64,000 nt of DNA from Streptomyces sp. WMMC940 (GTDB lineage: Bacteria; Actinomycetota; Actinomycetes; Streptomycetales; Streptomycetaceae), in contig NZ_JAPZBC010000001.1 of NCBI RefSeq assembly GCF_027460265.1, forward strand, positions 3,968,501 through 4,032,500, given 5' to 3'. This document shows positions 1-64,000 of the stretch, one piece after another. Below the pieces are notes generated by a model that had not been told where the DNA came from, searched no databases, and saw nothing but the letters and a program-made list of their open reading frames with translations. The stretch's first letter is position 1, and each line of letters opens with the position of its first letter. A program made the position numbers and the translations under genes.

Positions 1-1
1 C

Positions 2-1678
2 CGTGCCCTCGCCGTGCTGCGGGTGCGCAGCAGGGCGCTGGCCCTGGTGCTGCTGCCCGCCGCCGTCGCCGTCGTGCTGTTCGTCGGCGGGGTCACCGGC
101 CGGATCGGCGGTGGCCGCTGGGACCTCGCGCGCTGGGTGGTCACCTCCGCCGCCGTCCTCGTTCTGCTGGCCGCCGCCGTGGTCGCCGCCGTCATAGCGC
201 GGGCCAGGCCCGCCGTCAGCCCGACGGTGCCGCTGGCCCCGGCCGCGGCCCCCGATCTGTACCGGCTGGTGGAGGACCTGGCCGAACGGATGGACGTGCC
301 CGCGCCGTCGGCCGTGGCCCTCACCCCCGACTGCGACAGCTGGCTGGAGGACCGTACGCACCGGGCGCACGGCCCTCGCCGCGCGCCCCGGACCACGTCC
401 CGGGACGGCGCACCCGTCCTGGTCATCGGCTCCCCGTTCCTGTGGTGGATGCGGGTCGCGGAGCTCCGCGCCGTGCTCGCGCCGGTCGTCGCCGGCACGG
501 GCCCGTCGGCGCATCCCGACATAGCCGCTGCCCGTCGGTTCGTGCGCGGCCTGGACGCCGCGGCCGGGCTCGCGGCCCGTCCCGGGCTCGGGCCGGTGCG
601 AAGGCTCGCCTGCGGGGCCGTGGGGCGGGTCGCCCGGGTTCTGCTGCGCGGCTGCCGCGGTCATGCCGCGGAGATGGAGCGCGGAGTCGCCGCGGCCGCC
701 TCCGAGCGTGCCCAGGCCGTGGACTACGGGCTGAGGATCGTGGCGCAGGAACAGGTCGGCCTCGCGTACGCGGGATGGGACCGTCTGCTGACCCGCGTGG
801 CGCTGCCCGCCTGGCGGATGGGGCGGTGGCCGAGCCGCCTCGACGCGGGAGTCGTCTCGGCGCTCACCGAGCTCTCCCGCCGCGACCGGCTGGCGGAGGG
901 CTTCGCCTCCCGGCTCGGGGAGCGCCCCGCCTGCGATCTGCTGGAGGAGCCGGGGGCGGTCGACGAGGCCGCGTCCCTGTTGGCCGCCAGGCTTTTCCAC
1001 GGCGGGCCCTCCGAGATCGGGCCGGACTGGTCGCCGGTGGACTGGCAGCAGTATCCGGAAGAGGTCGTCGACCGGAAGTGGCGCACGGAGGCCGCCCGGC
1101 TGCACCGGGTCCTCGACGCGATGGGCGTGCGGCCGTCCGCGGGTGTTCCCGCGGGCCCCACGCTGGCCCGCGTGATGGAGCACCTCGCCGGCCGCTCCGG
1201 GGCGGCGCCCGAGCCGCCGGCCGACGCCCCGGCCCAGGTCCCGCCCGTGCCCGGGGCGCCGGGCACCGACGGGCCCGGCGCGGTGCTCGCCGCCGGGATC
1301 AGCGCCGACGTGGCCCGTGAGGAGGCCGCGCGCGAGCGTTCGACCGCACCGCCGCGGGCCGCGGACCGCACGGGCGACGCCCCGGATCCCTGGGGCAACG
1401 ACCCGCTGCCCCTCGTCCCCCTCCAACCGCCGCGCACCCCGCGGGAGCTGCTCGCCGACCATGTGACGGCCATGGTGTGCTGCGCGGCCGTGGACACCGC
1501 CGGCGCCGCCCCGGGCATGGACTGGCTGGACGGACCGGCCCTGCTCATCAACGGTGAGCGCCGTGCGGACCTGGGTACCCGGGTGCTCAGTCTGGTCGAG
1601 GACGGGGACCCGGAGCCGCTGCGTTCCTGGCTGGCGACGGCGGGCGTGCGTGCTGAGAAGCCGGTCCGTCTGGTGTGA
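2..1678 (+). CDS. M48-like integral membrane protein without catalytic motif (5' truncated)
   Basis: The reading frame is open from the window edge, so the true start may lie upstream; a GTG at 14 is the first in-frame candidate seen. Two hydrophobic segments open the protein (about residues 5-30 and 40-65 from that GTG), followed by a soluble region that follows the plan of Streptomyces M48 membrane peptidases: a short domain with PDLYRLVEDLAERM, then WWMRVAELRAVLA. In true M48 enzymes the ELxAVLA helix runs straight into HExxH; here the next residues are PVVAG, so the zinc-binding histidines are gone. The C-terminal third is Pro/Ala-rich and then folded again. No other HExxH is visible. It reads as a structural or scaffold relative of M48 peptidases rather than an enzyme. 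The family assignment is an inference from the helix context. Confidence 0.6.
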   Translation, partial: RALAVLRVRSRALALVLLPAAVAVVLFVGGVTGRIGGGRWDLARWVVTSAAVLVLLAAAVVAAVIARARPAVSPTVPLAPAAAPDLYRLVEDLAERMDVPAPSAVALTPDCDSWLEDRTHRAHGPRRAPRTTSRDGAPVLVIGSPFLWWMRVAELRAVLAPVVAGTGPSAHPDIAAARRFVRGLDAAAGLAARPGLGPVRRLACGAVGRVARVLLRGCRGHAAEMERGVAAAASERAQAVDYGLRIVAQEQVGLAYAGWDRLLTRVALPAWRMGRWPSRLDAGVVSALTELSRRDRLAEGFASRLGERPACDLLEEPGAVDEAASLLAARLFHGGPSEIGPDWSPVDWQQYPEEVVDRKWRTEAARLHRVLDAMGVRPSAGVPAGPTLARVMEHLAGRSGAAPEPPADAPAQVPPVPGAPGTDGPGAVLAAGISADVAREEAARERSTAPPRAADRTGDAPDPWGNDPLPLVPLQPPRTPRELLADHVTAMVCCAAVDTAGAAPGMDWLDGPALLINGERRADLGTRVLSLVEDGDPEPLRSWLATAGVRAEKPVRLV

Positions 1679-1844
1679 GGGGAGCCCCGGACGGTTTCCG
1701 CCACCCCAGGCCGGAATGTTGCGTTCCGTTCACGTCAATTCACGACGAACGGTGACGGTGTGCGTGCGTTATGTGATGTGCTGGGACCGGCGCTGACGGT
1801 CAGCGCGCCGGGACCGGTCTCAGGGGACGAGGGAGGGGCGCACG

Positions 1845-3329
1845 ATGGGGGCGGAGGACATCCGTGGGGCCGAGCCGATCCGGCGCTGGGAATCGGGTGC
1901 CCTCGCCCATGCCGTCACGGATCCGTTCGGGCAGGGCCCGCTGCCCTGGCTGCGCGGCAGCGAGCACTACTTCGACGACACCGGCCAGGTCGTGCCCTGG
2001 TACGCGGACCCGGACGCGGCCGCGGGCCGCGGGCGCTCACGCGGCCTGCGCACCGCCGACGACGTGCACCGCCAGATCAAGGGCTTCGCGTCCAACGGCG
2101 CGGTCGCCCCCGGCGAGGCGATCGACTTCCACATCACGGTCGACCCGCCCCAGCGCTTCTCGGTCGACGTGTACCGCATCGGCCACTACGGCGGTGACGG
2201 CGCCTCCAAGATCATCACCAGCCCCCGTCTCGCCGGGATCGTCCAGCCGCCGCCGCTCGCCGCCGACCGCACGGTCTCCTGCCACCACTGGTGGCTCTCC
2301 TGGCGGCTGCAGGTGCCGTCGTTCTGGTCCGTCGGCGCCCACGTCGCCGTCCTCACCACCGAGGACGGCTACCGCTCGCACATCCCCTTCACGGTCCGCG
2401 ACAGCCGCCCCGCGGATCTGCTGCTGCTCATGCCCGACATCACATGGCAGGCGTACAACCTCTACCCGGAGGACGGGCGGACCGGAGCCAGCCTCTACCA
2501 CGCCTGGGACGAGCACGGCCGGCTGCTCGGGGAGAACGACGCCGCGGTCACGGTCTCCTTCGACCGCCCCTACGCCGGGGCCGGCCTCCCGCTGCACGTC
2601 GGGCATGCGTACGACTTCATCCGGTGGGCCGAGCGGTACGGCTACGACCTCGCGTACGCCGACACCCGTGATCTGCACGCCGGGCGGATCGACCCGACCC
2701 GCTACCGCGGACTGGTCTTCCCCGGCCACGACGAGTACTGGTCGGCGCCCATGCGCCGGACCGCCGAGCTGGCCCGCGAGCACGGCACGTCCCTCGTGTT
2801 CCTGTCGGCCAACACCATGTACTGGCAGGTGGAGCTCGGCCCCTCCCCGTCCGGCGTCGCCGACCGGCTGCTGACCTGCCGCAAGCGACGCGGCCCCGGT
2901 CGCTCCGCCCTCTGGCGCGAGATCGACCGCGCCGAGCAGCAACTGCTCGGCATCCAGTACGCGGGTCGGGTGCCCGAGCCCCACCCGATGGTGGTGCGCA
3001 ACGCCGGCCACTGGCTGTGGGAGGCGACGGGCGCCGGGGACGGCGACGAGATCCCCGGACTGGTCGCGGGGGAGGCCGACCGCTACTTCCCCCGGGCACC
3101 GCTCCCCGAGCACGAGGGCCGGATCCTGCTGGCCCACTCCCCGTACACCGACGGCGACGGCGCCATCCGCCATCACGAGACCTCGCTCTACAGGGCCCCG
3201 TCCGGCGCGCTCGTCTTCGCCTCCGGCACCTTCGCCTGGTCGCCGGCCCTGGACCGGCCGGGCCACGTGGACGAGCGGATCCAGCGCGCCACCGCCAACC
3301 TCCTCGACCGGATCTGCAAACGCGACTGA
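1845..3329 (+). CDS. N,N-dimethylformamidase beta-subunit-like protein
   Basis: A 494-residue protein whose whole length resembles the C-terminal domain of the large (beta) subunit of N,N-dimethylformamidase, a family common in actinomycetes but rarely shown to act on dimethylformamide. Recognisable stretches include QIKGFASNGAVAPGE, the segment YRIGHYGGDGA, the middle block DITWQAYNLYPEDG with SLY, and the glutamine-amidotransferase-like core LVFPGHDEYWSAPMR followed by LSANTMYWQVE. No signal peptide or membrane segment is seen. The ATG at 1845 is preceded by a purine-rich GAGGGAGGGG. No small (alpha) subunit gene lies beside it, which argues against a true dimethylformamidase. Its substrate is unknown; an amidohydrolase or carbohydrate-related role is possible. 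Confidence 0.7.
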   Translation: MGAEDIRGAEPIRRWESGALAHAVTDPFGQGPLPWLRGSEHYFDDTGQVVPWYADPDAAAGRGRSRGLRTADDVHRQIKGFASNGAVAPGEAIDFHITVDPPQRFSVDVYRIGHYGGDGASKIITSPRLAGIVQPPPLAADRTVSCHHWWLSWRLQVPSFWSVGAHVAVLTTEDGYRSHIPFTVRDSRPADLLLLMPDITWQAYNLYPEDGRTGASLYHAWDEHGRLLGENDAAVTVSFDRPYAGAGLPLHVGHAYDFIRWAERYGYDLAYADTRDLHAGRIDPTRYRGLVFPGHDEYWSAPMRRTAELAREHGTSLVFLSANTMYWQVELGPSPSGVADRLLTCRKRRGPGRSALWREIDRAEQQLLGIQYAGRVPEPHPMVVRNAGHWLWEATGAGDGDEIPGLVAGEADRYFPRAPLPEHEGRILLAHSPYTDGDGAIRHHETSLYRAPSGALVFASGTFAWSPALDRPGHVDERIQRATANLLDRICKRD

Positions 3330-3480
3330 GTCCCCGGCCGCGCCCCGGGCCGCGTCCCTCCGGAACCGCCGGGGAGGGGGGAGTCCCCCACGGAGTGGAC
3401 GGACGGACCCTCCGGCCCGCCGCGGTCCCCGGGTGGGGGAGAATCGGAAGCGCTCCTGGATCAACCTACGCGGAGGAACC

Positions 3481-4380
3481 GTGTCCGGATTCGTAGAAAA
3501 GCCCGAGCCGATTCAGGTCCCGGGCCTCACCCACCTCCACACGGGCAAGGTGCGCGATCTCTACGAGAACGAGGCCGGGGACCTCGTGATGGTGGCGAGC
3601 GACCGCATCTCCGCGTACGACTGGGTGCTGCCCACCGAGATCCCCGACAAGGGGCGGGTGCTCACCCGGCTCTCCCTCTGGTGGTTCGACCGTCTGTCGG
3701 ACCTCGTGCCCAACCACGTGATCTCCACCGACCTCCCGGCCGGCGCCCCCGCCGACTGGGCCGGCCGCACTCTCGTCTGCAAGGCCCTCGACATGGTCCC
3801 GGTCGAGTGCGTCGCCCGCGGCTACCTCACCGGCTCCGGCCTCGCCGAGTACGACGAGAGCCGTACGGTCTGCGGGCTGGCCCTGCCCGAGGGGCTGGTG
3901 GACGGTTCGGAGCTGCCCGCCCCGATCTTCACCCCCGCCACCAAGGCCGCGGTCGGCGACCACGACGAGAACGTGCCGTTCGAGGAGGTCGCCCGTCAGG
4001 TCGGCGCGGAGACGGCCGCGCTGCTGCGCCGGACGACGCTCGACGTCTACGCCCGCGCCCGGGACATCGCCCGTGAGCGCGGCATCATCCTCGCCGACAC
4101 CAAGTTCGAGTTCGGCTTCGACGGCGAGCGGCTGATCATCGCGGACGAGGTGCTGACCCCGGACTCCTCGCGTTTCTGGCCCGCCGACCAGTGGCGGCCG
4201 GGCCGCGCCCAGCCGTCGTACGACAAGCAGTACGTGCGCGACTGGCTGACGTCGCCGGCCTCCGGTTGGGACCGCAGGAGCGAGCAGCCCCCGCCGGCCC
4301 TTCCGCGGGACGTCGTGGAGGCGACCCGTGCCCGCTACCTGGAGGCGTACGAGCTGCTGACCGGCACCGCCTGGTCGTGA
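3481..4380 (+). CDS. purC: Phosphoribosylaminoimidazole-succinocarboxamide synthase (SAICAR synthetase)
   Basis: A 299-residue SAICAR synthetase, which joins aspartate to CAIR with ATP in de novo purine synthesis. The sequence shows the family hallmarks in order: HTGKVRDLYE near the N-terminus, SDRISAYDW, the central VECVARGYLTGSG, the ATP-site region with DTKFEFG, and the C-terminal DEVLTPDSSRFWP. The length is normal for the longer type. The GTG at 3481 was chosen because GGAGGAACC precedes it and the family pattern begins soon after; the frame is open further upstream to 3433 without a better ribosome site. It is separated from the other purine genes by a minus-strand block and ends in a strong hairpin. 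Confidence 0.97.
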   Translation: MSGFVEKPEPIQVPGLTHLHTGKVRDLYENEAGDLVMVASDRISAYDWVLPTEIPDKGRVLTRLSLWWFDRLSDLVPNHVISTDLPAGAPADWAGRTLVCKALDMVPVECVARGYLTGSGLAEYDESRTVCGLALPEGLVDGSELPAPIFTPATKAAVGDHDENVPFEEVARQVGAETAALLRRTTLDVYARARDIARERGIILADTKFEFGFDGERLIIADEVLTPDSSRFWPADQWRPGRAQPSYDKQYVRDWLTSPASGWDRRSEQPPPALPRDVVEATRARYLEAYELLTGTAWS

Positions 4381-4386
4381 CGCGAA

Positions 4387-4416
4387 GAAGCCCCCGGCCG
4401 CGGGGCCGGGGGCTTC
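4387..4416. terminator. Bidirectional hairpin between purC and tRNA-Gly
   Basis: A perfect 13-bp stem (GAAGCCCCCGGCC and its complement) with a 4-nt loop lies between the convergent purC and tRNA-Gly genes. There is no T-tract, as is usual for Streptomyces terminators. Confidence 0.85.
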
Positions 4417-4421
4417 TCGAC

Positions 4422-4497
4422 TGGAGCGGACGACGAGGCTCGAACTCGCGACCTCAACCTTGGCAAGGTTGCGCTCTACCAACTGAGCTACGTCCGC
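4422..4497 (-). tRNA. tRNA-Gly (GCC)
   Basis: Reading the minus strand gives a normal cloverleaf with acceptor GCGGACG paired to CGTCCGC, an anticodon loop TTGCCAA (anticodon GCC), a standard TTCGAG T-loop and discriminator U. The CCA end is encoded in the DNA (TGG at 4422-4424 on the plus strand). Confidence 0.95.
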
Positions 4498-4519
4498 ATG
4501 CGCCGTGGCGCGGAGCCCA

Positions 4520-5137
4520 CTATACCCAACCTCGCTCGCGTGCGAGGCGCACCGCGGTGTGCCGGTTCTCCGCGCCCAGTTTCGCCGCCGCCGACGACAG
4601 GTAGTTGCGGACCGTGCCCGGTGAGAGCGAGGCCCGCTCGGCGATCTCCGCGACCGGTGCTCCGTCCCCGGCCAGTTCCAGCACCTCCGCCTCCCGCGCG
4701 GTGAGCGGGGAGTCCCCGGCGGAGATGGCGTCGGCGGCCAACTCGGGGTCGACATAACGGCTTCCCTCGTGCACCGTACGGATGATCTCGGCGAGCCGCC
4801 GGGCGCTGACCGTCTTCGGCACGAATCCGCGCACCCCGGCCGCGAGCGCGCGCTTGAGATGGCCGGGGCGGCCGTGACTGGTCACGATCATCGTCCGGCA
4901 GCCGGGCAGCTCCGCCATCAGCGATGTGGCGACCTTCACACCGTCGCCGCCGGGCATCTGGAGATCCAGTACGGCCACGTCCGGCCGGTGCGAGCGGGCC
5001 ATCGCCAGAGCCTCCGTACCGGATGCGGCCTCCGCGACGACGAGCAGATCGTCCTCGAGCGCGAGCAGCGCGGCGAGCGCGCCACGGATCAGATGCTCGT
5101 CGTCGGCCAGCAGCACCCGCACGCGATCCTGCGTCAC
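4520..5137 (-). CDS. NarL/LuxR-type response regulator
   Basis: A 205-residue two-component response regulator. The receiver domain (about residues 5-120) has the acidic pair at D12/D13, the phosphoacceptor D58 in VLDLQMPG, T86 and K108 in GFVPK. The C-terminal LuxR-type helix-turn-helix (about 140-205) contains LTAREAEVLELAGDG and VRNYLSSAAAKLGAENR. The GTG start at 5137 follows the histidine kinase gene after a 49-nt gap, so it is the last gene of a four-gene minus-strand operon (ATPase, permease, kinase, regulator). It probably autoregulates the ABC transporter, by analogy with similar Streptomyces operons; the signal is unknown. Confidence 0.93.
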   Translation of the reverse strand: MTQDRVRVLLADDEHLIRGALAALLALEDDLLVVAEAASGTEALAMARSHRPDVAVLDLQMPGGDGVKVATSLMAELPGCRTMIVTSHGRPGHLKRALAAGVRGFVPKTVSARRLAEIIRTVHEGSRYVDPELAADAISAGDSPLTAREAEVLELAGDGAPVAEIAERASLSPGTVRNYLSSAAAKLGAENRHTAVRLARERGWV

Positions 5138-5186
5138 GCCCAGTCCCTCCTCGCGTTCTCGCTCTCCGTTCCGCCTGTCCCGTACG

Positions 5187-6581
5187 TCACACCACGGCGT
5201 CCCGTTCCGTTCCGCCGGGTTCCCCGCCAGGCGCGCGTTCGTCCGTCGTGCTCCCGCCCGTCGCGGGTTCGTCCGCCGCGCCTCCGGCCTCCGCGGGTTC
5301 GTCCGTCCCGCCGGGCGGCGCGGGGGGCTCCTGCCTCGGCACGTCGGGCGTGCCCCCCGCCGGGACCGGCACTCGTGCGGTGAGGCGGAAGCGGGCGCCC
5401 GGGGCGGGGCCCGCGTTCAGCGTGCCGCCCAGCGCGGCCAGACGCTCCCGCAGCCCGGTGAGACCGGTCCCGGGGGCGCCGGGGGCGGCCGGAGCCCGGA
5501 CACCGTCGTTCTCCACGGTCAGGACCGCGGCGCCGACCGTCGTCGTGAGCCCGATGGCGCACTGCGCGGCGTCCCCGTGGCGCAGTACGTTCGTCGTGGC
5601 CTCGCGGACGACCCAGGCGAGCGCGGACTGGATCTCCACCGGAAGGCCGTCGGCCGTCCGCCCGTCCTCCGGCGATCCGATCGTGCAGCTGATTCCCGCG
5701 GCACCCAACACCCCTCGGGCCCCGTCCAGTTCGGTCCGCAGATCCGCGCCCCGGTAGCCGCGTACGACGTCCCGGACCTCGCGCTGGGAATCCCGGGCGA
5801 TGCGCTGCACTTCGGTCATCTGCTCCAGCGCCCGGTGCTCGCCCCCGCGTTGCGCGAGCTGTACGGCGAGTTCGCTCTTCAGCGCGATCACCGCGAGGTT
5901 GCGGCCCAGCACGTCGTGCAGGTCCCGGCCGAACCGCAGCCGCTCCTCCGCGACCGCGAGTCGCGCCTGCACGTCCCGGGCCTCACGCAGTTCCCACATC
6001 ACCGCGAGGACCCACATCGAGACACGAGCGGTGAAGGCGAGCCAGCCGATGGTGAAGGCGACCGTCCCGAGGGTGAACAGGGTCTCCGCGGTGCCCCGGC
6101 CGGTCAGTGGCACCAGCACGCCCAGCAGAGCCAGCACGCCCCCGTGGACCAGTACCGTCGTTCGTCGCCGCACGATCAGGCAGTGCGCCGTCGCGAAGGG
6201 GACGAGGGCGGTCGACAGTGCCATGGGCAGCGTCCCCTCCATGCCGACCGTCGCGGCCAGCCACAGTGCCGTGCCGGTTGCCAGGGCCGCCACGAACGCG
6301 GCCCCGCCGACCAGCCTCCGGGGGACCGGGCCCTGCCCCAGATAGGCGCCCATCGCGTGCCGGGCCAGCAGGGTGGAGACCACGCCGTTCGCCACCGCGA
6401 GCAGCGGGGCGCCGACGGCCACGGCGGGGTGTGCGCCGAGGCGCACGGGCCGGGTCAGCATGAGCAGCGTCAGCGCGAGCAGCGCCACCCAGACGAGCAG
6501 GTACACGGTGCCGCGTGTGTAGAGGTCCACCTTGGCGAGCCCGCTGCGCCCGCTCCAGCCCCGTACCCGCACCCGGGACAC
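5187..6581 (-). CDS. HisKA_3-type sensor histidine kinase
   Basis: A 464-residue DesK/NarX-like kinase. The first 195 residues hold about six hydrophobic helices. The dimerisation domain carries the phosphoacceptor H222 in GRDLHDVLGRNLAVIALK, and the HATPase domain follows (REATTNVLRHG, then GTGLTGLRERLAALGGTL). After about residue 405 the protein ends in a low-complexity Pro/Gly/Glu/Asp tail with irregular repeats of the type DEPAxGG and TDERAPGG, which is unusual for the family. The GTG start at 6581 has GGAGGGATCGG upstream and lies 18 nt after the permease stop, so the genes are co-transcribed. It presumably phosphorylates the regulator encoded just downstream. Confidence 0.92.
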   Translation of the reverse strand: MSRVRVRGWSGRSGLAKVDLYTRGTVYLLVWVALLALTLLMLTRPVRLGAHPAVAVGAPLLAVANGVVSTLLARHAMGAYLGQGPVPRRLVGGAAFVAALATGTALWLAATVGMEGTLPMALSTALVPFATAHCLIVRRRTTVLVHGGVLALLGVLVPLTGRGTAETLFTLGTVAFTIGWLAFTARVSMWVLAVMWELREARDVQARLAVAEERLRFGRDLHDVLGRNLAVIALKSELAVQLAQRGGEHRALEQMTEVQRIARDSQREVRDVVRGYRGADLRTELDGARGVLGAAGISCTIGSPEDGRTADGLPVEIQSALAWVVREATTNVLRHGDAAQCAIGLTTTVGAAVLTVENDGVRAPAAPGAPGTGLTGLRERLAALGGTLNAGPAPGARFRLTARVPVPAGGTPDVPRQEPPAPPGGTDEPAEAGGAADEPATGGSTTDERAPGGEPGGTERDAVV

Positions 6582-6599
6582 CCCCGATCCCTCCGGTCC

Positions 6600-7478
6600 T
6601 CAGCGCCGCGGCTCCCAGCGGAACCACCGTCGCACAGCAAACACCGAGATCACGGTCCAGGCCAGCGCGTTGATTGCCGCGCCGGTGAGTCGTGCGGTGT
6701 CCGCGCCGCCGCCCACGCCGGCCTCCACGAGGCGCATCACGCCGGTCATCGGCAGCAGTTCGCACACCGAGACGACCCGGTCCGGCAGCACGTCGAGCGG
6801 GATGAACAGCCCGGAGCCGCCCGCCGAGACCATGAACAGCGGAAGGGTGGTGATCTGCGCGCTCTCCACGGTCCGGGTGATCGCGGAGGTCGCGGCGGCC
6901 AGGGCCGTCATCACGACGGTGCCCAGCAGCGCTCCGGCGGAGAGGAGTTCGGGCCGCCGGGGGGCGTCCGCGCCGAGGAGCACGACCCCGGCGGCGACCA
7001 CCAGGGCGCTCTGCGCGAGTGCGAGCGCGGCCGCGGGCAGCGCCGTTCCGGCCAGGATCTCCGTGTCGGACACCTCGCCGGTCCGCAGCCGCTTGAGCAC
7101 CAGCTCCTCGCGCCGGGCGACGAAGGCCGAGGTGAGATTGAGGTACACGACCAGGATCAGCACCATGCCGACTCCCCCGGTCATGAGGGCTTCCGCGATG
7201 CTCAGGCCGGCTCCCGCGAGATCCATCCCGCCGAGCGTCCCGCGCAGGGCGCCCACCATCGCGACCGGCATCAGCAGCGCGACGAACAGCGCGGTCCGGT
7301 TCCTCACGAGGAGGGTCAGCTCGGCCCGGCCCAGGGCGCCCAGCCGTCCGGCGGCCGTGGTCCCGGCTCCGGACCCGGCCGGGGCCCCCGTCGCCCGGCT
7401 CGCCCCGCTCTGGCCCGCCGTCTCGGTCCGTGCGGTGCTCGCATGCGTGGTGTTCGTGTGCGTGGTGTTCGTGTTCAC
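6600..7478 (-). CDS. ABC-2 type transporter permease
   Basis: A 292-residue integral membrane protein of the ABC-2 (drug or lipid exporter) class. After a Thr/Ala-rich N-terminus of about 45 residues, six hydrophobic segments are visible, including the family block around GGSGLFIPLDVLPDRV before the last helices. The GTG start overlaps the ATPase stop codon by four bases (GTGA at 7475-7478 on the minus strand), giving tight translational coupling. With the ATPase it would form an exporter; neighbouring two-component genes suggest induction by an envelope or drug signal. The substrate cannot be deduced. Confidence 0.88.
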   Translation of the reverse strand: MNTNTTHTNTTHASTARTETAGQSGASRATGAPAGSGAGTTAAGRLGALGRAELTLLVRNRTALFVALLMPVAMVGALRGTLGGMDLAGAGLSIAEALMTGGVGMVLILVVYLNLTSAFVARREELVLKRLRTGEVSDTEILAGTALPAAALALAQSALVVAAGVVLLGADAPRRPELLSAGALLGTVVMTALAAATSAITRTVESAQITTLPLFMVSAGGSGLFIPLDVLPDRVVSVCELLPMTGVMRLVEAGVGGGADTARLTGAAINALAWTVISVFAVRRWFRWEPRR

Positions 7479-8407
7479 AGGGCACCTGCCAGTTCCGTGT
7501 CCGTGCCCGGCCGGGCGATCTCCAGGAACGCCTCCTCGAGCGAGGCGGAGCGGGCGTCGAGGCGGTCGAGCCGTACGCCGGCCTCGTCCGCCCAGCGCAG
7601 CAGTTCGCCGAGCGAGCGCTGCAGTTCACGGGTGCGGATCTCGACGCGCTGTCCGTCCGCGGCGGCCCGCAGTGTGAGCGGCAGCCGGGAGGCGGGTACC
7701 TCCCCCGGCAGGAGGAAGCGGATGCGCGACGGCCGCGAGGCGGTCACCTCGTCCGGGGTGCCGGTGGCGACGATCCGCCCGGCGTGCATGATCGCCAGCC
7801 GGTCGGCCAGGCTTTCCGCCTCCTCCAGGTAGTGCGTGGTCAGCACCACGGTCGTGCCGGCGTCCCGCAGTTCCCGTACCAACTGCCAGGTGTCGCGGCG
7901 CCCTTCGGCGTCGAGGCCGGTCGTCGGCTCGTCGAGGAAGAGGACCTCGGGCCGGCCGAGCAGGGCCAGCGCGAGGTCGAGCCTGCGCCGTTCGCCGCCG
8001 GACAGCTGCTTGACCCGGACGCCGGACCGCCGCCCGAGACCCACGAGATCCAGCGCCTCCCCCGCGGGGCGGGCGCCGCTGGTGCAGCCGGCCCACATCC
8101 GCACCGTCTCGGCGGCCGTCAGGTCGGAGGGGAATCCACCCTCCTGGAGCATGACCCCGATCCGGGGCCGTACGGCGGCCCGTTCGCGGTACGGATCGCG
8201 GCCGAGGACGCGCACGGTGCCGGCGCTCGGGAGGGCGAGTCCCTCCAGCAGTTCGACGGTGGAGGTCTTGCCGGCGCCGTTCGTCCCGAGCAGCGCGAAG
8301 AGTTCACCGCGCCCCACTGAGAAGGTGATTCCGCTCACAGCCTCGAACCCGCCGTGGTAACCGCGGCGCAGTCCGGCTGCCTCGATCACGTGCCCATCGC
8401 TGTTCAT
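7475..8407 (-). CDS. ABC transporter ATP-binding protein
   Basis: A 310-residue nucleotide-binding subunit of a DrrA/CcmA-type exporter. It shows Walker A GTNGAGKTS, the Q-loop in GVMLQEGGFP, the signature LSGGERRRLDLALAL, Walker B with VLFLDEPTTGLD, and the switch histidine in VVLTTHYLEEAE. A short C-terminal extension past residue 225 follows, ending with a DUF4162-like segment. The ATG at 8407 starts the operon; 115 nt separate it from the terminator of the upstream tRNA genes. Gene order ATPase, permease, kinase, regulator is typical for self-regulated exporters in actinomycetes. Confidence 0.92.
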   Translation of the reverse strand: MNSDGHVIEAAGLRRGYHGGFEAVSGITFSVGRGELFALLGTNGAGKTSTVELLEGLALPSAGTVRVLGRDPYRERAAVRPRIGVMLQEGGFPSDLTAAETVRMWAGCTSGARPAGEALDLVGLGRRSGVRVKQLSGGERRRLDLALALLGRPEVLFLDEPTTGLDAEGRRDTWQLVRELRDAGTTVVLTTHYLEEAESLADRLAIMHAGRIVATGTPDEVTASRPSRIRFLLPGEVPASRLPLTLRAAADGQRVEIRTRELQRSLGELLRWADEAGVRLDRLDARSASLEEAFLEIARPGTDTELAGAL

Positions 8408-8524
8408 GGATCCAGCGTTCCGCCGGACCCCGGCCGTCGGCAGTGCGCGCTGTCATCGGCGCGCATGACAAATGTCAGAACCAGTGGGCGGAACGGGGAA
8501 GGAAAGGAGGCGGAGGGGGACACG

Positions 8525-8559
8525 ACGAAGGCCCCGGTCGAGATGACCGGGGCCTTCGT
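8525..8559 (-). terminator. Hairpin terminating the tRNA-Gly pair
   Basis: A perfect 15-bp inverted repeat with a 5-nt loop lies directly downstream of the minus-strand tRNA genes and upstream of the ABC operon. Confidence 0.85.
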
Positions 8560-8564
8560 ACCCG

Positions 8565-8637
8565 AGCGGACGACGAGATTCGAACTCGCGACCCTCACCT
8601 TGGCAAGGTGATGCTCTACCAACTGAGCCACGTCCGC
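8565..8637 (-). tRNA. tRNA-Gly (GCC), second copy
   Basis: The minus strand folds into a standard tRNA with acceptor GCGGACG/CGTCCGC, anticodon loop TTGCCAA (GCC), T-loop TTCGAAT and discriminator U. CCA is not encoded. It differs from the copy at 4422-4497 in the anticodon stem and acceptor-proximal bases. Confidence 0.95.
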
Positions 8638-8715
8638 ATTGCTCCCGCTCAGCTCTCACTGGCGGTGCGTCCACCACTGTACCCGATCCACCGAGGTGGT
8701 CGGTACGTGGTGCGG

Positions 8716-8787
8716 AGCGGGTGACAGGAATTGCACACTGCGCCTTCCCTCTGGAAGAGGGCTGTTCTACTACTGAACTACACCCGC
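8716..8787 (-). tRNA. tRNA-Gly-like gene (UCC) with aberrant D and T loops
   Basis: On the minus strand a 72-nt tRNA shape can be drawn: acceptor GCGGGTG/CACCCGC, discriminator U, D stem GTTC/GAAC, anticodon loop CTTCCAG (anticodon UCC). Two conserved features are missing. The D loop is AGTAGTA, so the G18 of the usual GG pair is A. The T arm has GTGCAATT where TTCRA is expected, and the T stem pairs only weakly in the standard register or with a one-base shift (GCAG with CTGT). The anticodon stem also has a G-A mismatch at its outer end. It is co-oriented with and 78 nt upstream of a normal tRNA-Gly. Either it is a decayed tRNA gene or a specialised glycine carrier not meant for the ribosome. 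Confidence 0.7.
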
Positions 8788-8836
8788 ACGCTCCGTGAGG
8801 TCCGGCCCTCCGGCCTCGCCCCTCGGCGTGATCCAG

Positions 8837-8867
8837 ACTTTAGCCCACCTGCGGGGGTGCAGCGCAA
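8837..8867 (-). promoter_or_regulatory. Possible promoter of the tRNA-Gly pair
   Basis: Reading leftward, TTGCGC (8867-8862) and TAAAGT (8842-8837) are 19 nt apart and lie about 50 nt before the tRNA-Gly-like gene. The match is moderate. Confidence 0.35.
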
Positions 8868-8923
8868 CTCGGTTCTCGCCGGAGCCGGGCCTGCGGGTCT
8901 TCTCCCGCCGTGCGGGCGGGTGT

Positions 8924-9253
8924 TCAGCTCGCCTCCCGGAAGGCCTCGTAGACGCGCTTGGGGATCCGGCCGCGCGCCGGCACGTCCATCTTGTTGGACT
9001 GCGCCCAGGCCCGGACGGCGGCCGGGTCCGGGGCGAGGTCGGTACGCCGGTACTCCTTGCGCGGCCGGCCGGCGTGCCGGGCCGCCTTGCGTCCCGCTGC
9101 CATGTAGGGCGCGAGGGCGGTGCGCAGTTTCTTTGCATTGGCGGGATTGAGGTCGATCTCGTACGACTTCCCGTCCAGCCCGAACGAAACCGTTTCCGCC
9201 GCCGTTCCGCCGTCGATGTCGTCGAAGAGCGTCACCACTACGCGCTGCGCCAC
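8924..9253 (-). CDS. Lsr2-family nucleoid-associated protein
   Basis: A 109-residue H-NS-like xenogeneic silencer. The N-terminal oligomerisation domain begins MAQRVVVTLFDDIDG and contains TVSFGLDGKSYEIDL; the C-terminal DNA-binding domain includes AVRAWAQSNKMDVPARGRIP, whose RGR is the AT-hook-like motif that reads AT-rich minor grooves. Both domains and the length fit the family. From memory of S. coelicolor gene order this position holds the second Lsr2 paralogue (LsrL) rather than the main Lsr2; I cannot prove it here. GTG start with AAAGGAC upstream. Its own upstream region is unusually AT-rich with two inverted repeats, which suggests autoregulation. Confidence 0.93.
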   Translation of the reverse strand: MAQRVVVTLFDDIDGGTAAETVSFGLDGKSYEIDLNPANAKKLRTALAPYMAAGRKAARHAGRPRKEYRRTDLAPDPAAVRAWAQSNKMDVPARGRIPKRVYEAFREAS

Positions 9254-9356
9254 GGATATCGGTCCTTTCCTGCGGTCCGCCGTGCGGGTCGGTACAGGTC
9301 AGTGCTGACCCGGGGCGTATCCGGTATTCCGGCTGTTGCGGGGGCAATGCTGCTTT

Positions 9357-9380
9357 CCGCTGTATTCCTTTGTACAGCGG
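9357..9380. promoter_or_regulatory. Hyphenated palindrome upstream of the lsr2-family gene
   Basis: CCGCTGTA, an 8-nt spacer, then TACAGCGG: a perfect 8-bp inverted repeat about 104 nt before the Lsr2-family start, in the AT-rich gap between it and purS. It has the geometry of an operator for a dimeric regulator. Confidence 0.45.
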
Positions 9381-9479
9381 GCGGCATCGTATTGGGAAGC
9401 CCAGTCAATTGTGTCCGCGTGTCCTCGGCAATGGGTCGGCTCGGTTTTTCCCTGGATTTCCCCTTCGCGTTCTCCGTAT

Positions 9480-9495
9480 ATCTATGCGCGTAGAT
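9480..9495. promoter_or_regulatory. Short inverted repeat upstream of purS
   Basis: ATCTA-N6-TAGAT, with the spacer TGCGCG, lies 58 nt before purS in the same AT-rich divergent intergenic region. It could be an operator; nothing identifies the regulator. Confidence 0.3.
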
Positions 9496-9552
9496 TTTTC
9501 GGGCGGGTACGCTGAGGGAACCGCCTTCAGCACCACACCATCGGGAGTGCCA

Positions 9553-9798
9553 GTGGCACGCGTCGTAGTCGACGTCATGCTCAAGCCGGAGATCCTCGAC
9601 CCGCAGGGCCAGGCGGTGCAGCGCGCACTGCCCCGCCTGGGCTTCGAGGGGATCGCGGACGTACGTCAGGGAAAGCGCTTCGAACTCGAGGTCGACGGGC
9701 CGGTCGACGAGGCCGCCCTCGCCCGTATCCACGAGATGGCGGAAACGTTCCTCGCGAACACCGTCATCGAGGACTTCGTCGTCAAGGTGGAGTCGTGA
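9553..9798 (+). CDS. purS: Phosphoribosylformylglycinamidine synthase subunit PurS
   Basis: An 81-residue PurS, the small dimerising subunit that bridges PurQ and PurL in the Gram-positive-type FGAM synthase. It begins [19 protein letters not shown] and contains the family signature [21 protein letters not shown]. The GTG at 9553 follows GGGAG at a suitable distance; the frame is open further upstream but without family similarity. Its stop overlaps the purQ GTG by four bases, so purS-purQ are translationally coupled. Expression is presumably driven from the AT-rich gap shared with the Lsr2-family gene. Confidence 0.95.
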
Positions 9799-10475
9799 CG
9801 GCTCGTATCGGTGTCGTCACGTTTCCTGGGACGCTCGACGACCAGGACGCACTGCGCGCCGTCCGTCTCGCGGGCGCCGAGCCCGTTTCGCTGTGGCACC
9901 GCGACAAGGACCTCAAGCAGGTCGACGCGGTCGTCCTCGCGGGAGGCTTCTCCTACGGCGACTATCTCCGGGCGGGCGCCATCTCCCGCTTCTCGCCGGT
10001 GATGGAAACGATCATCGACCGGGCGAAGTCCGGGATGCCGGTCCTCGGGATCTGCAACGGCTTCCAGATCCTCACCGAGGCCCATCTGCTGCCGGGCGCG
10101 ATGCTCCGCAACAACCATCTGCACTTCATCTGCCGCGACCAGAAGCTGCGGGTGGACAACGCGGAGACGGCCTGGACCGCCGACTACGAGCAGGGTCAGG
10201 AGATCTCCGTTCCGCTGAAGAACATGGACGGTCGCTACGTCGCCGACGAGCGCGTCCTCGACGAGCTCGAGGCCGAGGGCCGGGTCGCCTTCCGCTACCT
10301 GGACCTGAACCCGAACGGCTCGCTGCGCGACATCGCCGGAATCACCAACGCCGCGGGCAATGTCGTCGGGCTGATGCCCCACCCCGAGCACGCCGTGGAG
10401 CCCCTCGTCGGCACAGGCGGCACGGACGGCCTCGGGTTCTTCACCTCGATCATCAAGAGGCTGGTCGCCGCATGA
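9795..10475 (+). CDS. purQ: Phosphoribosylformylglycinamidine synthase subunit PurQ
   Basis: A 226-residue class I glutamine amidotransferase that supplies ammonia to PurL. The nucleophile cysteine is in [10 protein letters not shown], and the catalytic His-Glu pair is in [11 protein letters not shown] near the C-terminus. The oxyanion region [13 protein letters not shown] is intact. Start GTG overlaps the purS stop (GTGA). Its own stop overlaps an ATG that opens the first of two duplicated segments ahead of purL. Length and motifs are normal for the family. Confidence 0.97.
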
Positions 10476-10649
10476 AACTCGACACCGGAGCAGCCGAGGG
10501 AGCGAGTGAGCGCCCCGCCCGCGTCCGCAGCACCATCCGCACGCGAAGGAGCGACCGAGCGTGACCCTCGACACCGGAGCAGCCGAGGGAGCGAGTGAGC
10601 GCCCCGCCCGCGTCCGCAGCACCATCCGCACGCGAAGGAGCGACCGAGC
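10472..10649 (+). repeat. 89-bp tandem duplication with coupled mini-frames between purQ and purL
   Basis: Two head-to-tail 89-bp units (10472-10560 and 10561-10649) separate purQ from purL. They are identical except at the first codons (ATGAAA versus GTGACC). Each unit opens with a start codon and a CTCGACACC copy of the purL beginning, and ends with the purL ribosome site AAGGAGCGACC. Each can encode a 30-residue basic peptide ([17 protein letters not shown]... and MTLDTGAAEG...; 10472-10564 and 10561-10653). Every junction is a four-base overlap: purQ stop with ATG, first mini-frame stop with GTG, second mini-frame stop with the purL GTG. Whether the peptides are made is unknown. Confidence 0.9.
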
Positions 10650-12899
10650 GTGACCCTCGACACCGTCAAGCACGCCACCGAGACGCCCGAGACCGAGCAG
10701 CCCTGGAAGGACCTCGGCCTCAAGGAGGACGAGTACGCGCGCATCCGCGAGATCCTCGGCCGCCGCCCGACCGGCGCCGAGCTCGCCATGTACTCCGTCA
10801 TGTGGTCCGAGCACTGCTCGTACAAGAGCAGCAAGGTCCATCTGAAGCAGTTCGGCGAGAAGGCCCCCGAGAACGACGCGCTGCTCGTCGGCATCGGCGA
10901 GAACGCGGGCGTCGTCGACGTCGGCCAGGGCTACGCGGTCACCTTCAAGGTCGAGTCGCACAACCACCCCAGCTACATCGAGCCCTACCAGGGCGCGGCC
11001 ACCGGTGTCGGCGGCATCGTCCGGGACATCCTCGCGATGGGCGCCCGGCCGGTGGCGGTCATGGACCCGCTGCGCTTCGGCGCCGCGGACCACCCCGACA
11101 CCAAGCGCGTGCTGCCCGGTGTCGTGGCGGGCATCGGCGGCTACGGCAACTGCCTGGGCCTGCCCAACATCGGAGGCGAGGTCGTCTTCGACTCCTGCTA
11201 TCAGGGCAACCCGCTGGTCAACGCGCTGTGCGTGGGCGTCATGAAGCACGAGGACATCCACCTGGCCAAGGCGTCCGGCGCGGGCAACAAGGTCATCCTG
11301 TACGGCGCCCGTACCGGCGGTGACGGCATCGGCGGCGTCTCCGTGCTCGCCTCCGAGACCTTCGACGACACGAAGCCCGCCAAGCGGCCCGCGGTCCAGG
11401 TCGGCGACCCGTTCCAGGAGAAGCTCCTCATCGAGTGCACCCTGGAGGTCTTCCAGGAGAAGCTGGTCGCCGGCATCCAGGACCTCGGTGGCGCCGGTCT
11501 CTCCTGTGCCACCTCCGAACTGGCCTCCGCGGGCTCCGGCGGTATGCGCGTCGAGCTCGACACCGTGCCGCTGCGCGACGCGACCCTCTCGCCCGAGGAG
11601 ATCCTCATGAGCGAGTCGCAGGAGCGCATGTGCGCGATCGTCGAGCCGCGGCACGTCGACCGCTTCATGGAGATCTGCGAGAAGTGGGACGTCATCGCCA
11701 CCGTGATCGGTGAGGTGACGGAGGGCGAGCGGCTGGAGATCTTCTGGCACGGCGAGCAGATCGTCGACGTGCCGCCGGGCACCGTCGCCCACGAGGGCCC
11801 GACGTACCACCGCCCGTACGCCCGTCCCGAGTGGCAGGACGCGCTCCAGGCGGACGACGCGGGCAGGCTGCCCCGTCCGGCCTCGTCCGAGGAACTGCGC
11901 GAGCAGGTCCTGAAGCTGGTCGCGTCGCCGAACCAGGCCGCCAAGTCCTGGATCACGGACCAGTACGACCGCTTCGTGCAGGGCAACACCGTGCTCGCCC
12001 AGCCCGAGGACGCCGGCATGGTCCGCATCGACCCGGACACCAACCTCGGTGTGGCGGTCGCGACGGACGGCAACGGCCGTTACGCGAAGCTCGACCCGTA
12101 CACGGGCGCGCAGCTCGCCCTGGCCGAGGCGTACCGCAACGTCGCCGCGTCGGGTGCCAAGCCGCTCGCCGTCTCCGACTGCCTGAACTTCGGTTCGCCC
12201 GAGGACCCGGCCGTCATGTGGCAGTTCGCCGAGGCCACCCGTGGTCTTGCGGACGGCTGCCAGCGGCTCGGCACCCCCGTGACCGGCGGCAACGTCTCGC
12301 TCTACAACCAGACGGGCGAGACGGCGATCCACCCGACACCGGTCGTGGCCGTGCTCGGTGTGATCGACGACGTGACGCGCCGTACGCCGATCGCGTTCGC
12401 CGAGGAGGGCCTGCTGCTCTACCTGCTGGGCGACACGCGCGAGGAGTTCGGCGGGTCGGCCTGGTCCCAGGTGGTCCACGACCACCTCGGCGGTCTGCCG
12501 CCGAAGGTCGACCTGGACCGGGAGAGGCTGCTCGCGGAGATCCTGATCGCGGGCTCCCGCGACGGGATGATCGACGCGGCGCACGACCTGAGCGACGGCG
12601 GTCTGATCCAGGCGGTCACCGAGTCCTGCCTGCGCGGCGGGCGGGGCGTCCGGCTGGTCGTGCCGGACGGTCTCGACGCCTTCACGTTCCTCTTCTCCGA
12701 GTCCGCGGGCCGGGCCGTCGTCGCGGTGCCCCGCAGCGAGGAGCTCCGTTTCACCGACATGTGCGGTGCGCGGGGGCTCCCGGCCCACCGCGTCGGCGTG
12801 GTCGACGGGGACGCGGTGGAGGTGCAGGGCGAGTTCACCGTCCCGCTGAGCGAGCTGCGCGCCGCGCACGAGGTGACGGTGCCGGCGCTGTTCGCCTGA
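10650..12899 (+). CDS. purL: Phosphoribosylformylglycinamidine synthase subunit PurL
   Basis: A 749-residue synthetase subunit of the small (PurSQL) type, converting FGAR to FGAM with ATP and ammonia. Conserved blocks appear in order: [10 protein letters not shown] near residue 51, the nucleotide site [64 protein letters not shown], then in the second half [12 protein letters not shown] and AHDLSDGGL. Start GTG at 10650 overlaps the last mini-frame of the duplicated leader and has AAGGAG upstream. A long hairpin follows, closing the purSQL operon. Confidence 0.97.
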
Positions 12900-12906
12900 G
12901 TCGCCG

Positions 12907-12957
12907 ACACGGCGGAGTCCCCGCCCGGGCACGGTCCGGGCGGGGACTCCGTCGTGT
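12907..12957 (+). terminator. Terminator of the purSQL operon
   Basis: A stem of 22 bp with one mismatch (12907-12928 with 12936-12957) and a 7-nt loop lies 8 nt after purL. Confidence 0.88.
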
Positions 12958-13131
12958 GCGGGCACGAATCGCGTCGCCTCGGATCGGCAACGCTCACCGA
13001 GGAGCCGCTGGACGACGACCGGTCGGAGTTCGCCGACGCCTTCGCGGCCCTGGGGCATCCGATGCGGCTGCGCCTGCTGCGCGAGACCGTCGACGGCCGC
13101 CGCGAGGCGGCCGAGCTCTCCGGGCCGGCGT
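12954..13131 (+). pseudogene. ArsR-type regulator remnant
   Basis: The frame reads RSEFADAFAALGHPMRLRL followed by LRETVDGRREAAELS, which resembles the first helices of ArsR-type winged helix-turn-helix regulators (a LADPTRLRLL-like block). It then runs into unrelated sequence and meets the convergent SnoaL-like gene, so the recognition helix and wing are missing. No ribosome site precedes it. It looks like a truncated relic. Confidence 0.45.
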
Positions 13132-13185
13132 CCCGTGCACCTGGCACGGGGTGGGTGTGCCGCGCGACGCGGAGACGTCCACCGC

Positions 13186-13590
13186 TCAGCCTGCGGCGCC
13201 CCAGAAAGCGTCCGCCTCGTCGATGTCCTGAACGCACTCGTCGATGTCGGAGATCTTGCCGCCGACGATCGTGAACCAGAGTCCGCCGGGCATCTCGATC
13301 CCGCGGTCGCCACGGTCGGCGTAGTACGTGTGGACGGCCATCACATGCCCGCGGCCGTCGGGGAAGGCGCCCCTGAGCTCGACCCGCAGGGTGCCGCCAG
13401 TGAGCTCACCGAGCTCCCGGTACAGATCAAGGATGTTGTCCTGGCCCTTGTAGTGCCCCGAGATCCGGCTGCCGCCGGGCACGTGGTGCACGCAGTCCGC
13501 CGTCAGCAGGGAGCGGAGGGTCTCCATGTCACCCCTGCCGAACGCCTCGTAGCCCCGGCGGACCAGGGCGGTGTGCGGGTGCTCGGACAT
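13186..13590 (-). CDS. SnoaL/NTF2-like small ketosteroid-isomerase-fold protein
   Basis: A 134-residue protein of the SnoaL-like (NTF2 fold) group: LVRRGYEAFGRGDMETLRSLL, then DCVHHVPGGSRISGHYKG, and the beta-strand pattern GRGHVMAVHTYYADR with a terminal DIDECVQDIDEADAFW. Such proteins bind small hydrophobic ligands or act as isomerases/cyclases, but most are uncharacterised. The ATG at 13590 was preferred over a GTG three codons upstream because GGAAGGAG is 9 nt from the ATG and only 1 nt from the GTG. It is a single gene, convergent with the ArsR remnant and divergent from the MDMPI gene. Confidence 0.8.
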   Translation of the reverse strand: MSEHPHTALVRRGYEAFGRGDMETLRSLLTADCVHHVPGGSRISGHYKGQDNILDLYRELGELTGGTLRVELRGAFPDGRGHVMAVHTYYADRGDRGIEMPGGLWFTIVGGKISDIDECVQDIDEADAFWGAAG

Positions 13591-13711
13591 GTCCGCCACA
13601 CTCCTTCCTCGCCGTTACGGCCCCCCTTCATCGTCCGCCGGGCACGGGCCGGTCGCCAGGCAGCCGCCTCGGCCCGGGTCGGTGTCCGAGGGGCGGGTTA
13701 GTCTCGGCCCC

Positions 13712-14506
13712 ATGCCACCGGCCAGGAAGCGCGCCCGCAGATACGACCCCGTCAGGCTCCGCACCGCCGTCCTCGCGCAGTTCGGACATGTCCGGGAAGC
13801 CGTGGGGGGTCTGACGACCGAGCAGCTGGCACTGCCGACCCGGCTCGGGGACTGGACCGTCCGCGAACTGGCGGCGCACATCGCGCAGACGTTCGGCGCC
13901 GTCGCCGGGGCCCTCGACCTCCCGGAGCCGGCGAGGGCCGATGTGACGCTCCTGGACCGGCCCCTCCCGACCGCCGAGTGGGCCGGCGCCGTCGGCGGGG
14001 GCACGGGCACGGCGGTGGCAGCCTCCGAGGACCTCCCGGCCCTGTACGCGCGGACTGCGGGGGAGGTCGAATCCGCGCTGGCGGGCGTGTCCGGCGAGCG
14101 GCTCGTCCAGACCGGGGCCGGTGCCGTGCGGCTCGCCGACCACCTCGTCACCCGTGCCGTGGAACTGGTCGTCCACACCGACGACCTGGCGGACGCCACC
14201 GGCCTGGACCTCCCGTACGACCGCCAGGCGCTCGCCGCCTGTGTGCGGCTGCTCGCCGACGCGCTCGCCGCGAAGGCCCCCGGCGGCTCGGTGGAGCTGA
14301 GGATTCCGCCGTACGCCGTGGTGCAGTGCGTCGAGGGGCCCCGGCACACCCGCGGCACACCCCCGAACGTCGTCGAGACCGACCCGCTGACCTGGGTCCG
14401 GCTCGCCACGGGACGCGAGGACTGGGCGGCGGCGCGGGAGGCGGCGAGGGTGAGCGCGAGCGGCGAGCGTTCCGACCTGTCGGCGCTGCTTCCCGTGACG
14501 GCCTGA
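13712..14506 (+). CDS. MDMPI/SCP2-like protein (mycothiol-dependent maleylpyruvate isomerase family)
   Basis: A 264-residue protein with an N-terminal DinB/MDMPI-type four-helix domain (about 20-165) and a C-terminal sterol-carrier-like domain. The potential metal histidines are in WTVRELAAHIAQ and RAVELVVHTDDL. In characterised members the enzyme uses mycothiol to isomerise maleylpyruvate, but most genomic copies, including this isolated one, have no known substrate. The ATG at 13712 begins a basic segment MPPARKRARR. It is followed by the META lipoprotein 44 nt later, possibly in one transcript. Confidence 0.8.
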   Translation: MPPARKRARRYDPVRLRTAVLAQFGHVREAVGGLTTEQLALPTRLGDWTVRELAAHIAQTFGAVAGALDLPEPARADVTLLDRPLPTAEWAGAVGGGTGTAVAASEDLPALYARTAGEVESALAGVSGERLVQTGAGAVRLADHLVTRAVELVVHTDDLADATGLDLPYDRQALAACVRLLADALAAKAPGGSVELRIPPYAVVQCVEGPRHTRGTPPNVVETDPLTWVRLATGREDWAAAREAARVSASGERSDLSALLPVTA

Positions 14507-14550
14507 CTGCTCCCGGGGAACCTCAGCCCCGCCCGTCCCGTCCGAACGAC

Positions 14551-15393
14551 ATGCGTACTCAACTGATCGTTCCCACGGTGGCCGCGCTGACGGCCGCGAT
14601 CACGCTGACGGCCTGCGGCTCCCAGAAGGGCCCGGGCCAGGGTGCGGGGGACGACGCGGGCGGCTCCGTGCGGCCCGCGGCGCCCGTCACCGGCGTGCAC
14701 TGGACCGTCCAGCACGTGACCGTCGACGGCAAGAGGTCCGAGGCCCCGACCGGGGCCCATGTGGAGTTCACGACCGGGGAAGCGGGCAAGGACGGCGCGA
14801 AGGGCCGCGCCGAGGGCAACTACGGCTGCAACCACTTCGGGGCCGATGTGACGATCGAGGGCGACACCATCACCGTCGGGCGCGGTCAGATGACGGAGAT
14901 GGGCTGCCCTCAGGGCGTCGCGGGCTTCGAGGAGGCCCTGCGCACGGCCTTCTCCGGTGAGCTGAAGGCGAAGGTGTCGGGGAGGAACCTGACCCTGGCC
15001 GCCGCCGGGGGCGACTCCATCGCGCTGAGCGCGCAGCCCGCCGCCCCGCTCGCGGGCACCAAGTGGACCGTCACCTCTCTGCTCAAGGAGGAGACGACCG
15101 CCTCGCTGCCGCCCGGCACCGAGGGCAGGGCCCACTTCGTCATCGGCAAGGACGGCTCGCTGAGCGGCAATCTCGGCTGCAACGACTTCCGCGCCGAGGC
15201 TAAGACGTCCGGGTCGACGCTCACCGTCGGCCGGCTGTCCAGCACTCGCAAGATGTGCGCGGGTACCGCCGGGATGCTCGAGAAGGCCGTGACCGAGGCC
15301 CTCACGGGCAAGGTGTCGTACGAGCTGGACCACCGCAGTCTGACCCTCACCTCCGCGGACACCGGCAGGGGAGTGGCGGCGACGGCCGGGTGA
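14551..15393 (+). CDS. Lipoprotein with two META domains
   Basis: A 280-residue secreted lipoprotein. The signal peptide ends in a lipobox LTAC (Cys about residue 21). Two META (HslJ-like) domains follow: the first around GVHWTVQHVTVDG with YGCNHFGAD, the second around GTKWTVTSLLKEE with LGCNDFRAE, each with the paired-Cys pattern GCN ... MGC/KMC. META domains are found in heat-shock protein HslJ and in envelope proteins; the biochemical role is unknown. The ATG at 14551 has no strong ribosome site. About 240 nt separate it from purF. Confidence 0.85.
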   Translation: MRTQLIVPTVAALTAAITLTACGSQKGPGQGAGDDAGGSVRPAAPVTGVHWTVQHVTVDGKRSEAPTGAHVEFTTGEAGKDGAKGRAEGNYGCNHFGADVTIEGDTITVGRGQMTEMGCPQGVAGFEEALRTAFSGELKAKVSGRNLTLAAAGGDSIALSAQPAAPLAGTKWTVTSLLKEETTASLPPGTEGRAHFVIGKDGSLSGNLGCNDFRAEAKTSGSTLTVGRLSSTRKMCAGTAGMLEKAVTEALTGKVSYELDHRSLTLTSADTGRGVAATAG

Positions 15394-15598
15394 CGCGGAC
15401 GGAGGACCGGGTCGCAGGGACGGCCCCGCACGGTGGCTGCCCCCGGCCCGGCCCGGCCCCGCTCGGGCGTGCGGAGAGTGATGTGCGGCACGCCCTTCCG
15501 CCCCACCTACTCGCCCGTAGGACCCCCCAAAGGCTTTATTACGCGGCTTTTGTGTGAACCTCCGACCCGGTGGGGGCGGTTCTGTGCCGCGTCCCCAA

Positions 15599-15628
15599 TT
15601 CGGACCAGTGGTCGATCTCGCCTACACT
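15599..15628 (+). promoter_or_regulatory. Possible purF promoter giving a leaderless mRNA
   Basis: TTCGGA (15599-15604) and TACACT (15623-15628) are 18 nt apart. The purF GTG begins 8 nt after the -10 element, so transcription would start at or beside the start codon. No ribosome site lies between. Confidence 0.5.
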
Positions 15629-15635
15629 CGGTGCC

Positions 15636-17153
15636 GTGCCACGTGGTGACGGACGACTCAACCACGACCTGCTCCCCGGCGAGAAGGGCCCCCAGGACGC
15701 TTGCGGCGTCTTCGGTGTCTGGGCTCCGGGTGAAGAGGTCGCCAAGCTCACGTACTTCGGGCTCTACGCCCTCCAACACCGGGGCCAGGAATCCGCGGGC
15801 ATCGCGGTCAGCAACGGCTCCCAGATCCTCGTCTTCAAGGACATGGGCCTCGTGTCCCAGGTCTTCGACGAGACCTCACTCGGTTCCCTCCAGGGTCATA
15901 TCGCGGTCGGTCACGCCCGCTACTCGACCACGGGTGCCTCCGTGTGGGAGAACGCGCAGCCGACCTTCCGGGCGACCGCCCACGGCTCCATCGCGCTCGG
16001 CCACAACGGCAACCTGGTGAACACGGCCCGGCTCGCCGAGATGGTCGCCGACCTGCCCCGCCAGGACGGCCGCGCCACCCAGGTCGCCGCCACCAACGAC
16101 ACCGACCTCGTGACCGCGCTGCTCGCCGGGCAGACCGACGAAGACGGCAAGCCCCTCACCGTCGAGCAGGCGGCCGCCAAGGTCCTCCCCGACGTCCGCG
16201 GCGCCTTCTCCCTCGTCTTCATGGACGAGGACACGCTGTACGCCGCGCGCGACCCGCAGGGCATCCGCCCGTTGGTCCTCGGTCGGCTCGAGCGCGGCTG
16301 GGTGGTCGCCTCCGAGTCCGCCGCCCTGGACATCTGCGGCGCGAGCTTCGTCCGCGAGATCGAGCCGGGCGAGCTCATCGCGATCGACGAGAACGGCATC
16401 CGCACCTCCCGCTTCGCAGAAGCGAAGCCCAAGGGCTGTGTCTTCGAGTACGTCTACCTCGCCCGCCCCGACACCGACATCGCCGGCCGCAACGTCTACC
16501 TCTCCCGCGTGGAGATGGGCCGCCGCCTGGCGAAGGAGGCGCCCGTCGAGGCCGATCTCGTCATAGCGACCCCGGAGTCCGGCACCCCCGCCGCCATCGG
16601 CTACGCGGAGGCATCGGGCATCCCCTACGGCTCGGGCCTGGTCAAGAACGCCTACGTGGGCCGGACCTTCATCCAGCCCTCCCAGACGATCCGGCAGCTG
16701 GGCATCCGCCTCAAGCTGAACCCGCTCAAGGAAGTCATCAAGGGCAAGCGGCTCGTGGTGGTCGACGACTCGATCGTCCGCGGCAACACCCAGCGCGCCC
16801 TGGTGAGGATGCTCCGCGAGGCCGGCGCCGCCGAGGTGCACATCCGGATCTCGTCCCCGCCCGTCAAGTGGCCGTGCTTCTTCGGCATCGATTTCGCGAC
16901 CCGTGCCGAGCTGATCGCCAACGGCATGACGATCGACGAGATCGGCACCTCGCTGGGCGCCGACTCGCTCGCGTACATCTCCATCGACGGCATGATCGAG
17001 GCCACGACCATCGACAAGCCGAACCTGTGCCGCGCCTGCTTCGACGGCGAGTACCCGATGGAACTGCCCGACCCCGAGCTGCTCGGCAAGCAGCTTCTGG
17101 AGACCGAGCTTGCGGGCGGCGCGGACGCCGCCGACGCGCTCCGTCGTCCGTGA
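15636..17153 (+). CDS. purF: Amidophosphoribosyltransferase
   Basis: A 505-residue PurF, first committed enzyme of purine synthesis (PRPP plus glutamine to phosphoribosylamine). The N-terminal glutaminase nucleophile is C23 in DACGVFGVW, so a 22-residue propeptide must be removed, as in the Bacillus type. The PRPP loop VVVDDSIVRGNTQ is intact, and cysteines in PVKWPCFFG and LCRACFDG fit the iron-sulfur cluster version. GTG at 15636 was chosen because the protein then starts MPRGDGRLNHDLLPGEKG, as in relatives. No Shine-Dalgarno precedes it, and a promoter-like -10 lies 8 nt upstream, suggesting leaderless translation. purM follows after 36 nt. Confidence 0.96.
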   Translation: MPRGDGRLNHDLLPGEKGPQDACGVFGVWAPGEEVAKLTYFGLYALQHRGQESAGIAVSNGSQILVFKDMGLVSQVFDETSLGSLQGHIAVGHARYSTTGASVWENAQPTFRATAHGSIALGHNGNLVNTARLAEMVADLPRQDGRATQVAATNDTDLVTALLAGQTDEDGKPLTVEQAAAKVLPDVRGAFSLVFMDEDTLYAARDPQGIRPLVLGRLERGWVVASESAALDICGASFVREIEPGELIAIDENGIRTSRFAEAKPKGCVFEYVYLARPDTDIAGRNVYLSRVEMGRRLAKEAPVEADLVIATPESGTPAAIGYAEASGIPYGSGLVKNAYVGRTFIQPSQTIRQLGIRLKLNPLKEVIKGKRLVVVDDSIVRGNTQRALVRMLREAGAAEVHIRISSPPVKWPCFFGIDFATRAELIANGMTIDEIGTSLGADSLAYISIDGMIEATTIDKPNLCRACFDGEYPMELPDPELLGKQLLETELAGGADAADALRRP

Positions 17154-17189
17154 CAAGGTCCCGTCATTCCAACCGAAAGATCCCAGGCA

Positions 17190-18254
17190 ATGTCTGAGAC
17201 AGGTGCTTCCTACGCTGCCGCGGGCGTCGACATCGAGGCGGGCGACCGCGCCGTCGAGCTGATGAAGGAGTGGGTGAGGAAGACCCGCCGCCCCGAGGTC
17301 CTCGGCGGCATCGGCGGCTTCGCCGGCCTCTTCGACGCCTCCGCCCTCAAGCGCTACGAGCGCCCGCTGCTCGCCTCCGCCACCGACGGCGTCGGCACCA
17401 AGGTCGACCTCGCGCGCCAGATGGGCGTGTACGACTCGATCGGCCACGACCTCGTCGCGATGGTCATGGACGACATCGTCGTGTGCGGCGCCGAGCCGCT
17501 CTTCATGACCGACTACATCTGCGTCGGCAAGGTCCACCCGGAGCGCGTGGCCGCCATCGTCAAGGGCATCGCCGAGGGCTGTGTCCTCGCCGGCTGCGCC
17601 CTGGTCGGCGGCGAGACCGCCGAACACCCGGGTCTGCTGGGGCCGGACGACTTCGACGTCGCCGGCGCCGGTACGGGCGTCGTGGAGGCCGACCGGCTGC
17701 TGGGCGCCGATCGCATCCGTACGGGGGATGCGGTGATCGCGATGGCGTCATCGGGCCTTCACTCGAACGGGTACTCGCTCGTGCGGCACGTGGTCTTCGA
17801 CCGGGCGGGCTGGACGCTCGACCGGGAGATCCCGGAGTTCGGCCGCACCCTCGGCGAGGAACTGCTCGAGCCCACCAGGATCTACTCGCTGGACTGCCTG
17901 GCTCTGACCCGGACCACCGAGGTGCACGCCTTCAGCCACATCACCGGCGGCGGGCTCGCCGCCAACCTGGCGCGCGTGCTGCCGGACGGCCTGCACGCGG
18001 TCGTCGACCGGTCGACGTGGACGCCGGGCGCGGTCTTCGACCTCGTCGGCGGCGCCGGCCGGGTGGAGCGCGCGGAGCTGGAGAAGACCCTCAACATGGG
18101 CGTGGGGATGATGGCGGTCGTTCCGCAGGAGTCGGTCGACGCCGCCCTGACGACCCTCGCCGACCGCGGTGTCGACGCGTGGGTCGCCGGTGAGGTCACC
18201 GAGCGCGGGGAGCACACCACCGGCGCCGGGATGGTCGGCGACTACGCGAGCTGA
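17190..18254 (+). CDS. purM: Phosphoribosylformylglycinamidine cyclo-ligase (AIR synthetase)
   Basis: A 354-residue AIR synthetase, which closes the imidazole ring of FGAM using ATP. Landmarks: SYAAAGVDIEAGDRAVELMK near the start, the glycine-rich FAGLFDAS, ATDGVGTKVDLA, VMDDIVVCGAEPLFMTDY, GCALVGGETAEHPG and ITGGGLAANLARVLP. The ATG at 17190 has only a weak purine stretch (AAAGATCCCAGG). It lies 36 nt after purF in the same orientation and is probably co-transcribed. A hairpin shared with the convergent DUF3073 gene follows. Confidence 0.97.
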   Translation: MSETGASYAAAGVDIEAGDRAVELMKEWVRKTRRPEVLGGIGGFAGLFDASALKRYERPLLASATDGVGTKVDLARQMGVYDSIGHDLVAMVMDDIVVCGAEPLFMTDYICVGKVHPERVAAIVKGIAEGCVLAGCALVGGETAEHPGLLGPDDFDVAGAGTGVVEADRLLGADRIRTGDAVIAMASSGLHSNGYSLVRHVVFDRAGWTLDREIPEFGRTLGEELLEPTRIYSLDCLALTRTTEVHAFSHITGGGLAANLARVLPDGLHAVVDRSTWTPGAVFDLVGGAGRVERAELEKTLNMGVGMMAVVPQESVDAALTTLADRGVDAWVAGEVTERGEHTTGAGMVGDYAS

Positions 18255-18260
18255 ACAGCA

Positions 18261-18298
18261 CAGAACCCGGTCCGGGGCTGGGCCTCGGACCGGGTCTG
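18261..18298. terminator. Bidirectional terminator purM / DUF3073
   Basis: ACCCGGTCC and its complement form a 9-bp core stem (18265-18273 with 18287-18295), extended by imperfect CAG/CTG pairing, between two convergent genes. Confidence 0.7.
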
Positions 18299-18317
18299 AA
18301 GAATGCAGGTGCAGGCG

Positions 18318-18566
18318 TCAAGCACCGCGACGCTGTGACGACGGACCGGACTCCTCGTCCTCGTCCTCGTCGTCGTTGTACATATCCGCGTAGCGGGCGT
18401 ACGGGTCGTCGTCCTCGTCGTCCTCGAACGGCTCCGCGTTCGGCGGTTGACTCGAAGTCGATGCGCCCAGCTCGCTGGCCAGACGTGAGAGATCCGTCCC
18501 ACCGCTGTTGTACTTCAGCTGGCGGGCGACCTTCGTCTGCTTGGCCTTGGCCCGGCCGCGCCCCAT
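18318..18566 (-). CDS. DUF3073 family protein
   Basis: An 82-residue protein conserved in actinomycetes as DUF3073. The basic N-terminus MGRGRAKAKQTKVARQLKYN is the family hallmark, followed by SGGTDLSRLASELG and a strongly acidic C-terminal tail (EDDEDDDPYARYADMYNDDEDEDEE). This charge polarity hints at a nucleic-acid or ribosome-associated role, but none is established. The ATG at 18566 was chosen for the conserved MGRGRAK start. It is monocistronic and convergent with purM. Confidence 0.9.
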   Translation of the reverse strand: MGRGRAKAKQTKVARQLKYNSGGTDLSRLASELGASTSSQPPNAEPFEDDEDDDPYARYADMYNDDEDEDEESGPSSQRRGA

Positions 18567-18789
18567 GGCTCGACCCCCTCGGTGACGGGGCTCGACGGCC
18601 CCAGAGTCTTGACACGCGTTCATGGTTCGGAGCGGGCTCTCCGTGGAGAGACCGGTCCGTAGGGCTTCAACGGTACCTGCTTCCGCGGCCATACGGTACG
18701 CCGCCCGCATCACGTGCCACCCCGCAGGACCCGCGAGGCGCCCCGTCCTCGCTGGTCAACCGCGATTTTAACCTCTTCTCGGCGGGCGG

Positions 18790-18830
18790 CTCGCCGACCG
18801 GCGTGAGTCTTGTCTCCCCCGGTCGGCGAG
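18790..18830 (-). terminator. Terminator downstream of vdh
   Basis: A perfect 12-bp inverted repeat (CTCGCCGACCGG and complement) with a 17-nt loop lies 17 nt beyond the vdh stop. Confidence 0.7.
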
Positions 18831-18846
18831 GAGCACCCGCGGGATG

Positions 18847-19938
18847 CTATCGGCGACGCGCCTCCGCCATCCGCTGCTCCGCGATGCGGTCCGCGGCCGC
18901 GGCCGGCGGAATGCCGTCCTCATTCGCACGTGCGAATATCGCCAGCGTGGTGTCGAAGATCTTCGACGCCTTCGCCTTGCACCGGTCGAAGTCGAAGCCG
19001 TGCAGCTCGTCGGCGACCTGGATGACCCCGCCCGCGTTCACGACGTAGTCGGGTGCGTAGAGGATGCGGCGGTCGGCGAGGTCCTTCTCGACGCCGGGGT
19101 GCGCGAGCTGGTTGTTGGCGGCGCCGCACACGATCCGGGCGGTCAGCACGGGAACCGTCTCGTCGTTCAGCGCGCCCCCGAGGGCGCAGGGGGCGTAGAT
19201 GTCGAGGCCCCCCATGGACTCCGCACGGATCAGCTCGTCCGTGTCCCGGGCCACCCGCACCTGCGGGAACTTGTCCGTGATCCGGCGCACCGACTCCTCG
19301 CGAACATCGGTGACGACGACCTCGGCCCCGTCCTCCAGCAGGTGCTCGACCAGGTAGTGGCCGACCTTGCCGACGCCGGCCACGCCCACCTTGCGGCCGC
19401 GCAGCGTGGGGTCGCCCCACTCTGCTTGCGCGGAGGCGCGCATGCCCTGGAAGACGCCGTAGGCGGTGAGGACGGACGAGTCGCCGGCGCCGCCGTTCTC
19501 GGGGGAGCGGCCCGTGGTCCAGCGGCACTCGCGGGCCACCACGTCCATGTCGGCCACGTAGGTGCCGACGTCGCAGGCCGTGACGTAACGGCCGCCGAGG
19601 GACGCGACGAACCGGCCGTAGGCCAGCAGCAGCTCCTCGGTCTTGATCCGCTCCGGGTCTCCGATGATCACGGCCTTGCCGCCGCCGTGGTCGAGGCCGG
19701 CCATGGCGTTCTTGTACGACATCCCCCGGGAGAGGTTCAGCGCGTCGGCGACGGCGGCTTCCTCGGAGGCGTACGGGTAGAAGCGGGTGCCGCCGAGGGC
19801 AGGGCCCAGGGCGGTGGAGTGGATGGCGATGACGGCCTTCAAACCACTGGCGCGGTCCTGGCAGAGCACGACTTGCTCATGTCCGCCCTGGTCCGAGTGG
19901 AACAGGGTGTGCAGGACGCCGTCGGTCACATCGGTCAC
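18847..19938 (-). CDS. vdh: Valine (branched-chain amino acid) dehydrogenase
   Basis: A 363-residue NAD-dependent Glu/Leu/Phe/Val dehydrogenase that deaminates valine, feeding branched-chain acyl-CoA precursors to fatty acid and polyketide synthesis. Substrate-side motif [20 protein letters not shown] carries two lysines (K76 and the catalytic K88); the NAD fold is at [17 protein letters not shown], and [11 protein letters not shown] is the conserved late block. GTG at 19938 was chosen because GGGAG lies 8 nt upstream and [12 protein letters not shown] matches known Vdh starts; a TTG five codons earlier is unlikely. It is divergent from the conserved unknown at 20094, in the order seen beside bldC in S. 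coelicolor. Confidence 0.95.
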
Positions 19939-20093
19939 GGTGGTGACTCCCAAGTACGAAGCGGCGATTGCGGGCCCTCCTGCGGGTGGGGAGGGACCCG
20001 ATGGGCAAGAGAGTAAGTCCTACGGAGGGGTAGATCGGTCCCAGTGCTCAGGATCACCCTCTCCCGGAGTACGTGCGTGGAAGGATCTGTGAC

Positions 20094-20939
20094 ATGACGG
20101 CCGCCACTTCTGTGCTCGTCCCGTACGCGTCCTACCTGCGGGTGTACGAGCCCCTGGCGGCGTTCCCGGAGCCCGAGCGGAGCCACTGGTCCCGTTATGC
20201 CCGCTCCGGCCGGACCCCCACCGCCCAGGACGAGCTCAGGCGGTCGCTGGCGGACCTGCTGCCGACCCCTCCCGTGCCGGTGCCGGTCCACGAGAGTGCC
20301 GACGCCTTCGTCACGGAGGACGACGGCGTCGTCCGGATCTGTCCCTGGCGGACCAGACTGCGCGGCTGGCTGGCCCTGGAGGAGCTGACCGGGCTCTTCC
20401 CTCCCCTGGTGCTCGACGCGGTGCTGCCCCCGGTGGTGCGCGGCCAGGCCGCCGCCGACTACGAGGCGTGGCGGGAGCGCAACCCGGACGCCCGTCCCTG
20501 GATCAGGACGGCGGTCTGGCAGGTGCCGGTGCGCTGGTTCGTCCTGTTCGCGGACGACGAGCGCGAGTACGAGCCGGGCGAGGTGCCGGGGGTGCCGCCC
20601 CTGCTGCGCTACCGCACGCCGATGGTCCAGGCCAGGCGCAGGCTGGCGCGGGGCCTGAAGACCCTGCGGGACACGACCGAGGAGGGTCCGCTCACGGAGG
20701 GGCTGGTGGATGTGGGGCGATGGCTGGAAGAGTTCCACCCGCGCTCCCTGGTCGAGCTCGACTACGGCGGTCTCGTCCACGCCCTGCCGCCGGACCGGCT
20801 GGCCGAGGACCGGTCCGCCGCCGACGTGGCCGCGGGCATCGCGGCGCTGCGGGACGGCGACGGCGAGGGCGCGGGTGCGGCCTACGGCCGGCTCACGGAC
20901 CGCTGGCGGGCGGTCCGGGACCGTCAGTTCGCGAACTGA
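20094..20939 (+). CDS. Conserved actinomycete protein of unknown function
   Basis: A 281-residue soluble protein with no recognised domain. It is rich in Trp, Arg, Pro and acidic residues, without signal peptide or membrane helix. Visible conserved-looking blocks are VLVPYASYLRVYEPLAAF, VRICPWRTRLRGWLALEEL and RTAVWQVPVRWFVLF. The ATG at 20094 has AAGGA 9 nt upstream; an in-frame GTG at 20073 lacks one. It sits between divergent vdh and bldC, a placement I remember as conserved in Streptomyces. Function cannot be assigned. Confidence 0.75.
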   Translation: MTAATSVLVPYASYLRVYEPLAAFPEPERSHWSRYARSGRTPTAQDELRRSLADLLPTPPVPVPVHESADAFVTEDDGVVRICPWRTRLRGWLALEELTGLFPPLVLDAVLPPVVRGQAAADYEAWRERNPDARPWIRTAVWQVPVRWFVLFADDEREYEPGEVPGVPPLLRYRTPMVQARRRLARGLKTLRDTTEEGPLTEGLVDVGRWLEEFHPRSLVELDYGGLVHALPPDRLAEDRSAADVAAGIAALRDGDGEGAGAAYGRLTDRWRAVRDRQFAN

Positions 20940-21430
20940 CGAGCGGGGCGTCGCGTACCCTTCCCGGAACCGAACCGGGCATGTAGGGGACGTAGGTACC
21001 GATCCGGGCCTTTGGTTCAAGCGTGACGGACAGCACTAAGTCGTCCCTTGCAACCCTCGCCCACCCTCGTGCCAAAATAGGACAAGGAGTCCGGGGAGGG
21101 TTCCTTCCGCCTACCTAAGGGCGGAAATCTCAGCATTGCACTCTATGGGGGGTCTGATGACTCCTGATCGCTCTGTGACTGATCGTCACTGTGACGTGAC
21201 TGTCCGTTATGGCATGAACCATCGGCTTCCGCCGCTGATGAACACCTGAGAGGGCAATTCCATCGGTTTGGCCGACGTGGCTGGACAGATGGTGTAGTTG
21301 TAGTGCCGAGGACAAGCCGTTCGTCCTATAACCGACTCGGCCCGCGTCCGCCATTTCGGGCAACGCGGGTCAAGGTGCAGAATTTAGAGGAAAGAACCGA
21401 GAAGGTTCGGTTCTCCCGAGGAGGCCGCTC
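20940..21430 (+). promoter_or_regulatory. Long non-coding leader/promoter region of bldC with hairpin at the ribosome site
   Basis: About 490 nt without a convincing gene, less GC-rich than its surroundings. A hairpin AGAACCGA/TCGGTTCT (21393-21414, 8-bp stem, 6-nt loop) stands 3 nt before the GAGGAGG ribosome site (21418-21424). TATAAC near 21330 is a candidate -10 but has no clear -35. The size suggests complex transcriptional control; the hairpin could modulate translation. Confidence 0.5.
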
Positions 21431-21637
21431 ATGACCGCTCGCACCCCTGATGCCGAGCCGCTGCTGACCCCGGCTGAGGTTGCCACGATGTTCCGCGTGG
21501 ACCCGAAGACGGTCACGCGCTGGGCCAAGGCAGGCAAGCTCACGTCCATCCGTACGCTCGGTGGACACCGCCGGTACCGCGAGGCAGAGGTCCGCGCACT
21601 GTTGGCGGGTATCCCGCAGCAGCGCAGCGAGGCCTGA
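21431..21637 (+). CDS. bldC: Developmental regulator BldC (MerR-type winged-helix DNA-binding protein)
   Basis: A 68-residue protein that consists of a single MerR-like winged helix-turn-helix without effector domain: LLTPAEVATMFRVDPKTVT, RWAKAGKLTSIRTLGGHRRY, REAEVRALLAG. It matches BldC, which binds head-to-tail on AT-rich direct repeats and holds back sporulation genes in vegetative growth. The strong GAGGAGG ribosome site is 6 nt before the ATG. A canonical terminator with T-tract ends the transcript. Length and sequence are as expected; this is one of the surest calls in the window. Confidence 0.97.
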   Translation: MTARTPDAEPLLTPAEVATMFRVDPKTVTRWAKAGKLTSIRTLGGHRRYREAEVRALLAGIPQQRSEA

Positions 21638-21729
21638 CACCCCGATCAAGGGCATCTCCGGACCCCCAATCCGGTAGCCCTGCACAGAGCTCGACACGGC
21701 GGGCGCCTGCCCCAACAGGTTTCGTCGTC

Positions 21730-21769
21730 GATCGCGCTGGACTCCGCCGGGTCCAGCGCGATCTTTTTT
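21730..21769 (+). terminator. Intrinsic terminator of bldC
   Basis: A 13-bp perfect stem (GATCGCGCTGGAC and complement), an 8-nt loop and a run of six T make a textbook intrinsic terminator, rare in this GC-rich window. Confidence 0.93.
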
Positions 21770-21895
21770 GTGCGCCGGCCGTTCGGGCCCTGTGTGCGGG
21801 CGGTCGGCGGACGGGGCGGGGCGCATGTGCGGCGTGCGTCCCGTAGGGGGCTCCGGGAGCCCCTGGGGAGTCGTGCGGGGCTGCTCAGGCAGGGG

Positions 21896-21945
21896 TGCAA
21901 TTGCACGTATTTGATTTTTTGTTTGTAGGGAGGGCGTAAAGTCGC
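21896..21945. other. AT-rich tract opened by a 12-bp perfect palindrome
   Basis: GTGCAATTGCAC (21896-21907) is followed by about 30 bases dominated by T (GTATTTGATTTTTTGTTTG...). It lies in the roughly 290-nt gap between the bldC terminator and the end of the DUF6274-like gene, where no coding sequence is seen. It could be a binding site for BldC, Lsr2 or another regulator, or a leftover of an insertion. Confidence 0.4.
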
Positions 21946-22060
21946 CTGCCCCGCAAACTCATTCGGTGACTCCCGTCACATGCCGTAGGTCTTGCCGCGT
22001 GTGGCCCGTCCTCCCCCTGCGAGCCTGCCACCCGTCCGCGGCGGGGCAAGGTGCCGTCGG

Positions 22061-22450
<390 letters not shown>

Positions 22451-22532
22451 CGCGCCACCTCCGCGGATCCGGGGGCCCCGCAACCCCTGTCCTGACTGGG
22501 TACCGTCGGCGCAAGCCCCAGTCAATACGCCA

Positions 22533-22562
22533 GAAGGCCCGCACCACTTGGCGCGGGCCTTC
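22533..22562 (-). terminator. Terminator of tRNA-Asp
   Basis: GAAGGCCCGC and its complement form a 10-bp stem with a 10-nt loop, 10 nt beyond the tRNA-Asp 3' end. Confidence 0.8.
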
Positions 22563-22571
22563 CGTTCACTG

Positions 22572-22646
22572 CGGTCCTGACGGGATTTGAACCCGCGGCC
22601 TCCACCTTGACAGGGTGGCGAGCACTCCAAACTGCTCCACAGGACC
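22572..22646 (-). tRNA. tRNA-Asp (GTC)
   Basis: Minus-strand cloverleaf with acceptor GGTCCTG/CAGGACC, anticodon loop CTGTCAA (anticodon GTC), T-loop TTCAAAT and discriminator G. CCA is not encoded. It is identical over 75 nt to the copy at 29754-29828. Confidence 0.95.
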
Positions 22647-22736
22647 AGATTTCGCAGCCGATCGCTCGTTGGCTGCGAGAGAGACTGTACAGCAGGTCAG
22701 AGGGTCCGGTCGAACTCACTCAAGGCGACGGCCGCG

Positions 22737-25700
22737 TCACGGTGCCGCCGCGTCGATCGCCTTGACGATGCGCTTGTCGGAGACGGGGTACGCGGTGCCC
22801 AGCGCGTGGGCGAAGTAGCTCACCCGCAGCTCCTCGATCATCCAGCGGATGTCCCGGACCTCCTGCGGCACCGGTCGGCCCTCGGGCAGCTGCTCCAGGA
22901 GCCAGGCGTACTCGTCCTGCATCTCGTGGACCTTCTCCATGCGCGTCGTGTCGCGCTGGACGGAGGTCGGCATCTGCTGCAGCCGGCGGTCCACCGCGAC
23001 CAGATAGCGCATCAGGTCGGGGAGCCTGCGCAGGCCCGTCCGCGTCACGAAGCCGGCCGGCACGAGCCACGCCAGCTGCTCGCGTACGTCCTTGACGTTG
23101 CCGGCGAGCGCCGGGCTGGTCGTGCTCTTGAGACGGCGCTCACAGGACTGCCAGGCGGCCAGGATCTGCCCCACCCGGTCGACGGTCCGCACGGTCGCGT
23201 CCACGAGGTCGGCGCGGACCTTGTCGTAGAGCTTCCGGAACGATTCCTCGTCCCAGGCCGGCCCGCCGTGGTCCGCGATCAGCTTGTCCGCGGCGGCCGT
23301 CGCGCAGTCGTCGAAGAGCGCCTGGACCGAGCCGTGCGGGTTGGCGGACAGGGCAAGCTTCTGCTGGTTGGACATCCGGTCGGAGGCGAACTTCGCGGGG
23401 TTCACCGGGATGTTCAGCATGATCAGCCGACGGGTGCCCCGCCACATCGCCTCCGCCTGCTCGGCCTCGGTGTCGAAGAGCCGTACCGAGACCGAATCGC
23501 CGTCGTCGACCAGCGCCGGGTAGGCCTTGACCGGCTGGCCCGCACGGCGGGTCTCGAAGACCCGCGTCAGGGTGCCGATCGTCCAGGACTTCAGTCCCGT
23601 CCGCTCGACGGAGTCGCCGCCGGACCGCCCGGCCGTGGCCGCGGCGGCCTCCGACAGCGCCTTGCGGGCCTTCGGCCTCAGCCGCAGGCGCAGCGCCTCC
23701 AGATCCTTGTCCTCGGCCAGCTTGCGGCGCCGCTCGTCGACGATCCGGAAGGTGACCTTCAGATGGTCCGGGACCCTGGCCAGGTCGAAGTCGTCCGCCG
23801 AAACCGGCACCCCGACCATGCGCTGGAGCTCTCGCGCCAGCGTGACCGGCAGCGGCTCCTGCAGCGGGACGGCCCTCTCCAGGAAGGCCTTCGCGAAGTC
23901 CGGCGCCGGCACGTAGTTCCGGCGGATCGGCTTCGGCAGGGAGCGGATCAGTTCCGTCACGACCTGGTCGCGCAGACCCGGGATCTGCCAGTCGAAGCCC
24001 TCTTCCGTCACCTGGTTGAGCACCTGGAGCGGGATGTGCACGGTCACGCCGTCGGCGTCCGCGCCCGGCTCGAACTGGTACGTGACGCGGAACTTCAGCC
24101 GCCCCTGCCGCCACGAGTCCGGGTAGTCGTCCTTGGTGACCGCCCCGGCCTTCTCGTTGATGAGCATCTCGCGCTCGAAGTCGAGCAGCTCGGGCTGCTC
24201 ACGGCGCTTGTGCTTCCACCACGAGTCGAAGTGGGCCCCGGACACCACGTGCTCCGGCACCCGCTGGTCGTAGAAGTCGAACAGGGTCTCGTCGTCGACG
24301 AGGATGTCGCGGCGACGGGCCCGGTGCTCCAGCTCCTCCACCTCGGTGAGGAGCCTGCGGTTGTCCGCGAAGAACTTGTGGTGCGTACGCCAGTCGCCCT
24401 CGACCAGGGCGTTGCGGATGAAGAGGTCACGACTGGCCCCGGGGTCGATGCGCCCGTAGTTCACCTTGCGCTGGGCGACGATCGGCACGCCGTACAGGGT
24501 GACCTTCTCGTACGCCATCACCGCCGCCTGGTCCTTCTCCCAGTGCGGCTCGCTGTAGGTGCGCTTCACCAGGTGCTCGGCGAGCGGCTCGATCCACTCG
24601 GGCTCGATCCTCGCGTTGACCCGCGCCCACAGCCGGGACGTCTCGACCAGCTCGGCGGACATCACGAAGCGCGGCGGCTTCCTGAACAGCGCCGAGCCGG
24701 GGAAGATGGCGAACTTGGCGTTGCGGGCGCCCAGGTACTCGTTCTTCGCGCCGTCCTTCACCTCCTTCATCCCGACGTGGGACAGGAGGCCGGCGAGCAG
24801 CGAGACGTGCACGGACTGCTCGGGCGCGCCGGCCTCGGCCGCGGGCTCCTCGAAGCGGAGCCCCATCTGCTTGGCCACGGTGCGCAGCTGCGCGTAGATG
24901 TCCTGCCACTCGCGGATGCGCAGGAAGTTCAGGTACTCCTGCTTGCACATCCGGCGGAAGCTGGACGAGCCGCGCTCCCTCTGCTGCTCGCGGACGTAGC
25001 GCCAGAGGTTGAGGAAGGCGAGGAAGTCGCTCGTCTCGTCCTTGAAGCGGGCGTGCTGCTGGTCCGCCTGGGCCTGCTTGTCGGCGGGGCGCTCCCGCGG
25101 GTCCTGGATGGAGAGCGCGGCCGCGATGACCATGACCTCGCGCACGCAGCCGTTCTTCTCCGCCTCGATCACCATCCGGGCGAGGCGCGGGTCGACGGGG
25201 AGCTGGGCGAGCTTGCGGCCCATCGGCGTCAGCCGCTGCATCTTCTTCCCGTCCTGGGGGGACTTCTGCACCACGTCGAGCGCGCCCAGCTCCTGGAGGA
25301 GCTGCACGCCGTCGCGGATGTTGCGGTGGTCCGGCGGGTCGATGAAGGGGAACCGCTCGATGTCGCCGAGGCCGGCCGCGGTCATCTGGAGGATGACGGA
25401 CGCCAGGTTCGTACGGAGGATCTCGGCGTCGGTGAACTCCGGCCGGGACAGGAAGTCGTCCTCGCTGTAGAGCCGGATGCAGATGCCGTCCGAGGTACGG
25501 CCGCAGCGGCCCTTGCGCTGGTTGGCGCTCGCCTGGCTGATCGCCTCGATGGGCAGGCGCTGGACCTTGGTGCGGTGGCTGTAGCGGGAGATGCGGGCGG
25601 TGCCCGGGTCGATGACGTACTTGATGCCCGGCACCGTCAGGGACGTCTCCGCCACGTTCGTCGCGAGGACGATGCGGCGGCCCGAGTGCGGCTGGAAGAC

Positions 25701-26696
25701 GCGGTGCTGCTCGGCGTGCGAGAGCCGGGCGTAGAGGGGGAGTACCTCGGTGTGGCGGAGGTTCTTCTTGTTCAGCGCGTCCGCGGTGTCGCGGATCTCC
25801 CGCTCGCCGGAGAGGAAGACCAGGACGTCGCCCGGCCCTTCCTTCTGGAGTTCGTCGACCGCGTCGCAGATCGCGGTGATCTGGTCGCGGTCGGACTCGT
25901 CGCTCTCCTCCTCGAGGAGGGGGCGGTAGCGGACCTCGACGGGGTAGGTCCGGCCGGAGACCTCGACGATCGGCGCGTCCCCGAAGTGCCTGGAGAACCG
26001 CTCGGGGTCGATGGTCGCGGAGGTGATCACGATCTTGAGGTCGGGACGTCTCGGCAGCAGCTGGGCCAGATAACCGAGCAGGAAGTCGATGTTGAGCGAC
26101 CGCTCGTGGGCCTCGTCGATGATGATCGTGTCGTAGGCGCGCAGCTCGCGGTCCGTCTGGATCTCCGCGAGCAGGATGCCGTCCGTCATGAGCTTGACGA
26201 AGGTCGCGTCCTGGTTCACCTGGTCGGTGAACCGGACCTTCCAGCCCACCGCCTCGCCGAGCGGGGTGCGCAGCTCCTCGGCCACGCGCTCGGCGACCGT
26301 CCGCGCGGCGATCCGGCGCGGCTGGGTGTGCCCGATCATGCCGCGTACGCCGCGGCCGAGCTCGAGACAGATCTTGGGGATCTGTGTCGTCTTGCCGGAG
26401 CCGGTCTCTCCCGCGACGATCACGACCTGGTGGTCCCGTATCGCCTCGAGGATCTCGTCCTTCTTCTGGCTGACCGGGAGCTGTTCGGGATACGTGACCC
26501 CGGGCACCCGTGCCGCGCGCGCGGCGGTCCGAGCGCCGGCCTCGGCGGCCTCGGCCGCGATCTCGTCGAGCACGGCCTGCCGGGCCTCGGGTTTGCGGAT
26601 GCGGCGGGTGCCCTCGAGGCGCCGCCCGAGCCGGTGCGCGTCGCGCAGCGAGATCTCGGCCAGCTGCTTCTGGAGATCGGCGAAGGAAGTAGACAT
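22737..26696 (-). CDS. hrpA: ATP-dependent RNA helicase HrpA (DEAH box)
   Basis: A 1319-residue DEAH-box helicase of full HrpA length. Walker A GETGSGKTT is at about 96-103, the DEAH box IIDEAHERS at about 192-200, then SAT in VITSATIDPERFS and motif VI QRKGRCGRTSDG. OB-fold and DUF3418 C-terminal regions follow, ending at MIEELRVSYFAHALGTAYPVSDKRI. HrpA remodels RNA or stalled ribosomes; in other bacteria it rescues colliding ribosomes and processes mRNA. The ATG at 26696 was chosen for the conserved MSTSFADLQKQLAEISLRD. The gene is single, followed by tRNA-Asp. Confidence 0.96.
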   Translation of the reverse strand: MSTSFADLQKQLAEISLRDAHRLGRRLEGTRRIRKPEARQAVLDEIAAEAAEAGARTAARAARVPGVTYPEQLPVSQKKDEILEAIRDHQVVIVAGETGSGKTTQIPKICLELGRGVRGMIGHTQPRRIAARTVAERVAEELRTPLGEAVGWKVRFTDQVNQDATFVKLMTDGILLAEIQTDRELRAYDTIIIDEAHERSLNIDFLLGYLAQLLPRRPDLKIVITSATIDPERFSRHFGDAPIVEVSGRTYPVEVRYRPLLEEESDESDRDQITAICDAVDELQKEGPGDVLVFLSGEREIRDTADALNKKNLRHTEVLPLYARLSHAEQHRVFQPHSGRRIVLATNVAETSLTVPGIKYVIDPGTARISRYSHRTKVQRLPIEAISQASANQRKGRCGRTSDGICIRLYSEDDFLSRPEFTDAEILRTNLASVILQMTAAGLGDIERFPFIDPPDHRNIRDGVQLLQELGALDVVQKSPQDGKKMQRLTPMGRKLAQLPVDPRLARMVIEAEKNGCVREVMVIAAALSIQDPRERPADKQAQADQQHARFKDETSDFLAFLNLWRYVREQQRERGSSSFRRMCKQEYLNFLRIREWQDIYAQLRTVAKQMGLRFEEPAAEAGAPEQSVHVSLLAGLLSHVGMKEVKDGAKNEYLGARNAKFAIFPGSALFRKPPRFVMSAELVETSRLWARVNARIEPEWIEPLAEHLVKRTYSEPHWEKDQAAVMAYEKVTLYGVPIVAQRKVNYGRIDPGASRDLFIRNALVEGDWRTHHKFFADNRRLLTEVEELEHRARRRDILVDDETLFDFYDQRVPEHVVSGAHFDSWWKHKRREQPELLDFEREMLINEKAGAVTKDDYPDSWRQGRLKFRVTYQFEPGADADGVTVHIPLQVLNQVTEEGFDWQIPGLRDQVVTELIRSLPKPIRRNYVPAPDFAKAFLERAVPLQEPLPVTLARELQRMVGVPVSADDFDLARVPDHLKVTFRIVDERRRKLAEDKDLEALRLRLRPKARKALSEAAAATAGRSGGDSVERTGLKSWTIGTLTRVFETRRAGQPVKAYPALVDDGDSVSVRLFDTEAEQAEAMWRGTRRLIMLNIPVNPAKFASDRMSNQQKLALSANPHGSVQALFDDCATAAADKLIADHGGPAWDEESFRKLYDKVRADLVDATVRTVDRVGQILAAWQSCERRLKSTTSPALAGNVKDVREQLAWLVPAGFVTRTGLRRLPDLMRYLVAVDRRLQQMPTSVQRDTTRMEKVHEMQDEYAWLLEQLPEGRPVPQEVRDIRWMIEELRVSYFAHALGTAYPVSDKRIVKAIDAAAP

Positions 26697-27171
26697 ACGG
26701 GATCCAGGATCGCACCCGTGCGAGCGGACTGGCGAACCCATTTCCGGTGTTCCGGGCGCGCGATCACCGGCGGGTGCGGTGACCGGCTCCGGTGGGGGAA
26801 GGCGGGCCGGGGAACTGAGCGGTTCCGGCGGGCGGCGTCTGCCGTCGGCGGGTGCCGTCTCCGTACGACGTTCGAGAACGGTGGGCGGTGGTTGCGGGGC
26901 GCGGGTGCCGGGCCCGGGGAGCGGCCGGTGCGGTGCCGGGTCCGGCGGAGGGGAGGCGGTGCCCTCGGTGGGTGCCCTGGCCGCGGTGATGGGGGAGCGG
27001 GCGGGGCGCGGGCGCCGAGGGCCGGCGCGATCCGCCCTGCCTCGGCCGCCCGTACGGGTTCGGGCTGGTTCGGGCGAGGGCCCGGACGGCCGGTGCGGGG
27101 CAGGGCGTACCGGCCCGGGGAGCGGCCGGCCCGTACGATTGCGGGCACGTCGACTCCAGGAGCTCCCGTCC
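26697..27171. other. GC-rich intergenic region without convincing gene
   Basis: About 475 nt between divergent hrpA and a secreted-protein gene. Frames are open on both strands but have no family resemblance. An 18-bp direct repeat GGCCCGGGGAGCGGCCGG occurs at 26911 and 27112. TACGAT at 27134-27139 is a plausible -10 for the downstream gene. Confidence 0.5.
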
Positions 27172-27651
27172 ATGCCCAGCCCCAGCAGCCGTTGGCACCG
27201 CGCCTTCGCGGTCGTGGCGACGCTCACGGCGGTGCTGGCGGGGGCGCTTCTCTGCGTGGGGACGGGCGCGGCCGCGGACACCGACGGAGCGACCGGGGCC
27301 GGCCGACCGCGGTTCGCTGTTCCTGTGTCCGTCGGTGTCGCTGCGCGGGTCGCCGTTACTCCGCCCGCCGCGGTCGCTCCGTCCGTCGCAGTGGCGGCGC
27401 CGGACGCGGTCCCGGCCGGCGAGCACCGGGCTCCCGGCTGTGGCGAAGGCTCCGGTGACGGCGGGCCGAGCCCCGCCACGCCGCCGCGCGGATCCGCCGC
27501 GCACGAACTTCTGCCCGCCCTGCCGACCGCCGCCCATGGCGGGGCCGGCTGCCCTGCGGCCGACGGTGCCGTCCTGGACCTCGCGCCGGAGCGCGCCCCG
27601 CCCGCGCTCGCGGCACCCGGCCCGATAGACCTCTCCGTCCTGCGCGTATAG
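27172..27651 (+). CDS. Small secreted Ala/Pro-rich protein of unknown function
   Basis: A 159-residue protein starting MPSPSSRWHRAFAVVATLT followed by AVLAGALLCVGTGAAA, a clear signal peptide with a likely cleavage at GAAA-DT. The mature part is Ala/Val/Pro-rich, with two cysteines (APGCGEG and AGCPAAD) about 46 residues apart that could form a disulfide. AGGAGCTCCC precedes the ATG at 27172. It lies 59 nt ahead of the DsbA-like/CcdA-like pair, so it may belong to the same extracytoplasmic thiol pathway. No domain is recognised. Confidence 0.6.
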   Translation: MPSPSSRWHRAFAVVATLTAVLAGALLCVGTGAAADTDGATGAGRPRFAVPVSVGVAARVAVTPPAAVAPSVAVAAPDAVPAGEHRAPGCGEGSGDGGPSPATPPRGSAAHELLPALPTAAHGGAGCPAADGAVLDLAPERAPPALAAPGPIDLSVLRV

Positions 27652-27710
27652 GCCGCGGCACCGCCCCGCCCTGCCCGTAACCCCGCGCCACCCGGAGAGA
27701 GAACACCGCC

Positions 27711-28556
27711 ATGCCCGCGTCCCGCACCCCTGCCCGCAGCGGCACCCGCCCAGCCCGCTCCCTCAAGCCGTTCGCGTACGGCGCCGCCGTCGCCGCCGCC
27801 GCGGTGCTGCTCGGCTTCGTCTCGTACACGGCCACCAAGCCCGACGACTCCGCGACCGGTGGGCGCTCCGTCGCCGACGTCTCCGCCGAGCCCGACGCCG
27901 GCGTCTACCCGGAGCTGGAGAAGCTCGCCCGGCGCGACGCCGCCGACCCGCTGGCACTGGGCCGGGCCGACGCGCCCGTGGTGATGGTCGAGTACGCCGA
28001 CTTCAAGTGCGGCTACTGCGGCAAGTTCGCCCGTGACACCGAGCCGGAACTGATCCGGAAGTACGTGGAGAAGGGCGTCCTGCGCATCGAATGGCGCAAC
28101 TTCCCGATCTTCGGCGAGGAGTCGGAGGCCGCCGCCCGGGCCGCCTGGGCCGCGGGACAACAGGGCCGGTTCTGGCAGTTCCACAAGGCCGCGTACGCCG
28201 ACGGCGCCAAGGAGAAGGGCTTCGGCGAGCAGCAGCTCAGGGAACTCGCCGCCGCGGCCGGGGTGAAGGACCTGGCGCGTTTCACCCGCGACGCGGACGG
28301 CGAGGAGGCACGTCAGGCCGTGGCGAGGGACCAGGAGGAGGGGTACGGGCTGGGCGCCACCTCCACGCCGTCGTTCGTGGTCAACGGCCGTCCGATCGCG
28401 GGTGCCCAGCCGGCGGGGACCTTCGTCGACGCCATCGAGGCGGCGCGGAAGGCCGTGACCACGGAGCCGGCGGGACCGAAGTCGGCGCCGACGACCCCGG
28501 CTCCCGGCGCGACCGCTCCCGGAACCCCGGTGCCGGGGACGGCGGGCGGGGAGTGA
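27711..28556 (+). CDS. Membrane-anchored DsbA-like thiol-disulfide oxidoreductase
   Basis: A 281-residue thioredoxin-fold protein with an N-terminal membrane anchor (about residues 20-40). The catalytic CGYC (C100, C103) is in VEYADFKCGYCGKFARD and the cis-proline loop is STPSFVVNG. The insertion between them is helical as in DsbA/MdbA-type proteins of actinobacteria. It probably oxidises or isomerises disulfides of exported proteins. The C-terminus is Pro/Thr-rich. Its stop overlaps the GTG of the CcdA-like gene (GTGA), so the two are translated together as a redox pair. Confidence 0.92.
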   Translation: MPASRTPARSGTRPARSLKPFAYGAAVAAAAVLLGFVSYTATKPDDSATGGRSVADVSAEPDAGVYPELEKLARRDAADPLALGRADAPVVMVEYADFKCGYCGKFARDTEPELIRKYVEKGVLRIEWRNFPIFGEESEAAARAAWAAGQQGRFWQFHKAAYADGAKEKGFGEQQLRELAAAAGVKDLARFTRDADGEEARQAVARDQEEGYGLGATSTPSFVVNGRPIAGAQPAGTFVDAIEAARKAVTTEPAGPKSAPTTPAPGATAPGTPVPGTAGGE

Positions 28557-29380
28557 GCGACATCGGATACCTGGCCGCCTTCCTGGGCGGCCTGCTCGCC
28601 CTGCTCAGCCCCTGCAGCGCCCTGCTGCTGCCGGCCTTCTTCGCGTACTCGATCGACACCACCTCCCGGCTCCTCGCGCGTACCTGCGTCTTCTACGCGG
28701 GCCTGGCGACGACCCTGGTCCCGCTGGGTGCCGCGGGTTCGTTCGCCGGACGCCTCTTCTACGGCCACCGTGACCTGCTGGTCGCGCTGGGCGGCTGGCT
28801 GATCATCGTGCTCGGGGTGGCCCAGCTGGCGGGCCTCGGTTTCGCCTCCCGGCGCCTCGCCGAGGCCGGCGGGAGGATCCGCCCCACGACCGCGTTCTCG
28901 GTCTACGCCCTCGGCGCGGTCTACGGGCTCGCGGGCTTCTGCGCGGGCCCGATCCTCGGCAGCGTCCTCACCGTGGCGGCCCTGAGCGGGAGCCCCGCGT
29001 ACGGGGGGCTCCTCCTCGCCGTCTACGCCCTGGGCATGGCGGTGCCACTGTTCGTCCTGGCCCTGCTCTGGGAGCGCTACGACCTGTCCCGCCGCCGATG
29101 GCTGCGCGGCCGCACCCTGCGCATCGCCGGCCGTTTCGAGCTGCACTCCACCTCGACCCTGTCCGGGCTGTTCTTCATCGTCCTCGGCACCGTCTTCCTC
29201 GTCTTCGACGGCACGACGGCCCTCCCGGGACTGCTGTCGGTCGACGACTCCTTCGCCGTGGAGCAGTGGGCCTCCTCCGCGGGGCGCGCGGTCCCCGACT
29301 GGGTACTGCTCGCCCTGGTCGTGGCGGCCGCGGCGATCGTCCTCGCGGTACGCGGGCTGCGGGGGCGGGACCGGGCCTGA
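28553..29380 (+). CDS. CcdA/DsbD-type transmembrane electron carrier
   Basis: A 275-residue membrane protein with six core helices plus a further C-terminal pair. The two family half-motifs are present: LLSPCSALLLPAFFAYS in the first helix and GLAGFCAGPILGSVL in the fourth, supplying the cysteine pair that passes electrons from cytoplasmic thioredoxin to outside partners. The GTG at 28553 overlaps the DsbA-like stop by four bases. The partner is therefore most likely that DsbA-like protein. It could support cytochrome c maturation or general disulfide reduction; no cytochrome genes are nearby. Confidence 0.9.
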   Translation: MSDIGYLAAFLGGLLALLSPCSALLLPAFFAYSIDTTSRLLARTCVFYAGLATTLVPLGAAGSFAGRLFYGHRDLLVALGGWLIIVLGVAQLAGLGFASRRLAEAGGRIRPTTAFSVYALGAVYGLAGFCAGPILGSVLTVAALSGSPAYGGLLLAVYALGMAVPLFVLALLWERYDLSRRRWLRGRTLRIAGRFELHSTSTLSGLFFIVLGTVFLVFDGTTALPGLLSVDDSFAVEQWASSAGRAVPDWVLLALVVAAAAIVLAVRGLRGRDRA

Positions 29381-29608
29381 CGGCGACCCGCCCCGGGAGC
29401 GACACAGCGCTGCGATCACCGTCCGCCCCTTTCCCCTGCCCCTGGCCCGTTCCGGTCCTGGTCCTGGTCCTGCCCGGGTCCTGCTCCGCGCACGGGGCAG
29501 GGGGCGGGGCGGGTGTGAGGGGCCTCAGGCGACGTCCATGGGGTCCTCATGAGGCAGTGGCCGACCGTTCCGACCCCGGGCGTACCGGTCGGCGCAGCCG
29601 ACATGAGA

Positions 29609-29639
29609 AAGCCCCCGTCGATGATCTCGACGGGGGCTT
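29609..29639 (-). terminator. Terminator of the Glu-Asp-Phe tRNA cluster
   Basis: A 13-bp perfect stem (AAGCCCCCGTCGA and complement) with a 5-nt loop lies 20 nt past tRNA-Phe. Confidence 0.85.
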
Positions 29640-29658
29640 CTGCCCTGATGGGCTGCGG

Positions 29659-29732
29659 TGGCTGGGGCCGGGGTCGAACCGGCGACCTTCCGCTTTTCAG
29701 GCGGACGCTCGTACCAACTGAGCTACCCAGCC
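29659..29732 (-). tRNA. tRNA-Phe (GAA)
   Basis: Acceptor GGCTGGG/CCCAGCC, anticodon loop CTGAAAA (anticodon GAA), T-loop TTCGACC, discriminator A. Last of three minus-strand tRNA genes. Confidence 0.96.
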
Positions 29733-29753
29733 ATGCGACTCGATGAGTCGCAG

Positions 29754-29828
29754 CGGTCCTGACGGGATTTGAACCCGCGGCCTCCACCTTGACAGGGTGG
29801 CGAGCACTCCAAACTGCTCCACAGGACC
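29754..29828 (-). tRNA. tRNA-Asp (GTC), second copy
   Basis: Same 75-nt sequence as the gene at 22572-22646. It lies between tRNA-Glu and tRNA-Phe in one cluster. Confidence 0.96.
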
Positions 29829-29874
29829 AGAGGTGATGCATTGTGCGAGAGCAAGTCTCGCACACGGTGGTGCG

Positions 29875-29947
29875 TGCCCCCAACGGGATTCGAACCCGTG
29901 CTACCGCCTTGAAAGGGCGGCGTCCTGGGCCACTAGACGATGAGGGC
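29875..29947 (-). tRNA. tRNA-Glu (TTC)
   Basis: Acceptor GCCCTCA/TGGGGGC (one T-G wobble), anticodon loop CTTTCAA (anticodon TTC), T-loop TTCGAAT, discriminator A. First gene of the cluster. Confidence 0.96.
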
Positions 29948-30027
29948 TAAGGGCCCGCCTGGGCGCTTCGCAGCGCGTCGGGGACGTGAGAAGCATATGG
30001 GATGCGGGGACCTATCGCCAAAACGGT

Positions 30028-31584
30028 TTACGAGGCAGGGGACGGCAGGCCCGTCGGGGACGGTGTCCGGGTTGCGTCCGGGCCCTGCGGTGGTGGCGCC
30101 TTGGCCAGGTGGCGGCTGACCTCGGCCGTCGTGAGACCCAGCCCGCCGAGGGTGATCTCGTCCCAGGCCTGAAGGGTCCGCGTGTCGCGGTCGAGGTAGA
30201 GCACGGAGGTGCGGACCTTCTCCGGCTCCTCGCGCTCGACCGCGCGCAGGCCGCCGCCGCCCGTGGAGCCTTCGATCTTGAGGCGGGTGCCGAGCGGGAG
30301 GATCTCGGTGTCCCGGCGGTGGACGTGGCCCGCCAGGACCAGCGGCACCTCGCCGTCGGTCTCGCGCGCGGCTACGGGGTTGTGGGCGACCGCGATGTCG
30401 ACCGGGGTGCCGGCCGCGCTCTGGTCGCGCAGGGCCGAGGCGAGCCGGATGCCGGCCATGCGCTCGGCGGGATCGCCCGCGGGGACCGTCGAGCGGTCCG
30501 GGGTGAACTGGGGATCGCCGGTGCCCGCCACCCGTAGGCCGGCCACCGTCACCGCGCGGCCCTCGTCGAGGACGTGGACGTTCTTCAGGCGCTGGAGATA
30601 GCGCTGGGTCACGGGCGAGTCGTGGTTGCCGCGCACCCAGACGTAGGGCGCGCCCAGGTCCGGGATCGGGTCGAGGAAGGTGTTCTCCGCCGCCGTGCCG
30701 TGGTCCATGGTGTCGCCGGAGTCGATGATCACGTCGATGTCGTACTGCTCCACGAGCGAGCCGATGATGTGCCACGAGGCCGGGTTGAGGTGGATGTCGG
30801 AGACGTGCAGCACGCGCATGGTGCCCGGGTCCGGCTGGTAGACCGGCAGCGTGGAGGTCGCCTCGTACAGCTTGGTGACGTTGGTGACGAGGCGTGCCAA
30901 CTCCTTCTGGTAGACGTCGAATTCGGTGACGATCGAGCGCGCGTTGCCGACGACCGAGGGAGCGCTGCTCAGCAGGCCGGAGAACCTGGGCTCCAGCACG
31001 GATTTCGGGTTCCAGGTGGCCCACGCGCTCACCCCGGCGGCGGCCAGCAGCACGAGGGCCAGGCCGCCGGCCGCGAGGGCCCGGCGCGGGCGGCGGTAGA
31101 CGACGAGGCCCAGGGCCGTGGCGCCGGAGACCACGGCGACGCAGGAGCGCAGGGCGAGCTCGCGTGTGCCGTCCGTGACGTCCTGGCCGATCTCCTCCTG
31201 GAGTCCGGCGAGACGCTCGGGGTGCTCCACGAGTGCCTGGGAGCGGATGGGGTCGAGCCGGTCGATGTTGACGTCGAGCCGGATCGGCGCGGTGTGCGAG
31301 TCGAGGTCGAGGGCGCCGAGCGGGGAGACGTTGATCTTCGTGCCGCCGGAGAGCGACGGGCGGAGCGCCATGTTCGTGTCCACGGGTCCCACCGGGGTGC
31401 GGACGGCTCCCACGACCAGCAGCCCCAGCCATGCCCCCAGCAGGACGACGGCCACGAGCCCGAAGGCGCGGCCGTACGGGTGAGGCCTGTGGACCAGGGT
31501 GCTGACGGGGTTGGTGTGGTGGGATCGGTAGTGGCGCTTGAGGCGGACGAGGCCGGCATGGAGGAGTTCGTGGGCGCGGGCCAT
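30028..31584 (-). CDS. Membrane-anchored metallophosphoesterase
   Basis: A 518-residue protein. Two membrane helices flank an extracytoplasmic stretch (VVLLGAWLGLLVVG and the region around ALAAGGLALVLLAAAGV). The C-terminal half is a calcineurin-type phosphoesterase with the metal motifs VLHVSDIHLNP, IDSGDTMDHG, VWVRGNHDS, AVAHNP and LAGHVHRR, all intact. Likely topology puts the active domain outside. The substrate is unknown (phospholipid, nucleotide or teichoic-type polymer are options). ATG at 31584 was chosen to give MARAHELLHAGLVR. It is divergent from the minimal zincin at 31656 with a 71-nt gap. Confidence 0.9.
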   Translation of the reverse strand: MARAHELLHAGLVRLKRHYRSHHTNPVSTLVHRPHPYGRAFGLVAVVLLGAWLGLLVVGAVRTPVGPVDTNMALRPSLSGGTKINVSPLGALDLDSHTAPIRLDVNIDRLDPIRSQALVEHPERLAGLQEEIGQDVTDGTRELALRSCVAVVSGATALGLVVYRRPRRALAAGGLALVLLAAAGVSAWATWNPKSVLEPRFSGLLSSAPSVVGNARSIVTEFDVYQKELARLVTNVTKLYEATSTLPVYQPDPGTMRVLHVSDIHLNPASWHIIGSLVEQYDIDVIIDSGDTMDHGTAAENTFLDPIPDLGAPYVWVRGNHDSPVTQRYLQRLKNVHVLDEGRAVTVAGLRVAGTGDPQFTPDRSTVPAGDPAERMAGIRLASALRDQSAAGTPVDIAVAHNPVAARETDGEVPLVLAGHVHRRDTEILPLGTRLKIEGSTGGGGLRAVEREEPEKVRTSVLYLDRDTRTLQAWDEITLGGLGLTTAEVSRHLAKAPPPQGPDATRTPSPTGLPSPAS

Positions 31585-31655
31585 TGGTCGCGTATGCCCG
31601 CGTCCGCGCGGGGCTATGCCCACCGGTGGGGGCGCGTGTGCGTGACAATGGCCGG

Positions 31656-32006
31656 GTGCTGGAGATGACGCGCGAGGAGTTCGAGGAACTGGTCGCCGAG
31701 GCCCTGGACAGGATCCCGCCCGAGCTGACACGTCTGATGGACAACGTCGCCGTGTTCGTCGAGGACGAACCCGACCCGTCCGACCCCGAGCTGCTCGGGC
31801 TCTACGAGGGGACTCCGCTCACGGACCGCGGGGAGTGGTACGCGGGCGTGCTGCCGGACCGGATCACGATCTACCGGGGGCCGACGCTCCGGATGTGCGA
31901 GTCGCGCGAGGACGTGGTCGAGGAGACCGAGATCACGGTCGTCCACGAGATCGCGCACCATTTCGGGATCGACGACGAGCGGCTGCACGCGCTGGGTTAC
32001 GGATGA
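31656..32006 (+). CDS. Minimal zincin metallopeptidase (PF06262-type)
   Basis: A 116-residue protein of the small zincin family: MLEMTREEFEELVAEALD, then IPPELTRLMDNVAVFVEDEP, YRGPTLRMCES and the zinc site VVHEIAHHFGIDDERLHALGY, i.e. HExxHxxGxxD with a downstream His. Such proteins are single-domain putative peptidases with no known substrate. Start GTG at 31656 gives the family N-terminus; an internal ATG at 31665 is the alternative. No Shine-Dalgarno is seen, and GACAAT (31644-31649) sits 7 nt upstream as a possible -10, so the mRNA may be leaderless. Confidence 0.88.
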   Translation: MLEMTREEFEELVAEALDRIPPELTRLMDNVAVFVEDEPDPSDPELLGLYEGTPLTDRGEWYAGVLPDRITIYRGPTLRMCESREDVVEETEITVVHEIAHHFGIDDERLHALGYG

Positions 32007-32258
32007 GGCTGGGAACCGTGCCGCTGAGGGGGCCCGGGCGGTGGACCGTGCCACCGGCGGCCCTGGAGCGGAGACCGGTCCCGTAGCCGTGCCGGCGACG
32101 GGACCGACGCGGGCAGTCGTGCCGACGGGACCGGGGCCGGGGTGCCGATGAGCGCACACCCGTACCCACCCTTCGCGCGGCCCCCGTTGAGAGGCGATCG
32201 ACCCGGACGCCGACCTCCCCGTGCCGGCCCAGCGCATCGAGACCGAGGGGCCCCGGGA

Positions 32259-32590
32259 GTGGAAGTCCTCGCGGTGGTCGCGGCAGGCGGGGCGATCGGG
32301 GCGTTTGGCGCGGACGGAGTGTCCCAGCTCTGGCCCTCGGTCTGGCGACGTTCGCCGTCAACGCGTTCGGCTCCCTGCTCATCGGGGTGTTGATGGTGCT
32401 GGTGAGCGAGCGCGGGGTGGTCACATGTCCGCTCCTGCGGCCGTTCCTCGGCGTCGGGGTGCTCCACCTCTCGTACGAGACGCTGAGGCCGGCCGAGCGG
32501 GGCCGGCCGTTCCTGGCGCCGGCGAATGTGGCCGGGTCGGTGCTGGTGGGGCTGGGGGCGGTGGTTCTCGGGGCCGATCTGGCGGGGGGC
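32259..32590 (+). pseudogene. crcB/fluc-like fluoride channel relic, frameshifted
   Basis: Two plus-strand frames together resemble CrcB: VLAVVAAGGAIGAFGADGVSQLWPS in one frame, then ATFAVNAFGSLLIGVLMVL, PLLRPFLGVGVL and AERGRPFLAPANVAG with SVLVGLGAVVLG in the next. The NAFGSLLIG block is the CrcB asparagine motif, but the GGFTTFSTF segment is reduced to HLSYETLR and the frame shifts near 32340. No start or ribosome site fits. It appears to be an inactivated fluoride-export gene. Confidence 0.65.
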
Positions 32591-32705
32591 TCGGCGCGTT
32601 GGGCCCGGTACGGCGGCGGCGCCGGGCGGTCGCGCGGGGCGTGTCCCCAGCGGGGCTCGGGGAGTTGGGCAGGAAAACCGCGTCCTGTGCCCCGGAGGTG
32701 CCACC

Positions 32706-33293
32706 GTGCGCCAGCTGTCCGCCCCCGGCCGTTGTGCCGTCTGGTTCGCCACCGCGCTGGCCGTCGCGGCCTCCGCCGGCTGTGTGAGCGTGAGCGACGA
32801 CGCCGAGGGGCCGGCGCCAGTGAAGTCGCCGCAGCGGCGCGGCGCCGCCGCCGCCGAACCGGACGGCGGCGGGGGCGCGCCGGGCGGTTCCGGCGGTCGG
32901 GACCGCACGGGCATGGGCGGTACGGGGCCCTCCGGCGGCGGGTCCAGGAGTGCGGGTGCGGACGAGTCGGCGAGCCCGGGCGTCTCCGCGGCGCCGCCGG
33001 CCTCGCCCCCCAGGGTTGCGGGTGGCGCCAGGCCGCCGTCCCCCCAGCGGCCGACGCCGCCGCCGGGCGAGCCGACGCCGCCCGCCGAGCCGACGCCCCC
33101 GGGCGAGCCGACGCCGCCCGCCGAGCCGACGCCGTCGAGCCCCGATCCCGGCCCCACCGGAGAGCCGACCGATCCGCCGACGGAGTCACCGGCCGCGGAG
33201 ACCCAGATGGGCGCGATGCGGGAGGCCGTCGACACGCAAGGGCAGGGGTTCGGCGCTGAGCCGGAGGCGTCACCGCAGATGGCACCCGTGTGA
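32706..33293 (+). CDS. Proline-rich lipoprotein
   Basis: A 195-residue predicted lipoprotein: the start MRQLSAPGRCAVWFATALA leads to a lipobox SAGC (Cys about 30). The mature part is disordered, Gly/Ser-rich and then carries about four alternating PGEPTPP/PAEPTPP repeats and an acidic end. Such tails often span the cell wall. No folded domain is seen. GTG at 32706 is preceded by GGAGGTGCCACC. It follows the crcB relic by about 115 nt. Composition-driven, so similarity searches would say little; function unknown. Confidence 0.65.
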   Translation: MRQLSAPGRCAVWFATALAVAASAGCVSVSDDAEGPAPVKSPQRRGAAAAEPDGGGGAPGGSGGRDRTGMGGTGPSGGGSRSAGADESASPGVSAAPPASPPRVAGGARPPSPQRPTPPPGEPTPPAEPTPPGEPTPPAEPTPSSPDPGPTGEPTDPPTESPAAETQMGAMREAVDTQGQGFGAEPEASPQMAPV

Positions 33294-33328
33294 CCGTGGC
33301 CGGGCGCGGCGGGGACGCGAACGGAGTT

Positions 33329-33430
33329 CCCGTTCGTGGGGCACCGGCACGATGCCCGAGTGCGGTCCGCGTCCCGTTCGTGGGGCACCGGCACGATGCC
33401 GGAGTGCGGTCCGCGTTCCCGTTCGTGGGC
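33329..33430 (+). repeat. Tandem repeat of about 44-45 bp, two and a bit copies
   Basis: Units beginning CCCGTTCGTGGGGCACCGG start at 33329, 33373 and 33418 (spacing 44 and 45); the first two are nearly identical and the third stops after 12 bases. They lie in the 446-nt non-coding gap between the lipoprotein and the DEAD-box helicase. Confidence 0.85.
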
Positions 33431-33552
33431 GGGACGCCGACCCGGCGCCCGTCGACGCTCGGCGGACGGCGCGGGACGTCCGGTCGGAGCCGGTGCGATG
33501 GTGGCGCCCGGAGGGTGTCCCGGGAGTGTGACGAGCGACGCACCCAAGCGGT

Positions 33553-33582
33553 TTGCCTTGGGCCGGGGAGGGTGCGTATGGT
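33553..33582 (+). promoter_or_regulatory. Possible promoter of the DEAD-box helicase gene
   Basis: TTGCCT (33553-33558), 18-nt spacer, TATGGT (33577-33582). Transcription from here would give a leader of about 150 nt before the ATG at 33740, as in many cold-induced helicase genes. Confidence 0.4.
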
Positions 33583-33739
33583 GGTAGATCGTTTGATCCC
33601 ATTTGCCCGGCGCCACCACCGAAGCGCGCCGCGTGTGGCGCGTACTCTCCCTTGCCGTGGCTGACCGCATCGAGGCGGTCGAATTGCGAAACACGGAGTT
33701 TGGGCGCGTGCCGAGACTCCGGAAGGTTTCGCATTTCGC

Positions 33740-35950
33740 ATGTCCATTTCCAGTTCTGACCGTGCCGTCCTGCCCGAGAACGACGAGATCGTCGAGGCCG
33801 GGAACATCGGGAACACCGACGGCACGCACATCGCCGACGAGGCCGCCGACGCCGCCGGGACGTCCGAGGCGCCCGAGGTGACCTTCGGCGACCTCGGCCT
33901 CCCCGAGGGCGTCGTCCGCAAGCTCGCCCAGAACGGTGTCACCGTCCCGTTCCCGATCCAGGCCGCGACCATCCCGGACGCCCTGGCCGGCAAGGACATC
34001 CTCGGCCGTGGCCGCACCGGCTCCGGAAAGACCCTCTCCTTCGGCCTGCCGCTGCTCGCCACCCTGGCCGGCGGCCACACCGAGAAGAAGAAGCCCCGCG
34101 GTGTCATCCTCACCCCGACGCGTGAGCTGGCCATGCAGGTCGCCGATGCGCTCCAGCCGTACGGCGACGTCCTCGGCCTGAAGATGAAGGTCGTCTGCGG
34201 CGGTACGTCCATGGGCAACCAGATCTACGCCCTGGAGCGCGGCGTCGACATCCTCGTCGCGACCCCGGGCCGCCTGCGGGACGTCATCAACCGCGGCGCC
34301 TGCTCCCTGGAGTCCGTCCGGATCGCGGTCCTCGACGAGGCCGACCAGATGGCCGACCTGGGCTTCCTGCCCGAGGTCACCGAACTGCTCGACCAGATCC
34401 CCGAGGGCGGCCAGCGCCTGCTGTTCTCCGCGACGCTGGAGAACGAGATCGACAGCCTCGTCAAGCGCTACCTGGTCGACCCGGTGACGCACGAGGTCGA
34501 CCCGTCCGCGGGTGCCGTCACGACCATGACCCACCACGTCCTGGTCGTGAAGCCCAAGGACAAGGCGCCGGTCACGGCCGCCATCGCCGCCCGAAAGGGC
34601 CGCACCATCATCTTCGTCCGCACCCAGCTGGGCGCGGACCGCGTCGCCGAGCAGCTGCGGGACGCCGGAGTGCGCTCGGACGCGCTGCACGGCGGTATGA
34701 CGCAGGGCGCCCGTACGCGCACGCTCGCCGACTTCAAGGACGGCTACGTCAACGTGCTGGTCGCGACCGACGTCGCCGCCCGCGGTATCCACGTCGACGG
34801 CATCGACCTGGTCCTGAACGTGGACCCGGCCGGTGACCACAAGGACTACCTGCACCGCTCGGGCCGCACCGCGCGCGCCGGCCAGTCCGGCACCGTCGTC
34901 TCGCTGGCGCTCCCGCACCAGCGCCGTCAGATCTTCCGGCTGATGGAGGACGCGGGCGTCGACGCCTCGCGCCACATCGTCGGCGGTGCCGGCGTGTTCG
35001 ACCCGGAGGTCGCCGAGATCACCGGCGCCCGTTCGCTGACCGAGGTCCAGGCGGACTCCGCGAGCAACGCCGCGAAGCAGGCCGAGCGCGAGGTCGACCA
35101 GCTCACCAAGCAGCTGGAGCGTCTGCAGCGCCGTGCCGTCGAGCTGCGTGAGGAGGCCGACCGCCTCGTCGCCCGTGCGGCGCGCGAGCGGGGCGAGGAC
35201 CCGGAGGCCGCGGTCGCCGAGGCCGCGCAGGCGGCGGAGGCCGACGTCCAGGCAGTCGCCGAGGCGTCCGTACCGGAGCAGCCGGTGCGTGAGGCCCGCG
35301 AGGAGCGTCCGGTCCGCGAGTTCCGTGAGCGCCGTGACGACCGTCGTGACGAGCGGGGCAACTTCGACCGCCGTGAGCGCCGGGACAACGACCGTGGTGA
35401 CCGCGGTTTCGAGCGTCGCGACAACGACCGTGGCGGCTTCCGTCGTGACGACCGCCGGGACAACGACCGCGGTGGGCGTTCCTTCGAGCGGCGCGACAAC
35501 GACCGTCCGTTCAACCGCGACCGTCGCGACAACGACCGCGGTGGCTTCCGTCGGGACAACGACCGCGGTGGCTTCCGCCGGGACAACGACCGCGGTGGGC
35601 GTTCCTTCGAGCGGCGTGACAACGACCGTCCGTTCAACCGCGACCGCCGGGACAACGACCGTGGTGACCGCGGTTTCGAGCGTCGCGACAACGACCGTGG
35701 CGGCTTCCGTCGTGACGACCGTCGCGACGACCGCGGCGGCCGTTCCTTCGAGCGCCGCGACCACCGCGCCGGAAGCGACCGTCCGTTCAACCGCGACCGC
35801 CGCGACGACCGCCCCTCGGGCGGCGGCTTCCGCTCCGGCGGCCACGACCGCCCGTACGGCCGCCGTGACGACCACCGCGGCGGTTCGAACTCCGGTTCCT
35901 TCGGGGGCGGTCGCCGTGACGACAAGCCTCGCTGGAAGCGCAACGGCTGA
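33740..35950 (+). CDS. DEAD-box RNA helicase with Arg/Asp/Gly repeat tail
   Basis: A 736-residue ATP-dependent RNA helicase. Q motif region FGDLGLPEGVVRKL and PFPIQAATIP, motif I GRGRTGSGKT, Ia PTRELA, motif II LDEADQMADLGF, motif III FSATL, then the second RecA domain with IIFVRTQ, ATDVAARGIHVDG and motif VI HRSGRTARAG. After residue 430 comes a coiled-coil-like segment (TKQLERLQRRAVELREEADRL), and from about 510 a low-complexity tail built of RRDNDRG, GGFRRD, RSFERRDNDRPFNRD repeats, likely RNA-binding. Start ATG with GGAAGG upstream. Similar proteins assist ribosome assembly and RNA decay in the cold. Confidence 0.95.
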   Translation: MSISSSDRAVLPENDEIVEAGNIGNTDGTHIADEAADAAGTSEAPEVTFGDLGLPEGVVRKLAQNGVTVPFPIQAATIPDALAGKDILGRGRTGSGKTLSFGLPLLATLAGGHTEKKKPRGVILTPTRELAMQVADALQPYGDVLGLKMKVVCGGTSMGNQIYALERGVDILVATPGRLRDVINRGACSLESVRIAVLDEADQMADLGFLPEVTELLDQIPEGGQRLLFSATLENEIDSLVKRYLVDPVTHEVDPSAGAVTTMTHHVLVVKPKDKAPVTAAIAARKGRTIIFVRTQLGADRVAEQLRDAGVRSDALHGGMTQGARTRTLADFKDGYVNVLVATDVAARGIHVDGIDLVLNVDPAGDHKDYLHRSGRTARAGQSGTVVSLALPHQRRQIFRLMEDAGVDASRHIVGGAGVFDPEVAEITGARSLTEVQADSASNAAKQAEREVDQLTKQLERLQRRAVELREEADRLVARAARERGEDPEAAVAEAAQAAEADVQAVAEASVPEQPVREAREERPVREFRERRDDRRDERGNFDRRERRDNDRGDRGFERRDNDRGGFRRDDRRDNDRGGRSFERRDNDRPFNRDRRDNDRGGFRRDNDRGGFRRDNDRGGRSFERRDNDRPFNRDRRDNDRGDRGFERRDNDRGGFRRDDRRDDRGGRSFERRDHRAGSDRPFNRDRRDDRPSGGGFRSGGHDRPYGRRDDHRGGSNSGSFGGGRRDDKPRWKRNG
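35341..35800 (+). repeat. Degenerate tandem repeats encoding the helicase tail
   Basis: At DNA level near-identical blocks recur: a segment starting CCGGGACAACGACCGCGGTG at 35455 returns at 35578 (123 bp, 41 codons), and one starting CCGGGACAACGACCGTGGTG at 35380 returns at 35647 (267 bp, 89 codons). All distances are multiples of three. Confidence 0.9.
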
Positions 35951-35971
35951 CGCCGGGGCCAAGCCCTGACG

Positions 35972-36010
35972 AACGGGCCCGTACGCACTTCGGTGCCGTA
36001 CGGGCCCGTT
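35972..36010 (+). terminator. Terminator with UUCG loop after the DEAD-box gene
   Basis: A 13-bp stem (AACGGGCCCGTAC and complement) continues after a small bulge into CAC-TTCG-GTG, a stable C(UUCG)G tetraloop, then TTTG. Confidence 0.92.
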
Positions 36011-36175
36011 TGCTTTGAACGGGTTCGAATCTCCTTTCACCGCCGGTGAGGCCGGTGTTAAGGTCGGCGCACTCGCACGGGGGTTGGCTGGGGGGTCTCT
36101 CTCGCTCGTACGCGCGTCGCCACGCAGGCCGACGCCGTTCGCCCGTGCCCTCATGTCCTGGGGAGGGACCTCACT

Positions 36176-39100
36176 TTGTCTCGTACGAGCAATGCCCGGG
36201 TGCGCGGAAACGGCCGTACCCGGGCCGCTCTCGTCCTGGCGCTGGCGACGGTGACGGCGACGGGATCCGGAATCCTCACGCCGTCGGCGACGGCAGCCCC
36301 GCTCTCCGCGGCCGTGGCCGGGGACGTGACCGTCCTGCCGCCGGCCCAGCGCTTCGCCCCGCGTGCCACCTCGATCCTCACCGCCGGCGAGACCGGCTAC
36401 CTGCTGCTGCAGGAGAACGACGACCGGCTGCTCTGGATCGACTACGCGACCGGCTCGGCGACCCCGCTCGCCACGAGGCTGCCCGAGAAGCCCCGGTACG
36501 ACCCCGAGACGGGCTACTGGGACCACCTCCAGCGTCTTCCGATAGGCGGGGGTGGCTACTACGGCGACGGCTCCGACACCGTCGCCCTCTACTCCGCCTC
36601 ACCCGCACCGCATGTGACGCTGCAGAAGGGCGCGGGTGCCGTCTTCGCCGACGTACGACTGCCCGAGGGGCAGTCGTACGTGAGCACCTTCGGCGACACC
36701 GTGCTCACCCGCACCGGCGAGGCGGGCGGCGCGCCTACCGGCTACCACCTGCTGCGCCACGAGGGCGGCACCGTCACGGACACGCCCGTCACCGGGTTCC
36801 CCGAGGGCGCCGTCCTCCAAGGGGTCGAGGACGGCGACGCCAAGTCGGTGATCATCCGCTACGCGGTGCCCGGCGAGCCGAACCAGCGGTGGCGGATCGT
36901 GGACCTGGCGGAGGCGGTGGCGAAGCCGCTGCCGGACCGCCCGGACCCCGACGAGCCGTGGGTGGTGGACGGCTTCCGGCTCGGCGGCGAGTCGGTCCTT
37001 CGGCTGCGCACCGGGCGCTCCAAGGCCGATGTCCTCGACCGCACCGCACCGGACAACGTGATCCGCACGGTCGAGACCGGCGTGGTGTCGTACGACGCTA
37101 CCTTCGCGACGGTCGGCGGCTCCGTCCTCGCGGTCGACCGCCAGAACCCCGGCGACAACGAGTACCGGGGCACGACCCTGTGGCGCATCCCGGACGACGA
37201 CGGCGACCTCGAGCAGGTGCTGCAGCTGGCGGACGAGCAGGTGGCCGTCGCCCCCGACGGCTCCCTCCTGATCGCGGGGGCGACCACCGCCCCCGCACGG
37301 GGCGACGTCGACTGGGCCGTGCACCGCATCCTGCCCAAGGCGGACGGGAGCCTGGAGACGCGACGCCTGGCGACGGTCGAGCCCATGCCCGCGCACGTCT
37401 ACGGACTCTCTCTCGGCAGCGGCATCCTCACCACTGCCGATGACAGCACGCTGTTTGAGCCGTTCACCAACATCGGTGCGTACCGCAGCACCTGGCTGAA
37501 CACCACGGGCGAGCCGCAGGCGGTCCGTACCACGGTGGACGGCCTGGTGAGCGGAAGGGACAGCGACTGCGCCGGCGGGAGCACGGCCGAGCGCTGCGTC
37601 ACGATGTGGGCGAGCGGCGACGGCTTCCACGGCCGTGGGAACGGCACCGAGTCCGGCCTCACCATGCTGTTCGAGAACGGCAGGGCGAACTGGGGCCCGC
37701 GCCTCACCACCGGGTTCCACAGCCCCGAACCGACCGACCTGTCGGGCCGGTTCGGTGTGGTCCGCCCGGCCTCCCGCGGCACCCAGGCCGTCGTCGAGTT
37801 CAGGAGGCCGGACTCCGGGGCCGTACTGGAGAAGCGGACGGAGGTCGCGGCCGCCGTCTGGGGCTCCATCCTCTGGAGCGGTGGCAAGGACACGGGTGCG
37901 GTCACCTCGAAGACCCTCCCGTCGGGCACCGCCGGCGAGTCCTTCACCACGCTCGACAAGTGCGTGCCCAACGAGCTCCAGGCCGTGGGCCGCTGGGTGT
38001 ACTGGAAGTGCGAGAACGCGTCGGGCGTGTACGACCGGCAGGCCAGGCGAGCCGTCGCCGCGCCGCTCGGGAGCGTCCTGCTGGGCGACGGCTACTTCGT
38101 CCACCGGGGCGACGGCACCGGGCTCACCCTCTACGACCTGCACGCCGGGCTCCCCGCTTCCGGCGCGGCGGCCGACGTGCCGCACCGCACCCTGGTGAGC
38201 GCCGCGGCCCTCGGCGGGTCCGTCGTGCGGCGCGCCGGCTGGACCGTCGACCGCTTCGGCGGGCACGTCGCGTACGTGGGTGCCGACGAGCGGGTCCGCG
38301 TCGTGCGCACCGGCGTTCCCGCCTCCGCGATCACGGCGATCGACTCCGTGGTGTCCGCCGGCACGTTCGACCCGACCGTGGCCGGCGCGCGCTGGGCCGG
38401 CTCGTGGTGGGTGTCCAAGCCGGCCGCCGCCTGGCAGCTGACCGTGAAGCGGGCGGACACGGGCGCGGTCGTCCGCACCGTGTCCGGTAGTGAGGGCCGC
38501 GGGCTGATCGAGGCGGCCTGGGACGGCAAGGACGGCGCCGGAAAGGCGGTGCCGGGCGGCACCTACCGATGGACGCTCACCGCCCAGCCCTCCGACGGCG
38601 TCGGCGCCCCGCTGGTCACATCGGGCGACGTCGACGTCGTGGGCGCGCTCCCGCCGCCGGCGTTCCGCGACCTGGCGGGCGCGGACCGCGTCGGTGACCT
38701 GGTCTCCCTGAGCTCGGCGGGTGCGTTCGCGTACCGGCACGGGAACGGGGCGGGCGGTCTGTCGGGTGCGACGACGGGGCACGGCTGGTCGACGTCGGCC
38801 GTGGCGGTGCCGTTCGGCGACCTGAACGGTGACCGGTGCAACGACGTGCTGGTGCGGTTGGGCTCCGAGCTGCGGGCGTACCGCCCGGGTTGCGGGAAGG
38901 CGTTGACCCCGACGACCCCGTACACGTCGCTGGGGTCGGTGTGGGCGCAGTTCAACGTGCTGACGTCGCCCGGTGATCTGACGGGTGACGGGCGTCCGGA
39001 CATGGTGGCGCGGCAGGCGTCCACGGGGGACGTGTACCTGTATGCGGACGACGGGGCCGGGAAGCTGAAGGCCCGTGGGAGGATCGGTACGAACTGGAAG

Positions 39101-39427
39101 CTGTACCGGGCGATCTTCGGTGCGGGGGATCTGAACGGTGACGGTATCGGCGATTTGCTCGCGGTGGACGGCGCCAACTCGCTGTGGCGCTACGACGGGA
39201 CCGCGACGGGCACGGTGAAGCCGCGGGCCCTTGTGTTCGCCAAGAACTGGGGCACGGGCCGCAACGTCTTCGTCGGCGTGGGTGATCTGAACCGGGACGG
39301 CAAGCCCGATCTGATCTCCCGTAACGCGGCCGGCGACCTGCTGCGCAACAACGGCAACGGCGCGGGGTCCTTCGGTTCGACCGTGAGGATCGGGACGGGC
39401 TGGCAGGGCTACAAGGGCTTGTTCTGA
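36176..39427 (+). CDS. Large secreted FG-GAP/VCBS-repeat protein
   Basis: A 1083-residue secreted protein. The signal peptide (RTRAALVLALATVTATG followed by SGILTPSATAAP) ends near residue 40. The main body (about 50-780) looks like a WD/kelch-like beta-propeller by its repeated short strands but has no clear family. An FlgD-type Ig-like segment follows (about 780-860, GAGKAVPGGTYRWTLTA), then four FG-GAP/VCBS repeats with calcium-type loops: GDLNGDRCND, GDLTGDGRPD, GDLNGDGIGD and GDLNRDGKPD. The start is a TTG at 36176 with GGGGAGGGACC upstream. Probably cell-surface adhesion or carbohydrate binding; substrate unknown. Single gene between two terminators. Confidence 0.88.
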   Translation: MSRTSNARVRGNGRTRAALVLALATVTATGSGILTPSATAAPLSAAVAGDVTVLPPAQRFAPRATSILTAGETGYLLLQENDDRLLWIDYATGSATPLATRLPEKPRYDPETGYWDHLQRLPIGGGGYYGDGSDTVALYSASPAPHVTLQKGAGAVFADVRLPEGQSYVSTFGDTVLTRTGEAGGAPTGYHLLRHEGGTVTDTPVTGFPEGAVLQGVEDGDAKSVIIRYAVPGEPNQRWRIVDLAEAVAKPLPDRPDPDEPWVVDGFRLGGESVLRLRTGRSKADVLDRTAPDNVIRTVETGVVSYDATFATVGGSVLAVDRQNPGDNEYRGTTLWRIPDDDGDLEQVLQLADEQVAVAPDGSLLIAGATTAPARGDVDWAVHRILPKADGSLETRRLATVEPMPAHVYGLSLGSGILTTADDSTLFEPFTNIGAYRSTWLNTTGEPQAVRTTVDGLVSGRDSDCAGGSTAERCVTMWASGDGFHGRGNGTESGLTMLFENGRANWGPRLTTGFHSPEPTDLSGRFGVVRPASRGTQAVVEFRRPDSGAVLEKRTEVAAAVWGSILWSGGKDTGAVTSKTLPSGTAGESFTTLDKCVPNELQAVGRWVYWKCENASGVYDRQARRAVAAPLGSVLLGDGYFVHRGDGTGLTLYDLHAGLPASGAAADVPHRTLVSAAALGGSVVRRAGWTVDRFGGHVAYVGADERVRVVRTGVPASAITAIDSVVSAGTFDPTVAGARWAGSWWVSKPAAAWQLTVKRADTGAVVRTVSGSEGRGLIEAAWDGKDGAGKAVPGGTYRWTLTAQPSDGVGAPLVTSGDVDVVGALPPPAFRDLAGADRVGDLVSLSSAGAFAYRHGNGAGGLSGATTGHGWSTSAVAVPFGDLNGDRCNDVLVRLGSELRAYRPGCGKALTPTTPYTSLGSVWAQFNVLTSPGDLTGDGRPDMVARQASTGDVYLYADDGAGKLKARGRIGTNWKLYRAIFGAGDLNGDGIGDLLAVDGANSLWRYDGTATGTVKPRALVFAKNWGTGRNVFVGVGDLNRDGKPDLISRNAAGDLLRNNGNGAGSFGSTVRIGTGWQGYKGLF

Positions 39428-39448
39428 GCCTTCGGGCGCCCTCCTCCG

Positions 39449-39486
39449 CGACGGCCCGTGTCCCCTGGGTGGGGCACGGGCCGTCG
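39449..39486 (+). terminator. Terminator of the VCBS-repeat gene
   Basis: A 16-bp stem with one wobble (39449-39464 with 39471-39486) and a 6-nt loop, 21 nt after the stop. Confidence 0.88.
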
Positions 39487-39856
39487 CGCTGTCCGAACGG
39501 GTTCGAAAGGCCTCCGCGGTGGGGGCGGCCGCCGTGACCTCCCGCACCTCTCGTGGGGGCGGCACGGCGAGGGGATCAGGGGCCGGGTCCGCGCGGCGCG
39601 CCCGTGCCCCACGGGCGAACTCGGTTCACCCCCTTCGGCCGCAGGACGGCGGCCGGCCGGGGGAGCGGCGTCCCGCCCGGCGCCCACCGGCGTGCGCCGC
39701 ACCGCACGCCCTCCGGCGCACACCCGCTCGCCGTATCCCGCCGACCAGCGCGCACATGCTCGGCAGGACACGCTTTCCACCCGTGACGGCAGCCGGCGAG
39801 GGATACCCGATCGGATACCGGGCGCCGTACGGCTATGCTCGGGGATGACTCGCCGA

Positions 39857-39929
39857 GGGCCGTTAGCTCAATTGGCAGAGCAGCGGACTTTTAATCCGTT
39901 GGTTGTGGGTTCGAGTCCCACACGGCCTA
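39857..39929 (+). tRNA. tRNA-Lys (TTT)
   Basis: Plus-strand cloverleaf with acceptor GGGCCGT/ACGGCCT (G-U first pair), anticodon loop CTTTTAA (anticodon TTT), T-loop TTCGAGT and discriminator A. It marks the left end of a short accessory-looking island. Confidence 0.96.
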
Positions 39930-40073
39930 CTCGCTCAGCACCTGGTCGGGGATCACCCGGCCGGGTGCTGATCTCGTTGGAGTCGGGCATATCAGGCGCC
40001 TGCTGGCCCGCTGCTGGCCCGAGGGGCGGGCGATCATGGAATCCCCGCCGCCGGGCGGCGGGCGAAACGGGAG

Positions 40074-40097
40074 CGGCCGCACCCGGGGGTGCGGCCG
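40074..40097 (+). terminator. Hairpin downstream of tRNA-Lys
   Basis: CGGCCGCACCC and its complement form an 11-bp stem with a 2-nt loop. The sequence between tRNA-Lys and this hairpin and on to 40188 shows no gene. Confidence 0.55.
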
Positions 40098-40188
40098 TCA
40101 GGTCCGGTCTCTCGCGCAGCAGCCAGAAGCGTGGATAAGGGACTGCCGCCACGCTACGCCGCCCCACTGACAGCGCGCGGCCGGATAC

Positions 40189-40220
40189 GGCGACGCCCCC
40201 ACCGAAGCAGGGGCGCCGCC
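40189..40220 (-). terminator. Terminator of the methyltransferase gene
   Basis: An 11-bp stem with one mismatch (40189-40199 with 40210-40220) lies 16 nt beyond the methyltransferase stop on the minus strand. Confidence 0.65.
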
Positions 40221-40236
40221 GGCACTCGGGGTATCG

Positions 40237-40890
40237 CTACGCCCGGGCGCGCACAAGGAGGGTGCCGATGTGCCCGGCCTCCGGCGCGTCGAGGATCTGG
40301 GCTTCGACGTCGCGGAAGCCGGCTCGCTGCAGCATGGTCGTCCAGCTGCGGGGCGTGTAGCTGTACCGGTAGGTGTACATGGCCTTCCCTGCGAAGCCGC
40401 CCTTGTACATGCCCTGCGGGCCGTATGCGCCCGGGATGGCCGGCGGGTGGGAGAAGACCAGGGTGCCGCCGGGGTTGAGTCGCTGGGCGATGAGCGGGAG
40501 CAGCTTTGCGGGGTCGGTGAACCAGACTGCGCCGAAGATCGAGTAGATGGCGTCATACGTCCGCTCGTTGCTGCGGAGTTGCTCGAGGACCTCGGCGCGG
40601 ATGAACTCGACGCCGAGGTGTCCCCACCGCTCGGTGGTCTTCTCGACCATGACGGGCGACAGGTCGACGCCGGTGGTCTTGATGCCGCGCTGGGCGAGGT
40701 GGGCGAGCGCTCGGCCGGTGCCGCAGCCGATCTCCAGCACGCTCTCCGGGTCGCCCAGCAGCTCGGGCCCTGGGCCGTGCCCGGCGTACTGCGTCCAGTG
40801 GAATACCGGTTCGGCGTCGTCCTTGAAGGCGCTGCCGGCGTAGGTGTCCCAGAGTTCGGTCTCCGCTGCGATGTCGTGTCGTGCGGGCAC
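40237..40890 (-). CDS. Class I SAM-dependent methyltransferase
   Basis: A 217-residue methyltransferase of the Methyltransf_11/25 type. Motif I VLEIGCGTGRALAHLAQRG (about 51-69), the acidic loop GVDLSPVMVEK, motif around YDAIYSIFGAVWFTDP and post-motif LNPGGTLVFSHPP are intact. The C-terminal half has an aromatic region (YTYRYSYTPRSWTTML) that probably shapes substrate binding. GTG start at 40890 with AAGGGGATCCC upstream. A terminator lies between it and the 163-residue gene, so it has its own transcript. The substrate (small molecule, protein or nucleic acid) cannot be deduced. Confidence 0.85.
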   Translation of the reverse strand: MPARHDIAAETELWDTYAGSAFKDDAEPVFHWTQYAGHGPGPELLGDPESVLEIGCGTGRALAHLAQRGIKTTGVDLSPVMVEKTTERWGHLGVEFIRAEVLEQLRSNERTYDAIYSIFGAVWFTDPAKLLPLIAQRLNPGGTLVFSHPPAIPGAYGPQGMYKGGFAGKAMYTYRYSYTPRSWTTMLQRAGFRDVEAQILDAPEAGHIGTLLVRARA

Positions 40891-40920
40891 GGGATCCCCT
40901 TCGTGGGCGGGAACGGGTGA

Positions 40921-40956
40921 GGCCCCTGCCCTCCCCGGGGGAAGAGGGCAGGGGCC
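40921..40956 (-). terminator. Hairpin between 163-aa gene and methyltransferase
   Basis: A perfect 13-bp stem (GGCCCCTGCCCTC and complement) with a 10-nt loop. Confidence 0.85.
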
Positions 40957-40968
40957 AGCCTAGGGCGG

Positions 40969-41460
40969 TCAGTGACTGTCGGGGACCTTGTTGTCGCAAG
41001 GCGAGCAGTTCGCGCCGTCGATGGCCCACAGCTCGTCGTCGACGTCCCAGCCGTCCGCGCGCAGGAAGTCCGCGGTGCGCAGGCACAGGCCGTCGCTGCG
41101 GCGCTGGATGAACGGGGCGTGGTGCTTGTACCGGCCGCCGTTGTAGACGTCGCACAGGGCGAAGTACACGGGGGTGTCGAGGATGAGCTGGTGCACGCCG
41201 ATATCGACGAGCTTGCCCACGCCCAGGTGGACGTCCGGGTGTTCCATGGAGGCGATCGAGTACATCACCGCGTTGGCGAGGATCCGCTCCGCCATGTTGC
41301 GGACCATGGTGTTGTCGCGCAGCAGGAGCGCGATCTCCCGCTCCCAGAGGGTGCCGCCGTCCGCGACGTTGATCGTGAGGTGGCGGATGTGCGGCTGAAC
41401 CGAGTTGAGGATCACCTGCGGGTCGCGGGTCTTCACCTGCGTCGGGATGACTGTGGCCAT
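40969..41460 (-). CDS. Island protein of unknown function, 163 residues
   Basis: A 163-residue soluble protein, not recognised. Readable segments are QVILNSVQPHIRHLTINVA, EREIALLLRDNTMVRNMAER, HLGVGKLVDIGVHQLILDTP, and a C-terminal ELWAIDGANCSPCDNK with a CxxC pair; two more cysteines are in FALCDVYN and DGLCLRTAD. Mixed alpha/beta pattern, no signal peptide or membrane helix. ATG at 41460 has a strong GGAGGAG 6 nt upstream. It is followed by a terminator and preceded by a 59-residue cysteine-rich protein on the same strand; both face away from the HTH regulator. Confidence 0.7.
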   Translation of the reverse strand: MATVIPTQVKTRDPQVILNSVQPHIRHLTINVADGGTLWEREIALLLRDNTMVRNMAERILANAVMYSIASMEHPDVHLGVGKLVDIGVHQLILDTPVYFALCDVYNGGRYKHHAPFIQRRSDGLCLRTADFLRADGWDVDDELWAIDGANCSPCDNKVPDSH

Positions 41461-41501
41461 GTGCAACTCCTCCTACACAGTCGTGGTGCGAGGGACTTGC
41501 G

Positions 41502-41681
41502 CTAGCGGCAGCGGGGGCACTTGCACGGCGGGAACATCATTGAGCCAGGCGGGATGGCCGACCTTTCGGGCAGTTTTAGCCCGTCCACCTCCCGCTCGCC
41601 GCGGGCTACGGCCCGCCCGGCAATCAGCTCCCGCAGGGTCTCTCTCGATCTCGATGTGCCGCTTGGCTGCCGCTCCGTCAT
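41502..41681 (-). CDS. Small CxCPxC-ended protein
   Basis: A 59-residue candidate protein: MTERQPSGTSRSRETLRELI, a basic/acidic middle, and a conserved-looking end GSMMFPPCKCPRCR. The C-K-C-P-R-C cluster could bind a metal ion. I recall similar PPGSMMFPPC endings in Streptomyces loci with HTH regulators, but cannot verify it. The ATG at 41681 has no good ribosome site; a GTG six codons upstream (41699) is the alternative. It lies 41 nt upstream of the 163-residue gene on the same strand, so they may form one transcript. Confidence 0.5.
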   Translation of the reverse strand: MTERQPSGTSRSRETLRELIAGRAVARGEREVDGLKLPERSAIPPGSMMFPPCKCPRCR

Positions 41682-41705
41682 GGCACCAACTTGCGCCACC
41701 CTGGG

Positions 41706-41777
41706 GGACGTTTCTACGTCCGATATGCAGACGGCCGGGACACCTTGGGGCTATCGTCCGAGAAAGCCGAAACGTCC
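41706..41777. promoter_or_regulatory. Divergent control region with repeated GGACGTTTC sites
   Basis: GGACGT-TTCT-ACGTCC (41706-41721) is a 16-bp interrupted palindrome. GAAACGTCC (41769-41777), 13 nt before the regulator start, is the exact inverse of GGACGTTTC (41706-41714). The arrangement suits binding by the adjacent HTH protein to control both directions. Confidence 0.5.
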
Positions 41778-41789
41778 TCGGGGGACACC

Positions 41790-42530
41790 TTGAACACAGT
41801 GCTCCGCGATGCTATGGCCAACGCGAATATGACCGCCGGACGTCTCGCCCGTACAGTCGGCGTCACGGTTAAGACGGCCGAGCGGTGGTTATCTGATCCG
41901 TGTCGGGTTCCGCATCCGCAGACCCGCGTAGAGGTCGAGGCCGTGTTGGGAGTGAGTGCTGACGTGCTGTGGCCGAAGGCCGTCCGGTCGTCCATCGAGA
42001 CTGGCCCGGACCGCGAAATCGTCGCGGCCTACCCGTACCGAAACGCGTGCCCCACATCCGTGTGGGCCTCGCTCATCGACGGCGCCTCCCATGCCATCAC
42101 CTTCGCCGGGTACACCAACTACTTCATTTGGCAGGAACACCCTCGTCTCGCCGACAGGTTGAAGCGCAAGGGCGAGGACGGCTGCAAGGTGCGGTTCATC
42201 ATCGGCGACCCGGAGTCGGACGTGACCCGTCGGCGCGAGGAAGTCGAGGGCGTGCCGCTGACCGTGGGCACCCGCATCCGGATCACGCTCGACGCGCTGG
42301 AGAAGATCCGCGAAGCACCCGGGATAGAGGCCAAGTTCAACGACGACCACATCGCACTGTCCGTGTTCGCCTTCGATGACCAGATGCTGGTGACGCCGCA
42401 CATCTCAAACCTGCTCGGGCATGAGTCACCCATGCTGCACCTACGACGCCTCGGCGATGACGGCCTGTACGACCGATTCGCTTCACACGTCGCGGCGCTC
42501 TGGGAGACCGGCCGCCCTGTCTGGTCCTGA
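41790..42530 (+). CDS. XRE-type HTH regulator with PLD-like C-terminal domain, TTA codon
   Basis: A 246-residue protein. Residues 5-60 form a helix-turn-helix (ANMTAGRLARTVGVTVKTAE, RWLSDPCRVPHPQTR, VEVEAVLGVSADVLWP). The rest resembles the phospholipase-D-like fold by context (AITFAGYTNYFIWQEHPRLA, CKVRFIIGDPESDVT, LSVFAFDDQMLVTPH) but lacks an HxK motif, so it is more likely a sensor than an enzyme. The start is taken as TTG at 41790 (GGGGGA upstream); GTG at 41799 is possible. Leucine 34 is encoded by TTA (41889-41891), the only in-frame TTA I found in the window, so translation should need bldA tRNA. Codon use is less GC-biased than neighbours. Confidence 0.75.
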   Translation: MNTVLRDAMANANMTAGRLARTVGVTVKTAERWLSDPCRVPHPQTRVEVEAVLGVSADVLWPKAVRSSIETGPDREIVAAYPYRNACPTSVWASLIDGASHAITFAGYTNYFIWQEHPRLADRLKRKGEDGCKVRFIIGDPESDVTRRREEVEGVPLTVGTRIRITLDALEKIREAPGIEAKFNDDHIALSVFAFDDQMLVTPHISNLLGHESPMLHLRRLGDDGLYDRFASHVAALWETGRPVWS

Positions 42531-42540
42531 ACGCACGAAT

Positions 42541-42581
42541 GCGCCCCCTTGCCTGGCCGTGATGGCCGGGCAAGGGGGCGC
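42541..42581 (+). terminator. Terminator of the HTH regulator gene
   Basis: An 18-bp stem with one wobble (42541-42558 with 42564-42581) and 5-nt loop, 10 nt after the stop. The 42582-42846 stretch that follows is GC-rich and holds no gene I can support. Confidence 0.9.
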
Positions 42582-42846
42582 GTCGTGTTCATGGGTACTG
42601 GCGGCGCTGAGGGTCGAGGCTTGCGGAGAGGAGGCTGGGGCGCTCGGTGGGTTCGGGGGCGGGGGCGCCGTCGCGGCGGCAGCCGAGGGCGTCGGGGTGG
42701 TCGGGCGGGGCTGGAGGCTGTACCCGTCGAGGCAGGTCTACCGCGCCTCCGTCCGCGCCCGCCGGTGCTGGTCGGCGGGGCCCCCGGACGAGGCGATCGG
42801 CGCCGCGGGCGTGCGGGGTGGTCCCGGGAGGGGGAAGACTGGAGGC

Positions 42847-43047
42847 ATGGCTAGCAAGGCGCGCCTCGAGGGCGGGCCGGACGACCTGCGGGGGCAGGTC
42901 GTGCCGATCACCCCTCCGGGGCAGGAGCTGAAGATCCCGCACCGCGGCGGCTACGAGCACTTCAAGGCCACGACCCGCCACGAGGACGCCCCCGAGGGGC
43001 GGCTGACCGTCTACGAGTGGTGGGAACGCACCGAGGTAGCGGAGTAA
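42847..43047 (+). CDS. Small conserved protein, 66 residues
   Basis: A 66-residue hydrophilic protein: MASKARLEGGPDDLRGQVVP, ITPPGQELKIPHRGGYEHF, then DAPEGRLTVYEWWERTEVAE. From memory this pattern recurs as a small family in Streptomyces, possibly DUF5988; I am not certain of the number. GGAGGC directly precedes the ATG at 42847, with a further GGGAGGGGGAAG upstream. No domain function is known. It is the last gene before tRNA-fMet. Confidence 0.65.
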   Translation: MASKARLEGGPDDLRGQVVPITPPGQELKIPHRGGYEHFKATTRHEDAPEGRLTVYEWWERTEVAE

Positions 43048-43209
43048 CCGCAGGTCGGGCGGGCTGGAAAGAGCCGGGGCGGGCGGATCTGCCGCCCCGG
43101 AAAGGGGTTCTTTGCGTGGTTGCTGACGATCTCGGGGCGCCTCCGCCGACCGTGCCGGGCGGAAATGGAATTGATCTTGCTCCGCATGGCGTAAGGTGGT
43201 GTTCACCGA

Positions 43210-43283
43210 CGCGGGGTGGAGCAGCTCGGTAGCTCGCTGGGCTCATAACCCAGAGGTCGCAGGTTCAAATCCTGTCCCCGCTA
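43210..43283 (+). tRNA. Initiator tRNA-fMet (CAT)
   Basis: Anticodon loop CTCATAA (CAT) on a stem with three consecutive G-C pairs (GGG/CCC), and an unpaired first acceptor base (C1 opposite T72), both marks of the initiator. T-loop TTCAAAT, discriminator A. Confidence 0.93.
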
Positions 43284-43290
43284 CTGAAGG

Positions 43291-43326
43291 CCGAGGGCCC
43301 GGAACCACATGGTTCCGGGCCCTCGG
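43291..43326 (+). terminator. Terminator of tRNA-fMet
   Basis: A perfect 17-bp inverted repeat (43291-43307 with 43310-43326) with a 2-nt centre, 7 nt after the tRNA. Confidence 0.9.
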
Positions 43327-43381
43327 TGCGTTTCCCGTCAGAGGGCGCCGATGCCCGTTCCCCGGTCCGGTCCCCTTGCCC

Positions 43382-43413
43382 CTTGACCTTTACGCAACGT
43401 CAAGATCTAGCGT
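43382..43413 (+). promoter_or_regulatory. MerR-type promoter with 19-bp spacer and palindrome
   Basis: TTGACC (43383-43388) and TAGCGT (43408-43413) are separated by 19 nt, the stretched spacing typical of MerR-controlled promoters. CTTGAC (43382-43387) and GTCAAG (43399-43404) form the palindrome across the spacer. The start ATG lies 8 nt after the -10, so the mRNA would be leaderless. Confidence 0.75.
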
Positions 43414-43420
43414 TCTGGGC

Positions 43421-44173
43421 ATGGAGTGGTCCATCCAGGAAATCGCCAGGAAGGCCGGCACGACGAGCCGCACGCTTCGTCACTACGGGGAGCTCGGCCT
43501 CCTCGCACCGAGCCGGATCGGCGGCAACGGCTACCGCTACTACGACCAGGAAGCCCTGGTCCGGCTGCAGCGCATCCTGCTGCTGCGGGAGCTGGGCCTC
43601 GGCCTGCCCGCCATCGCGCAGGTCCTGGAAGGCCAGCGGGACACGGCCACCGCACTGCGCACGCACCTTCGGCTGCTGGAGCAGGAGCGGGAACGCATCG
43701 GGCGGCAGATCGCCTCGGTGCGGACCACTCTCGACCGGACGGAGCAAGGGGAGGAACTGATGGCGGAAGAGGTCTTCGACGGCTTCGACCACACCCGGTA
43801 CAAGGAGGAGGTTACCGAGCGCTGGGGCAGCGAGGCGTACGAGAAGGGCGACCGCTGGTGGCGCTCGCTGAGCGAGCAGGAGAAGCGGGACTTCCAGGAC
43901 CGCCAGGTCGCGATCGCACGTGACTTCGGGCAGGCTCTGAGGGACGGGCTCGCGCCGGACAGCGACCAGGTCCAGGACATCGCCCGGCGGCACTGCGAGT
44001 GGCTGTCGGTGACGGCCACCCCCACCAGGTCGTATGTGATCGGTCTGGGCGAGATGTACGTCGCCGACCCGCGCTTCACGGCCACCTACGACCGGCACGG
44101 TGAAGGCACCGCGGTCTTCGTCCGGGATGCGCTGAGGGTCTACGCGGAGCGCCGTCTCGGCGACGGCCGGTAA
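43421..44173 (+). CDS. TipA-like MerR-family regulator with TipAS domain lacking the antibiotic-binding Cys
   Basis: A 250-residue regulator. Residues 1-70 are a MerR winged HTH (WSIQEIARKAGTTSRTLRHY, GLLAPSRIGGNGYRYYDQE), then a coiled coil (about 75-115) and a TipAS ligand-binding domain (YKEEVTERWGSEAYEKGD ... GLGEMYVADPRFTATYD). In TipA a cysteine just before LGEMYV captures thiopeptides covalently; here that position is Gly (YVIGLGEMYV). The second TipAS cysteine also has no counterpart, and the only nearby Cys is in RRHCEWL. So it may bind ligands without covalent capture. The ATG at 43421 has no ribosome site and follows its own MerR-type promoter, implying autoregulation and leaderless translation. 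Confidence 0.92.
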   Translation: MEWSIQEIARKAGTTSRTLRHYGELGLLAPSRIGGNGYRYYDQEALVRLQRILLLRELGLGLPAIAQVLEGQRDTATALRTHLRLLEQERERIGRQIASVRTTLDRTEQGEELMAEEVFDGFDHTRYKEEVTERWGSEAYEKGDRWWRSLSEQEKRDFQDRQVAIARDFGQALRDGLAPDSDQVQDIARRHCEWLSVTATPTRSYVIGLGEMYVADPRFTATYDRHGEGTAVFVRDALRVYAERRLGDGR

Positions 44174-44191
44174 CGGCGCCGGCGGTCACCC

Positions 44192-44215
44192 CACCGGGCG
44201 ACCGGTCGCCCGGTG
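44192..44215 (+). terminator. 24-bp perfect palindrome downstream of the MerR gene
   Basis: CACCGGGCGACC followed immediately by its reverse complement, 18 nt after the stop codon. As RNA it would form a 10-bp hairpin with 4-nt loop; as DNA it could also be a binding site. Confidence 0.6.
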
Positions 44216-44222
44216 CGGCGCT

Positions 44223-44247
44223 GTCACCAGGAGGGCCCCCTGGTGAC
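44223..44247 (+). terminator. Second hairpin downstream of the MerR gene
   Basis: GTCACCAGG and its complement form a 9-bp stem around a 7-nt loop, close behind the first palindrome. Confidence 0.55.
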
Positions 44248-44385
44248 CGTCACGTCGGCGCGGCGACGCCGCGGGGCTCGGCCGGTTGGCCGATGGCGAC
44301 TCGTGGGGCGGCGCGGCGGCCGCCAGCCTGGATGGGGCGCGGCACCGTCCGCGACCCTGGGACGGACCCCGGCAGGAGACCACTG

Positions 44386-45525
44386 GTGCGGCATCGACAA
44401 CGCGGCGAGGGACAGGGGCAGAACGGTGGCCGTCGTGTCGTCGCGGTACTCCCGTGGCTGCTGATCGTGGGCGGGGTCTTCTACGACCTCGGAACACCGG
44501 ACACGTTCACCGCGGCCCCCCTCTTCACGGCGGCGCCGCTGATCGCCGCCCCCTTCTTCTCGATGCTCTACACACTGGCCACCGGGGTGGCGGCCTGCGC
44601 GGCGGTGACCGGCATGCACGTCTACAGCGACAGGCTCCAGAGGATCCCGGCCGTCACCGAGTTGCTGACCGTGTTCACGGTCTCCGTACTGGCCCTCTTC
44701 ATCAACCGGATCGTGCGCCGCAGCGGTGAGCGCCTGGCGTCGGCCCGCGTCGTCGCCGAGGCCGCGCAACGGGCCGTGCTGCCCAGGCCGGACGAGCGGA
44801 TCGACGGCCTGCAGGTCGCCGCCCGGTACGAGGCGGCCGAGCGGGGCGCGTTCATCGGCGGGGACCTGTACGCGGCGCAGAAGACTCCGTACGGGGTGCG
44901 ACTGATCGTGGGGGACGTGCAGGGGAAGGGCGTGGGCGTGGTCGGGACGGTCGCCGTGGTGCTGGGGGCCTTCCGGGAGGCCGCCGAGCAGGAGGACTCG
45001 CTGGCGGGGGTGGCGCAGCGGCTGGAGCGGGCGCTCGCCCGGGAGGGCGCGTGGGAATCCGGCTTCGGCGCCGTCGAGGGCTTCATCACCGCCGTGCTCG
45101 CCGAGATCCCGCGTGACGGCGGGCGGATCAGGATCGTCAACCGGGGGCACCCGCCGCCGCTGCTGCTCGGGGCGGACGGCGCACTGCTCGTGCTGGATCC
45201 GCCCGAGCGGGCGCTGCCTCTGGGGACGGGCCTCGGAGCCTCGCCGGACCGGACCTCCGAGACGTCCTATCCGCCCGGTGGCACGCTCCTCCTCTACACC
45301 GACGGCCTGTCCGAGGCACGGGACGCGCACGGCGTCATGTACGACCCGCGCCGGCGCCTGGGCGGCCGGGTCTTCTCCGGCCCGGAGGAACTGCTGGACG
45401 TGGTCGTCGCCGATGTGCGACGGCACACGGGAGGGGCGGCGACGGACGACATGGCGCTGCTCGCGGTCACCCGGGAGGAGGAGCGGCAGCCGCCGCGGCG
45501 CGGGACGACTCCGGTCCCGCCGTGA
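44386..45525 (+). CDS. Membrane PP2C/SpoIIE-type serine phosphatase
   Basis: A 379-residue phosphatase. After a basic start, three to four hydrophobic segments (VVAVLPWLLIVGGVFYDLG to VFTVSVLALFINRIV) anchor it; the PP2C domain follows with metal-binding GAFIGGDLYAAQ, LIVGDVQGKG, INxGHPPP-like IVNRGHPPPLLL and LLLYTDGLSEARD, plus a late TDDMALLAV. This class dephosphorylates anti-anti-sigma factors. GTG at 44386 was chosen because GGAG is 7 nt upstream; the frame remains open to 44293 without a site. No anti-sigma partner lies next to it. Confidence 0.88.
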   Translation: MRHRQRGEGQGQNGGRRVVAVLPWLLIVGGVFYDLGTPDTFTAAPLFTAAPLIAAPFFSMLYTLATGVAACAAVTGMHVYSDRLQRIPAVTELLTVFTVSVLALFINRIVRRSGERLASARVVAEAAQRAVLPRPDERIDGLQVAARYEAAERGAFIGGDLYAAQKTPYGVRLIVGDVQGKGVGVVGTVAVVLGAFREAAEQEDSLAGVAQRLERALAREGAWESGFGAVEGFITAVLAEIPRDGGRIRIVNRGHPPPLLLGADGALLVLDPPERALPLGTGLGASPDRTSETSYPPGGTLLLYTDGLSEARDAHGVMYDPRRRLGGRVFSGPEELLDVVVADVRRHTGGAATDDMALLAVTREEERQPPRRGTTPVPP

Positions 45526-45848
45526 CGGGCGGGGCGCCTCCCCGAAGGGCGCTTCGGTGCCGATGCGGCATGTGGCATGTGGGGCGTGAGGGCTGGCTGA
45601 GAAGCGCGATGCCACGGAGCGTAATCGAAGGAAAGCCCTCCGCATAACAAGTGACGAACTATCAGAACCTCCGGCCCGAATGAAGGCCCATCAACTTGTC
45701 CGTTTCAGGGCTGTTGTTGCAGGTAAGTCCTGGCCAACGTCCTTAACGATCAGTCGGAACGGCTTGGAATCCGAGCTCGGTCTCTATTAACGTTCGATAA
45801 CGCAGCGCGGTCGTCCCAGCCGTCGTCGGAGACGGCACCGTGCGCACG

Positions 45849-45959
45849 CGCCGAATCCCGCAAGGGAACCGGGGAACCAACCATTGGGGTGAATCGGGCA
45901 CTTCGCGGTGCCCGTAGGAGACCTTCCTGCTCCGAACCCGTCAGCTAACCCGGTAGGCG
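45849..45959 (+). ncRNA. ydaO-type c-di-AMP riboswitch
   Basis: The leader of the M23 peptidase contains the ydaO/yuaA consensus in order: GAATCCCGCAAGGGAACCGG, GGAACCAA, TTGGGGTGAATCGGGC, a variable hairpin, and the terminal CCGAACCCGTCAGCTAACCC followed by GGTAGGCG. Ends are set by the short P1 pairing CGCC/GGCG. ydaO RNAs bind c-di-AMP and usually switch expression off at high ligand; in Streptomyces they sit before cell-wall hydrolase genes. The aptamer ends 12 nt before the ribosome-site purines, so control may act at termination or translation. A GGAAC...GTCT pair near 45756-45783 is a possible SigE-type promoter (weak). Confidence 0.95.
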
Positions 45960-45985
45960 AGAAGGAAGGAAAGGAGAACGCCTCC

Positions 45986-47008
45986 GTGGCGTCCAACGAG
46001 CCTGCCCTCCAGGAGCCCCCCACTGCGCAGTGGGTCCCCAGCGACCAGTGGGCTCCCGCCCCCGAGGCGGAGGAGTGGAACCCGACCGAGGAATCGGTCC
46101 GTCCCGTCCGTGGCAGGCACCGCGTCGTCAAGCAGCGCAACGCGCTCGCGCGGAGCTCCACCGTCCTCGGTGTCGGCGTCATCGCCGCGGTCGGCGCGGG
46201 CGGCATGGCCACCGCCCAGGACAAGCCCGCGGTCTCCATCTCCCTTCCCGACGTCATCGCGGACAAACTCCCCGACGCCGAATCCCTGCCCGGTGTGGGC
46301 TCCTTGATGTCGGACGACTCCGACGACGAAGCCGTCGCGGACGGGCCGCTCACCACGGCCGAAACCGCGGTCCAGGGCGGTGACGCGGGCGAGGCCCTGC
46401 GCGCCCGGATCCTCCAGCAGGCCGAGCAGCAGCAGCTCAAGGCCGAGGCCGAGGCGCGGGCCGCTGCCGAGCAGGCCGCCGCGGAGCAGGCCGCCGCCGA
46501 GGCGAAGCAGCAGGCGACCCAGGCGGCCGAGGCGGCCGAGGCCGAGCGCAAGGCCGCGGAGGAGGCCGCCCGCAAGGCGGAGGCCGAGCGCCTGGCCAAG
46601 CTCGCCGCGAGCTACTCGCTGCCGACCTCGTCGTACACACTGACCTCCACCTACGGGCAGGCCGGATCCATGTGGTCCTCCGGCTACCACACGGGTCTCG
46701 ACTTCGCCGCACCGACGGGCACCCCCGTCAAGGCCGTGCACGGCGGCACCATCAAGTCGGCCGGCTGGTCCGGTTCGTACGGCTACCGCATCGTGCTGGA
46801 GCTCGAGGACGGCACCGAGGTCTGGTACTGCCACCTTTCGTCGATGACCGTCGGCGTGGGGCAGAAGGTCTCCACCTCCGAGACCATCGGCCGCGTCGGC
46901 GCCACCGGCAATGTCACCGGCCCGCACCTCCACCTGGAGGTGCACACCCCGGGCGGCGACGGGATCGACCCGGCCGCGTGGCTGCGCGACAAGGGCCTCT
47001 CCGTCTGA
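45986..47008 (+). CDS. M23-family peptidoglycan endopeptidase under a riboswitch
   Basis: A 340-residue exported protein. Residues 50-75 hold a hydrophobic stretch (SSTVLGVGVIAAVGAGGMA) after a long hydrophilic N-terminus; a long Ala/Glu/Gln-rich coiled coil follows (about 135-205, many EAAEQAAAE-like heptads). The C-terminal M23/LytM domain has the zinc ligands in YHTGLDFAAPTGTP and TGPHLHLEVHTPGG, with SMTVGVGQKVSTSETIGRVG between. The active site is complete. GTG at 45986 has AAGGAG 8 nt upstream. The ydaO riboswitch ties its level to c-di-AMP, consistent with cell-wall remodelling in growth, sporulation or germination. Confidence 0.93.
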   Translation: MASNEPALQEPPTAQWVPSDQWAPAPEAEEWNPTEESVRPVRGRHRVVKQRNALARSSTVLGVGVIAAVGAGGMATAQDKPAVSISLPDVIADKLPDAESLPGVGSLMSDDSDDEAVADGPLTTAETAVQGGDAGEALRARILQQAEQQQLKAEAEARAAAEQAAAEQAAAEAKQQATQAAEAAEAERKAAEEAARKAEAERLAKLAASYSLPTSSYTLTSTYGQAGSMWSSGYHTGLDFAAPTGTPVKAVHGGTIKSAGWSGSYGYRIVLELEDGTEVWYCHLSSMTVGVGQKVSTSETIGRVGATGNVTGPHLHLEVHTPGGDGIDPAAWLRDKGLSV

Positions 47009-47068
47009 CCCATCGGCTCGGAGCCGTGCGCTCCGGCGGCCGTTCGCACGGAGCCTCGTGCTCCGGCC

Positions 47069-47115
47069 GCCGGCGCCCCGGTGGACGTCCCACCGACGCC
47101 CACCGGGGCGCCGGC
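47069..47115. terminator. Bidirectional hairpin between M23 and PrsW genes
   Basis: A perfect 16-bp stem (47069-47084 with 47100-47115) and 15-nt loop between two convergent genes. A 16-bp direct repeat GCGCCGCCCGGTCCAY follows near 47151-47182. Confidence 0.85.
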
Positions 47116-47214
47116 TGTCATGCCCGGACGCGCCGCTCGTCGGCGTCCACGCGCCGCCCGGTCCATGCGCCGCCCGGTCCACGCCCCGCCCCGCATGCGC
47201 CCGCCGGGGGTGCG

Positions 47215-48543
47215 TCAGCCGCGATACGGGTTGAAGCCGCTGTAGTCCAGATGCGGAGGGGGCTGCCAGGCGCGGCCCGTGGCGCGGGCGGCGTACGTCA
47301 GGGCCGGGCCCGCGAGATCCCGGCGCTGCCACAGATGGTGCAGCAGCTCCTGCTCCCGGGCGGCGAAGTCCGGCCCGGCCGTGCCCCGCTCGGCCCGGTG
47401 GCGGAGGAAGGCCAGGGAGGTGGCGAACACCTCGTACTCGGAGACGGCGCGCGCGGCGGCGGCGCCGTGGATGCGGGCCGCCAGATCGCGGGCCATCGTG
47501 CGGGCCTTCATGGAGGACAGGGCGAGCGGCTCGGCGGGCGCCAGCCAGCCGGCCGCGGCATAGGCCGGCAGTTCGGCCGCGACCGTGCGCAGCTCACGCT
47601 GCCGGGTCCACACCGCCAGCCAGGTCAGCAGACCGAAGGCGGGCACCATGAACGCCGCGTACACCGCGTAGAAGCCCAGAGGTCCGAAGACCCCCGAGCC
47701 GTTCCACAGGGCGTGCATGCCCATGGAGAGGAGCAGGCCGAGTACGGGCAGCACGACCCTGCGGACCCTCCGGTGCCGCGCGGTGGCCGCCGCCAGCCCG
47801 AAACCGATGCCCGTGAGCACCGTGAACAGCGGGTGCGCGAACGGAGACATCACGATCCGTACGAAGAACGTCGCGGCCGTGACGGAGGCGAAGCCGGAGG
47901 TGCCGAACTCCTGGTCCTCGCCGAAGGCGTTGCCGAGGTAGAGGATGTTCTCGGTGAACGCGAAGCCCGTCGCCGTGAAACCGGCGACCACGACACCGTC
48001 GACGAGGCCGGTGAAGTCCCGTCTCCGGAAGAGGAACAACAGCAGTACCGCGGCCGCCTTGGCGGTCTCCTCGACCACGGGGGCGACGACGGTCGCACCG
48101 ATCGTGTCCGCGTGCGTCGGGTCGGCCGTGGCCGTGGCTATCCACTGGGTCGCGAACGAGTTGGCGATGATCGCGACGAGGGCGGCCGCGCAGGCCCCCC
48201 AGGCGAAGGCGAAGACGAGGTTCCGCCAGGGCCCCGGCTCCACCCGGTCCAGCCAGCGGAACGCCCCCATCAGCAGGGGCACCGGCAGCACGGCGAGACC
48301 GAGCCCGACGAGGAAGCCCTCGGTGCCGGTCTGCTCGCGCACCAGGGCGAGGATCACCAGACCCGAGAGCGCCAGCAGGGTGATCAGTGCCCAGGCGCGC
48401 ACGGCTTTGCTGCGCCAGAAGTCGCGGCGCGGCTTGTAGCGCCAGCGGGCGCGCTCCGGCACGGCGTCGAACAGCGGCCGCTCGTCGCACGCCGGGACGG
48501 CGGGGCGGACGGCCGGATGCGGCTGCGGGGACCAGTCGGACAC
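47215..48543 (-). CDS. PrsW-family intramembrane metalloprotease homologue
   Basis: A 442-residue multispanning protein with about eight helices. The PrsW signature is intact: VVEETAKAAAVLLLFLF (EExxK), TGFAFTENILYLGNA (FxxxEN) and the histidines in MSPFAHPLFTVL and SMGMHALWNGSG. PrsW cleaves anti-sigma factor RsiW in Bacillus; actinomycete relatives have unknown substrates. The N-terminus is cytoplasmic and charged, and a soluble C-terminal extension of about 110 residues (from RTMARDLAARIHGAA) is larger than in Bacillus. GTG start at 48543. It is downstream of trmB on the minus strand with a 74-nt gap. Confidence 0.92.
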   Translation of the reverse strand: MSDWSPQPHPAVRPAVPACDERPLFDAVPERARWRYKPRRDFWRSKAVRAWALITLLALSGLVILALVREQTGTEGFLVGLGLAVLPVPLLMGAFRWLDRVEPGPWRNLVFAFAWGACAAALVAIIANSFATQWIATATADPTHADTIGATVVAPVVEETAKAAAVLLLFLFRRRDFTGLVDGVVVAGFTATGFAFTENILYLGNAFGEDQEFGTSGFASVTAATFFVRIVMSPFAHPLFTVLTGIGFGLAAATARHRRVRRVVLPVLGLLLSMGMHALWNGSGVFGPLGFYAVYAAFMVPAFGLLTWLAVWTRQRELRTVAAELPAYAAAGWLAPAEPLALSSMKARTMARDLAARIHGAAAARAVSEYEVFATSLAFLRHRAERGTAGPDFAAREQELLHHLWQRRDLAGPALTYAARATGRAWQPPPHLDYSGFNPYRG

Positions 48544-48617
48544 CAGACGACCCTAACGAGCGGCACGGACAACGCGCGACGGCGTTGGTGCCGTCGGGTG
48601 CACCGCACCCACCGGAG

Positions 48618-49430
48618 TCAGGCGTCCCGGCGCCGGAAGAGGAGGTCGTGGACCACATGCCCCTTGTCGAGGCCATGTCCCTCGAAGCGGGTCAGCGGGC
48701 GGAAGGCGGGGCGGGGCGCGTAGCCGCCGGCTGCCTCGGTGTTCTCGAAGTCCGGATGGGCGCCGAGCACCTCGAGCATCTGCTCGGCGTACGGCTCCCA
48801 GTCCGTCGCGCAGTGCAGGACGGCGCCCGGCTTCATCCGGCCCGCCGCCAGGGTGAGGAACTCCGGCTGGATCAGCCGGCGCTTGTGGTGGCGCTTCTTG
48901 GGCCAGGGGTCCGGGAAGTACACCCGCAGGCCGTCGAGCGAGGCCGGGGGCAGCATCTCGCGGAGCAGGATGATCGCGTCGCCGTTGGCCACCCGCACGT
49001 TGTCCAGGCCCGCCCGCTCCGCCAGCCCGAGCAGATTGCCCTGGCCGGGGGTGTGGACGTCCACGGCGAGGATGCCCGTGGCCGGGTCGGCCGCGGCCAT
49101 CCGCGCGGTCGCCTCGCCCATGCCGAAGCCGATCTCCAGGACGACCGGCAGTCCGCCGAACATCTCGCCCGGGTCGAGCACGCGGAGCCCGTCGATGTCC
49201 AGCCCCCACAGCGGCCAGAGGCGCCGCAGAGCGTCGGCCTGGCCGGCCGTCACCCGGCTCCGGCGCGGCTGGAAGCTGCGGATCCGCCGCTCGTGGTGCG
49301 AACCCGCGGGGTCGGCCGCCGGGCCGCCCGGGAACCGGGGCTCACCCTTCGGCCGTGCGGTGGTGGCGGTACGGGGGGCGTCCCCGTCCGGACCACCGGT
49401 GGCGACGTTCTCGAACTCAGACACAGACAC
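48618..49430 (-). CDS. trmB: tRNA (guanine-N7-)-methyltransferase
   Basis: A 270-residue TrmB, making m7G46 in tRNA with SAM. SAM site VVLEIGFGMGEATARMA, adenosine loop AVDVHTPGQGN, and the catalytic block LDGLRVYFPDPWPKKRHHKR, followed by HCATDWEPYAEQMLEVL, are all intact. The N-terminal about 45 residues are disordered. GTG at 49430 (VSVSEFENV) was taken as start; TACAAT (49445-49440 read leftward) ends 9 nt before it and no ribosome site is present, so the message may be leaderless. It is between lhgO and the PrsW-family gene. Confidence 0.95.
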   Translation of the reverse strand: MSVSEFENVATGGPDGDAPRTATTARPKGEPRFPGGPAADPAGSHHERRIRSFQPRRSRVTAGQADALRRLWPLWGLDIDGLRVLDPGEMFGGLPVVLEIGFGMGEATARMAAADPATGILAVDVHTPGQGNLLGLAERAGLDNVRVANGDAIILLREMLPPASLDGLRVYFPDPWPKKRHHKRRLIQPEFLTLAAGRMKPGAVLHCATDWEPYAEQMLEVLGAHPDFENTEAAGGYAPRPAFRPLTRFEGHGLDKGHVVHDLLFRRRDA

Positions 49431-49477
49431 AATGACCCGATTGTACGGTGGCGGACACCGGCCGAGGGCGGCCCGCG

Positions 49478-50692
49478 TCACACTTCGGCGAGATGGGCGA
49501 GCGCCCGCCTGGCCACCTCCCGGCCGATCGGCAGTGAGGCGGTCGCGGCCGGGGACGGTGCGTTCAGGACGTGGACCGCCCGGGGCGACTCCTTGATCAT
49601 GAAGTCGTCCACCAGGGTGCCGTCCCGGAGCACCGCCTGGGCCCGGACGCCCGCGGCCACCGGCCGCAGATCGTCCTCCGTGACGGCCGGCAGCAGCCGC
49701 CGCACGGCCGCGGCGAAGGCGCGCTTCGAGAGCGAGCGGTGCAGCTCGCCCGCGCCGTAACGCCAGTGGCGCCGGGCGATCCGCCAGGAACCGGGCCAGG
49801 CCAGTGTGGCCGCGAGCTCGCCCGGTCGGACCGTTGACCAGCCGTATCCCTCGCGGGCCAGCGCCGGGACGGCGTTCGGTCCCACGTGGACGCCTCCCTC
49901 GATGCCGCGTGTGAGGTGGACCCCGAGGAAGGGGAAGGCGGGGTCGGGCACCGGGTACACCAGGCCGCGCACCAGCTCGGGGCGGGCCAGCTCGTAGTAT
50001 TCCCCGCGGAAGGGCACGATCCGCATGCCGGGCCGCTCCCCGGCGAGCTCGGCCACCCGGTCGCAGTGCAGTCCCGCACAGTTCACCAGGGTGCGGGCGC
50101 GGACGATCCGGCCGGTGGACGTAAGGACCGCGACACCCCGCGGGCGCCGGTCGACGAGCCGCACCTCCTCGCCGTAGCGGACCTCCGCACCCGAGGCGGC
50201 CGAGACCTCCGCCAGCTGGGCGGCGACGGCCCCGAAGTCGCACACCCCGGTCGTGCCGACGTGGATCGCGGCGACGCCGCCGACCTCCGGCTCGTACTCC
50301 GCGATCTGGGCGGGGCCCAGCTCGCGCACGGGGATGCCGTTCTCCCGGCCGCGCTGGACGAGCGCGTGCAGCCGGGGCAGCTCCTCGCGCGCGGTGGCGA
50401 CGATGAGCTTGCCGGTGACCTCGTGGGGGAGGCCGTACTCGGCGCAGAACTTCACCGTCTCCGCCGCGCCGCGCACGGCGAAACGTGCCTTCAGTGAACC
50501 CGGGCGGTAGTAGATCCCGCTGTGGATCACTCCGCTGTTCCGCCCCGTCTGGTGACGGGCCGGGCCCGGCTCCTTCTCCAGCACCACCACCGAGGTGCCC
50601 GGCGCGGCACGCGTCAGGGCATGGGCCGTCGACAGCCCGATGATCCCGCCGCCGATCACCAGCACGTCGCAGTCGAATGCGGCCGCCTTCAC
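49478..50692 (-). CDS. lhgO: L-2-hydroxyglutarate oxidase
   Basis: A 404-residue FAD-dependent oxidoreductase of the DAO family, matching LhgO, which oxidises L-2-hydroxyglutarate to 2-oxoglutarate and passes electrons to quinones. The Rossmann FAD motif VLVIGGGIIGLSTAHAL is at about 9-25; HQTGRNSGVIHSGIYYRPGS is the diagnostic LhgO block, followed by VNCAGLHCDRVAELAG, PFRGEYYEL and VGPNAVPALAREGY. The GTG at 50692 has GGAAGG 6 nt upstream. It shares orientation with trmB (47 nt gap) and lies 118 nt from the regulator upstream. Confidence 0.93.
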   Translation of the reverse strand: MKAAAFDCDVLVIGGGIIGLSTAHALTRAAPGTSVVVLEKEPGPARHQTGRNSGVIHSGIYYRPGSLKARFAVRGAAETVKFCAEYGLPHEVTGKLIVATAREELPRLHALVQRGRENGIPVRELGPAQIAEYEPEVGGVAAIHVGTTGVCDFGAVAAQLAEVSAASGAEVRYGEEVRLVDRRPRGVAVLTSTGRIVRARTLVNCAGLHCDRVAELAGERPGMRIVPFRGEYYELARPELVRGLVYPVPDPAFPFLGVHLTRGIEGGVHVGPNAVPALAREGYGWSTVRPGELAATLAWPGSWRIARRHWRYGAGELHRSLSKRAFAAAVRRLLPAVTEDDLRPVAAGVRAQAVLRDGTLVDDFMIKESPRAVHVLNAPSPAATASLPIGREVARRALAHLAEV

Positions 50693-50810
50693 CACACACC
50701 TTCCAGCCCGGCAGCGTCCTCCCTGGAAACCGTCCCGCCCCCGATGATGCACTGGCCCACCGACAAGCGCGTTAAACCGGGTGGGACACGCGTCATGGGA
50801 CGCGTACGGC

Positions 50811-52256
50811 TCACGCCGGTGCCATCAGCAGCGGTCTGGCCCGCTCCCTCAGCTCCGCCACCCTCGGTTCGTCCCCGTACGGCTCCAGCCGGTGCAGCAG
50901 GTCCCGTACGTACTCCGTCGTACGCGCGGAGGAGATCCGGCCCGCGACCTCCACCGCGCGGGTGCCCGCCGCACAGGCGGCGTCCAGGTTGCCGGACTCC
51001 AGCTCGGCCACGGCGCTCACCACGAGACGCAGTCCGTGCGAGCGCACGTACTCCTCCGTGGGCCGGGACAGCGCCTGCTCGGTGAAGCGGCGCACCTGGC
51101 GGGGCGCCTTGAGGTCCCGGTAGCACTCGGCTGCGTCCGCCGCGAACCGGTCGTACGAGTAGAACCCCAGCCAGGACGGGTCCGCGTCGCCCTCCCGCGA
51201 GCGCTCCAGCCAGCTCTCCGCGGCCTTCAGCGCCGCCCCGGCGGCGAGCGCGTCGCTCGCCTTCGCATGGGCCCGTGCCTCCACCAGCCGGAAGAAGCTC
51301 ATCGTGCGGGCCGTCGCCAGGCCGCGGTTGCGCTCCACGGCCGCCTGCGCGAGGTCCACGCCCTCGTCGGCGAAGCCACGATAGGTCGCCTGCAGCGACA
51401 TCGACGCCAGGACGTAGCCCCCCAGCGGAACATCGGCCGCCGCGCGTGCCAGCCGCAGCGCCTGGATGTAGTAGCGCTGGGCCGCCTCCTGCTGGCCGGT
51501 GTCGAAGGCCATCCAGCCCGCCAGCCGGGTCAGCTCGGCCGTCGCCCCGAACAGGGCCCGGCCCACCTCGTCCGAGTACGAACCGAGCAGCAGCGGCGCC
51601 GCGTCGACCCGTAAGCACTCCGGGACCATCGACGAACGCCAGTCCCCGCCGCCGTACTTGGAATCCCAGCGCCGGGCGTCCTCGGCCGCCTCGCGCAGCT
51701 TGGTCACATCGCTGTGGCCCACCCGCACCTGGCCGTCCTCGGAGCCCTCCTGGCTCTCGCCGCCCCCGGTTCCCCGGAGGGGGCGTTCCACGGACGAGTC
51801 GGCCGGGTTGATCAGCCAGCGGGAGGCGGGGGTGGCGTAAGCGCTCACCGAGAAGGAACCGGCCAGTGACTGCCAGATCCCGCCGCCGCCCGCGCGTCGG
51901 CCGGCGAGATCCAGCCGGTACAGCTCAGTGGCGGCCTTCACCGCCTCGCCCACGTCCCGGGGGAAGGCCAGCCCGACCTCGGGCGCCGGGTCCGCGTCCG
52001 CGAGCCCGATCTCGTGCAGCGGCACCGGGCGGCCCAGCTTCTGCCCGATGGCCGCCGCGATGAGATGCGGCGCGGCGCCCTGCGGCACCATGCCCTTCGA
52101 CACCCACCGCGCCACCGACGTCTTGTCGTAGCGGAGGGTCAGACCGCGCTGCGCCCCGAGGTCGTTGACCCGCCGGGCCAGGCCGGCGTTGCTGATTCCC
52201 GCGAGGGCGAGAACGGTGCCGAGCTTTTCGTTCGGCCCGCGTTGCTCCCTGGACAT
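50811..52256 (-). CDS. NsdA-like sporulation-associated TPR regulator
   Basis: A 481-residue protein with an N-terminal helix-turn-helix-like region ([40 protein letters not shown]) and a long helical TPR-like body (from about residue 190, e.g. [20 protein letters not shown] and [18 protein letters not shown]). It resembles NsdA, a negative regulator of differentiation and antibiotic production, and the gene annotated as sporulation-associated at this place in S. coelicolor (from memory). ATG at 52256 gives [12 protein letters not shown]. Its 5' side is a 725-nt non-coding region shared with the divergent asparagine-synthetase-like gene. Confidence 0.85.
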
Positions 52257-52981
52257 GCGCCACCCCTCGACACACAGACGGCCGCCGGGCATCCGCTTCC
52301 GGCGTTCGCTCCGCCCTCCCCACGGGGGGACAACTCCCCGGAAGCCGGACGCAAGAGCAGGTGTCCGAGCCCCCGGGAATATTCACCCCCCGAGGAGAAC
52401 AGCAGTGACACACAGGGTAGTTCGCCGCATCCCGACCGTTAAGAGGCGGTGTTCCGTATGGCGAGATTGTTGTGTGTTCGGGCGGGAGCCCCTTCCCGAC
52501 CGTGCTCCGGGCATGTGGCCGTGCGCCCGTCCGTGCGCTCTCGTCCCGCCGCCGGGGGAGCGCTTCCATGAGTGCTGCGTGGGTCGGCCCATCGGCGAGG
52601 GATCCGATGGGCTGGGGGACACCGCCGCCTCAATCCCCGCGGGCGGCGGACCGGTCCGGGAGGCGAGTGCCGCCTCCCGGACCGTGCGCCTGTGTCCGTT
52701 CCTTTCGGTATGTCCCGCTCCTCGTGCTCTTCAAGTTGGCCGAATGTCGCTCCTTCGGCCGCGTTTCGCGCGCCGCGCCGGTGCCGCCCCGTTCCGGGCC
52801 GTCGCCCGCGCCCGGTCCCCGAGCGGCCGGGTGGTCCCATGTGGCCCTTGCCAGGGGCGCGTTCACTTTCCGCGCCCGCGACCCGGAGCCCCTCCCGTGC
52901 GCCCTTGTCGTGGCAGCATGTCCTCATCGGGGTGTACCGAATCGGGTGTGCCGAAAGTTGTCCACAGGCTGTGGAGGCGCG
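52257..52981. promoter_or_regulatory. Long divergent intergenic region with hairpins
   Basis: About 725 nt with no supported gene between divergent regulator and synthetase-like genes. A perfect 14-bp stem with 5-nt loop lies at 52652-52684, and CCCATCGG-N8-CCGATGGG at 52588-52611. Towards the plus-strand gene it holds a DnaA-box-like nonamer. Confidence 0.55.
52958..52966 (+). promoter_or_regulatory. DnaA-box-like nonamer
   Basis: TTGTCCACA, an exact match to the Streptomyces DnaA-box consensus, 15 nt before the ATG at 52982. CCACAG-GC-TGTGG overlaps it as a palindrome. Confidence 0.45.
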
Positions 52982-55117
52982 ATGCGGTGGTTGGTGGGGT
53001 GGAGCAGTGTCGCCGCAAGCTTCGGTACGGCGGGAGCCGTGGGTTCCCGCCCCTCCGCCTCCGGCGACGACCACCGCACCGTCCACCCCGTCGGAGCCCA
53101 GCTCCTGTGGGGCGACCCCGATCCGCTGTGGGCCGTCGGCGACTGGCGGCCGGACGAGGTCCGCGTCGTCACCGCCGGCCCTCCCCCCGGCTCCACCGGA
53201 GGGACGCCCACCATCCGCCTGGCAGTGCTGGGCTGTTGCGCCGCCGGCGACGAGGAGCTGCGCGTCGGCCTCTTCGCGGCGCGCGGGGGCGCACTGCGCC
53301 ATCTCACCGCCTGGGCCGGCAGCTACACGGCCGTCGTCCAGGTCGGCCGCCGCATCACCGTCACCGGCGACCTGGCCGGAGCACGCCCCGTCTTCTACAC
53401 CCCCTGGGCCAACGGCACGGCCTACGCGACCGCCGCACTGCCCCTGGCCGACCTCATCGAGGCCCAGCTCGACATCGGGCACCTCGCCGCGCTCCTCGCC
53501 TGCCCCGAATCCCCGGAGGCGCTGCGCGACTCCACCCCGTACGCCGGGGTCAAACGGATCCCGCCCGGTCACGCCCTGATCCTGCGCGAAGGCTCCCGCG
53601 AGATCACCGGCTACGAACCCGTCGCCTCCCTCGCCGTCGCCGCGCCCCAACTCGACCCGGACCGGGCCATGGAGGCCATGCGGGACGCGCTCGTCGACTC
53701 CGTACGCGCACGGCTCACGGCTCCCCGGCACGCACCCGAGACCCTGCCGCCCGACCCGGGGCCGGTGCCCGGCATGGGGCCTGCGGAACGGCGCGCCGCC
53801 CGCGGCGCACCCGCGCCCGGCATCGGCGCCGACCTGTCCGGAGGCAGCGCCTCGGGCACCCTCGCACTGCTCGCCGCCGGTCTGCCCGGCGTCCCGGGCA
53901 CGATCCTCGGCCACGGCACCGGTGCCGGGGAGCGGCTGCTGGCCGTCACCTTCAACGACCTCGCCACCCCGCAGGGCCGCGAGGCCGAGATGGAACGGGC
54001 CGGGACCATCGCCGGGAATCCACGGCTGCACCACGTCGTCGTCGCCGCGGGGGCGGAGGCCCTGCCCTACGCCGATCTGGACGGCCCCCTCACCGACGAG
54101 CCGGGCCCCTCCCTCGTCGAGGCCGAACGCAACCGGCGGCGCCTCGCGTCCGGCAGCGCCGACCACTTCACCGGGCACGGCGCCCGGCAGGTCCTGGACG
54201 CCCACCCGGCGCGCCTGGCCGACCTGCTGATGGACCGCCGGAGAAAGCCCCTGCTCCGTCCCGTCTCCGCGCTCGCCCGTGCCTCCGGCCCCACCGCCGG
54301 CTCGCTGCTCGTGCCGCTCACCGTCTACCGGGCCGCGCGGCGCCTCGCCCGGACCCCCTACCGCACCGGCCTCGAGACGGCGGCCGCACGGCTGCCCGAG
54401 GCCAACCGACGGGTGACGGCCTTCGACGGGCCGCTCGGCGCGTCCCTCGCGGCGCTCGCCTGGTCCCGTCCCGGGCCCGCGGCACGCTGGCTCACGGGCG
54501 AGGCACTCGCCGAAGTATCGGTTCGCCTCCAGGAGGCGGCGACCCGGCCGACATCGGTGCAACGGCCCGGTGAGGCCCGCGCCCGCGCGGCACTCGCGCG
54601 CTACGCCGCGGACCACCGCGTCATGGAACAGGCTTCGGAGGTACGCAGCCAGCGGCTGCACGCCCCCTTCCTCGACAACCAGGTCGTACGGGCCGCACGC
54701 GACCTCCCCGAGGCGCTGCGGGTCCAGCCCGGCGCACGCACCGCCGTCCTGCGCACGGTCCTCGCCGGAGCCGGTGTCCACGACCTGCCGCCCGGCTGGG
54801 GCGCGCCTTCGCAGACCGCTTCGACCACGGCGACGCGGGCGGGAATGCGGCTGTCGCTGCCGCACCTGCTGGAGCTGTTCGACACTCCGCTGCTCGCCGA
54901 CGCGGGCATCGTCGAGGCGCGGGTCGTCCGCAAGGCGCTGCGCGCGGCGTCCGAGGGCGAACCGGTGCCGTTGGACGGACTCGCGGACCTGGTCTCGACC
55001 GAGCTCTGGCTACGACGGCTGCTGGCACGGCGCGGTACGTGTTGGACGGGGACGGAGGCACCCCGCCGCCGCGCGGTCGCCTCGGGCGTACCCCGCCGCC
55101 CGACGCTCCAGGCATAG
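52982..55117 (+). CDS. Asparagine-synthetase-like protein with altered catalytic motifs
   Basis: A 711-residue protein with the two-domain plan of asparagine synthetase B. The N-terminal domain lacks the Cys2 nucleophile (it starts MRWLVGWSS), so it cannot be a glutaminase. The synthetase domain has IGADLSGGSASGTLALLAA where active enzymes have SGGxDS, i.e. the aspartate of the pyrophosphate loop is Ala. Other blocks remain (TGDLAGARPVFYT, TPYAGVKRIPPGHALIL, QRLHAPFLDNQVVRAARDLP). No peptide precursor or B-protein gene is near, so a lasso peptide role is unsupported. ATG with GGAGGCGCG upstream. Probably a regulatory or structural protein, conserved here in Streptomyces as I recall. Confidence 0.8.
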   Translation: MRWLVGWSSVAASFGTAGAVGSRPSASGDDHRTVHPVGAQLLWGDPDPLWAVGDWRPDEVRVVTAGPPPGSTGGTPTIRLAVLGCCAAGDEELRVGLFAARGGALRHLTAWAGSYTAVVQVGRRITVTGDLAGARPVFYTPWANGTAYATAALPLADLIEAQLDIGHLAALLACPESPEALRDSTPYAGVKRIPPGHALILREGSREITGYEPVASLAVAAPQLDPDRAMEAMRDALVDSVRARLTAPRHAPETLPPDPGPVPGMGPAERRAARGAPAPGIGADLSGGSASGTLALLAAGLPGVPGTILGHGTGAGERLLAVTFNDLATPQGREAEMERAGTIAGNPRLHHVVVAAGAEALPYADLDGPLTDEPGPSLVEAERNRRRLASGSADHFTGHGARQVLDAHPARLADLLMDRRRKPLLRPVSALARASGPTAGSLLVPLTVYRAARRLARTPYRTGLETAAARLPEANRRVTAFDGPLGASLAALAWSRPGPAARWLTGEALAEVSVRLQEAATRPTSVQRPGEARARAALARYAADHRVMEQASEVRSQRLHAPFLDNQVVRAARDLPEALRVQPGARTAVLRTVLAGAGVHDLPPGWGAPSQTASTTATRAGMRLSLPHLLELFDTPLLADAGIVEARVVRKALRAASEGEPVPLDGLADLVSTELWLRRLLARRGTCWTGTEAPRRRAVASGVPRRPTLQA

Positions 55118-55347
55118 AGGTGCCTGAGCGCGGCGCTCGCAGTGGTGCCGGCGTGTGCGGACGCGGGGCTCGGGGGCGCGGAGGGGCGGTGTGCGGGACG
55201 CCCGGGGTGCCGGCACCCGGACCTGCCGCGCCCGCGCCAGGGCGCGCCGTCATCCATGCCGCCCGGGCTGGGAGCCCCGTGCACGCACGTGTCGCGCGGG
55301 TGCTCCGGGCCGACCTCGGCAGGCGACCCGTGCCTCCGCTCGCGGCG

Positions 55348-57252
55348 CTACACGCAAGTGATCCGAGACCGTGCCCAGTCGGCGATCGCCGTCGCGGCGA
55401 GTGGCCGTACGCCGTCGGGTTCGACGACCAGGCGGAGCGTCCTGCGGCCGGAGAGGCCGACGGAGACGGGCACCGCCCGGTCACCGCCGCGCAGCATCGG
55501 CGACCGCCACCGCCGCACCCCGTCCGCGTACACGGAGAAGCGCACCGCTCCCAGCCCCAGCGTCATGTCGTCGACGCCGGCGAGCGCGTCGTACGAAGTG
55601 CACTCGCGGTTCAGGTCGATCGTCACGGACGATCTGGCGTGGACGGAGACGCCGTGTTCGTACCGGGTGCCGCCGATGGACATGCCGTGGCGCTTCCAGA
55701 CCCAGCTGTCGGGGCCGAGCCGTACTTCGGGCCGGGTGCGGTCGCCGGCCACCCCGTACTGGAGCCGGTTGAGCCGGTGGACGGTCGTGGGCGAAGGAGG
55801 CGCCGGCGAGGGCGTCTCCCCGGGCGGTGGGGACGGCACGGGCACCGGTGCCGGTGGCTGCGGGGGCGCGGGTGCCGGACGTGCCCGGGCCGGCGAGGCA
55901 CCCGGTGCCGCCGGCGCCACGGTGGGCACCGGCTCACGGGGTGCCGCCCCGGGCGGGGCGACGGGCACGGCGGGCGCGGCCGGCGCCGGCGAGGGCGCCG
56001 CGGCGGCCGGGGGCGCCGGAACGACGGGCTGCGCCGCCGGCGGACGCGCATGGGGCCTCGGCACGGGTTCACCCGCGAGCGCCACTATCAAGCCCGCGCC
56101 CACCGCGGCAGCCACCGCGGCGGCGATTGCGGCCTTCACGGGAGCAGCGAGCCCCTCCGCCGCGGCCGCTCCGCCCACGCCACCGGACCCGCCGGAGGCC
56201 GAACCGGCGCCGGCCGCCGCGCCCGCCGAACCGGAGCCCACCCCGGCCCCGGCCGCCGCGGCACCCGCTCCCGCGGCGCCGACCGCCACGATCCCGGCGG
56301 CCTTCAACGAGTACCCCGCGGCGAACCAGCCGATGACGGCGACCGGCAGCAGCGCCGGGATCCCGGAGTTCACCTGCTCCAGCTCGCCCGCGGCCAGCCG
56401 ACATCTGACGCACGTCTCCAGGTGCTTGCGGAGGCCGCGCTCGGCCCGCATCCGAAGCCCGCCCCGGGCGTAGGCGCCGAGGCGGTCGGCGTACCGGGCG
56501 CAGTCGCCGCCCGAGGTGAGCGCGGAGCTCACATGGGCCTGCAGATAGGCCTGCTTGAGCCCTTCCCGGGCGCGGCCCGCCAGGACCGCCGTGGCGTTGG
56601 CGGTGAGGCCGAACAGCGGCGCCACCGCGCTCGGTGGTTCCTCCTCCACGGCGGTGTGCCACAGCACCGCCTGCCAGCGCTCGGGCAGCGAGCGGAAGGC
56701 CTGCAGGGCCATCGACCGCTCGGCCTCGTGCATGGCGCGCACATCGGCACCGAGCTCGAGCGTGTCCTCGCGCGGCACTCCGGTGGCGCGTGCCGCCTGG
56801 TCGGCGAAGACCGCGAAGTCCTCCACCAGTTGCTCCCGGCGGGCGGACCTCGTCCAGGCGGCGGCGACGCGGCGCACGGTGGTCAGCAGATACGCCCGCA
56901 CCGCCTGTTCGGGTCCCGCGCCTCCCCGCACCGCCTGCAGCGTCCTGGCGAACACCTCGGCCGTCAGGTCGTCCGCCGTGTGGGCGTCACGGCAGCAGGT
57001 GCGGGCGTAGCGGCGTACGGCGGCGGCATGCCTGCGGAAGAGCTCTTCGTACGCGCTGTCGTCGCCGCCGCGCATCCGCAGGACCAGATCGGCGTCCGAC
57101 GGTGCCGGTGGGGAGGGCGAGGCATCGACACCGGGCCCCGACGAACCGCCCTCGCGTTGCGACGGGACCCGCCCGCCGGTCTCCCCACCGAGCCCTCCGG
57201 CCTCGTCGCCGGTGCCTCCGGCGTGCGGCTCGCTGCGATCCTCACCGCTCAT
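55348..57252 (-). CDS. ECF sigma factor fused to zinc-finger, membrane helices and NPCBM domain
   Basis: A 634-residue protein. Residues about 60-250 are an ECF sigma factor: region 2 YEELFRRHAAAVRRYARTCC and DDLTAEVFARTLQAV, region 4 AFRSLPERWQAVLWHTAVEE to GLKQAYLQAH. Then a zinc-binding anti-sigma-like motif (DCARYADRLGAYARG, LRKHLETCVRC), two or three hydrophobic Ala/Gly-rich helices (about 305-415), a long Pro/Ala linker and a C-terminal NPCBM carbohydrate-binding domain (LQYGVAGDRTRPEVRLG, YEHGVSVHARSSVTIDLNRE). It resembles the ECF53-type group. It could sense cell-wall sugars outside and control transcription inside. ATG 57252 was chosen; GTG 57273 is possible. Confidence 0.9.
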   Translation of the reverse strand: MSGEDRSEPHAGGTGDEAGGLGGETGGRVPSQREGGSSGPGVDASPSPPAPSDADLVLRMRGGDDSAYEELFRRHAAAVRRYARTCCRDAHTADDLTAEVFARTLQAVRGGAGPEQAVRAYLLTTVRRVAAAWTRSARREQLVEDFAVFADQAARATGVPREDTLELGADVRAMHEAERSMALQAFRSLPERWQAVLWHTAVEEEPPSAVAPLFGLTANATAVLAGRAREGLKQAYLQAHVSSALTSGGDCARYADRLGAYARGGLRMRAERGLRKHLETCVRCRLAAGELEQVNSGIPALLPVAVIGWFAAGYSLKAAGIVAVGAAGAGAAAAGAGVGSGSAGAAAGAGSASGGSGGVGGAAAAEGLAAPVKAAIAAAVAAAVGAGLIVALAGEPVPRPHARPPAAQPVVPAPPAAAAPSPAPAAPAVPVAPPGAAPREPVPTVAPAAPGASPARARPAPAPPQPPAPVPVPSPPPGETPSPAPPSPTTVHRLNRLQYGVAGDRTRPEVRLGPDSWVWKRHGMSIGGTRYEHGVSVHARSSVTIDLNRECTSYDALAGVDDMTLGLGAVRFSVYADGVRRWRSPMLRGGDRAVPVSVGLSGRRTLRLVVEPDGVRPLAATAIADWARSRITCV

Positions 57253-57608
57253 CGCGGAAGCCCCCGTACCCACCCAGTGACCCGAACACCGGCCAAGAGT
57301 GCCACAGGGATTGGGCTGTCAAGCCTCCCCTTCACAGCAACCACTCGTCCGGGAGACCATCCGAATCCCAGGACGACACCCGACCGGCACAGAGTCCGTT
57401 CCCGAGGGCCCGCTGCCGAGCACGCGTACGCGGGACGCGCGCACAACGGGCCGTCCCCGGGCCCCGCGTACGGGAGCAGTCCTCTCCGAGGACCCGCGTA
57501 CCGGGACCGACTCAGGCCGCGTAAGGAGCCGTCCCCGGAGGGCCGCGCACCGGACCGACTCAGGAGAGCCCGCGTCCAGCCGGCGGGCGGACGCGGCCGC
57601 TCGGCCGC
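57253..57608. other. Intergenic region between atrA and the sigma-factor gene
   Basis: About 356 nt. It must hold the sigma-gene promoter on the minus strand; no clear -35/-10 pair is seen. The dodecamer GGACCGACTCAG occurs twice (57507 and 57552) in plus orientation. No gene supported. Confidence 0.4.
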
Positions 57609-57644
57609 GTCACGGGCTCCGGGCGGCCGTCCGGAGCCCGTGAC
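57609..57644 (-). terminator. Terminator of atrA
   Basis: A 14-bp perfect stem (GTCACGGGCTCCGG and complement) with an 8-nt loop, 8 nt past the atrA stop on the minus strand. Confidence 0.85.
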
Positions 57645-57652
57645 GCCCGCGG

Positions 57653-58417
57653 TCACACGGGCCGCGAGCGCAGCCCCTCCAGCAGGATGTCCAGCAGTCG
57701 TGCCGAGGCAGCCGCCTGCTGCGCGGCGTCCGGCAGGGACGGCGCGGCGGTGGCTATCACCAGCAGTACGTCCGCCACGGTGACGTCGGCGCGCAGTTCA
57801 CCGGCCGCCCGCGCCCGGTCGACCAGCTGCCCCACGACGTCGAGCAGCTCGCCCGCTCCCGCGTCGTCCTGCTCGGCGGCGGGCACCGGACGCGGTGCGA
57901 CCACCCGCAGTTCGGGCTGCCCGGCGAGGCCCAGACGCTGCTGCGGCACCCGCGTCTCCTCCCGGACCGCGTCGTCGACGACCGTCGAGTCGTCGGCCAC
58001 ACCGACCCGCAGAACGTGCGGCGGCAGCAGCCGGCCCGCACCCGAGGCCACCGACGTGCGCAGGAAGCGGGAGAGCGCCGACCAGGGCTCCTCCTCCTGG
58101 CCGAGGGCGGTACGCGCCTGCTCCGTGAGCCGGGAGGTCTCCTCCTCGGCTATCCGCCGTACCAGCACGTCCTTGCTCGGGAAGCGGCGGTAGACCGTGC
58201 CCACGCCCACCCGCGCCCGACGTGCCACGTCCTCCATCGGAGCGCCGTAGCCGAGCTCCCCGAACACCTCGCGAGCGGCCCTGAGCACGTGCTCCAGATT
58301 GCGCTGCGCGTCCACCCGCAGCGGTGCCGAGCGGCTGTTAGCGGCCGCGCTCACGCGCCCGCTTCCACCGACCTCCGTGGCGACAGCGCCCGACCAATGC
58401 GAATCCTGAATGTGCAT
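57653..58417 (-). CDS. atrA: TetR-family regulator AtrA
   Basis: A 254-residue TetR-family regulator matching AtrA, the activator of actinorhodin (actII-ORF4) and other metabolite genes. The HTH is at about 35-85: NLEHVLRAAREVFGELGYGA, PMEDVARRARVGVGTVYRRF, PSKDVLVRRIAEEE. The rest is the helical ligand/dimer domain. ATG at 58417 (MHIQDSHWSG) has GGGGGAA 5 nt upstream. It is divergent from ndh, the same arrangement I recall from S. coelicolor, which supports the name. A terminator ends the gene. Confidence 0.9.
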   Translation of the reverse strand: MHIQDSHWSGAVATEVGGSGRVSAAANSRSAPLRVDAQRNLEHVLRAAREVFGELGYGAPMEDVARRARVGVGTVYRRFPSKDVLVRRIAEEETSRLTEQARTALGQEEEPWSALSRFLRTSVASGAGRLLPPHVLRVGVADDSTVVDDAVREETRVPQQRLGLAGQPELRVVAPRPVPAAEQDDAGAGELLDVVGQLVDRARAAGELRADVTVADVLLVIATAAPSLPDAAQQAAASARLLDILLEGLRSRPV

Positions 58418-58721
58418 GAATGTTCCCCCGGAAATGATGTCGTCTCCCCCCGGAGACTCCCCGCCGTGACGCCGGGGTGAATCAGACGAGTCACCGGCCA
58501 GAACACCCCGACGAGGTACGAACATAGTTGAGTCGGGGTCAATTCAGAAGGGGCAGTTCCGTCCGCTGCGCCCCCCGATCGGAGCAAGGGCCGGAACCTT
58601 CCTGATTCCACCCCCGCCCCGAACCCCCTTTCTCCGCTCTGACCTGCGTACCTTCCCCCGGCGGCGGCGACCGCCCCGCCGGAGCGTGGCCAAAACATCC
58701 GGTCACACAATCGGCCGGGGC

Positions 58722-58730
58722 TGTGGACAA
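58722..58730 (-). promoter_or_regulatory. DnaA-box-like nonamer upstream of ndh
   Basis: TGTGGACAA on the plus strand, i.e. TTGTCCACA on the minus strand, 26 nt before the ndh ATG. Same nonamer as at 52958-52966. Confidence 0.45.
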
Positions 58731-58755
58731 ACTCCGAGGAGCGTTGCGTCATGGG

Positions 58756-60309
58756 ATGGTGAAGGCTGCATACTCCCGGGACACGACCCCAGGCACCCCG
58801 TCGCGCACGCGCATTCTCGTCGCCGGCGGGGGGTACGTGGGGATGTACACCGCGATCCGTCTCCAGCAGAAGCTGAAGAGCGAGCTGGAGCGCGGCGAGG
58901 TCGAGATCGTGGTCGTGTCGACCGAGCCCTACATGACCTACCAGCCCTTCCTCCCCGAGGCGGCCGCGGGCTCCATCTCGCCCCGACACGTGGTCGTACC
59001 GCTCCGCCGGGTCCTGCACAGATGCAAGATCGTCAGCGGCGAGGTCCGGTCCGTGGACCACGCCAAGCGCACCGCCACCTTCACCACCCTCGCCACCGAG
59101 GAGGAGGGCGCCGGCGCGAACCAGATCGGGTACGACGAGCTGGTGCTCGCCCCCGGCTCCGTCTCGCGCACACTGCCCGTGCCGGGACTCGCCGAGTACG
59201 CCATCGGCTTCAAGACCGTGGAGGAGGCCATCGGCCTGCGCAACCACGTCATCGAACAGATGGACATCGCCTCCTCCACCCGTGAGCCCGCCCTGCGCGA
59301 CGCGGCGCTCACCTTCGTCGTCGTGGGCGGCGGCTACGCGGGCGTCGAAGCCCTCGCCGAGCTCGAGGACATGGCCCGTTACGCCACCCGCTACTACCAC
59401 AACATCAAGCCCGAGGACCTGAAGTGGGTACTCGTCGAGGCGAGCGACCGGATCCTGCCGGAGGTCGGCGCGGAGATGGGGAAGTACGCCATCCGGGAGT
59501 TGCGGGCCCGCAACATCGACGTGCGGCTCGACACACGCCTCGACTCCTGCGAGAACCGGGTCGCCGTTCTCAGCGACGGGTCCCGGCTGCCGACCCGCAC
59601 GGTCGTGTGGACCGCGGGTGTCCGGCCCGCCCCCGTCCTCGTGGCCACCGACCTGCCGCTCAACGAGCGCGGCCGCCTCAAGTGCACCGCCGAACTCACC
59701 GTCGAGGGCGCCGAGCACGCATGGTCGGCGGGCGACGCCGCCGCCGTGCCCGACGTCACCGCGAAGGAACCCGGCACGGAGTGCGCGCCGAACGCCCAGC
59801 ACGCGGTCCGCCAGACGAAGGTGCTCGCCGAGAACATCGTCGCCTCGCTGCGGGGACAGCCCTTGCAGACCTACGCCCACAAGTACGTCGGATCCGTGGC
59901 GTCGCTGGGGCTGCACAAGGGCGTGGCGCATGTGTACGGCCGCAAGCTGAAGGGCTATCCGGCCTGGCTGATGCACCGCGCGTACCATCTCAGCCGCATG
60001 CCCACCTTCAACCGGAAGGCCCGCATCCTCGCCGAGTGGACACTGTCCGGGCTGTTCAAGCGTGAGATCGTCTCCCTCGGGTCGCTGGAGCACCCGCGTG
60101 CCGAGTTCGAACTCGCCGCGGGCGGCGTCCCGTCCAGGCCGCTCGCGCGCCGCCACGAGGACCCGCCCATCAGTGCCCGGGAGAGGAGGCGGGGCCGGGC
60201 GCCCGGTACCCGTCCCGGCGCGTCCGGGGCGCCGCCCGACCCCGTGTCGGGCGACGAACGGGGGAGGAAGGGCCAGGACGCTCCTGAACCGGGAACCGAG
60301 GAGGACTGA
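58756..60309 (+). CDS. ndh: Type II NADH dehydrogenase
   Basis: A 517-residue NDH-2 flavoprotein, a single-subunit NADH:menaquinone reductase at the membrane. FAD site RILVAGGGYVGMYTAIRLQ (about 18-36), the NADH site FVVVGGGYAGVEALAELEDM, VVWTAGVRPAP and the second flavin block AWSAGDAAAVPD with APNAQHAVRQ are all present. The C-terminal 60 residues past the amphipathic anchor are a disordered charged tail. ATG at 58756 was chosen for MVKAAYSRD; GAGGAG lies 14 nt upstream, rather far, and a GTG at 58723 is an alternative. Divergent from atrA. Confidence 0.92.
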   Translation: MVKAAYSRDTTPGTPSRTRILVAGGGYVGMYTAIRLQQKLKSELERGEVEIVVVSTEPYMTYQPFLPEAAAGSISPRHVVVPLRRVLHRCKIVSGEVRSVDHAKRTATFTTLATEEEGAGANQIGYDELVLAPGSVSRTLPVPGLAEYAIGFKTVEEAIGLRNHVIEQMDIASSTREPALRDAALTFVVVGGGYAGVEALAELEDMARYATRYYHNIKPEDLKWVLVEASDRILPEVGAEMGKYAIRELRARNIDVRLDTRLDSCENRVAVLSDGSRLPTRTVVWTAGVRPAPVLVATDLPLNERGRLKCTAELTVEGAEHAWSAGDAAAVPDVTAKEPGTECAPNAQHAVRQTKVLAENIVASLRGQPLQTYAHKYVGSVASLGLHKGVAHVYGRKLKGYPAWLMHRAYHLSRMPTFNRKARILAEWTLSGLFKREIVSLGSLEHPRAEFELAAGGVPSRPLARRHEDPPISARERRRGRAPGTRPGASGAPPDPVSGDERGRKGQDAPEPGTEED

Positions 60310-60551
60310 CCCCGCTGTCGGTGCGGTGGGCCACACTGGACGTGTGACGATAGGTGGACGTGCGGCCAGCGCAGAGTGACGTGTCGGGGCGCGCCGTCCC
60401 CTCCACGCCGATCGGCCACCAGACCAGCAGACTCGGCCGCTCCGATGAGGAGCGGCCCCGGAACCGGAACCGAACCCCCACCGGCCACGGTCACACACAC
60501 GGGCGCAACCGCGCACGACAACAGCAACGACACCACGAGGCTTGAAAATCC

Positions 60552-62255
60552 GTGAACTTCACGCGTTGGAGCGCCCGGCTCCCCGGTACGCAGCGTCGCG
60601 CCGCAGCGCGGACGGACCGCGGGTCCGTCCCCGCGGCCCGCGGTGAGTACGACCGGCGCCCGGACCGGCAGCCCGACGCCACCGACGTCGTCACCGATCC
60701 GCACGGCGCACCGGACCCGTCGGCGGAATCCTCCGTTCCGGCGCTCGAGCACTTCCCCGTCCGCGGGCTGCTCGACGGTCTGCCCGCGCTGGTCGCCCTC
60801 GTCCACGGCCCCGAGCACCGCGTCTCGTACGTCAACGAGGCGTACGAGACGGCGTTCGGCCCCCGCACCACCGGTGCCGCGGCCGCGGCGGCATGCCCCG
60901 AACTGACCGAACTGGGACTGCTCCCACTGCTCGACCAGGTGCTGCGCAGCGGCAGGCCCCGCACGGTGAAGTCCCGCCGGGTCCGGGGCGGTGGTTCGTA
61001 CACGGTCACGTGCCTGCCCGCCGAGGCCCCCGATCCGCACCGGGAGGGCGAGTTCGTCAAGGGCGTCCTCGTCTTCGCCGCCGACGTCACGGCCCACGCC
61101 GAGGCCGCCGAACGCCTGCGCGCCAGCGAGAGCCGTCACCGCGAGGCAGCCGTCACCCTGCAGCGCTCACTGCTTCCTCAGGAGCTCGAACAGCCGGACG
61201 ACCTGCGCATCGCCGCCGACTACCGGCCGGGCGGCACGGACGCCGCGGTCGGCGGCGACTGGTACGACGTGATCACGCTCGGCGCCGGCCGCACCGCGCT
61301 CGTCATCGGGGACGTCATGGGCCGCGGCGTGCGAGCGGCCGCCGTCATGGGCCAGCTGCGCACCGCCGTACGCGCGTACGCCCGCCTCGACCTGCCCCCG
61401 CACGAGGTGCTCCAGCTCCTCGACGGACTGGCCTCCGAGATCGACCCCAGCCAGATCGCCACCTGCGTGTACGCGGTGCACGACCCGAACGAGGGCCGGC
61501 TGGTGTACGCGTCCGCGGGCCATCTGCCGATCCTCGTGCGCGACGCCGACGGCACGGTCCACCGTGCCGAGGAGCCGACCGGCCCGCCGCTCGGCACCGG
61601 AGGCTGGCTGCACTCCTCGGCCACCATCCCGCTGCAGCCGGGCTCCACCGCCGTGCTCTACACGGACGGACTGGTCGAACGGCGCGGTGAGGACATCGAC
61701 GACGGTGTCGCCGCGCTGGAGCGGGCGCTCGCCGGAGCGACCGGCACGCCCCAGGTCGTGTGCGACCGGTTGATCCGCTCTCTGGGGGTCACCGCGGACC
61801 ATGACGACGACGTCGCGGTCCTCGTCCTGCAGCACCCGACCCGCTCGGGCGGGGACGCGGAGCTCTTCCACAACGCCGCGCTCGAACTGCTCGGCGGTGT
61901 GGAGGCCGCGCCCCGCGCACGGGCGTTCGCATCGGGCGTGCTGGCGTCGTGGCGGTTCCCCGTGGAACTGCGCGACCTCGGTGTGCTCGCGGCGAGCGAG
62001 CTGGTCGCGAACTCGCTCCAGCACGGCACGCCGCCCATGCGGCTGCGACTGCGGCGCACCGACCGCAGGCTGATCATCGAGGTCACGGACGGTGACGATC
62101 ACCTTCCGCGCCGCCGCCGCGCCGAAACGGAGGACGAGGCGGGCCGCGGGATCTCCATCGTCGCGACGATCGCCTCGTCCTGGGGGAGCCGCCGCACTCC
62201 CGGCGGCGGCAAAGCGGTGTGGTGCGAGTTCGCCCTTCCCGATCCGCCCGGTTAG
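60552..62255 (+). CDS. PAS, PP2C phosphatase and HATPase regulator (SpoIIE/RsbU-RsbW type)
   Basis: A 567-residue three-domain regulator. A PAS domain (about 70-180; HRVSYVNEAYETAFG), a PP2C phosphatase (about 205-430; QRSLLPQELEQPDDL, VGGDWYDVITL, VIGDVMGRGVRAAAVM, YASAGHLPIL, VLYTDGLVERRG, DDDVAVLVLQ) and a C-terminal histidine-kinase-like ATPase of the RsbW anti-sigma kind (about 450-560; ASELVANSLQHG, DEAGRGISIVATIASSWG). It would both phosphorylate and dephosphorylate sigma-factor antagonists. GTG at 60552; no clear ribosome site. This fused architecture is common in Streptomyces; its partners are not adjacent. Confidence 0.92.
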   Translation: MNFTRWSARLPGTQRRAAARTDRGSVPAARGEYDRRPDRQPDATDVVTDPHGAPDPSAESSVPALEHFPVRGLLDGLPALVALVHGPEHRVSYVNEAYETAFGPRTTGAAAAAACPELTELGLLPLLDQVLRSGRPRTVKSRRVRGGGSYTVTCLPAEAPDPHREGEFVKGVLVFAADVTAHAEAAERLRASESRHREAAVTLQRSLLPQELEQPDDLRIAADYRPGGTDAAVGGDWYDVITLGAGRTALVIGDVMGRGVRAAAVMGQLRTAVRAYARLDLPPHEVLQLLDGLASEIDPSQIATCVYAVHDPNEGRLVYASAGHLPILVRDADGTVHRAEEPTGPPLGTGGWLHSSATIPLQPGSTAVLYTDGLVERRGEDIDDGVAALERALAGATGTPQVVCDRLIRSLGVTADHDDDVAVLVLQHPTRSGGDAELFHNAALELLGGVEAAPRARAFASGVLASWRFPVELRDLGVLAASELVANSLQHGTPPMRLRLRRTDRRLIIEVTDGDDHLPRRRRAETEDEAGRGISIVATIASSWGSRRTPGGGKAVWCEFALPDPPG

Positions 62256-62265
62256 CGCCGACGCC

Positions 62266-62290
62266 GTCCGCCGCCCGTCAGGCGGCGGAC
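62266..62290. terminator. Hairpin between convergent PP2C and MFS genes
   Basis: GTCCGCCGCC and its complement form a 10-bp stem with a 5-nt loop that contains the MFS stop codon. Confidence 0.7.
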
Positions 62291-63585
62291 GCCACCCTGT
62301 CCCGTTCGGGCCGGTGCCGGGCGACCACCCGCGACGCGGACGCGAGCGAGGGCCGGTCCTGTACGGCCGTGAGGTTCCGCCCCAGCTTCAGGGCCAACAG
62401 GCTGATGCCCAGGGAGAAGAGGACGAACGTCACGATGTACGGACCGTGCAACGTGGCCCCCACAGGACCGCCCACCGCCGGGCCGACCGCCAGCGCCAGC
62501 TGCTTGACCAGAGCGAACGCTGAGTTGTACTGACCGACCATCGACTCCGGTGCGAGATCCGCGACGAGCGGGGCCACCGTCGGCGAGAGCATCGCCTCGC
62601 CGAGCCCGAACAGCGCGTACGTCGAGACGAAGGCGGCCGTCGCCATCGCCTGCCCGCCGTGCCCGAGCCCCGCGTAGCCGGCCACGAGCCAGGCCACGGC
62701 CCAGATCAGCCCGACCGCGGCGATCACACGCGACCGACGGCGCCGCTCGACGAACCGCAGCACGAGGAACTGCGCGAGCACGATCACCGCGGTATTGGCG
62801 GCCAGGGCGTAACCGAGCGTCGCCGGGTCGATCCCCGCGGCCTCGGTGCCGTAGGCCGCGAGGCCCGACTCGAACTGGCCGTAGCAGGCGAAGAAGAGCA
62901 CGAAGCCGAGGACGCACAGCTGCACCATGGCGCGGTGCCCGAGCAGCGCCCGCATTCCGCCCTTGGCCTTGGCCTCGGTGTTCTCCGGCATCGCGTCGGG
63001 GATCGACGGCGACTTCGGCATCCGCACGGTCGCGGCGATCACGGCCAGGACGACGAACATCGCGGCCTCGATCGAGAACAGCAGCGTGAAACTGCCGGGC
63101 CGGCTCCTGTCGACGATCTGCCCGCCGAACAGACCACCGATACCCAGGCCCAGGTTCTGCAGGAAGAACTGCATGGCGAAGGCCCGCGTGCGGGTGGACG
63201 GGCTCGAGCACCAGACGATCATCGTCGCCAGCGCCGGCTGCATCACGGCCGTACCAGCGCCCAGCAGCGCCGCGGACAGCACGGTGGCGTAGACACCGTG
63301 GGCCAGGCCCATGGCCAGAGCCCCGCCCGAGGCCAGCAGCGCGGCCACGACGAGCACGGGCAGCGGCCCGCGGCGGTCGATGGTCCGCCCGGTGAAGGGA
63401 AGCACCACGAGCGCGGCCATGGCGAAGACGGCGAGCACGACGCCCGCCGTACTCGCCCCCAGGTCCCGCACCTGCGCCACATACACATAGAGGTACGGAA
63501 CGGTGAACCCGAGCCCGAACGCGCTCAGCACGTTCCCCGCCTGGATCCGGCGCATCGCAGCGCCCATCGCCTTGGTCACACTCAC
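62278..63585 (-). CDS. MFS drug/metabolite efflux transporter
   Basis: A 435-residue 12-helix major facilitator transporter. Motif A-like VLPFTGRTIDRRGPLPVLV lies between helices 2 and 3; the helix 5 region TMIVWCSSPSTRTRAFAMQF and NLGLGIGGLFGGQIVD, and FGLGEAMLSPTVAPLVAD in the second half, are typical of DHA1-type efflux pumps. GTG at 63585; another GTG two codons in is possible. It is divergent from a MarR-family gene with operator-like repeats between, the usual plan for a pump under MarR control. Substrate unknown. Confidence 0.9.
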   Translation of the reverse strand: MSVTKAMGAAMRRIQAGNVLSAFGLGFTVPYLYVYVAQVRDLGASTAGVVLAVFAMAALVVLPFTGRTIDRRGPLPVLVVAALLASGGALAMGLAHGVYATVLSAALLGAGTAVMQPALATMIVWCSSPSTRTRAFAMQFFLQNLGLGIGGLFGGQIVDRSRPGSFTLLFSIEAAMFVVLAVIAATVRMPKSPSIPDAMPENTEAKAKGGMRALLGHRAMVQLCVLGFVLFFACYGQFESGLAAYGTEAAGIDPATLGYALAANTAVIVLAQFLVLRFVERRRRSRVIAAVGLIWAVAWLVAGYAGLGHGGQAMATAAFVSTYALFGLGEAMLSPTVAPLVADLAPESMVGQYNSAFALVKQLALAVGPAVGGPVGATLHGPYIVTFVLFSLGISLLALKLGRNLTAVQDRPSLASASRVVARHRPERDRVASAA

Positions 63586-63598
63586 CTGCCTCGGTCGG

Positions 63599-63640
63599 TC
63601 AGTCCGGAGGACTGAAAGTTGAAGACTTAGAAACTAAAGT
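63599..63640. promoter_or_regulatory. Operator-like repeats between MFS and MarR genes
   Basis: TCAGTCC-GGA-GGACTGA (63599-63615) is a perfect 7-bp inverted repeat. ACTTAGAAACTAAAGT (63625-63640) is a near-palindrome in an AT-rich stretch. Either could be the site of the MarR protein. Confidence 0.5.
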
Positions 63641-63705
63641 TCGAACCTCAACAGTACACATCGAAGGACTTAAAGCCAAACCAGCGGCATGGGATAGTGA
63701 GGCGC

Positions 63706-64000
63706 ATGTCCGACACCCCCGAGCAGAGGCCCGGCCGTCCGACGCGGGCCGAGCAGGCACCCGAGACAGCACCGGCCGACCCGTCACCGGAAGAGGCCGG
63801 CGAACCGGCGCAGGGGTCCCCGGCCGGTGCGGCCCCCGGGACATCGCAGGAGCCGAGCCTCGACGAGCAGATCGCGGCCTACCAGCGTGAGTTCGGCGAC
63901 CTGGACCCCCAGGTGGAGAAGGTCGTCTCGGCCCTGGGCCGGCTCAACCGCCGGATGAACGTGGCGTACGGCCGCCAGGTCGCCGCACTGGGCATCAGCA
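63706..64000 (+). CDS. MarR-family regulator, 3' truncated by window end
   Basis: The first 98 residues are visible. An acidic, Pro/Glu/Ala-rich N-terminal extension of about 60 residues (MSDTPEQRPGRPTRAEQAPE...) precedes the start of a MarR-like fold (EQIAAYQREFGDLDPQVEKV, VSALGRLNRRMNVAYGRQVA). The DNA-binding wing lies beyond the window. The family call rests on this start and on the divergent MFS gene. ATG at 63706 has GTGAGG upstream, a modest site. It probably represses the efflux pump and itself. Confidence 0.65.
   Translation, partial: MSDTPEQRPGRPTRAEQAPETAPADPSPEEAGEPAQGSPAGAAPGTSQEPSLDEQIAAYQREFGDLDPQVEKVVSALGRLNRRMNVAYGRQVAALGIS

Follow-up and report, generated by a model that had tools for sequence, protein, structure and literature searches.

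The genome of Streptomyces sp. WMMC940 carries, beside its normal glycine isoacceptors, an aberrant tRNA-Gly(UCC) gene with a recoded elbow and a bulged T stem, and this gene is conserved across Streptomyces; among the explanations weighed here, a dedicated glycyl carrier accounts for it best, a reading that we favor tentatively from sequence comparison. The gene lies in a 64,000-nt stretch of DNA, hereafter called the window, on the minus strand, flanked upstream by an Lsr2-like gene and downstream by an ordinary tRNA-Gly(GCC) (Table 1). It has a 7-bp acceptor stem, a 4-bp D stem, a UCC anticodon arm, and U73. The coordinates, strand, UCC anticodon, D loop AGTAGTA, and GTGC motif given in a preliminary description of this DNA were all confirmed, as was the loss of G18, with position 18 being A while G19 stays.

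Table 1. Features of the aberrant tRNA-Gly(UCC) locus (positions are those of the window)
Feature	Position	Strand	Remarks
Aberrant tRNA-Gly(UCC) gene	8716..8787	-	72 nt, CCA not encoded
D loop AGTAGTA	8768..8774	-	A at position 18 (8771) replaces G18
Anticodon UCC	8753..8755	-	Read from sequence
T stem 5' strand GCAG-U-G	8736..8741	-	Bulged U at 8737; partner 8724-8728
T loop TGCAATT	8729..8735	-	G55 at 8734 replaces U55
-10-like element TAAAGT	8837..8842	-	Family consensus TAGAGT; conserved block in upstream alignment
TTGCGC, partner of TAAAGT	8862-8867	-	19-nt spacer; putative promoter
GGCCGGAGGGCC, conserved short inverted repeat	8804..8815	-	Putative 5' leader, from the upstream consensus
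Ordinary tRNA-Gly(GCC) gene	8565..8637	-	Neighbor at most loci read
Lsr2-like protein gene (presumed name, from its sequence)	8924..9253	-	Upstream neighbor; anchors the locus across the family

The gene is easily missed by general tRNA searches. Rfam RF00005 scored it at 47.5 bits, the lowest among nine tRNA matches in the window (the whole genome has 66), and ARAGORN run on the window did not report it at 8716-8787. Model R1, whose alignment includes this very sequence, gave it 98.3 bits and gave the ordinary CCC and UCC tRNA-Gly of this genome 66.2 and 65.5 bits. Rfam matches in the window also included a c-di-AMP riboswitch (45839-45974, 104.8 bits) and the Streptomyces sRNA Scr4115 (52577-52686, 101.8 bits). 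Among the 65 tRNAs called by ARAGORN in the genome (fetched stretches plus the window), GTTCRA was present in 65/65 and the D-loop GG in 64; the aberrant tRNA lacks both features of an ordinary elongator, having GTGC instead of GTTCRA and AG instead of GG. The sole ARAGORN-called tRNA without the D-loop GG, located within L001-L036, is a tRNA-Leu(UAA), presumably of the bldA type. The universal GTTCRA of these 65 tRNAs, together with a BLAST match to the aberrant gene in each of 121 congeners (see below), argues that the odd form is not due to chance. The normal tRNA-Gly genes of the genome comprise one UCC, one CCC, and three GCC; the normal UCC isoacceptor that the preliminary description had proposed to look for is thus present as one gene, and the aberrant tRNA is an extra one beside the normal set.

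To define the aberrant form, we compared 58 distinct sequences, which stand for 253 instances from 221 loci, some genomes contributing more than one locus; the search expression that collected them fixed the two gene ends and the 3' strand of the T stem. With position 18 left free and position 55 limited to G or T in this expression, positions 18/55 were A/G in 53/58 sequences and G/U in 5/58, mixed combinations being absent; position 18 is hence replaced in 53 of the 58, while G19 is present in all of them. The five G18/U55 sequences belong to two genera that group together, so the change between the two elbow forms may represent one evolutionary event. In these two genera (loci L166-L171) the T-stem bulge coexists with a normal G18/U55 elbow, showing that the two aberrations are separable.

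If the variable loop is given its usual length of 4 nt, the T stem reads as G49-U65, C50-G64, A51-U63, G52-C62, and G53-C61, a bulged U sitting between positions 52 and 53, and it is closed by a T loop with the consensus T54 G55 C56 R57 A58 T59 Y60. All five pairs are complete in 57/58 distinct sequences, the exception, from L165, having its bulge one step off. What had been described as poor T-stem pairing is therefore a stem of five pairs interrupted by a single bulge. An unbulged register, which formed only 2 of 5 pairs in 58/58 sequences, was dropped; an alternative hairpin, GCGC-AGU-GUGC, was also rejected, its four pairs being intact in 50/58 sequences and broken in 8, among which are all five G18/U55 sequences. 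Within the stem, A51-U63 occurs in 58/58 sequences (the search expression fixed U63 and permitted A or G at position 51), and position 49-65 is A49-U65 in 6/58 and G49-U65, the strong form, in the other 52, including the window copy.

The remainder of the molecule is well paired. The acceptor, D, and anticodon stems are fully paired in 55/58 distinct sequences and have one unpaired position in the other 3, and positions 32/38 form a Watson-Crick pair in 58/58 (C-G in 31, U-A in 27), with position 32 limited to C or T and position 38 free in the search expression. Absent from the preliminary description is a G.A mismatch at the top anticodon-stem pair 27-43 of the window copy, a pair that is U-A or C-G in most relatives. 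RNA folding, which leaves out tertiary contacts, placed the aberrant cloverleaf at a median of 6.4 kcal/mol above the predicted minimum and favored another local hairpin over it; the cloverleaves of the ordinary CCC and UCC tRNA-Gly of the genome were 2.1 and 2.8 kcal/mol above their minimum.

We examined conservation by BLAST with positions 8700-8800, which gave matches in 121/121 sampled same-genus genomes, assigned to Streptomyces by likeness to named records, at 82-100% identity (best match); ordinary tRNA-Gly match this query at 73-75%. Loci were read for 70 of the 121 (30 + 40), while the other 51 stand on BLAST alone, apart from a few that were also scored by R1. The D loop and T arm are near-invariant among congeners. 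In a set drawn at family level (163 segments, of which 151 are distinct), pairwise identity averaged 0.905 within the gene, compared to 0.67 at -60..-1, 0.38 at -150..-61, and 0.51-0.52 on the downstream side. Among 24 sequences selected from the loci read, 99.6% of the stem cells were paired and 5 pairs were changed on both sides; the covariation score and the percentage paired were reached by 0/500 shuffles and the count of double-changed pairs by one of 500, whereas the "further pair types" measure was reached by 500/500. Because the T-stem pairs are invariant across the 24 sequences, they carry no information on compensation. G1-C72, C2-G71, and U73, which we take to be the GlyRS identity bases for glycylation, are likewise invariant. 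Altogether, the conservation across Streptomyces with compensatory stem changes, named in the preliminary description as a check on its proposal, was borne out, and the flank-like divergence and uncompensated stems expected of a pseudogene were not seen.

In several species the gene is repeated in tandem, as triples in 4 loci of the batch of 40 (L071, L076, L077, and L081) and as pairs in L067, L068, L082, and L083; in the four triples, copies 1 and 3 show anticodon stems of CCCCC type, and copy 2 has CCCTC. Upstream, the family alignment revealed a conserved block in which a short inverted repeat accompanies a TTGC.../TAGAGT pair, suggesting that the tRNA may have its own promoter; a generic sigma-70 scan found no promoter.

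The distribution of the aberrant tRNA was determined with R1, which gave 86-105 bits to the odd form and at most 74 to others among the matches listed. It was detected in 28/28 same-genus and 0/268 other genomes of a class draw (among the matches listed, best first), in 45/45 same-genus and 0/15 other-family genomes of an order draw, and in 49/61 genomes and 15/17 genera of a family draw. A pattern search for GTGC tRNA-Gly in the 268 other-genus class genomes, some of which are only 60-90% complete, found none, the pattern needing a GTAG-type D arm and a CC anticodon end such that other forms could escape it. Within the genomes searched, the odd form was encountered in Streptomycetaceae only.

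Of the 12 genomes in the family draw that lack the tRNA, 8 belong to one genus, Kitasatospora by likeness (99.9% DNA identity at one locus), and 3 to another, nearest to Peterkaempfera (84.6 and 82.2% DNA identity). The twelfth, G434 (L188, L192, L200, and L235; 99% complete), yielded neither purL nor the aberrant tRNA, and the stretch is probably missing from the assembly; G423, of the same genus, has both. A genus-wide pattern search in Kitasatospora found the tRNA in 0/61 genomes. In a scan of named records, covering the best 80 of at least 463 relatives, with likeness to a Kitasatospora query as the ranking criterion and a taxon mix that is hence not representative, the tRNA was absent from 29/29 loci at the Kitasatospora/Peterkaempfera end, which still hold one or two tRNA-Gly(GCC) genes, and present in 51/51 loci of Streptomyces, Streptacidiphilus, Actinacidiphila, Wenjunlia, and allied taxa. 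Ten of the 29 loci without it come from records labeled Streptomyces, which nevertheless sort with those of Kitasatospora. In a quick tree built from four neighboring proteins (55 rows, 13 forks open), at least three presence/absence changes were required, two of them forced by well-supported branches, which fits a single early gain within the family and loss on one or two occasions. The origin of the tRNA would lie within Streptomycetaceae or at the root of this family, perhaps in a copy of tRNA-Gly(CCC) type; the Kitasatospora and Peterkaempfera-like lineages would have lost it later and would have to make do with ordinary Gly-tRNA.

The peptidoglycan bridge of Streptomyces is a single glycine, and one open frame for FemAB is present in the genome. 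A cell-wall component coupled to FemX would be expected to co-occur with FemAB. In the family draw, FemAB was found in 60/61 genomes, i.e., 48/49 carriers of the tRNA and 12/12 non-carriers, with a FemAB protein in 8/8 Kitasatospora genomes. In the class draw of 296 genomes, FemAB was found in 138 and the tRNA in 28; 110/268 other-genus genomes have FemAB, none of them with the tRNA. Phyletic co-occurrence in both directions was not observed, and a strict coupling to FemX is unsupported. A search for FemX positions separating carriers from non-carriers gave 0 sites (6 versus 23 best hits, with >55% identity as the sole criterion of orthology), and no positional link of the tRNA to femX was found in the genome. 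According to Table 1 of PMC8092295, Kitasatospora viridifaciens muropeptides bear DAP-linked Gly, the Gly-less forms amounting to 0.69% and 1.00% of wild-type monomers; the named loci examined for the tRNA came from relatives other than K. viridifaciens itself. As these muropeptides carry glycine, we dropped meso-DAP walls as the cause of the absence. FemAB in all 12 non-carriers and in 138/296 class genomes, together with this wall composition, suggests that a glycine bridge does not in general require the tRNA. The cell-wall role first proposed finds support in part, as a possible supply route; against an exclusive role stand the Kitasatospora genomes, which have FemAB and lack the tRNA, and the bridge glycine of K. 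viridifaciens.

The function most likely to reconcile these data, as judged from sequence, is that of a retained non-standard glycyl carrier that feeds FemX yet is not essential for it. A promoter of its own would drive the tRNA, and GlyRS, for which the recognition bases are intact, would charge it. The A18/G55 elbow, the bulged T stem, and A51-U63 would make it a poor substrate for EF-Tu and the ribosome, an escape from translation that is argued by parallel with Staphylococcus aureus. The free pool of Gly-tRNA so created may then serve a transferase outside the ribosome. The likeliest user is the one FemAB-family (FemX-like) enzyme of the genome, and this enzyme would attach the bridge glycine to the precursor of peptidoglycan. 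Because the spread of FemAB and the K. viridifaciens wall argue against a requirement, our confidence in a dedicated carrier stays somewhat below even. It is possible, and we propose it with caution, that Streptomycetaceae evolved, independently of staphylococci, a translation-excluded tRNA-Gly with a bulged T stem and recoded positions 18/55 for the peptidoglycan bridge, which Kitasatospora and Peterkaempfera-like lineages later dispensed with.

The tRNA might instead have a non-ribosomal or regulatory part in a Streptomycetaceae process other than FemX, either serving a different transferase that depends on Gly-tRNA or acting in the sensing of uncharged tRNA, and the departure of the phyletic pattern from that of FemAB is in keeping with such a role. 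PMC12945691 describes DhpK and Orf11, enzymes of Streptomyces natural-product pathways, as users of Gly-tRNA. Pathways of this type, however, are described from individual producers, whereas the tRNA has a match in 121/121 congeners, and no partner gene turned up for it short of a systematic gene-content comparison; we regard a role outside FemX as rather unlikely. Somewhat less likely still is a specialized GGA elongator that binds EF-Tu less strongly and has a constrained anticodon loop, serving, for instance, slow or condition-specific translation. An intact UCC anticodon, stems without an unpaired position in 55/58 sequences, the retained G19, C56, and A58, and the normal G18/U55 elbow of two genera would all suit an elongator. 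Against it, the genome already has a normal UCC tRNA-Gly, the bulged T stem and GTGC are unlike its ordinary tRNA-Gly genes, and C32-G38 closure (31/58) would shorten the anticodon loop, which is expected to hinder decoding. Simple decay, the other option of the preliminary description, is very improbable: the low general tRNA score, the lack of an ARAGORN call, the 27-43 mismatch of the window copy, and the absence from Kitasatospora and Peterkaempfera-like genomes are outweighed by gene identity far above that of the flanks, compensated stem changes, and retention in 49/61 family genomes, on which grounds the pseudogene reading was in the main refuted.

According to PMC4052509, how aminoacyl-tRNA is diverted from the ribosome to the wall is in most cases somewhat unclear. 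A dedicated glycyl carrier in Streptomyces would make this question testable outside staphylococci, with a conserved tRNA that can be removed in laboratory strains and is naturally absent from sister genera, and with a natural elbow pair, A18/G55 versus G18/U55, on the same bulged T stem. It also illustrates that a conserved gene can escape a standard tRNA finder.

The non-proteinogenic tRNA-Gly of S. aureus, like the tRNA studied here, has GTGC replacing the GTTC motif. The sections of PMC4052509 reviewing Giannouli et al. (2009) describe three such isoacceptors with A49-U65, A51-U63, and changed positions 18/19, which are considered weak EF-Tu binders that supply the cell wall (PMC4052509; also PMC9976931). 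By these accounts, the likeness extends to extra genes beside the normal ones, to a D-loop GG altered at position 18 (A18 in 53/58, with G19 kept), and, in place of the strong EF-Tu pairs, to A51-U63 in every sequence and A49-U65 in 6/58, the window copy excluded; unlike the S. aureus tRNAs as described there, the Streptomyces form changes G18 only, has a bulged T stem, and pairs 32/38 in Watson-Crick fashion in 58/58. Its sequence kin are the Streptomyces tRNA-Gly, and the resemblance to S. aureus, whose tRNAs were compared by description, would thus be convergent. With the ordinary Streptomyces tRNA-Gly(CCC)/(UCC) it shares the acceptor, the D-stem frame, the discriminator U73, and C35/C36 (over 74 query positions it is 75% identical to the genome's CCC gene), and it differs from them in A18, G55, the T-stem bulge, A51-U63, and a length of 72 versus 71 nt. 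The FemX/VanK route of Streptomyces coelicolor, named in PMC4052509, would be the consumer of its glycine, through the one FemAB open frame of the genome; the passages of that review on the subject describe no dedicated tRNA for this route, and FemAB occurs also in relatives without the tRNA. A literature search, limited to open-license papers and to the matches listed and so weak evidence of novelty, found no description of it. Non-proteinogenic tRNA-Gly are already known; if the function holds, what this tRNA adds to them is the T-stem bulge, the recoded positions 18/55, and the actinobacterial setting.
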